Part shown: in pieces, positions 1 through 20,187 of the stretch
Position numbering within the stretch: the stretch's first letter is position 1
Layout of the letters: every line of letters starts with the position of its first letter
Origin: a virus
Strand: one strand, 5' to 3'
Length of the DNA stretch: 20,187 bases
Virus record (IMG/VR): IMGVR_UViG_3300010148_000171
Span: 1 to 20,187 of that record
Notes under the pieces: model-generated
What the model was told of the DNA's origin: nothing
Database searches by the model: none
What the model saw: the letters and a program-made list of their open reading frames with translations, nothing else
Made by a program: the position numbers and the translations under genes

Positions 1-584
1 CCAAATTGTTTAATCTTTTGAACTAGCTCGGATTTGTTTTGTGAGTAGTCCGGTAGCTTGTTCTGTAGTTCCTGCTCACTTTTGTAGAGATAAAATTCAG
101 CTTGTTCTAACTCTGGGTTAGAGTGTTGCTGTGGCGCTTGATTATTAACTTGCTCCTGTTGCTGTTTAACAGCCGCTTGAGGTTGATAATATTCACGCGT
201 CTTCTGTTGGTATACCGCTTCGTCATAATCACATGATTCTAACGTAGGTGGCGCACCTTTTTTCATCTCTGCTACAGTGCCTCGAAGCTCATCAAGTTCA
301 CTCTGTATTTTTTCATTGCGTGTCTTTTCTGCTTCAAGTTCCTCATTTTTACGCTTGCGCTTCTCTTTCTCTTTAACCCATCGTGCATGTAGCTCAACAT
401 CTGAATTAGATTGATTAGCGCTATTAGCCGTTTCTTCTTGGTTGGCTTCAGCTTCAACATAAAACTCTTGATTCTCGATATCGGTTTGTGGTGAACCGTT
501 TACCTCTGTATCCGCTACCACAGCTTCTACAGGTTGAGTAACTTCATTTTGTGTTTCTGCCATATTTTCCAAATTATCCGACAT
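1..584 (-). CDS. Scaffolding protein, partial (C-terminus outside window)
   Basis: An open frame of 194 codons starts at the ATG at 582-584 and runs off the left edge. The product is hydrophilic, acidic at the N-terminus and rich in Gln, Glu, Asn and Lys. A charged, probably coiled-coil segment lies around residues 65-100, followed by a Gln-rich stretch. This composition and its place directly after the portal gene match P22-type scaffolding proteins (gp8), which guide coat assembly and then leave the procapsid. A second in-frame ATG at 561-563 is possible. The gene has its own promoter (652-680) and sits behind a terminator, so it may be expressed apart from the portal. The assignment rests mostly on gene order and composition; a coat gene would be expected just beyond the left edge. 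Confidence 0.7.
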   Translation of the reverse strand, partial: MSDNLENMAETQNEVTQPVEAVVADTEVNGSPQTDIENQEFYVEAEANQEETANSANQSNSDVELHARWVKEKEKRKRKNEELEAEKTRNEKIQSELDELRGTVAEMKKGAPPTLESCDYDEAVYQQKTREYYQPQAAVKQQQEQVNNQAPQQHSNPELEQAEFYLYKSEQELQNKLPDYSQNKSELVQKIKQF

Positions 585-614
585 TATAAACCCTCGTCTA
601 TCGGTGAACGAAAA

Positions 615-633
615 TCATGTGAATGACACATGA
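615..633. promoter_or_regulatory. Inverted repeat in scaffold leader
   Basis: TCATGTG (615-621) and CACATGA (627-633) form a perfect 7-bp inverted repeat with a 5-bp spacer. It lies in the 5' leader of the scaffold transcript, about 20 bp downstream of the TATAAT box and about 30 bp before the start codon. It could be an operator or an mRNA hairpin. Confidence 0.4.
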
Positions 634-651
634 ACCATTGAATCTGAAATT

Positions 652-680
652 ATTATATACATGCTTTTTGGTGTATGCAA
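652..680 (-). promoter_or_regulatory. Sigma70-type promoter for scaffold
   Basis: On the minus strand TTGCAT (675-680) is followed by a 17-bp spacer and a perfect TATAAT (652-657). It lies between the terminator at 738-751 and the scaffold start at 584. Confidence 0.6.
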
Positions 681-732
681 ACTTTGACACAAGATTAATC
701 ATTATCGATCAGATGCTAAGCAGCAGATAAAA

Positions 733-752
733 GAAAACCCACCGAAGTGGGC
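733..752 (-). terminator. Terminator after portal
   Basis: Read on the minus strand, a CCCAC / GTGGG stem with a TTCG tetraloop (738-751) is followed by TTTT. It sits just after the portal stop codon at 800 and before the scaffold promoter. Confidence 0.75.
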
Positions 753-799
753 TTGTTTGGTTATTTTTTATATAGCTATTTATGCAAAATAAGATTTCA

Positions 800-2875
800 T
801 TATTGACGCATCATGCTACCCATCTGCGCTAATCCCTTTAGCTTTAAGTCGGCTTCTTTGAATTGAATATCTGCACCTGCTTTCTCTGCATCAACCATTA
901 CTTTCATGCGGTTAGTCTCAGCATTGAACATATCAACCTGCTTGTCTTGCATTTGTGCCTGAGCCTTAATCATTTCAGCCTGAGCCGCTACCGCCATCGG
1001 ATCGTTCTGTTGCTGCATCTGGGCTTGTTGCTGCATCTTCTGCATTGTCATTTGCATGAATTGCTGCTCTTTCTCATTCTCTGGCTCAACTGGGTAGCCA
1101 CTAGCCATTGCAAGTTCTAACTGCTTAAATCTTGCTATCTGCCTGATATTGTCACCACCTTCACCAGTAGTAAGAGACATTGCATGCATTGCTATCATCT
1201 GTCCGAATTCAGTATCAGAGCCAACGTATTGCAGCATTTCCATTGCACTTTGTCTTTCAGCATCGCGAGAATCTTTGTAAGCCTGGCCCTGCTCAACCTG
1301 GACCGAGAAACGACCTCTTGCATTATTGCCGTAAGGGCCATAATTGCCATTAGCATCTTGCGCCATTTCCATTGTCGTAACTTGGGTATATGTACCGTCA
1401 CTCTCTAAAACTCTTAATCTGCGCTGATTAGTGAAGTAAAGAGATTGTGCGGCAGGTATCCAAGCCTCACACTGAGCACGAATAGAATGCAATACATTCT
1501 TGACGATAGGCAAAAACGCATCATCTTGACGCTCGTTTACATTCTGAATTGCTTCACCGCTTGCATTGGATGGCAATGAAGCCTGTCCCATTCCGCCAGA
1601 TTGCTGCAAGTTCTGCTCGAGAAACTGCCCCGCCGCTGCAAGTCCGCTACCCATTTGTGGTGGTTGATGCATTCCAATTGGGCCGACGTGAGTTATATCT
1701 CCCTGCTTGTTTCTAATTGGGTCTGACATAACAAAAGGTGTGCCATCTATATCAGCTCTTGCCCTCTGGCTTGCATGTCTAGCAATTTGCTCCGGCGCGT
1801 ATTCCGGCTTACTTACCTGAGGCGCTGCCATTATTTCCATCATTGCACTAGCAAAGTAGTTATGGAACATCTCTTGGTCGGTCTGCTTTCTTACTTCACC
1901 GCAATAGAATTCTTGACCTTCTATAACAGCGTAGTATCCATAACGAGGGAACAAAGGCACGCGCTTGAATGGCATCTTTTGCGGCTTGGTTAGATACTTC
2001 TCACCATCTGCTAGTGCATATTCTGTGTACTTCACCTTGCGCTTAATGCTTGGTACATCTTCACCAATTACCTCAAGATACTGCTCTTTAAGTTCTTTCA
2101 GGTCTTCACGAGTATACTTCTCGCCAAACTCGTCTTTTATCCCGTCACCCGTAGTAATTTTTACTGGTAGTAAAGCACTAAAGTCATAAACCGTTAGATT
2201 CTTCTCCATCACCTCGTAGTAATGAGCAAGATATATATCGCGCTGCGTGTCGTTATTAACCTTTTCAGATCCCCAATATGAAGTTGGATTCATAAATGAA
2301 ACAACATCAACGCCATACTCATCTTCAATTAATCTTCGATTGGTACGAATTAAATGCCAACCTCTTTTTGCGTCACTCTTATCTTTTCTGATAGAGCCAG
2401 CATCAAAGAAAACCGATTGACAGGCATCAAATACTATTTCAGTGCAAAGATATTGCTTCTCAGGGTCGGGATTCTCTTCATCTTCATATTTGGATACCAA
2501 CTTAGTACAACCAAAACCACCAACCGCCGCTTCCATTGTTGCAATCTCGCTAGCCTCTACACCGTCGCTAGTTTGAAAGTCGTTGCGCCACCTCTTTTGT
2601 AATAGGTCCGCCGCCTCATCGGTTGCATCATCTGAGTTAGAAACGATAACAGCGTTTAACTCCATATCGTTAATACTGCCGATTGTCCTATTAATTGATC
2701 GCCATAGCTTATTGAACTCTGGCTTTGGTTTGTTTTTAAATTGCTTTCCATGCGACCCGCTCCACCATGCGCCTTTTTCGAAAAAGCGTTTTTTATCCTT
2801 ATGGCAAGCATCACGCATATCTGTATCACTTGATGCGTGTCTAAATTCTATGCACATGTTTTCATGGTCTAACAT
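800..2875 (-). CDS. P22-type portal protein
   Basis: This 691-aa protein matches the P22 gp1 portal family in length (P22 is about 725 aa) and pattern. The N-terminal region carries KLWRSINRTIGSIND and a helical block ending EIATMEAAVGGFG. A central block has EIVFDACQSVFFDAGSIRKD. The C-terminal third is a long Gln/Met-rich helix (about residues 600-690), typical of the portal barrel of P22-like phages. The portal forms the dodecameric ring at the capsid vertex through which DNA is packaged and ejected. The start ATG at 2873-2875 lies 7 bp after the TerL stop, with GGTGATT as a modest Shine-Dalgarno site. It is transcribed with the terminase genes and followed by a terminator. Confidence 0.9.
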   Translation of the reverse strand: MLDHENMCIEFRHASSDTDMRDACHKDKKRFFEKGAWWSGSHGKQFKNKPKPEFNKLWRSINRTIGSINDMELNAVIVSNSDDATDEAADLLQKRWRNDFQTSDGVEASEIATMEAAVGGFGCTKLVSKYEDEENPDPEKQYLCTEIVFDACQSVFFDAGSIRKDKSDAKRGWHLIRTNRRLIEDEYGVDVVSFMNPTSYWGSEKVNNDTQRDIYLAHYYEVMEKNLTVYDFSALLPVKITTGDGIKDEFGEKYTREDLKELKEQYLEVIGEDVPSIKRKVKYTEYALADGEKYLTKPQKMPFKRVPLFPRYGYYAVIEGQEFYCGEVRKQTDQEMFHNYFASAMMEIMAAPQVSKPEYAPEQIARHASQRARADIDGTPFVMSDPIRNKQGDITHVGPIGMHQPPQMGSGLAAAGQFLEQNLQQSGGMGQASLPSNASGEAIQNVNERQDDAFLPIVKNVLHSIRAQCEAWIPAAQSLYFTNQRRLRVLESDGTYTQVTTMEMAQDANGNYGPYGNNARGRFSVQVEQGQAYKDSRDAERQSAMEMLQYVGSDTEFGQMIAMHAMSLTTGEGGDNIRQIARFKQLELAMASGYPVEPENEKEQQFMQMTMQKMQQQAQMQQQNDPMAVAAQAEMIKAQAQMQDKQVDMFNAETNRMKVMVDAEKAGADIQFKEADLKLKGLAQMGSMMRQ

Positions 2876-2882
2876 TTTCTAA

Positions 2883-4544
2883 TCACCAATAGTTTACTTG
2901 TGGTTGACAAATAGAATCTAAATCATAGCTCTCTTGAACTAAGTCTACGTGTAATCTTTCACTCATCATAACAGTATCAGCCAAGTTTGGCGAACGTACC
3001 TTGAATTTACTTCTCATTTCGGCTTTGGTGTACATTTCAAATATAGTACTTGGCTTGATAGGAAGCCGACAAAGTTCAGACCTTAGACCTGTTAAGTTTT
3101 CACATTCAGAGCTAAATGATATCAGCATAGAAGGATCGCACATTACACCTTTCTCAACTGCTTGGTATGTCCTAAATACTCTATCTCTTAGCGATAAATA
3201 ACACTGAGCACGTAAATTTTTACATATCTCTTTGTTAGTCTTTTCACTTTGGATATTTTGAGCACCTGAAGGCTCATGAATCATGTCAGGATTATCAACT
3301 GCACTACCGCCATTAAATTGATGAGCAACCATACTTTTACCTTCGAGCGCCGCGTTAACATCACGCTTGAGAGTTACACCCATACCGCCTACGTCCCATT
3401 CGTATTGGTCAGCCCCTTCATTGATTGCAATACCTAGCGCCCAGTCGCTACCCTCGTTTACATCTATGTCACTACGCTGGACTACGTTAGTTATCACATT
3501 GCCTTTGCGAACACAAACAGCTTTAGGGTCGGGACCAAGGTCTGACGGGTCATGAGTAACTTTCACTACGCCGTAAGGCTTAAACCCTAGCTTTTCATGA
3601 GCATCAATACACGCATCAAACCACTCTGCCTTTATTAGTGCATTCTCGATCTCATCATTGAATCCACCCTCCCATATCCAGTCATAAGTGGTCCTTGGCA
3701 AGTTAGCCATATCAAACTGTCTTTCTTTCTCAAGACCGGACTCATCAAACCAGGGATTATCTGACCAGTTCATTTTGATAATGAGGTGCATATCATCTTC
3801 ATAGATACCATTAGCATCAAGCTCGCTTTTAAACGGCACTATAAAACGCTGACTAAATGGATCTTCACTCGAAGCAGGGTTAGCGCAAAATGTCATAGAC
3901 ACGGCTGATACGTCCACTTCGTCTGTATCAATCTCTTTTAGCTTGCCCGGCAAACCTTTCTTGGGCTTTTTACGTGCCGTTGGAGTTAATACCCTAAGTG
4001 ACTTTTCAGATAAGAATTGTGCCTCTTCTATCCACCAGTCGAGAAAACCAAAGGCAGATTTAACAGATTCAGGATTACGTGACAAACCCATAAAGCGAGC
4101 CATTGATTTGTTATGAGTGAACTTGATCGCCTTATCTGTTATATCGCAGTTATCTAGCTCTAATCGCTTAATCTCATCACTAATTAAAGCGTGAACAGAA
4201 TCAGCAATAGACGCCTGAAACTCACGAATACACATTAAGTTACGGCCCATATCATGCATCATGATTGAACCGTGACCACCTTTACCCAATGATTTACCCG
4301 AACCACGACCACCAATAAGAATGTTGAATCTCTTTGGTCTGGTGAATAACGGCTCTAAACACTCAGCGAAAAAAGCGGTAGGTTCCTTTATTGTAGGAAC
4401 CCATTCGCCATTACTTAAGTGGTAACACTTGGTTAAATCCTTTGTCTTTGGACTTACAAAGCCGATCACCGTCGACTCGTAATCACCAGAATTAAACGAA
4501 GCTTTATCTTCGAGACTCTTTATGCGGTTAAGTCTGTTACTCAT
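2883..4544 (-). CDS. Terminase large subunit
   Basis: 553 aa. A Walker A motif GGRGSGKS lies at residues 78-85 and a Walker B-like DWWIEEA at 169-175, marking the N-terminal packaging ATPase. The C-terminal half, beginning with Asp-rich segments such as VTHDPSDLGPDPKAV near residue 330, is the likely RNase H-fold nuclease that cuts concatemers. The enzyme pumps DNA into the procapsid through the portal. The ATG overlaps the TerS stop by 8 nt (ATGAGTAA), so translation is probably coupled. Gene order TerS-TerL-portal-scaffold is that of P22-like phages and suggests headful packaging, but the packaging type cannot be read from this sequence alone. Confidence 0.93.
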   Translation of the reverse strand: MSNRLNRIKSLEDKASFNSGDYESTVIGFVSPKTKDLTKCYHLSNGEWVPTIKEPTAFFAECLEPLFTRPKRFNILIGGRGSGKSLGKGGHGSIMMHDMGRNLMCIREFQASIADSVHALISDEIKRLELDNCDITDKAIKFTHNKSMARFMGLSRNPESVKSAFGFLDWWIEEAQFLSEKSLRVLTPTARKKPKKGLPGKLKEIDTDEVDVSAVSMTFCANPASSEDPFSQRFIVPFKSELDANGIYEDDMHLIIKMNWSDNPWFDESGLEKERQFDMANLPRTTYDWIWEGGFNDEIENALIKAEWFDACIDAHEKLGFKPYGVVKVTHDPSDLGPDPKAVCVRKGNVITNVVQRSDIDVNEGSDWALGIAINEGADQYEWDVGGMGVTLKRDVNAALEGKSMVAHQFNGGSAVDNPDMIHEPSGAQNIQSEKTNKEICKNLRAQCYLSLRDRVFRTYQAVEKGVMCDPSMLISFSSECENLTGLRSELCRLPIKPSTIFEMYTKAEMRSKFKVRSPNLADTVMMSERLHVDLVQESYDLDSICQPQVNYW

Positions 4545-4995
4545 CGTCTTGAGCCTCCAGAGCCTTAATTCTATCCTCTAAGTCTGTAACCTCTTTAATC
4601 TTGAGTACACCACCAATTGCATTAATCAGTGATATACCAACATCGGGCGGTAATTCACCGTTACTTATTGCATCAAGTACTTGGGAGGCTTGCTTATCGA
4701 GTGGCTTCTTCATATCTAAATTGAAGTTCACTCTCTCCATTGATGACCTTGGAGTTGGCGATATCTTATCGAGCAGACTCTTTAGCAAAGATGCAGAATC
4801 TTTATCCTCACCGCACAAAGCACGATCTAAAATGTGTCCGAAAAATGCTTTCTCGCAATCGTCATTAGTGCTATCTGCATTCATGTTTAGCCGTGATTTC
4901 TCTCTAATTACTTCTAGTAAAAGAGTTTTTTTAGACTTCCCTCGTCTTTTGCTTGGCTGGTTCTCCTTGCCGAATGTAGTTTTAGACCTAGCCAT
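4537..4995 (-). CDS. Terminase small subunit
   Basis: 152 aa. The N-terminus is basic (GKENQPSKRRGKSKKT), resembling the DUF5681-like head seen on some phage small terminases. The C-terminal half has FNLDMKKPLDKQASQVLDA, then NAIGGVLKIKEVTDLEDRIKALE, a likely oligomerisation helix and coiled coil. Small terminases recognise the packaging site and stimulate the large subunit. The call rests mainly on the position immediately before TerL with an 8-nt overlap. The start ATG at 4993-4995 has only a weak ribosome site. Confidence 0.8.
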   Translation of the reverse strand: MARSKTTFGKENQPSKRRGKSKKTLLLEVIREKSRLNMNADSTNDDCEKAFFGHILDRALCGEDKDSASLLKSLLDKISPTPRSSMERVNFNLDMKKPLDKQASQVLDAISNGELPPDVGISLINAIGGVLKIKEVTDLEDRIKALEAQDDE

Positions 4996-5029
4996 AGTCG
5001 TAATATACCCGTAAATTTAACACACATTG

Positions 5030-5057
5030 ATTATACATCATTGCGCGATAATTCAAA
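5030..5057 (-). promoter_or_regulatory. Possible promoter for the head operon
   Basis: On the minus strand a perfect TATAAT (5030-5035) follows TTTGAA (5052-5057) with a 16-bp spacer. It lies between the terminator at 5084-5097 and TerS. The -35 is weak, so an activator may be needed. Confidence 0.45.
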
Positions 5058-5079
5058 GAATCAGGATTACAGGTAATAA

Positions 5080-5098
5080 AAAACCCTCCGAAGAGGGC
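5080..5098 (-). terminator. Terminator before the head operon
   Basis: Read on the minus strand, a CCCTC / GAGGG stem with a TTCG loop (5084-5097) is followed by six T. It ends the transcript of the small genes at 5106-6083. Confidence 0.75.
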
Positions 5099-5105
5099 TA
5101 TTTGT

Positions 5106-5351
5106 TTATACTTCTATACCTTTTAAAATACTTTTTAATTTTGAAGGGCATGTTGATGAATAATCATAGCTCCCTATCAAAACCAAGAAGCCATAAAAAA
5201 ACTGGTAGATTTCACCATACGAGGCCATTATAACCGGATTACCTTTAACTACTCGGTATGTTACCCCTCTAAGTGTATAAACACCATCTTTTTTGTTTTT
5301 GCTCTTTTCTATAATCAGGTCAATATTTTCAGATGTAGTTCCGTATTCCAT
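5106..5351 (-). CDS. Hypothetical protein, 81 aa
   Basis: The frame can be opened from a TTG at 5375, but the ATG at 5349-5351 has the better site (AAAAGGGTG upstream) and avoids overlapping the preceding small gene. The product begins MEYGTTSENIDLIIEKSK. The middle (KKDGVYTLRGVTYRVVKGNP) looks like a small beta-rich domain, followed by a hydrophobic aromatic stretch (EIYQFFYGFLVLIGSY). I do not recognise a family. It is the last gene before the terminator at 5084-5097. Confidence 0.65.
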   Translation of the reverse strand: MEYGTTSENIDLIIEKSKNKKDGVYTLRGVTYRVVKGNPVIMASYGEIYQFFYGFLVLIGSYDYSSTCPSKLKSILKGIEV

Positions 5352-5367
5352 ATCATTCACCCTTTTA

Positions 5368-5481
5368 TTAGACAATTGAAATATGACTAAAAAGCCAAAT
5401 TAAAACCTCAATCACAACCCATCCAGCACCAGCGCAAATAAAGGCAAAAATGGCAATTATAGGAGCCCAGCATATATTCAT
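5368..5481 (-). CDS. Small single-helix membrane protein, 37 aa
   Basis: The ATG at 5479-5481 follows GGGGTG at good spacing and starts 3 nt after the stop of the 5485-5847 gene. After MNIC the product is almost wholly hydrophobic (WAPIIAIFAFICAGAGW..., then VVIEVLIWLF), which is one or two short membrane segments. Function unknown; small membrane peptides in phages include holin partners and superinfection-exclusion factors, but nothing here decides that. Confidence 0.6.
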   Translation of the reverse strand: MNICWAPIIAIFAFICAGAGWVVIEVLIWLFSHISIV

Positions 5482-5484
5482 AAT

Positions 5485-5847
5485 TCACCCCGCTCTCACT
5501 GCTATTCTCTTTAATGCCTCGGTTACATTAAAGCCATAACTAACCACTGACCCTTTTTTATCAACAAATCTAGGAGTGCAAATATCACGCGCAGCTAAAT
5601 CAAACTGACCTTTGTAACCCTGCTTCTTTTTGTCGTCAAGCTCGTTGCCGTGCTCGTCGCAGAATACCCACGATTCTTCTCCTCCCAAAAAATTACAACC
5701 TCCACTAGTTGAGACATAAAAACTACCTCCGCAATCACCAGCAATCTCAACATACAACCCTAAATCACACTTAACAACATATGGTTTATTTCTTACAAAC
5801 TCGCAATCAATGCAATTATCACCACTAAATTTCACATACCTTTTCAT
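5485..5847 (-). CDS. Hypothetical Cys/Gly-rich protein, 120 aa
   Basis: The ATG at 5845-5847 follows AGGAG at ideal spacing. The product has several cysteines (NCIDCEF, KCDLG, GDCGGSF, GGCNF, VFCDEHG) that could bind metal, and a basic C-terminus ending EALKRIAVRAG. The N-terminal half looks beta-rich. No family recognised. It lies between two tiny membrane-protein genes in the same leftward transcript. Confidence 0.7.
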   Translation of the reverse strand: MKRYVKFSGDNCIDCEFVRNKPYVVKCDLGLYVEIAGDCGGSFYVSTSGGCNFLGGEESWVFCDEHGNELDDKKKQGYKGQFDLAARDICTPRFVDKKGSVVSYGFNVTEALKRIAVRAG

Positions 5848-5856
5848 ATCGCACTC

Positions 5857-5946
5857 CTAACGAATACAAATTTCAATCAACGCCCAAAGCACTGAAACAA
5901 CAAGGCCCATTACTAGGACAATTGCAACATCAATCATGTAGTTCAT
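5857..5946 (-). CDS. Very small membrane protein, 29 aa
   Basis: The ATG at 5944-5946 overlaps the stop of the upstream gene by 4 nt (ATGA) and follows a strong GGAGATAAAAA site. After MNYMID the peptide is a single hydrophobic helix (VAIVLVMGLVVSVLWALIEI) with a short Cys-Ile-Arg end. Strong ribosome site and coupling support a real gene. Confidence 0.6.
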   Translation of the reverse strand: MNYMIDVAIVLVMGLVVSVLWALIEICIR

Positions 5947-6083
5947 TTTTTATCTCCAAACCTTTCTTCAATTTCGTCCAATTTTTTTTCGTACTCACCC
6001 AATGTAAGATCGCCTTTGTCCAACAATTGTGCCAGCTTCTCTTCTTCTTCGAGTTGTATAACTTGCTTTTCAGTTAGTCTCAT
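5943..6083 (-). CDS. Small SHOCT-like protein, 46 aa
   Basis: The frame is open further upstream from a TTG at 6167, but that stretch holds a terminator hairpin. The ATG at 6081-6083 follows GGAGATTTAGGA, the ribosome-site form used throughout this genome. The product is highly charged and helical, beginning MRLTEKQVIQLEEEEK. Its LAQLLDKGDLTLGEYEKKLDEI resembles the SHOCT oligomerisation motif, written here from memory of that family. The role is unknown. It is coupled to the 29-aa membrane peptide by an ATGA overlap. Confidence 0.6.
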   Translation of the reverse strand: MRLTEKQVIQLEEEEKLAQLLDKGDLTLGEYEKKLDEIEERFGDKK

Positions 6084-6110
6084 TCCTAAATCTCCACTTA
6101 CTTTCATTAA

Positions 6111-6142
6111 AAAACCTGTAATCATTATTAGTGAATACAGGT
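6111..6142 (-). terminator. Terminator after basic-protein genes
   Basis: Read on the minus strand, ACCTGTA (6136-6142) and TACAGGT (6114-6120) form a 7-bp stem with a 15-nt loop, followed by a run of T. It lies 26 nt after the stop of the 6169-6525 gene. The long loop makes it weaker than the TTCG hairpins. Confidence 0.55.
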
Positions 6143-6168
6143 CTTTTGAATAGTATTGTTTTTGCAAT

Positions 6169-6525
6169 CTAAGATTTCGATTTTGTAGACTTAGCCCTTT
6201 TGCCTTGTGACTTGCGCTTTTGATTCACTTTAACCTGGGAAGGTTTCATTTCTGACTTGGTTTTAGGCGTCTTACTAGACACTTTCTTTGTCGGCCTGCA
6301 ATACCCCTTTCCCTTTTTGGAGTTACCGCAACTTTCGCCAGTCTTGGTATTCTTCCACTCTTCCTTATCCCAACGCTTAAGATCGCTTCCCTTTTTGCCC
6401 TTTCGTGGCTTTCCTTTTGCCTTGCGACACTTTGCGACTTGTTGGCTTGCTCTTGCGCTGGGCCACACTTTCACCCTTGCTTTTACCTTTTTTGCGCATT
6501 CGTCTAACTTCTTTTTTGCAGTCAT
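6169..6525 (-). CDS. Lysine-rich DUF5872-like protein, 118 aa
   Basis: The ATG at 6523-6525 follows AAAGGAG. The protein is extremely basic: 42 of 118 residues are Lys or Arg against 8 acidic ones. The N-terminal KVWPSARASQQVAKCRKAK and the central KRWDKEEWKNTKTGESCG with YCRPTKKVSSKTP fit the DUF5872-type pattern known from phages and large eukaryotic viruses. Four Cys (10, 33, 66, 76) could bind metal. The C-terminal tail is a disordered Lys/Ser/Thr run. Its function is not established; nucleic-acid binding or DNA condensation is an inference from composition. It is the last of three consecutive basic genes. Confidence 0.75.
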   Translation of the reverse strand: MTAKKKLDECAKKVKARVKVWPSARASQQVAKCRKAKGKPRKGKKGSDLKRWDKEEWKNTKTGESCGNSKKGKGYCRPTKKVSSKTPKTKSEMKPSQVKVNQKRKSQGKRAKSTKSKS

Positions 6526-6551
6526 TACAACAATCTCCTTTCATGGCTAGC

Positions 6552-6821
6552 TCACTTCATTGACTTTTTGCCGCGACACTTCCAGCGCTTTCTTGAAAGT
6601 TCGTTAGCACATGGTGGATTCTTACACTTCTTAATACCTGCTGACCTAGCGCAATATGAGTCACCCTTCTTAGTGCCCGGCTGAACTCGTGCCTTCCCGT
6701 CTTTCGCTTTACCTGCTTGACCGTATGAGCGTTTAACCTTTTTGCCCGTCTTTGGGTCTTTTACCATCTTAGCTTTAGCCTTGCCTTTTGCAGGTTTACC
6801 CACTTTTTTCTTTGTTGCCAT
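6552..6821 (-). CDS. Lysine-rich four-Cys protein, DUF6321-like, 89 aa
   Basis: The ATG at 6819-6821 follows AAAAGGAA. About 36% of residues are Lys or Arg. The N-terminal 30 residues are a histone-tail-like Lys/Ala/Gly stretch. The C-terminal half has ordered features: VQPGTKKGDSYCARSAGIKK, then CKNPPCANELSRKRWKCRGK. Cysteines lie at 57, 66, 71 and 82. The YCARS...PPCAN.LSR..WKC signature recurs in small phage and giant-virus proteins (DUF6321, recalled from memory). A zinc-stabilised, DNA-binding or virion-packaged basic protein is plausible but not shown. It is cotranscribed with the 118-aa basic protein downstream. Confidence 0.75.
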   Translation of the reverse strand: MATKKKVGKPAKGKAKAKMVKDPKTGKKVKRSYGQAGKAKDGKARVQPGTKKGDSYCARSAGIKKCKNPPCANELSRKRWKCRGKKSMK

Positions 6822-6861
6822 GATAAGTTCCTTTTAGTTGGTTTAATCTAAGCATAATAAA

Positions 6862-6882
6862 AAACCCCGTCTATTGACAGGG
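6862..6882 (-). terminator. Terminator between basic-protein genes
   Basis: Read on the minus strand, CCCTGTC (6876-6882) pairs with GACGGGG (6865-6871) with one G-U pair and a 4-nt loop, followed by six T. It separates the 30-aa basic peptide gene from the 89-aa one. Confidence 0.7.
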
Positions 6883-6899
6883 CTTGATATTAATGTTGC

Positions 6900-6992
6900 T
6901 TATTTTTTCTTAGTTGTTACCTTCTTTTTAGGTTTAGTGTAAGAAGGAGATTTACGAGCTGTTTTAGGGTTTCTACGTTTTTGTAAAGGCAT
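6900..6992 (-). CDS. Small basic peptide, 30 aa
   Basis: The ATG (6990-6992) overlaps the stop of the upstream membrane-protein gene (TAATG), so translation is coupled. The product starts MPLQKRRNPKTARKSPS and ends in Lys/Thr repeats; 13 of 30 residues are basic and none is acidic. It resembles the tails of the next two gene products. Nucleic-acid binding is inferred from charge only. Confidence 0.6.
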   Translation of the reverse strand: MPLQKRRNPKTARKSPSYTKPKKKVTTKKK

Positions 6993-7303
6993 TATTCTAG
7001 TCCTGTTCGTTTGAGTAAAATTGTGATTTCTTCGTCTGTTTTACCTTCACGAATCCATTCGACTGTTGCCCTAAGCCTTCTTTCTTCAAGTTGCTTAGCC
7101 TTGCTATCCTTGCGATTTATTAGGTTAAATATCAGACTCATGATGAGTGATAAAACTGTACAAAATATCCCGATAATAATGGCATTGTCATTAATCCAAC
7201 CAGTAACGGTAAAAGTTTCAACGGCCTTAGCGCCCGCTGTTACTATACCTCCCCCCGCTGCTGTTGCCGTCGACACGTTTGCCGCTTGACCTGTTGCTGA
7301 CAT
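6992..7303 (-). CDS. Single-TM holin-like membrane protein, 103 aa
   Basis: The ATG is at 7301-7303. An Ala/Gly/Thr-rich N-terminus (about 1-33) is followed by one strong membrane helix (NAIIIGIFCTVLSLIMSLIF, about residues 40-62). A charged cytoplasmic-type tail follows (NRKDSKAKQLEERRLR, then a helix ending LLKRTGLE). The layout, with a short outside segment, one helix and a basic tail, is like class III and HP1-type phage holins. A recognisable three-helix holin sits next to the endolysin at 18 kb, so this may be a second holin, an antiholin, or unrelated. The upstream frame 7227-7415 overlaps it by 77 nt. Confidence 0.65.
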   Translation of the reverse strand: MSATGQAANVSTATAAGGGIVTAGAKAVETFTVTGWINDNAIIIGIFCTVLSLIMSLIFNLINRKDSKAKQLEERRLRATVEWIREGKTDEEITILLKRTGLE

Positions 7304-7415
7304 ATATACCTACTATTCCGAAAACTATTTGAGCTGATACTGATATTATACTACATCCAGATAAAATCAATACCCAGTTATCACCCGTTGTAAGCCATTC
7401 TATCGCATTCATCAT
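7227..7415 (-). CDS. Small membrane protein, about 62 aa
   Basis: Two adjacent ATGs (7413-7415 and 7410-7412) follow a GGGGGG run; the second has better spacing. The start overlaps the end of the 7381-7899 gene by 35 nt. The product is MMNAIEWLTTGDNW, then one long hydrophobic helix (LILSGCSIISVSAQIVFGIV), then a Ser/Gly/Asn/Arg tail. The tail is encoded in a different frame over the first 77 nt of the 6992-7303 gene. Without this gene about 80 nt would be uncoded. No family recognised. Confidence 0.5.
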   Translation of the reverse strand: MMNAIEWLTTGDNWVLILSGCSIISVSAQIVFGIVGIYVSNRSSGKRVDGNSSGGRYSNSGR

Positions 7416-7899
7416 CCCCCCGTTTGTGTTTGAATACAGAAAGCGCGATAAGTCCAAGATCGAATACTACACACAAATAACTGTAATTGTTATAGAAGTT
7501 ATTGAATTCTTCACTTGATAACCCAGCAAAACCAACGTTTGGCACAACATAGAATAGCATTATGTAAATGCTTGTCAAAGCGATACAGAACTGCATGCCG
7601 CTATCATGATCGCCTATTGCCACATTCAAAGCAAAGTAAAAAAGTATTAGAGCGCCAACCATAGCAAGCAAAATATGCCAAGTTGTCTTGTATCCCTCAA
7701 GGTATGCGAATGGTATTTCAAGCTCGATTATGGTCATTGAGTAATCCGCAATGATGTAGGAGATGTAGTAGACTAAAAAGCCCATTACGACCGTATTATC
7801 ACTAACTCGTGAAAACGTAAGGTATATACCAAAGAGGATCGTTAAATTAAAAATATTGTTTGTTAGCGTGATTCCTAGCGCATCGATAAAGACGTTCAT
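7381..7899 (-). CDS. Multi-pass membrane protein, 172 aa
   Basis: The ATG at 7897-7899 follows AAAAGGAAAATAAA. There are about five hydrophobic segments: near residues 10-30, 38-58, 70-95, 100-125 and 140-158. A basic tail ends KHKRGDDECDRMAYNG. No enzymatic motif is visible and no family is recognised. It heads a cluster of three overlapping membrane-protein genes behind a GC hairpin that separates it from the recombination genes. Candidate roles by position only are membrane-associated host takeover, superinfection exclusion or lysis control. Confidence 0.65.
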   Translation of the reverse strand: MNVFIDALGITLTNNIFNLTILFGIYLTFSRVSDNTVVMGFLVYYISYIIADYSMTIIELEIPFAYLEGYKTTWHILLAMVGALILFYFALNVAIGDHDSGMQFCIALTSIYIMLFYVVPNVGFAGLSSEEFNNFYNNYSYLCVVFDLGLIALSVFKHKRGDDECDRMAYNG

Positions 7900-7919
7900 T
7901 TTATTTTCCTTTTGATTTT

Positions 7920-7940
7920 GGCCCGCAATAACTACGGGCC
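7920..7940. terminator. GC hairpin between recombination and membrane genes
   Basis: GGCCCG (7920-7925) and CGGGCC (7935-7940) form a 6-bp stem with a 9-nt loop. Only the plus-strand side is followed by T-rich sequence, so as a leftward terminator it is weak; it may be an attenuator or mRNA stabiliser. It lies 8 nt after the stop of the 7948-8526 gene. Confidence 0.45.
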
Positions 7941-7947
7941 TTTGGTT

Positions 7948-8526
7948 TTATTGGTCGTTTTCTTCTACATTTACCGGTATGGCATCTTCAAGCCTTGCAA
8001 GTTGCTCTGGTGTCAAGTCTCCAGTTTGCTGACACTTAGCAACCACTTGCTCTATAGACATGCTGCCATTTTGTATTCTCTCCACCATAGCTGGAAGTGC
8101 TGCATTGAACTGATCGTTAGGGTAAACGGGCCTAGCCATGTCAAGATAAGAAACTTTGTATTCGCTTCTTTTACCCCTAGCAATCGTTAGCATTGCGCTT
8201 ATACCGCTCTTGTTTATGTCTGATAGAGCTCTGATTCTAATACCTCCAATTTCTTTTCCAGCCCATCGAACACTTTTATCACCATATAGCTTTGCAGACT
8301 TACCAACCCATTTAGTTGCATCTCTACCCCATGCAGCTGCAAGTATTCTAATCATCCCCTTGCAAGGCTTCCAAGGTCTGTTTTTGCAGCCATTAAAGAA
8401 AACTGATACAGGTTGATCGCCTTGTCTTACTCTAACTTCAGATATAGTAACCACTACCTCTGTATCTGCTATATCGTCATAGTTCAATTGATCTGATTTT
8501 GCTTCTAGTGCGAACCCGATATCCAT
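7948..8526 (-). CDS. Conserved phage protein paired with RecE-like exonuclease, 192 aa
   Basis: The frame is open from 8577, but the ATG at 8524-8526 overlaps the exonuclease stop (TAATG) and follows GGGGAGG at ideal spacing, so I start here. Residues 20-130 form a compact beta-rich domain: EVVVTISEVRVRQGDQPVSV, then NRPWKPCKGMIRILAAAWG and GGIRIRALSDI. I recall proteins with this WKPCK/AAWG/GGIRI pattern as conserved phage proteins of unknown role. The C-terminal part is helical and ends acidic (NVEENDQ). Tight coupling to an exonuclease suggests a recombination partner such as a single-strand annealing or DNA-binding protein; this is inference. Confidence 0.75.
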   Translation of the reverse strand: MDIGFALEAKSDQLNYDDIADTEVVVTISEVRVRQGDQPVSVFFNGCKNRPWKPCKGMIRILAAAWGRDATKWVGKSAKLYGDKSVRWAGKEIGGIRIRALSDINKSGISAMLTIARGKRSEYKVSYLDMARPVYPNDQFNAALPAMVERIQNGSMSIEQVVAKCQQTGDLTPEQLARLEDAIPVNVEENDQ

Positions 8527-9386
8527 TAGTAAACCTCCCCGTCTTCTATTTCGTTTTCGTATTGTCTTAGTGTCCACTCTGGCAATGACACCATTGACGC
8601 GCCTTTGTTGTTTGTAACCTGTGACATATCACTAACCAACATACAGTACTCATTAAGCAAGTCTCTATATCTATCCCTGCCAACCTGTTTTGATATATCG
8701 TCTAGGTAAACAACTGCAACCTCGTGAGGGTAAGTCTCTTCGACAAAAACAAAGTAAAATGCCTTCAAATCTTCACCAGTGATAGCCTTGTATGCATCTG
8801 AGTACAATGAATCTTGCATATCATAGCCAAACTTATCAATTGTCTTTGATATCTCGTCATAGTTAACTGACTGAGTTTTTTTGATATCCACAGCAATACC
8901 GCACTTGCAAAGCTTATCGAATCTGTGTCTTAACTTAACGCCAGTTTCGCTATCAACATGAAAACCACTTAACTCATTAAAACCTTCTAGGCTTAATAGC
9001 TCATTTACAAAGTCGTTAGCGTAAACAGCCTTTACCATACCTGTTAAGTTGTCGCAGTTTTGGCCCGTTAAAATTTCTTTACCTAGGTTATTTTTTACTG
9101 CTTCTTTATACTCTTTTGATGCTTTGGACTTGCAGTCTGGCATGAGTATATATGATTCGCTAAATTTCTTGGGCTCAAGTATCGCGCAATGCAAAGCCGT
9201 TCCCATTGCCATGGCTGGCGTTTGTTCTTTTTTCTTGCTATTGAAGAACCTAAAAGGTGTCTCCTTTGCAAGTTGACCAAGTGAAGACTTAGAAATAAAA
9301 CCTTCAGTGTTATGATAAATATCTTCAGGCATATCAGAGATATAACCTGATAGCTCAACCCCAATTTTGTAATCATTTACTTTCAT
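8526..9386 (-). CDS. RecE-like PD-(D/E)XK exonuclease, 286 aa
   Basis: The frame is open from 9506, but the first 40 codons overlap a separate small gene, and the ATG at 9384-9386 overlaps that gene's stop (ATGA) behind GAGG. The protein shows MGTALHCAILEP (about residues 61-72, with the GxxxH of RecE/RecB-like nucleases), RHRFDK with Asp157, AVDIKKT with Asp167 and Lys169, and the helix YDMQDSLYSDAY with QxxxY at 191-195. This is the order expected for RecE C-terminal/DUF3799-type exonucleases, which resect double-stranded DNA 5'-3' for recombination. It lies in a leftward operon between an RHH gene and the conserved 192-aa protein. Confidence 0.82.
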   Translation of the reverse strand: MKVNDYKIGVELSGYISDMPEDIYHNTEGFISKSSLGQLAKETPFRFFNSKKKEQTPAMAMGTALHCAILEPKKFSESYILMPDCKSKASKEYKEAVKNNLGKEILTGQNCDNLTGMVKAVYANDFVNELLSLEGFNELSGFHVDSETGVKLRHRFDKLCKCGIAVDIKKTQSVNYDEISKTIDKFGYDMQDSLYSDAYKAITGEDLKAFYFVFVEETYPHEVAVVYLDDISKQVGRDRYRDLLNEYCMLVSDMSQVTNNKGASMVSLPEWTLRQYENEIEDGEVY

Positions 9387-9532
9387 TTCCTTTTGCCTCT
9401 TTTCATATCTTTCATTACTAGCGACTTTATGTACCCCGTCAATGTCATACCGTTTTTTTCTGAGACTTCTTCTAGGTAATCTCTTACCTCTTTTGTCGGT
9501 TGCCATTGAGGGATTAATTTTGGCTTACTCAT
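9383..9532 (-). CDS. Ribbon-helix-helix (CopG/Arc-like) small protein, 49 aa
   Basis: The ATG at 9530-9532 follows AGAGGG with 7-nt spacing and the stop overlaps the exonuclease start by 4 nt (ATGA). The product is MSKPKLIPQWQPTKEVRDY, a first helix (LEEVSEKNG), then MTLTGYIKSLVMKDMKRG. This is the strand-helix-turn-helix order and length of RHH repressors, which bind operators as dimers through a beta ribbon. It is the first gene of the leftward transcript, about 55 bp from the 26-bp near-palindrome at 9589-9614, so autoregulation is likely but unproven. Most of it is hidden under an alternative upstream start of the exonuclease frame. Confidence 0.65.
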   Translation of the reverse strand: MSKPKLIPQWQPTKEVRDYLEEVSEKNGMTLTGYIKSLVMKDMKRGKRK

Positions 9533-9561
9533 CGTTAACCCTCTTTTGTTTTGACCAATTA

Positions 9562-9590
9562 AATTTAAACCAACATAAAAAATAAAGCAA
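9562..9590 (-). promoter_or_regulatory. Leftward promoter candidate
   Basis: On the minus strand TTGCTT (9585-9590) is separated by 17 bp from TAAATT (9562-9567). It would transcribe the RHH-exonuclease operon. Its -35 overlaps the edge of the near-palindrome at 9589-9614. Confidence 0.45.
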
Positions 9591-9614
9591 GTAATTTTTA
9601 CGTAAAAAATACTT
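9589..9614. promoter_or_regulatory. 26-bp near-perfect palindrome (operator candidate)
   Basis: AAGTAATTTTTA (9589-9600) mirrors TAAAAAATACTT (9603-9614) at 11 of 12 positions around a central CG. The core TTTTTACGTAAAAA is perfect. It lies between the leftward and rightward promoters, overlapping the leftward -35 and ending 10 bp before the rightward -35. Confidence 0.6.
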
Positions 9615-9624
9615 AAAAAATATG

Positions 9625-9653
9625 TTGACTATAAATCTAGTTGCTAATATAGT
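9625..9653 (+). promoter_or_regulatory. Main rightward early promoter
   Basis: TTGACT (9625-9630), a 17-bp spacer and TATAGT (9648-9653) make the best sigma70 promoter in the early region. Transcription would start near 9660, just before the 38-aa leader gene and ssb. Confidence 0.7.
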
Positions 9654-9674
9654 TTGTCAGGTGGAGGGCACAAC

Positions 9675-9791
9675 ATGAACTATCAAGAATGGCTCGATAG
9701 GTTTTATGATGAACTCAGAGAGCAATGGTTAAAAACGGATAGAAGTAAAAGCTTCTTAAATTTCACTAAATCAATATATGAGGAAAGATAA
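9675..9791 (+). CDS. Leader peptide/small protein before ssb, 38 aa
   Basis: The ATG at 9675-9677 follows GTGGAGGG at good spacing and the stop TAA directly abuts the ssb start. The product is charged and aromatic, starting MNYQEWLDRFYDELREQW and ending SIYEER, probably helical. It is the first gene of the rightward early transcript. No family recognised. It may act on its own or simply couple ssb translation. Confidence 0.55.
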   Translation: MNYQEWLDRFYDELREQWLKTDRSKSFLNFTKSIYEER

Positions 9792-10280
9792 ATGGCTTCA
9801 CGAGGTGTAAATAAAGTAATAATCGTTGGTAATTTAGGACAAGATCCTGAAGTTAAATACATGCCAAATGGTAATGCTGTGGCCAATATTTCAATTGCAA
9901 CTTCAGAATCATGGAAGGATAAGCAAGGCGCTCAGCAAGAGAAAACAGAATGGCATAGAGTTGTCTTATTCTCAAAGCTTGCTGAAATAGCTGGAGAGTA
10001 TCTAAAGAAAGGATCTCAAGTTTACATTGAAGGAAAGCTTCAGACTCGTAAATGGCAAGATCAAAACGGCCAGGATAGATACACAACTGAAATTATTGTT
10101 CAAGGCTTTGACGGTAAAATGCAGATGCTATCTGGCGCTAATGGCGGCGGACAAAACCAAGCAAACGCACAGCAAAACAACGGCGGATGGGGGCAACCAC
10201 AACAACCACAGCAGCCACAACAAGCGCCACAAGGCCAGCAAATGCCACCAATGGACTTTGATGACGATATTCCATTCTAA
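9792..10280 (+). CDS. ssb: Single-stranded DNA-binding protein
   Basis: 162 aa. The OB-fold spans about residues 1-112 with the typical start [20 protein letters not shown], the segment [20 protein letters not shown] and the [17 protein letters not shown] strand. A Gly/Gln/Pro-rich linker (about 115-152) leads to the acidic tip DFDDDIPF, which in this family recruits partner proteins. It coats single-stranded DNA in replication and recombination. The ATG abuts the stop of the leader gene, with GAGGAAA as ribosome site. It closely resembles bacterial SSB in length and tip, so it could act with host replication proteins. Confidence 0.97.
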
Positions 10281-10292
10281 CTAAAACTAAAC

Positions 10293-10306
10293 GGGGCTTC
10301 GGCCCC
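10293..10306 (+). other. Intercistronic GC hairpin
   Basis: GGGGC, loop TTCG, GCCCC, with no T-run after it; the ribosome site TTGGAGATAGA of the next gene begins directly behind. It may stabilise or process the mRNA downstream of ssb rather than terminate. Confidence 0.55.
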
Positions 10307-10317
10307 TTGGAGATAGA

Positions 10318-10611
10318 ATGAAAACATCAACCGATATACTAAGCGAATGCATGAGCGTCCAACAAGCTCGCGGCAATGAATACGAAACAAAATGCGACCA
10401 GGAAGAAAGAAGTTTTAACTCTACCGCCACGGCATTTAATGCGATAACCGGAAAAGACATTACACCCGCTGAAGTCTGTTTAATGCTTCAGATATTAAAA
10501 GATGTTCGCCAGTGGTCGCAGAATCGACTACACGAAGACAGCGTACTAGATGGCGTTAGTTACGCGTCACTTAAAGCAGAAGAATTGCACAAACAATTTG
10601 AGGAAAAATAA
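10318..10611 (+). CDS. DUF6378-like phage protein, 97 aa
   Basis: The ATG follows TTGGAGATAGA. The protein shows QQARGNEYETK near the N-terminus, NAITGKDITPAEVCLMLQIL in the middle, then KDVRQWSQNRLHEDSVLDG and SYASLKAEELHKQ. This pattern is common to small phage early proteins that I recall as DUF6378; their function is not established. The next gene, MazG-like, starts right after its stop codon, so the two are cotranslated. A link to nucleotide metabolism is possible from context only. Confidence 0.75.
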   Translation: MKTSTDILSECMSVQQARGNEYETKCDQEERSFNSTATAFNAITGKDITPAEVCLMLQILKDVRQWSQNRLHEDSVLDGVSYASLKAEELHKQFEEK

Positions 10612-10941
10612 ATGAGCAACAATAACCAGGCACTTAACTCAAAAATCCCACAGCTAGTTAAATCTATCAGTGAATGGCATCACGCGAGAAACTTAATCGA
10701 CGGCGCAACAGATCAAAGTCAATACGTTAAGCTAATGGAAGAGGCCGGAGAGCTTGCGGCTAATATCTCAAGAGGTAGAGATATATCAGATGACATTGGC
10801 GATATGGTTGTAGTTCTAATTAATATCATTGAGCGCAACGGCTTAACGCTTGAGCACTGCTTGCAAGTTGCATATGACGACATTAAGGATCGCAAAGGTC
10901 GCATGGTTAACGGGTCATTCATTAAAGAGGCTGACTTATGA
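10612..10941 (+). CDS. MazG-like nucleotide pyrophosphohydrolase
   Basis: 109 aa. The all-alpha NTP pyrophosphohydrolase pattern is visible: VKLMEEAGELAANISRG with Glu43, Glu44 and Glu47, then DISDDIGDMVVVLINI with Asp61 and Asp64, the acidic residues that bind Mg2+ in the MazG/dUTPase-2 fold. Such enzymes hydrolyse (d)NTPs to monophosphates. Phage copies may clean the nucleotide pool or modulate ppGpp signalling; which applies here is unknown. The start abuts the upstream stop, with GAGGAAAAA as ribosome site. Confidence 0.82.
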   Translation: MSNNNQALNSKIPQLVKSISEWHHARNLIDGATDQSQYVKLMEEAGELAANISRGRDISDDIGDMVVVLINIIERNGLTLEHCLQVAYDDIKDRKGRMVNGSFIKEADL

Positions 10942-10997
10942 GACGACTACAGCAACGCCGTAGGATGCAATGGTTTGACTTAAAGAAAAATAAATAG
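10938..10997 (+). CDS. Possible basic micropeptide, 19 aa
   Basis: The ATG at 10938-10940 overlaps the MazG-like stop (ATGA), with GAGG eight bases upstream. The product is MRRLQQRRRMQWFDLKKNK, strongly basic and Arg-rich. The stop lies in the stem of the terminator at 10996-11009. Short ORFs can arise by chance; the coupling and composition make it worth recording. Confidence 0.35.
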   Translation: MRRLQQRRRMQWFDLKKNK

Positions 10998-11016
10998 GGC
11001 TTCGGCCCTTTTTTTT
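10996..11016 (+). terminator. Terminator after ssb operon
   Basis: AGGGC, loop TTCG, GCCCT, then a run of eight T (11009-11016): a strong intrinsic terminator closing the first rightward operon. Confidence 0.88.
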
Positions 11017-11023
11017 ATCCCAT

Positions 11024-11096
11024 CTATCAAAAGCCGATTATTAATAGGTAAAAACGATTGGCTTTCTTTTCTCCGTAACGCAATAATTAACACATC
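11024..11096 (+). promoter_or_regulatory. Promoter-like repeat module, copy 1
   Basis: Begins CTATCAA and continues TAATAGGTAAAAACGATT. A -35-like TTGGCT (11058-11063), an 18-bp spacer and AATAAT (11082-11087) follow, ending AATTAACACATC. It shares blocks and exact spacing with copies at 12211 and 17357. It directly follows a terminator and precedes the 11117 gene. Confidence 0.72.
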
Positions 11097-11116
11097 AAAG
11101 GCATGGATACTTAGCA

Positions 11117-11308
11117 ATGAATCGCAAGCAATTAATCAACCTGTTTTTAAACAACCCTGGCAAGTGCTTTAACACTAAATCAATTATGCAACTTACTAGG
11201 CTGTACACCACCGAAGCTGTACGCCAGCAAGTTTTAAGACTAAGAGCTGAAGGCTTGCCAATTAAAAGAACTAGCCAATGCTATCAGTACACCGTTTACG
11301 CTAACTAA
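11117..11308 (+). CDS. Small winged-helix-like protein, 63 aa
   Basis: The ATG lies about 20 bp after promoter module 1, with GGATAC as a weak ribosome site. The product is MNRKQLINLFLNNPGKCFNT, then KSIMQLTRLYTTEAVRQQVLR, then AEGLPIKRTSQCYQYTVYAN. That is a helix, a helix-turn-helix with a recognition helix near TTEAVRQQVLRL, and a short beta wing, as in small winged-helix DNA-binding proteins. As first gene of its operon it is a candidate regulator. It is too short and divergent to name a family. Confidence 0.7.
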   Translation: MNRKQLINLFLNNPGKCFNTKSIMQLTRLYTTEAVRQQVLRLRAEGLPIKRTSQCYQYTVYAN

Positions 11309-11321
11309 TTGGAGATACATT

Positions 11322-11609
11322 ATGCAAGAATTACTAAAAGAGTTTTTCAGCAAAGCAAGTAAGCAAGCTATCGAGGAATTCCAGGAACTACAAGCCGAGT
11401 CGCTATCTGGCATATTCGCATCTGAAGTAAACAGATCGTCAATGCTGGAAATCATAGCTGACTGGGTTAACGATCAACTAACCACCACTAGAATGGTGGT
11501 ATCATCCACTAAGGCAATCTTGATTAACGAGTCGCGCGATTCTGAGTTAGAGATTAACTGGAATCAAGCAGACGACATACTGGCAATTATCGAAGGAGAG
11601 AGGGCTTAA
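11322..11609 (+). CDS. Hypothetical acidic helical protein, 95 aa
   Basis: The ATG follows TTGGAGATACATT. The product is mostly helical and acidic: MQELLKEFFSKASKQAIEEF, a middle with SSMLEIIADWVNDQL, and an end reading NWNQADDILAIIEGERA. No motif or family recognised. The next gene follows after 2 nt. Confidence 0.7.
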   Translation: MQELLKEFFSKASKQAIEEFQELQAESLSGIFASEVNRSSMLEIIADWVNDQLTTTRMVVSSTKAILINESRDSELEINWNQADDILAIIEGERA

Positions 11610-11611
11610 TT

Positions 11612-11824
11612 ATGCATACGGAAGCACAGCACGCCGCGCTAAATGCGCTAGCAGTTAAAGCAAAGCAAGCACTAAAGGGATTCAGTCACAAGCAAGTTCA
11701 GGCTATCACAGAGACAATCAAGCCCTACAGCGACCAAGCAAAATTACTTGGTTTTAGCCATACAGATCTGTTAGTTCAGATAGGCCGATCGAACAATATC
11801 TTAGTGGATAGGAGGTGTGATTGA
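11612..11824 (+). CDS. Hypothetical helical protein, 70 aa
   Basis: The ATG follows AAGGAGAGAGGGC. The product is Ala/Lys/Gln-rich and helical (AEAQ-like start MHTEAQHAALNALAVKAKQ, then SHKQVQAITETIKPYSDQAK) and ends VDRRCD. It overlaps the next start by 1 nt (TGATG). No family recognised. Confidence 0.7.
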   Translation: MHTEAQHAALNALAVKAKQALKGFSHKQVQAITETIKPYSDQAKLLGFSHTDLLVQIGRSNNILVDRRCD

Positions 11825-12195
11825 TGGAAGTGGTTATATTATTCCCTCACTTCTTCTATTGCGGCAATAGGCACGTTAAAGGGGACTTCGACTACATAAC
11901 CGGAAAGCTTGCCAGGTTAAGCGACGAAAACAAGCGGATAATATCAGAGCAGTATGCAGAGGTTTACCGCTATCACTTCAATAAAAAGGAGTACAGGGAA
12001 GCCAGAGCCGAAGCTAATAAGCTTTTGCATAACTTTGTCGAAGAATACGGCATTAAAAAAAGTGACGTCTCAAAAGCTCGCACAGAGTCAAATAATGACC
12101 ATCAATTTAAAGAAAGGATCGAGAAACTAAGAAGGAGTCATAAAACTGGCAAATTATCCATTCTAGATATGGCAGATAGAAAAGGGGAGCGTTAG
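11824..12195 (+). CDS. Hypothetical protein, 123 aa
   Basis: The ATG at 11824-11826 follows AGGAGGT, a perfect Shine-Dalgarno site that decides this start over the TTG one codon upstream. The N-terminus is hydrophobic and aromatic (MEVVILFPHFFYCGN). The rest is highly charged and helical (KLARLSDENKRIISEQYAEV, NKKEYREARAEANKLLHNFV) with a basic end. No family recognised. The stop codon lies inside the loop of the terminator hairpin. Confidence 0.7.
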   Translation: MEVVILFPHFFYCGNRHVKGDFDYITGKLARLSDENKRIISEQYAEVYRYHFNKKEYREARAEANKLLHNFVEEYGIKKSDVSKARTESNNDHQFKERIEKLRRSHKTGKLSILDMADRKGER

Positions 12196-12208
12196 CTCTC
12201 TTTTTTTT
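12185..12208 (+). terminator. Terminator overlapping a stop codon
   Basis: GGGAGC (12185-12190), loop GTTA, GCTCTC (12195-12200), then eight T. The stem includes one G-U pair. It closes the 11117-12195 operon. Confidence 0.82.
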
Positions 12209-12210
12209 GC

Positions 12211-12283
12211 CTATCAAAAACGGTTTATTAATAGGTACAAACGATTAGAAATCTAAACCTGGTTACGCAATAATTACTACATC
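12211..12283 (+). promoter_or_regulatory. Promoter-like repeat module, copy 2
   Basis: CTATCAA ... TAATAGGTACAAACGATT, then TTAGAA (12245-12250), an 18-bp spacer and AATAAT (12269-12274), ending TTACTACATC. It starts 3 bp after the terminator T-run, as copy 1 does after its own terminator. Confidence 0.72.
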
Positions 12284-12287
12284 GAAA

Positions 12288-12300
12288 GGGGATTGGCCCC
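12288..12300 (+). other. Short GC hairpin in operon leader
   Basis: GGGG (12288-12291), loop ATTGG, CCCC (12297-12300), just after promoter module 2 and before the ribosome site GGAGATAGAAT. Only 4 bp, but it matches the hairpin-plus-GGAGATAGAA arrangement at 10293 and 18008. Confidence 0.35.
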
Positions 12301-12321
12301 AAAGTTAACGGAGATAGAATA

Positions 12322-12612
12322 ATGAAAATAGAAACAGTAAAAATAGAAGCGATATTTTTATTTGGCAAGAAATTCTGGAAAGAGAATAAAGATTCAATCA
12401 TCAAAGCAATGGGTAATGTAAAGCTATCTGTTGGTGATAAATTTGAGTTTAATGGTTATATGTATTCTGTTCACCACATAGGATTAACAAGTGAAGGGGT
12501 AATAGAGCCTCAATATGTAGGTTGGGAACTTGACTCAAAAGGGGATGTAAAAAAACCATTAATAACAGTAACAGTAAGACAGCGAACAATAATTAAGGAG
12601 AAAGCAAAATGA
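12322..12612 (+). CDS. Hypothetical protein, 96 aa
   Basis: The ATG follows GGAGATAGAATA. It has a charged N-terminus (MKIETVKIEAIFLFGKKFWK), then KLSVGDKFEFNGYMYSVHHI, a small beta-barrel-like segment, and a C-terminal strand (LITVTVRQRTIIKEKAK). No family recognised. It heads the second module-driven operon and overlaps the next start by 4 nt (ATGA). Confidence 0.7.
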   Translation: MKIETVKIEAIFLFGKKFWKENKDSIIKAMGNVKLSVGDKFEFNGYMYSVHHIGLTSEGVIEPQYVGWELDSKGDVKKPLITVTVRQRTIIKEKAK

Positions 12613-12869
12613 ACATTAAACAGTTAGTAGTTAAGTTGGTCACTGAACTTTCCGCTTACTCTCCAGTTATTAAGGAGTGCTCAACTGGTAGTGTTTATAT
12701 AACTTTTTCTGGCAGCAAGGTTAAACAAGTCAGAGTATCAAATCGTTCTGGACATAAAAACAAACCTAACCATTGGGAGCTAAGAACTTACGCCATGACC
12801 AAAAGAAATGGCTCAACAAGAATTTACAACTCAAAATCAATCAATCAACTTATTAAAGACTTTAAATAG
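12609..12869 (+). CDS. Hypothetical basic protein, 86 aa
   Basis: The ATG overlaps the upstream stop (ATGA) behind AAGGAGAAAG. The product is basic with a likely alpha-beta start (MNIKQLVVKLVTELSAYSPV) and strand-rich middle (SVYITFSGSKVKQVRVSNRS), then NHWELRTYAMTKRNGSTRIY. The layout (helix, then strands with exposed basic residues) could bind nucleic acid; this is inference only. Confidence 0.68.
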   Translation: MNIKQLVVKLVTELSAYSPVIKECSTGSVYITFSGSKVKQVRVSNRSGHKNKPNHWELRTYAMTKRNGSTRIYNSKSINQLIKDFK

Positions 12870-12880
12870 GAGATAGCGCA

Positions 12881-13123
12881 ATGAAAAAAGTTGTAATTTG
12901 CAAAGAAAAATTAAAAGGTAATGAAAGCTTGCTTTCAATTAAATGCATGCTGAGTGCTCACCAAGCACTACGAGAAAACGGTTTGATATCAAGCCGTGTT
13001 AATCTTTCAATTTCTGGAGAGCCTGAAAGTATTGAGACAATGTTTGAATTGTCAGAGTTTGACAATGGTAAGCTACAGAAAGGTCAGAGATACGCATACA
13101 TTTTAAATGGTGGTGAACTATGA
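12881..13123 (+). CDS. Hypothetical protein, 80 aa
   Basis: The ATG follows AGGAGATAGCGCA. Product: MKKVVICKEKLKGNESLLSI, then KCMLSAHQALRENGL, a strand region and an acidic middle, ending QRYAYILNGGEL. It overlaps the next ATG by 4 nt. No family recognised. Confidence 0.68.
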   Translation: MKKVVICKEKLKGNESLLSIKCMLSAHQALRENGLISSRVNLSISGEPESIETMFELSEFDNGKLQKGQRYAYILNGGEL

Positions 13124-13272
13124 AAACTCACACCAAAAAGAACGGCATGGTAATCGAGTGCCAGCAAGGCCCGATTGATTTAAGCGTGATTACACTCTAC
13201 ATGTTAATCGCCTGCTTTATCACTGCAACACTTTGTGTGCTTGGAATTTTACCAAACGGATACGGAGCATAA
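13120..13272 (+). CDS. Small single-TM protein, 50 aa
   Basis: The ATG at 13120-13122 overlaps the previous stop by 4 nt (ATGA), with GGTGG upstream. A polar basic N-terminus (MKTHTKKNGMVIECQQGPID) leads to one membrane helix (VITLYMLIACFITATLCVLG) and a short tail. The ORF fills what would otherwise be a 150-nt gap. No family recognised. Confidence 0.6.
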   Translation: MKTHTKKNGMVIECQQGPIDLSVITLYMLIACFITATLCVLGILPNGYGA

Positions 13273-13274
13273 TT

Positions 13275-13676
13275 ATGAAAGACTTTGATAATTTAAATGA
13301 TGTTTTCATACCAATGGTTGAGAGAGATTATGAAGACTTCATGATGTCTGGTGGCGCATGGTCTCCAGAGGTTGCCATAATTAACACAACAAGAGAATGC
13401 GCAAATCAATGGATTAGTAAAACATCAGGAAGGTTTGGGTGTGGTTACATATTAAAATTAAAAGAGATCGATCATGAAGAAATAGTATCAGATGAGGCTA
13501 TTTTCATAGTTACAGAATTTGGCCTAAGAGAAGGAAATGGGAGCCCTATAGTATGTGAGAGAATCGGAAGCAATATTGATAAAGTTTTTTGTTACATTGA
13601 TTGCGGAATGAAGTGTACTTATGGAAGAGTTAAATTAATGACTGTAGATTCTTTTGAAAAAGTGGAGATTGATTAA
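13275..13676 (+). CDS. Hypothetical acidic protein, 133 aa
   Basis: The frame opens at a GTG at 13233, but the ATG at 13275-13277 lies behind GGAG, avoids overlap with the 50-aa gene and is the better start. The product is acidic (MKDFDNLNDVFIPMVERDYE) with alternating strands and several Cys (RECANQW, GCGYIL, YIDCGMKCTYG). No family recognised. Confidence 0.68.
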   Translation: MKDFDNLNDVFIPMVERDYEDFMMSGGAWSPEVAIINTTRECANQWISKTSGRFGCGYILKLKEIDHEEIVSDEAIFIVTEFGLREGNGSPIVCERIGSNIDKVFCYIDCGMKCTYGRVKLMTVDSFEKVEID

Positions 13677-13678
13677 TT

Positions 13679-13834
13679 ATGTACTTTGTAATGGAAATAG
13701 ACCACATGTACCACGTACTAGACTCGGACGGAAAGAGTCAGTACTCAGCGTACTATGCAGCAGATGCACAAGATATGTGCGATCACATGAACAAAAAAAA
13801 GGCTGACCAAACCGGACAGCCAAAATCTAACTAA
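13679..13834 (+). CDS. Hypothetical protein, 51 aa
   Basis: The ATG is 2 nt after the upstream stop, with GGAG at long spacing. The product MYFVMEIDHMYHVLDSDGKS then AYYAADAQDMCDHMN looks like a small strand-helix domain with a polar tail. His, Met and Asp are frequent. No family recognised. Confidence 0.55.
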   Translation: MYFVMEIDHMYHVLDSDGKSQYSAYYAADAQDMCDHMNKKKADQTGQPKSN

Positions 13835-13852
13835 TGTAAGGAAAGATACGAT

Positions 13853-14488
13853 ATGAAAAATAACCTATCTACAGTCACAAGTCAAACAATTAGCCACATA
13901 CAACTAGCCGAAATGACGGGTAAAAGGCAGGATAATGTAAAAAGGCTTATTGAGAATCTTGCATTTAAAAATGTAATATCTTTTACTCAATTTGAGGAAA
14001 AGGGAAAAGGTAGACCACTGACAGTTTTTAACGTTAACGAGCGTGATAGTTATGTTGTAATTGCTCAACTATGTCCGATTTACACGGCTAGACTTGTTGA
14101 TTTTTGGATTGAGCACAAAAACAAAACTCCCAAAATACCGCAAACTTTATCGGAGGCCCTGCAACTCGCAGCAGACCAGGCAAAGCAGTTAGAACTTCAA
14201 GCGCCTAAAGTTGCCTTCTTCGATAAGCTTGTTGATAAAAAGGGACTAATGAATGCCACCCAGGTGGCCCAGAAGCACGGCCTATCTGCAATGAGACTAA
14301 ACAAGATACTTGTAGACCTTGGCGTATACAGTCGCACAACCAAACGGGGCCGCGTGTTTATGCAGTGGTTTATCACTAAAGGCTACGGCGAAATGAAGCA
14401 AACCGAACAAGGATTTAGCCAGGCACTATTCACCAATGCAGGCGAGGTTTGGATTAACGAGAAACTGATAACTGAAGGAATTGTATAA
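13853..14488 (+). CDS. Phage antirepressor (Rha-like N-terminus, KilAC-like C-terminus)
   Basis: 211 aa. Residues 12-80 resemble the Rha/antirepressor N-terminal domain: HIQLAEMTGKRQDNVKRLIE, then GRPLTVFNVNERDSYVV. A short helical linker (QLAADQAKQLELQAPKVAFF) is followed by a KilAC-type C-terminal domain (VDKKGLMNATQVAQKHGL, then RLNKILVDLGVY and MQWFITKGYGE). Antirepressors of this kind inactivate lysogeny repressors or rewire early transcription by binding DNA or a partner. It is closed by its own terminator and is followed by an Arc-like repressor gene, recalling the arc-ant pair of phage P22 immI, though in the opposite gene order. No CI-type target is visible in the window. Confidence 0.82.
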   Translation: MKNNLSTVTSQTISHIQLAEMTGKRQDNVKRLIENLAFKNVISFTQFEEKGKGRPLTVFNVNERDSYVVIAQLCPIYTARLVDFWIEHKNKTPKIPQTLSEALQLAADQAKQLELQAPKVAFFDKLVDKKGLMNATQVAQKHGLSAMRLNKILVDLGVYSRTTKRGRVFMQWFITKGYGEMKQTEQGFSQALFTNAGEVWINEKLITEGIV

Positions 14489-14504
14489 AATCAAACACTT
14501 GAAC

Positions 14505-14530
14505 AACCCGTCTATATGGCGGGTTTTTTA
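14505..14530 (+). terminator. Terminator after antirepressor
   Basis: AACCCG (14505-14510) and CGGGTT (14520-14525) form a stem with a 9-nt loop, followed by T-rich sequence. It separates the antirepressor from the RHH-controlled operon. Confidence 0.8.
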
Positions 14531-14584
14531 TTACCTGTAATTTACGCAAAATCACAAAAGTTTAAATTATTTTAACTGGAATGC

Positions 14585-14613
14585 TTGCATGTGACTACAT
14601 TTGTAGTTATATT
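14585..14613 (+). promoter_or_regulatory. Promoter of Arc-like/replication operon
   Basis: TTGCAT (14585-14590), exactly 17 bp, TATATT (14608-14613). The spacer contains the operator palindrome at 14594-14607. Confidence 0.68.
14594..14607. promoter_or_regulatory. Operator palindrome inside promoter spacer
   Basis: ACTACA-TT-TGTAGT is a perfect palindrome filling most of the spacer between -35 and -10, as the Arc operator does in the P22 ant promoter. The adjacent RHH gene is the obvious candidate to bind it. Confidence 0.62.
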
Positions 14614-14643
14614 TATTACACACCAAACGAAAGGAGATACAAA

Positions 14644-14787
14644 ATGTCTAATCAAGCAAAAGCAAAACCAACATCAGTTCGTATTAATCCAGAGCTAAAA
14701 GCAAAGATAGCAGCGAAGGCAAAGGAAGAGGGGAGAAGCTTCAACAATATGGTTTCTCGCATTCTTGAGCTAAGTCTGGCGCAATAA
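14644..14787 (+). CDS. Arc-like ribbon-helix-helix repressor, 47 aa
   Basis: The frame opens at 14581, but that would put the start upstream of the promoter. The ATG at 14644-14646 lies behind AAAGGAGATAC and is clearly the start. After a basic arm (MSNQAKAKPT) comes SVRINPELKAKIAAKAKEEG, the beta strand and first helix, then RSFNNMVSRILELSLAQ, the second helix. This is the full Arc/Mnt fold in about Arc's length (53 aa). It should dimerise and bind a palindromic operator; one sits in its own promoter 40 bp upstream. It is the first gene before the replication genes, so it probably controls their timing. Confidence 0.85.
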   Translation: MSNQAKAKPTSVRINPELKAKIAAKAKEEGRSFNNMVSRILELSLAQ

Positions 14788-14792
14788 AAAAA

Positions 14793-14810
14793 CCCCGGCG
14801 GCAACCAGGG
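14793..14810 (-). terminator. Weak hairpin after RHH gene
   Basis: CCCCGG and CCAGGG pair with one mismatch around a 6-nt loop. The T-run is on the minus-strand side, where no gene lies upstream. On the plus strand it may only partly attenuate transcription into the replication genes. Confidence 0.3.
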
Positions 14811-14848
14811 AATTTAATTCAAAATAACTTAATTTAGGACATTATAAC

Positions 14849-15580
14849 ATGCAATGGATAAAACACGATACTGACGCAAATCAAGACGCAAAATTACAAA
14901 ACGTTCTTTTAGATTATGGGCTAGAAGGTTATGGCTTGTACTGGTACTGCATGGAGCTAATTGCAGGCAAAGTTGACAAGAATAATATCACTTTTGAGCT
15001 TGAGCATGACGCACGCATTATTGCGCGAAATACGGGTTCAACACCTCAAAAAGTCGAAGAAATGATGAAATATTTCGTAAATATTGGGTTGTTTGAGTGC
15101 TCAAATAACGTCATAACTTGCTTAAAATTAGCGAAGCGATTAGATCAGTCGATGACAAGCAATCCGCAAATGCGTGAAATCATTAAGAATTTCAAAGATA
15201 ATGACAATCTTATTACGCATCATGACGCAATCATGACACCATCTGATAAAGTCATGCAAGATAAGATTAGATCAGATAAGAATAGAAAAGAAGATATAAT
15301 ACATTCCCGCTTCGCTGAGTTTTGGGATATGTACGGCAAGAAGGTTGATTCTAAAAAATGCCAAGCAAAGTTCAATAAGCTAACCAAGACTGATGTAGAA
15401 AAGCTGTTTGAAGTTCTCCCAAGATACATTCAATCGACACCTGATAAGCAGTACAGGAAAAACCCATTAACATGGCTGAATGGCAAATGCTGGAATGACG
15501 AAATACAAGTTAACTCTGCGCCTGGAAGAAACGTAAATCAATTTAGCGGAAACTACACTAAGCCAGAGGGGTGGAACTAA
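14849..15580 (+). CDS. Phage replication initiator (DUF4373-type N-terminal domain), 243 aa
   Basis: Residues 1-105 show the DUF4373/Lin1244-Lin1753 N-terminal winged-helix pattern: MQWIKHDTDANQDAKLQNVL, DYGLEGYGLYWYCMELIAGK, then ARIIARNTGSTPQKVEEMMK and FVNIGLFE. A polar linker (about 110-152) is followed by a replication-O-like C-terminal segment (FAEFWDMYGKKVDSKKCQAK, KNPLTWLNGKCWND). Such proteins bind the phage origin and recruit helicase loader and helicase. The gene for a DnaC-like loader follows immediately, with a 1-nt overlap. The linker is encoded by short direct repeats that could be the origin itself, as in lambda O. Its ribosome site is weak (TTAGGACATT). Confidence 0.8.
   Translation: MQWIKHDTDANQDAKLQNVLLDYGLEGYGLYWYCMELIAGKVDKNNITFELEHDARIIARNTGSTPQKVEEMMKYFVNIGLFECSNNVITCLKLAKRLDQSMTSNPQMREIIKNFKDNDNLITHHDAIMTPSDKVMQDKIRSDKNRKEDIIHSRFAEFWDMYGKKVDSKKCQAKFNKLTKTDVEKLFEVLPRYIQSTPDKQYRKNPLTWLNGKCWNDEIQVNSAPGRNVNQFSGNYTKPEGWN
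15222..15289 (+). repeat. Iteron-like repeats inside initiator gene (origin candidate)
   Basis: Two tandem 11-mers, ATGACGCAATC (15222-15232) and ATGACACCATC (15233-15243), are followed by three units at a 15-bp period starting GATAAA or GATAAG (15245, 15260, 15275). The last two share 12 of 13 bases (AGATAAGATTAGA and AGATAAGAATAGA). AT-rich sequence follows. They encode the DKxxx repeats of the linker. Confidence 0.5.
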
Positions 15581-16287
15581 TGAGTAAGAGTATAATCGAG
15601 CGAGTTAAGCAAATGGCTGCACAAGGAACTAAATACACCCATGAAGAAATGGAATTGATCAGAGCTCGAGAAAGTAAGAAAGCGCATGACGCACTTCTGA
15701 AGGAACACGAAGAGATTAGAAAATCAAAAGTTGTTGGTCGCAACGGTGTGATGCCTCTTCATGAAAAATGCACGATTGATAACTTCTTAGTGAATAGCCC
15801 TCAAATGGCAGAGGTTAGAGACTTTGCTCAGGGCTACATAAATAGCTTCCATTTGAATAATGGGACGGGTTTTATATTCAGTGGTGGAACTGGTACAGGT
15901 AAGAACCATTTAGCAGCATCGATTTGTAACGCTCTGAATGCGTCTGGTTGCTCTTGTTTGATAATAACGGTAACTGAGCTCATGCAAAAATTAAGACGCT
16001 GCTATGAGCGTGATAGCGGCCTTAATGAGGACTCATTTATTAATTCTATGGTTGAGCTTGATTTGTTAGTCATAGATGAAATTGGCTTACAGCGAGGTAC
16101 TACTGCCGAAAATCTGATACTGAATCAGATAATCGACCAAAGAACATGCAAGTTTAAACCCACTGGAATGCTGACCAATAACAACTTTGATGAGGTAAAG
16201 CAATGTCTAGGAGAAAGGATAATGGATCGCATGAGAATGAACGGCGGAGCATGGAAGAATTTCACCTGGCAAAGTTACCGCAAATAG
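15580..16287 (+). CDS. dnaC: DnaC-like helicase loader (AAA+)
   Basis: 235 aa, close to E. coli DnaC (245 aa) throughout the ATPase core. Walker A is GGTGTGKN (102-109), in DnaC's unusual GKN form; Walker B is LLVIDEIG (162-169). MLTNNN (197-202) is sensor 1 and GERIMDRMRM (211-220) holds the arginine finger region. The ATG at 15580-15582 overlaps the initiator stop and follows AGAGGGG; a GTG three codons upstream is less likely. The protein loads replicative helicase DnaB onto origin DNA. No phage helicase or helicase gene is in the window, so it probably recruits host DnaB. It forms a replication pair with the DUF4373-type initiator. Confidence 0.92.
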   Translation: MSKSIIERVKQMAAQGTKYTHEEMELIRARESKKAHDALLKEHEEIRKSKVVGRNGVMPLHEKCTIDNFLVNSPQMAEVRDFAQGYINSFHLNNGTGFIFSGGTGTGKNHLAASICNALNASGCSCLIITVTELMQKLRRCYERDSGLNEDSFINSMVELDLLVIDEIGLQRGTTAENLILNQIIDQRTCKFKPTGMLTNNNFDEVKQCLGERIMDRMRMNGGAWKNFTWQSYRK

Positions 16288-16421
16288 ACTTTGACCGGAT
16301 GATCTACTCAAAGATGGCCCATGATGATTTTACTAAATGGGTCGTATGTGGCTACAAAGTACAGCAATTTATGTACTGGGAGTGGGGCGTTACGAACTGC
16401 CCCGATTGGAAAGTTAGTTAA
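16251..16421 (+). CDS. Hypothetical protein overlapping dnaC end, 56 aa
   Basis: This frame covers the 130 nt between dnaC and the methyltransferase. The ATG at 16251 gives MEEFHLAKLPQIDFDRMIYS, then KMAHDDFTKWVVCGYKVQQF and a Trp-rich end. An alternative ATG at 16203 has a better-spaced GAGG but would overlap dnaC by 85 nt. I cannot decide which start is used. No family recognised. Confidence 0.5.
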   Translation: MEEFHLAKLPQIDFDRMIYSKMAHDDFTKWVVCGYKVQQFMYWEWGVTNCPDWKVS

Positions 16422-16442
16422 TTTAAATTTTAAGGTGAAGAT

Positions 16443-16958
16443 ATGAAAGGTTATACAGGTAGTAAAACAAAAGAAACAATCCGCGACTTATGGCAGACAC
16501 CGAAAGAGATCTTTAATTATTACAACGATAGATTTAACTTTAACTGTGATGTTGCGTGTTCAGATGAAAATAAACTAGTTAATGAGCACTGGCTAACAGA
16601 AAAGGATAATGCGCTTTGTTACTCAACCGATTGGGGATCTGTAAACTGGTGTAATCCGCCATACAGCGACATAGGGCCGTGGGTAAATAAAGCAATAGAG
16701 CAAATGGATCGCGGATGTCTCACTGTAATGCTAATACCAGCTGACACTTCTGTTAAATGGTTTAAGAATGCATTCGAAAACTGTACAGAGTGCCACTTTA
16801 TAAGCGGAAGACTTGCGTTTATCAATGCTGAAACTCAAAAGCCAGTGAGTGGAAACAATAAAGGTTCAGTTGTGTTTGTGTTCGATCCAAAGTCGCCAGT
16901 TAAGAAATTTGTCTCACTTTTAGATAGAAAAGAAATGATGGGAGTAAAGAGCAAATGA
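16443..16958 (+). CDS. dam: Phage DNA N6-adenine methyltransferase (Dam-type)
   Basis: 171 aa, the length of the phage N6-adenine methyltransferase family (PF05869 type). It shows DLWQTPKEIFNYYN (15-28), the catalytic NPPY at 71-74 in WCNPPYSDIGPWVNKAIEQM, LIPADTSVKWFKNAF, and SGRLAFINAETQ (121-132). These enzymes methylate adenine, often in GATC, which may shield phage DNA from restriction or affect packaging and replication control. Recognition sequence cannot be told here. It starts behind AAGGTGAAGAT and overlaps the RusA gene by 4 nt (ATGA). No matching endonuclease is present, so it is an orphan methylase. Confidence 0.9.
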   Translation: MKGYTGSKTKETIRDLWQTPKEIFNYYNDRFNFNCDVACSDENKLVNEHWLTEKDNALCYSTDWGSVNWCNPPYSDIGPWVNKAIEQMDRGCLTVMLIPADTSVKWFKNAFENCTECHFISGRLAFINAETQKPVSGNNKGSVVFVFDPKSPVKKFVSLLDRKEMMGVKSK

Positions 16959-17353
16959 GATACCAATTCAAAATCGAGCCTGTTGCAGCGTCAAGGCCAC
17001 GAGTTACACAAAAAGGTACATATTATCCAAAGAAATATACGCAGTTCAGAGAGGCTATGAGCGTCATTTGTAGGCATACAAATTTTAATAAAATTGATGA
17101 AGGAGTTGCAATCAAAGTTACTATGCTGCTTTGTATCCCAATGCCGAAATCCTGGAGCAAGAAAAAACGCGCTGAACATTTGGGCAAATACAAGGTTACT
17201 AAGCCTGACAATGACAACTACGAGAAAGCGGTTTATGACGCGCTGAACGGTCACGCATGGCACGATGATAGTCAGATAGCATGGAATGATACTAAGAAGA
17301 TTTACGCCGAAGAGGGAGAGATTATAGTTGTAGTTGAAGCGCTTGATAACTAA
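16955..17353 (+). CDS. rusA: RusA-type Holliday junction resolvase
   Basis: 132 aa, close to E. coli RusA (120 aa). The family signature KPDNDNYEKAVYDALNG (83-99) is followed by WHDDSQI (102-108); Asp85, Asp87 and an Asp of the 104-105 pair match the catalytic acidic residues and Lys91 the conserved lysine. RusA is a homodimer that cleaves Holliday junctions symmetrically, here to resolve replication or recombination intermediates before packaging. The ATG overlaps the methyltransferase stop. It is the last gene before promoter module 3. Confidence 0.92.
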   Translation: MRYQFKIEPVAASRPRVTQKGTYYPKKYTQFREAMSVICRHTNFNKIDEGVAIKVTMLLCIPMPKSWSKKKRAEHLGKYKVTKPDNDNYEKAVYDALNGHAWHDDSQIAWNDTKKIYAEEGEIIVVVEALDN

Positions 17354-17356
17354 ACC

Positions 17357-17430
17357 CTATCAAGCGAGCATTGATTAATAGGCACAAACGATTGGCGTGT
17401 TAGTTACTGATTAGCAATAATTAACACGTC
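17357..17430 (+). promoter_or_regulatory. Promoter-like repeat module, copy 3
   Basis: CTATCAA ... GATTAATAGGCACAAACGATT, with TTGGCG (17392-17397), an 18-bp spacer and AATAAT (17416-17421), ending TTAACACGTC. One extra base lies in the first block compared with copies 1 and 2. It follows rusA without a terminator and precedes the 17459 gene. Confidence 0.7.
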
Positions 17431-17458
17431 AAACAAACAAACCAAATTGGATATAGAA

Positions 17459-17710
17459 ATGAGAGATTCAAGGTTATATAGAAACAGTGATAAACAACCA
17501 AAGAAAGGGGATATAATAAGGTCTGGTAATACCCATTTGGAGGTAAAAGGTGTTTCAAAGTGTGGGTATAAGCTTTTTATAAAAGGAATGCCAATGACGG
17601 ACTATTGCAATACCGGGTGTTGGTATCTTGTTCCTGGTGAAATTGTTGATTTAGATACAGAGTATCCCGAATGGTTTTTAAAGAAATTTGGCGGAAAATT
17701 GGAGAAATAA
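17459..17710 (+). CDS. Hypothetical protein, 83 aa
   Basis: The frame opens at a TTG at 17447, but the ATG at 17459 lies behind GGATATAGAA, the usual site form here. Product: MRDSRLYRNSDKQPKKGDII, then NTHLEVKGVSKCGYKLFIKG and a WYLVPGEIVD segment, a small beta-barrel-like fold, ending KKFGGKLEK. No family recognised. It is the first gene after promoter module 3. Confidence 0.7.
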   Translation: MRDSRLYRNSDKQPKKGDIIRSGNTHLEVKGVSKCGYKLFIKGMPMTDYCNTGCWYLVPGEIVDLDTEYPEWFLKKFGGKLEK

Positions 17711-17712
17711 AA

Positions 17713-17811
17713 ATGGAAAAGAAACTACTATCAATCGGAGTTGTTTTGAGTGTCGGTATTATCGCGTTCGCCGATCCTATCGCTAAGTTAATTACGTTTG
17801 GAGGTCTTTAA
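17713..17811 (+). CDS. Small hydrophobic peptide, 32 aa
   Basis: The ATG at 17713-17715 follows GGAGAAATAA, 2 nt after the upstream stop. MEKK is followed by a hydrophobic stretch (LLSIGVVLSVGIIAFA) and DPIAKLITFGGL: a short membrane helix or uncleaved signal-like peptide. Strong site and tight packing support it. Confidence 0.55.
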   Translation: MEKKLLSIGVVLSVGIIAFADPIAKLITFGGL

Positions 17812-17812
17812 A

Positions 17813-18001
17813 ATGCGTCCTGAAAACTACTACTCGATTAAAGAACAACGTGACCACAATTGCAAGGAGCGCAAAGAAAAAGAGCTCAAAGCTCACTGGG
17901 AAGATGTTCTAGCGAATGACTTTAGCAAATCGCTATGGTCTATCATGTTCATGATTGCGGCTATGATTGTTTCACTATTCGTGCTTGCATTTGGAGGATA
18001 A
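17813..18001 (+). CDS. Tail-anchored small membrane protein, 62 aa
   Basis: The ATG at 17813 lies behind a perfect GGAGGT, 1 nt after the upstream stop, and decides the start over the TTG at 17798. A highly charged N-terminal half (KEQRDHNCKERKEKELKAHW) leads to a C-terminal membrane helix (LWSIMFMIAAMIVSLFVLAF). Orientation is probably N-in. No family recognised. It is the last early gene before the two-way terminator. Confidence 0.65.
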   Translation: MRPENYYSIKEQRDHNCKERKEKELKAHWEDVLANDFSKSLWSIMFMIAAMIVSLFVLAFGG

Positions 18002-18036
18002 AAAAACGGCCCCGTAATTGGGGCCAAAGGCTTTTT
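18001..18036. terminator. Bidirectional terminator between early and lysis genes
   Basis: GGCCCC (18008-18013), loop GTAATT, GGGGCC (18020-18025). Read leftward the stem is followed by six T, an excellent terminator for the holin transcript. Read rightward a CTTTTT tract follows after 6 nt, so it also suits the early operon. Confidence 0.8.
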
Positions 18037-18047
18037 GGAGATAGAAA
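18036..18047 (+). other. Orphan ribosome-binding site
   Basis: TTGGAGATAGAA is identical to the site before the 10318 gene, but no ATG, GTG or usable TTG ORF follows. It may be the remnant of a lost gene. Confidence 0.4.
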
Positions 18048-18068
18048 GTAAATTGGAGTAACTAAATA

Positions 18069-18476
18069 CTATTTCTTTTCTTTGGCTTTGTCCACATCTT
18101 TATATCTTTTTACTACACCTTCGAATGCACCACCACCAAAGTAAAAGATAATTACGTAGATAAATGGTTCTCCTAGTGTGTTGTTGTTCCACTCTCCTAC
18201 TAGTTTTAATTGCTCAAATACAAATTTATATTCAAGTCCTGGACCAGTCGAAAAGATAGAGTAAACCCAGAGTATGCCAACAATGATATGCAGCGCCACA
18301 AAAGGAAGGCCAATAACAAGCGCCAGTAACCTTTGTGCTATCTTGTAGGGCTCATAAAGTGATAAAAGCTTATTAAAGTTTTCCGCCTTTTCTGAATCCG
18401 TATAGAAAGCCTTATCTATAAGGTTAATTCCACTTTTAACAACGTCACCTGAGAATAAGGTTTTAAATATACCCAT
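18069..18476 (-). CDS. Three-TM holin (GTA-type)
   Basis: 135 aa. A polar N-terminus with KSGINLIDKAFYTDSEKAENF leads to KIAQRLLALVIGLPFVALHI and further hydrophobic segments; the last is IYVIIFYFGGGAF before a charged Lys-rich tail. The pattern (DKxFxSDEEK-like start, AQR before the first helix, charged tail) fits the holin family with three transmembrane helices described from gene transfer agents (PF11351 type). Holins form the timed membrane lesion that releases endolysin. The ATG overlaps the endolysin stop by 1 nt (TAATG), giving an endolysin-first cassette. The terminator at 18008-18025 closes the operon. Confidence 0.78.
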   Translation of the reverse strand: MGIFKTLFSGDVVKSGINLIDKAFYTDSEKAENFNKLLSLYEPYKIAQRLLALVIGLPFVALHIIVGILWVYSIFSTGPGLEYKFVFEQLKLVGEWNNNTLGEPFIYVIIFYFGGGAFEGVVKRYKDVDKAKEKK

Positions 18477-18928
18477 TAGATTAATCCCTCATAACTTGAT
18501 TCAATATCGCCAGTTTGTAACACTCTTGCGTGTCTCGCCGCCCTTGCTGGAGTTTGCTTTCTCCACCTACTATCTAGGGCTTGGCTCGCTGCATCTTCGA
18601 AGTTTTTGCATTCAAGCGCTGCGATCATCTTTTTAAACTTCATTAGACCGCCATAGCCCAACTGGTAGGCCATTGACTTGATAATTGTTTGTCTATCTTC
18701 GTTTAAATTGATGTACCAGTTATGTTTTATCAGCTTTAGTCTAATGGCTCTCAGTTCCTCTTCCATCATGCAGTCAGCAGTCTTTTCGCTAACTGTGAAA
18801 ACATAATGATCGAGAGGTGCACCTTTTGGCCCTATCTTTGTGCCTTTACCTATTGTTGGATACCCTTCACTACAGTAATAGGCCTGTTCCATCATGCCTT
18901 CTTCAAAACCTAATACTTTATATATCAT
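18476..18928 (-). CDS. T4-type lysozyme endolysin (GH24)
   Basis: 150 aa, close to other GH24 phage lysozymes. The triad pattern E-x8-C-x5-T is present: Glu10 (in FEEG), Cys19 (in YYCSEGYPTIGKG) and Thr25, equivalent to T4 Glu11, Asp20 and Thr26. Asp20 is replaced by Cys, a variant seen in other phage members and known to work in T4 lysozyme. The protein hydrolyses peptidoglycan beta-1,4 links. There is no signal or anchor sequence, so release should depend on the holin. The ATG is at 18926-18928 with AAGGA about 12 nt upstream, a rather distant site. Confidence 0.9.
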   Translation of the reverse strand: MIYKVLGFEEGMMEQAYYCSEGYPTIGKGTKIGPKGAPLDHYVFTVSEKTADCMMEEELRAIRLKLIKHNWYINLNEDRQTIIKSMAYQLGYGGLMKFKKMIAALECKNFEDAASQALDSRWRKQTPARAARHARVLQTGDIESSYEGLI

Positions 18929-18974
18929 GGTATAATTGATCCTTCGTGGTTAAGTGTTGTTTAATGATAACAAA

Positions 18975-18992
18975 AAACCCGCCGAAGCGGGT
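18975..18992 (-). terminator. Terminator after tail-fibre operon
   Basis: Read on the minus strand, a CCCGC / GCGGG stem with a TTCG loop (18978-18991) is followed by six T. It lies between the fibre chaperone and the endolysin. Confidence 0.82.
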
Positions 18993-19029
18993 CATTTATT
19001 TTATATCACCAAGTGACAGATTTTACCTC

Positions 19030-19575
19030 TTACTGTGGCTTTGTTGGCCATGGATTTTCTTTTTGAATCTTGGCTCTCATGTTTAGTACTCGCCTTTCGA
19101 TATCTTCAGCTTCAGCTATCGATTCCTTACTGCCTATGAGATTTCTTTTAATGTGAGCCTCTTCCATTAGTGGGGTGACTTTTTCCAGGTATTCCGCCCT
19201 CCTAGCTTCGTCGACTAACTCATAATCATTCTGATACTTTGCGTTGATATCAGTTACCCATTTTTCACCATTCCAACTGTCAAACTTGCTAGAAGGTTTA
19301 ATTTTGGTGAAGCCGTCCTTTACTGGGCCAAGTTCTTTAACCTGCTCTGATTTTAAACAGTCCGACTTATCGTAAATTGCAATACCTCGGTTATCCTCTT
19401 TGTATTCAGTGCCATTAGGTAATCCGTTTTCGTCAATAGTTACCACTACTGCAAAATCGTCCTTTTGTGGCAATGGCTGTTCAGTTATAGCATTACGTGG
19501 AACATTCCATTTTGATTGGGCGCTATACTCACTCAGTACTTCTTTTGTTTTTTGGTCGATCATCCAGTATTTCAT
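19030..19575 (-). CDS. Tail-fibre assembly chaperone (Tfa-like)
   Basis: 181 aa. The pattern of the Caudo_TAP/Tfa family is visible: a short N-terminal domain (KYWMIDQKTKEVLSEYSA), a central KFDSWNGEKWVTDINAKY, then a C-terminal helical domain (RRAEYLEKVTPLMEEAHI, EDIERRVLNMRAKIQ) ending ENPWPTKPQ. These proteins help fibre trimers fold and sometimes remain on the tip. The ATG (19573-19575) is 3 nt after the fibre stop, with a weak ribosome site, so coupling is likely. The fibre-then-chaperone order is the usual one. Confidence 0.82.
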   Translation of the reverse strand: MKYWMIDQKTKEVLSEYSAQSKWNVPRNAITEQPLPQKDDFAVVVTIDENGLPNGTEYKEDNRGIAIYDKSDCLKSEQVKELGPVKDGFTKIKPSSKFDSWNGEKWVTDINAKYQNDYELVDEARRAEYLEKVTPLMEEAHIKRNLIGSKESIAEAEDIERRVLNMRAKIQKENPWPTKPQ

Positions 19576-19578
19576 TTT

Positions 19579-20187
19579 TTAAACCTCGATAATAATTGGA
19601 AATGCTAAGTTGCGAGATCTTGTTTCATTGGCTTGCTCGATTAGCTCGCTGCCGTCCATCTTGGTTGGTTTGACTGTAAACACATTTTCACCAGCTCCAA
19701 ACCTAATACCGCCACTACCTGACATGCCGGAGCCAGCAAAGCCGTCATATAGCTGCTTTGTTGCACTTCTATTCTCGTAGATAGCACCGTAGAATTCTTC
19801 AACGGCAAACCCTTGGGCTGTTGCGAATTCCCTGTCAACATCAACTTTACGGCCCTGATCTAGTACCCTGAAAAATTCGCCACCAGTGTCAGGAAAGTCA
19901 ATCATACCAGTGTCATCATTTACAAATTCAGGCAACGCTTCTGCAAGTCTCCAGAATACAGCCTTGGGTACTGAGTTGCCAAGTACGTTTAATGTCCCTT
20001 CAGGGAATGTCATGCTCATCCAGGGGAATATAGGAGATCCCGCCCTGGCTTTTTTGTATGGCGTCCAGTAAAACGGCCTATTTTCAATCGTCCAGCCTTC
20101 CTGTCTATTAGCTTGGTCTAATGGGTCTTTGCCTGCTATAAACTCGACATTTGAGTACCATTGCCACACCTTAACCTCTTTGGTTAA
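19579..20187 (-). CDS. Tail fibre protein, C-terminal part (runs off right edge)
   Basis: The frame stays open to the edge, so I call it partial. A GTG at 20167-20169 behind GAGG could be a start giving 196 aa, but the reading continues upstream without a stop. The C-terminus carries a collar-like segment: GMIDFPDTGGEFFRVLDQGR, VDVDREFATAQGFA, and the end ETRSRNLAFPIIIEV, like the ETRPRNIA tails of phage tail-collar fibres. The protein probably binds the host surface. The downstream Tfa-like gene supports the call. Confidence 0.78.
   Translation of the reverse strand, partial: LTKEVKVWQWYSNVEFIAGKDPLDQANRQEGWTIENRPFYWTPYKKARAGSPIFPWMSMTFPEGTLNVLGNSVPKAVFWRLAEALPEFVNDDTGMIDFPDTGGEFFRVLDQGRKVDVDREFATAQGFAVEEFYGAIYENRSATKQLYDGFAGSGMSGSGGIRFGAGENVFTVKPTKMDGSELIEQANETRSRNLAFPIIIEV

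Follow-up and report, generated by a model that had tools for sequence, protein, structure and literature searches.

The host LysR-type regulator OxyR acts at phage promoters that have been described, and at phage Mu mom its action is repression and depends on the methylation state of the DNA. OxyR binding has been described for the mom promoter (Bolker and Kahmann 1989 as cited in PMC4461284) and for a phage promoter in Pseudomonas, Pf4 xisF4 (PMC12395586), where a single ATAG-N7-CTAT lies over the -10 of an excision gene of the prophage. Salmonella opvAB and P22 gtr have promoters controlled by OxyR and Dam (PMC3350482, PMC2909390). At P22 gtr, OxyR on the upstream pair of half-sites activates; the sites lie at the spacing of the reduced form, and OxyR locked in that form (C199S) is sufficient for gtr expression (PMC2909390). 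In the E. coli oxyS-oxyR region a dyad has its partner at 22 or 31 bp, which are the IR1-IR2 and IR1-IR3 distances of oxyS, and these correspond to oxidized and reduced OxyR, respectively (PMC5002191).

We analysed a viral DNA stretch of 20,187 nucleotides (the window) and found that it carries three copies of a module, all on the + strand (Table 1). The module is the longest direct-repeat family in the window (76 nt, 63-76% identity among the three copies). The pattern AACGATT-N18..22-GCAATAATTA matched three times, on the + strand only, and not once in 100 dinucleotide shuffles. The three copies are real and far above chance expectation. A preliminary description had placed the conserved blocks, TAATAGG among them, and had reported an invariant distance between CGATT and GCAATAATT; both were borne out, with a gap of exactly 20 bp in all three copies. 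Copies 1 and 2 begin about 9 bp and about 3 bp, respectively, past the T-run of a terminator-like hairpin. The RusA-like gene ends in a stop codon (17353), and copy 3 begins 4 bp past it.

Table 1. Positions of the module features and of the operons behind them in the window
Feature	Position	Strand	Detail
Module copies 1, 2 and 3, start (also start of CTATCAA)	11024; 12211; 17357	+	
AACGATT in copies 1, 2 and 3, start	11053; 12240; 17387	+	
GCAATAATTA in copies 1, 2 and 3, start	11080; 12267; 17414	+	
Intrinsic terminator	10996..11016	+	AGGGCTTCGGCCCT and T-run, directly upstream of copy 1; terminator scan
Terminator-like hairpin	12185..12208	+	GGGAGC-GTTA-GCTCTC and T8, directly upstream of copy 2; by eye, absent from scan list
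Copy 1 distal site	11024..11030	+	inner half CTATCAA; outer half is the T-rich terminator tail; 31 bp spacing
Copy 2 distal site	12211..12217	+	inner half CTATCAA; outer half degenerate (T-run); 31 bp spacing
Copy 3 distal site	17346..17360	+	complete, ATAA-CTAAACC-CTAT; overlaps rusA stop codon; 32 bp spacing
Copy 1 proximal OxyR-like dimer site	11044..11058	+	ATAG-GTAAAAA-CGAT; centre 11051 = -43
Copy 2 proximal dimer site	12231..12245	+	ATAG-GTACAAA-CGAT; centre -43
Copy 3 proximal dimer site	17378..17392	+	ATAG-GCACAAA-CGAT; centre -43
Copy 1 predicted promoter	11058..11087	+	-35 TTGGCT, 18 bp, -10 AATAAT; predicted +1 ~11094
Copy 2 predicted promoter	12245..12274	+	-35 TTAGAA, 18 bp, -10 AATAAT; predicted +1 ~12281
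Copy 3 predicted promoter	17392..17421	+	-35 TTGGCG, 18 bp, -10 AATAAT; predicted +1 ~17428
Copy 1 conserved predicted transcript start	11092..11099	+	ACATCAAA
Copy 2 conserved predicted transcript start	12279..12286	+	ACATCGAA
Copy 3 conserved predicted transcript start	17426..17433	+	ACGTCAAA
Copy 1 operon	11117..12195	+	four small ORFs (63, 95, 70, 124 aa)
Copy 2 operon	12322..17353	+	small ORFs through RusA-like resolvase
Rha/Ant-like antirepressor	13853..14488	+	copy 2 operon
Arc/RHH-like protein	14581..14787	+	copy 2 operon
Replication initiator	14849..15580	+	copy 2 operon
DnaC-like loader	15571..16287	+	copy 2 operon
DNA adenine methyltransferase	16443..16958	+	copy 2 operon
RusA-like resolvase	16955..17353	+	copy 2 operon
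Copy 3 operon	17459..18001	+	three small ORFs, unknown function

By its sequence, each module is a σ70-type promoter with a -35 of TTRGNN, an 18 bp spacer and a -10 of AATAAT. A generic σ70 consensus scan gave 26 matches versus 24.8 in shuffles; there being no excess, the hexamers by themselves are no proof and the scan was not used as evidence. The predicted transcript-start sequence was found in related phages as well. These data support the earlier proposals of a σ70 geometry joined to an upstream regulator site before separate operons, and of a -35 poor enough (TTGG/TTAG) to suggest an activator.

We found that a 15-bp dyad, ATAGG-N-A-N-AAACGAT, abuts the -35; its centre is at -43 in every copy. 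Further upstream, by 31 bp in copies 1 and 2 and by 32 bp in copy 3, there is a second and weaker dyad, recognisable only as its inner half in copies 1 and 2 and complete only in copy 3. No 22-bp partner site was seen in the window modules, and a weak third half-site is present at +22 in copy 3 only. CTATCAA and TTAATAG had been described as one imperfect dyad; each arm pairs better with its outer partner, so they are not one operator but the facing halves of two separate dyads. A single operator was also rejected on its gap, which varies from 10 bp in the first two copies to 11 bp in the third.

The window resembles P22 gtr in having phage-borne promoters whose putative OxyR half-sites are spaced as for reduced OxyR. 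However, P22 gtr has three half-sites, four GATC and Dam-dependent phase variation of a lysogenic-conversion gene, whereas the window modules have two putative half-sites with no GATC in them and occur in three copies, which stand before replication and small-ORF operons. GATC pairs inside half-sites and three half-sites with AB/BC alternation, as in gtr and opvAB, were not found in the modules. GATC is absent from all three modules, and since the sites lack it, Dam-dependent switching was rejected. The oxyS-oxyR region is like the window in its ATAG-N7-CTAT dyads and in a dimer near -44 (IR2) that adjoins the -35; the oxyS pairs are -66/-35 (reduced) and -66/-44 (oxidized), and the 31-32 bp pair of the window lies at -74/-75 and -43. 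Mu mom and Pf4 xisF4 are unlike the window, as neither is a repeated early-operon promoter.

The exact core pattern had only 6 matches in 257 Gb of bacterial genomes, mostly chance-like in appearance. The tight phage form is thus no common chromosomal element and a shared exact sequence is no argument, so we used a matrix comparison with permuted controls instead. A matrix was built from 16 phage sites and its best match within 250 bp upstream was counted at 30 bacterial loci per gene. Matches were found at 21/30 ahpC and 15/30 oxyR loci, while 300 column-permuted matrices gave means of 3.6 and 3.0 and maxima of 9 and 10, respectively. The same matrix did not pick out ilvY (5/30) or metR (2/30). 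When built only from the three sites of the window, the matrix matched ahpC at 14 and oxyR at 11 of the 30 loci. Partner sites around the bacterial matches lay at 22 bp in 16/37 and at 31 bp in 13/37. In a look at the single genome of E. coli, the oxyS and ahpC/dsbG promoters scored and katG and dps did not. The dyad of the window matches the OxyR box. Several points count against an OxyR reading: the window is a 20-kb fragment, copies 1 and 2 show no more than the inner half of the distal site, the proximal site, ATAG-N7-CGAT, is one base off the consensus ATAG-N7-CTAT in all copies, its right half being CGAT and not CTAT, and in copy 1 the 31-bp offset is not the top-scoring upstream position.

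Elements of this kind were found before operons in Vibrio phages, Jilinvirus, Pectobacterium phage Wc4 and others, including the unrelated phages Jilinvirus, Vibrio H2, ICP2, VP41s3 and Pectobacterium Wc4. In L002, Vibrio phage 1.067.O and Vibrio phage 199E37-1 the element has the same position, directly after rusA. The preliminary description would have given way had the blocks been absent from relatives; they recur, in these three among others, but a strong site was not found in four terminase relatives (340E47.2, PVA1, 4_4512 and ZP9). Across 19 phage sites the proximal centre falls at -41 to -44 with a promoter spacer of 16-19 bp. The promoter-like sites of the Zobellviridae ICP2 and VP41s3 share with the window an OxyR-type dyad abutting the -35, and differ from it in that the spacing is 22 bp (oxidized form) and the -35 is a perfect TTGACA. 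A LysR-type gene (PF00126) was found above cut-off in 0/14 phage records carrying such sites; 1.067.O has one sub-threshold stretch.

Since the OxyR-type box occurs in host promoters and in the phages searched, none of which had a LysR-type gene above cut-off, a host regulator is the better reading. The box is common to unrelated phages and to host ahpC and oxyR promoters, so the reading of the module as a phage-specific regulon signal is not supported, a phage-modified polymerase is unneeded, and the phage-encoded binders once suggested (RHH, wHTH, antirepressor) are unsupported. The phage consensus is tighter than the host sites, and a non-LysR phage protein of similar specificity is therefore conceivable. 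It is nevertheless quite improbable that a phage-encoded activator (the 11117-11308 protein, an RHH or a Rha-like protein, for example) binds the dyad and that the likeness to OxyR is convergence. The sites are unusually uniform inside the window, the gene that opens the operon of copy 1 might be a regulator of the set, and Jilinvirus promoters have a further dyad, TTTACCTAAGTAAA, possibly a phage operator. However, the same dyad occurs in phages without shared regulators, it picks host ahpC and oxyR promoters but not ilvY or metR, the 22/31-bp spacings of OxyR are reproduced, and the 11117-11308 protein has no PHROG match.

We found that partner sites in phages peak at 31/32 bp (0/1000 shuffles). 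Wide patterns for IMG/VR were dropped, their matches being mostly chance, in coding regions. A strict-site scan of IMG/VR gave 16 contigs with 31/32 bp (N16-17) and 4 with 22 bp; a control spacing (N11-12) gave none. These are counts of contigs, not of independent events, because some are identical or near-identical. The 16 include three identical contigs and one other inside long open frames and a near-identical group without a clear -10, and among the four at 22 bp two identical AT-rich sequences and one other look like chance. In 395 Enterobacterales genomes the strict site occurred at 31/32 bp in none and at 22 bp in 19 genomes. Some of these 22-bp matches adjoin oxyR. That the 31/32-bp spacing is virus-specific is a result of computation, and so are the site, its geometry, the OxyR-box match and the recurrence in unrelated phages. 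The modules might instead be constitutive σ70 promoters duplicated within one phage, conserved upstream by ancestry or as something UP-element-like with no regulator; TTGG-18-AATAAT is a passable promoter, and recent duplication could account for the copies. We regard this as highly improbable, as the dyad blocks were kept while the filler diverged, the dyad recurs in unrelated phages whose filler does not match, and the two IMG/VR spacings differ so sharply.

Each module is probably a σ70 promoter controlled by host OxyR. One dimer would sit on ATAG-N7-CGAT, touching the weak -35, and a second on the weaker site 31-32 bp further upstream. The pair would lie about 8 bp further upstream than -66/-35 of oxyS while keeping the published reduced-OxyR spacing, and this shift would put the proximal dimer at the activating position (-44) rather than over the -35. 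OxyR already in the unstressed host at phage entry would then most likely switch on the three early operons by recruiting RNA polymerase, and their output would move with the redox state of the host. We infer OxyR binding, activation and not repression, the redox form, perhaps the reduced one, and the early timing as the most likely assignment. Reduced OxyR is reported to be a repressor or non-activator at many host genes, which counts against activation. On the same site OxyR, reduced or oxidized, might repress or gate the operons; its release, such as by oxidative stress or by titration onto replicated phage DNA, would let them rise. A proximal dimer in contact with the -35 would fit this. 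OxyR is a repressor at agn43, where it acts through one site, and at P22 gtr, through the promoter-proximal site (PMC2909390), and in Shewanella reduced OxyR represses host genes (PMC8787470). We consider this opposite sign unlikely, since a repressed promoter would not need a weak -35 and the weak -35 with a fixed centre at -41 to -44 is the activated layout of oxyS.

Activation by host OxyR would have wider meaning. Somewhat doubtfully, we suggest that many unrelated phages independently put operons under host OxyR through a virus-specific geometry (31/32 bp, proximal dimer at -43), with output driven in the unstressed cell and falling on oxidation, in the opposite sense to the host OxyR regulon. 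If OxyR runs the promoters, such phages would be dependent on oxyR and on redox state for infection; the laboratory coliphages Jilinvirus ep3 and ECO1230-10 carry the element. The geometry bears on the old question of whether reduced OxyR at 31-bp spacing, shifted to -43, is able to activate, and offers a sequence signature for spotting OxyR-dependent phage promoters. Sequence alone has rarely identified host regulators as what drives the early operons of phages.

Behind copy 1, ORFs 1-3 gave no PHROG match and ORF 4 matched phrog_19546 (unknown function). The first of these ORFs was read in the preliminary description as a small winged-helix-like protein.

The preliminary description had proposed a promoter-like module in three copies, and we recovered all three at the positions it had assigned, 3/3 on the plus strand. 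They form the longest direct-repeat family in the window (76 nt), and the pattern AACGATT-N18..22-GCAATAATTA had exactly 3 matches there (0/100 dinucleotide shuffles). Terminator-like hairpins directly precede copies 1 and 2, and copy 3 begins 4 bp past the stop codon of a RusA-like gene. From the kind of genes behind the copies we infer that these are early genes. The modules contain a TTGG/TTAG-18-AATAAT core and, on a less favoured reading, might be plain constitutive promoters. Generic sigma-70 matches in this region did not outnumber those in shuffled sequence, and it is therefore the conservation of the upstream blocks that carries the argument.

Module copies and other features of the window
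Feature	Position	Strand	Description
Copy 1	from 11024; predicted start near 11094	+	dyad centres 31 bp apart; four small ORFs without assigned function behind
Copy 2	from 12211; predicted start near 12281	+	dyad centres 31 bp apart; behind: small ORFs, antirepressor-like Rha/Ant protein, Arc/RHH-like protein, replication initiator, DnaC-like loader, DNA methyltransferase, RusA
Copy 3	from 17357; predicted start near 17428	+	dyad centres 32 bp apart; three small ORFs behind
Distal dyad, copy 3	17346-17360		ATAA-CTAAACC-CTAT, complete
ACAYCRAA	11092-11099, 12279-12286, 17426-17433		predicted transcript start
TTGACT-17-TATAGT	9625-9653	+	near-consensus promoter upstream of SSB gene cluster
GGGCTTCGGCCC	10997, 10294		terminator hairpin, either side of short operon preceding copy 1
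Family D2	721, 5067, 18961		further terminator-like repeats
Lys/Arg-rich ORFs	6169-6821	-	adjacent, 118 and 89 aa, extremely Lys/Arg-rich; second also has cysteines
Adenine methyltransferase-like gene	16443-16958	+	

The most strongly conserved block of the module is ATTAATAGG-N-A-N-AAACGATTRG. Within it lies the proximal site, a 15-bp dyad (ATAG-N7-CGAT) whose midpoint in 3/3 copies is at -43 relative to the predicted start. Further upstream is a second, distal dyad, with CTATCAA as its inner half; in copies 1 and 2 its outer half falls on the T-run of the terminator. Pair scores of copies 3 and 2 (30.9 and 24.3) exceeded the best from 50 shuffled windows (17.4). Copy 1 scored 18.3 by pairing the proximal site with a different offset, and therefore its distal site is the weakest of the three. 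Judged from the sequence, this layout suggests OxyR (ATAG-N7-CTAT dimers), the LysR-type oxidative-stress regulator of the bacterial host. The published geometry of oxyS places OxyR sites at -66, -44 and -35, with the 22-bp pair used by the oxidized form and a pair separated by one more helical turn used by the reduced form (PMC5002191, PMC3953959). The module spacing fits reduced OxyR. Several related phages (L005, L078, L079) conserve the predicted transcript start together with the promoter, which OxyR does not explain.

We tested the link to OxyR without starting from an OxyR consensus: a matrix was built from 16 phage sites and applied to loci from a single bacterial order. The best match lay at most 250 bp upstream of ahpC at 21/30 loci and of oxyR at 15/30, where 300 column-permuted matrices, run on these same, mutually related loci, averaged 3.6 and 3.0 (maximum 9 and 10). 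Upstream of two other LysR-type genes the counts were 5/30 (ilvY) and 2/30 (metR), with a null of about 3. Built from only the three window sites, a matrix reached 14/30 for ahpC and 11/30 for oxyR. Around the bacterial matches a partner site was found at 22 bp in 16/37 loci and at 31 bp in 13/37; thus, in hosts, the phage-learnt matrix picks up the two spacings known for OxyR. Around the phage sites the partner peaked at 31/32 bp, a peak reached by 0/1000 shuffles.

Spacing separates viral from host sites. The strict pattern ATAG-N7-CTAT-Nx-ATAG-N7-CGATTR matched 16 IMG/VR contigs at x = 16-17, which are partly redundant, with some matches inside open frames, and are not 16 independent events; 4 matched at x = 7 and 0 at the control x = 11-12. 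Four viral matches (contigs L233, L234, L240 and L241, genomes of 42-55% GC) share the CGATT-N22-(-10) geometry of the window. In contrast, a nearly identical pattern (CKATTR replacing CGATTR) was found at x = 16-17 in 0 of 395 genomes of the bacterial order and at x = 7 in 19/395, some directly upstream of oxyR.

The core plus -10 also occurs in IMG/VR contigs L002, L005/L006 and L013, in Jilinvirus phages infecting Escherichia, Salmonella, Klebsiella and Enterobacter (most with two copies, usually intergenic), twice in Pectobacterium phage Wc4, and in Vibrio phages H2 and 1.067.O, ICP2, VP41s3, L015 and L081. Where the host of a carrier is known, it belongs to Enterobacteriaceae, Pectobacterium or Vibrio; the closest phages by terminase comparison are phages of Vibrio. 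A single strong pair, spaced at 31 bp, is present in Vibrio phage 199E37-1 (86% terminase identity); CGATT-N22-GATAAT comes after it, and it lies directly after rusA, as window copy 3 does. The element likewise follows rusA in L002 and 1.067.O. The strong pair was absent from the other four of the five terminase relatives scanned. Among 19 phage sites, spacers between -35 and -10 measure 16 to 19 bp and the dyad position is fixed relative to the -35, so it is the -35 to which the dyad is anchored, as with an abutting activator. Less probably, a phage-encoded protein might bind the dyad instead; we found no LysR-type gene in the window or 13 other carrier records. In Jilinvirus records L076, L077, L079 and L080 the promoter spacer, which lies downstream of the OxyR-like dyad, holds a dyad of its own, (A)TTTACCTAAGTAAA(T), likely a phage operator joined to the OxyR-like site. 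ICP2 (L101, 41-85 minus) and VP41s3 (L104, 12017-12061 minus) have full OxyR-type sites with 22-bp (oxidized-form) spacing and a perfect TTGACA -35. These point towards the ends of opposite-strand genes, including anaerobic ribonucleotide reductase in VP41s3, and are possibly antisense or small-RNA promoters.

OxyR action on phage promoters is already known for Mu mom, P22 gtr and Pf4 xisF4. The P22 gtr sites are described as reduced-form spaced, reduced-locked OxyR(C199S) suffices, and gtr is activated when the upstream OxyR pair is occupied (PMC2909390); P22 gtr is thus a precedent for a phage promoter with reduced-form spacing. Open-licence papers, in which absence is weak evidence, gave us no account of phage early operons served by a repeated promoter module of OxyR sites, nor of a virus-specific spacing of 31/32 bp that has its proximal dimer at -43. 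In the best reading, two dimers of host OxyR would bind, one at -43 and the other at about -74/-75, and would assist RNA polymerase at the weak -35. Less probably, OxyR might repress these promoters. Unlike P22 gtr, the three modules contain no GATC, so no Dam switch would be expected. GATC is scarce in the whole window (48 observed, about 72-74 expected). The promoter of the SSB cluster has no OxyR-like site, and the module is therefore not used by all rightward transcription.
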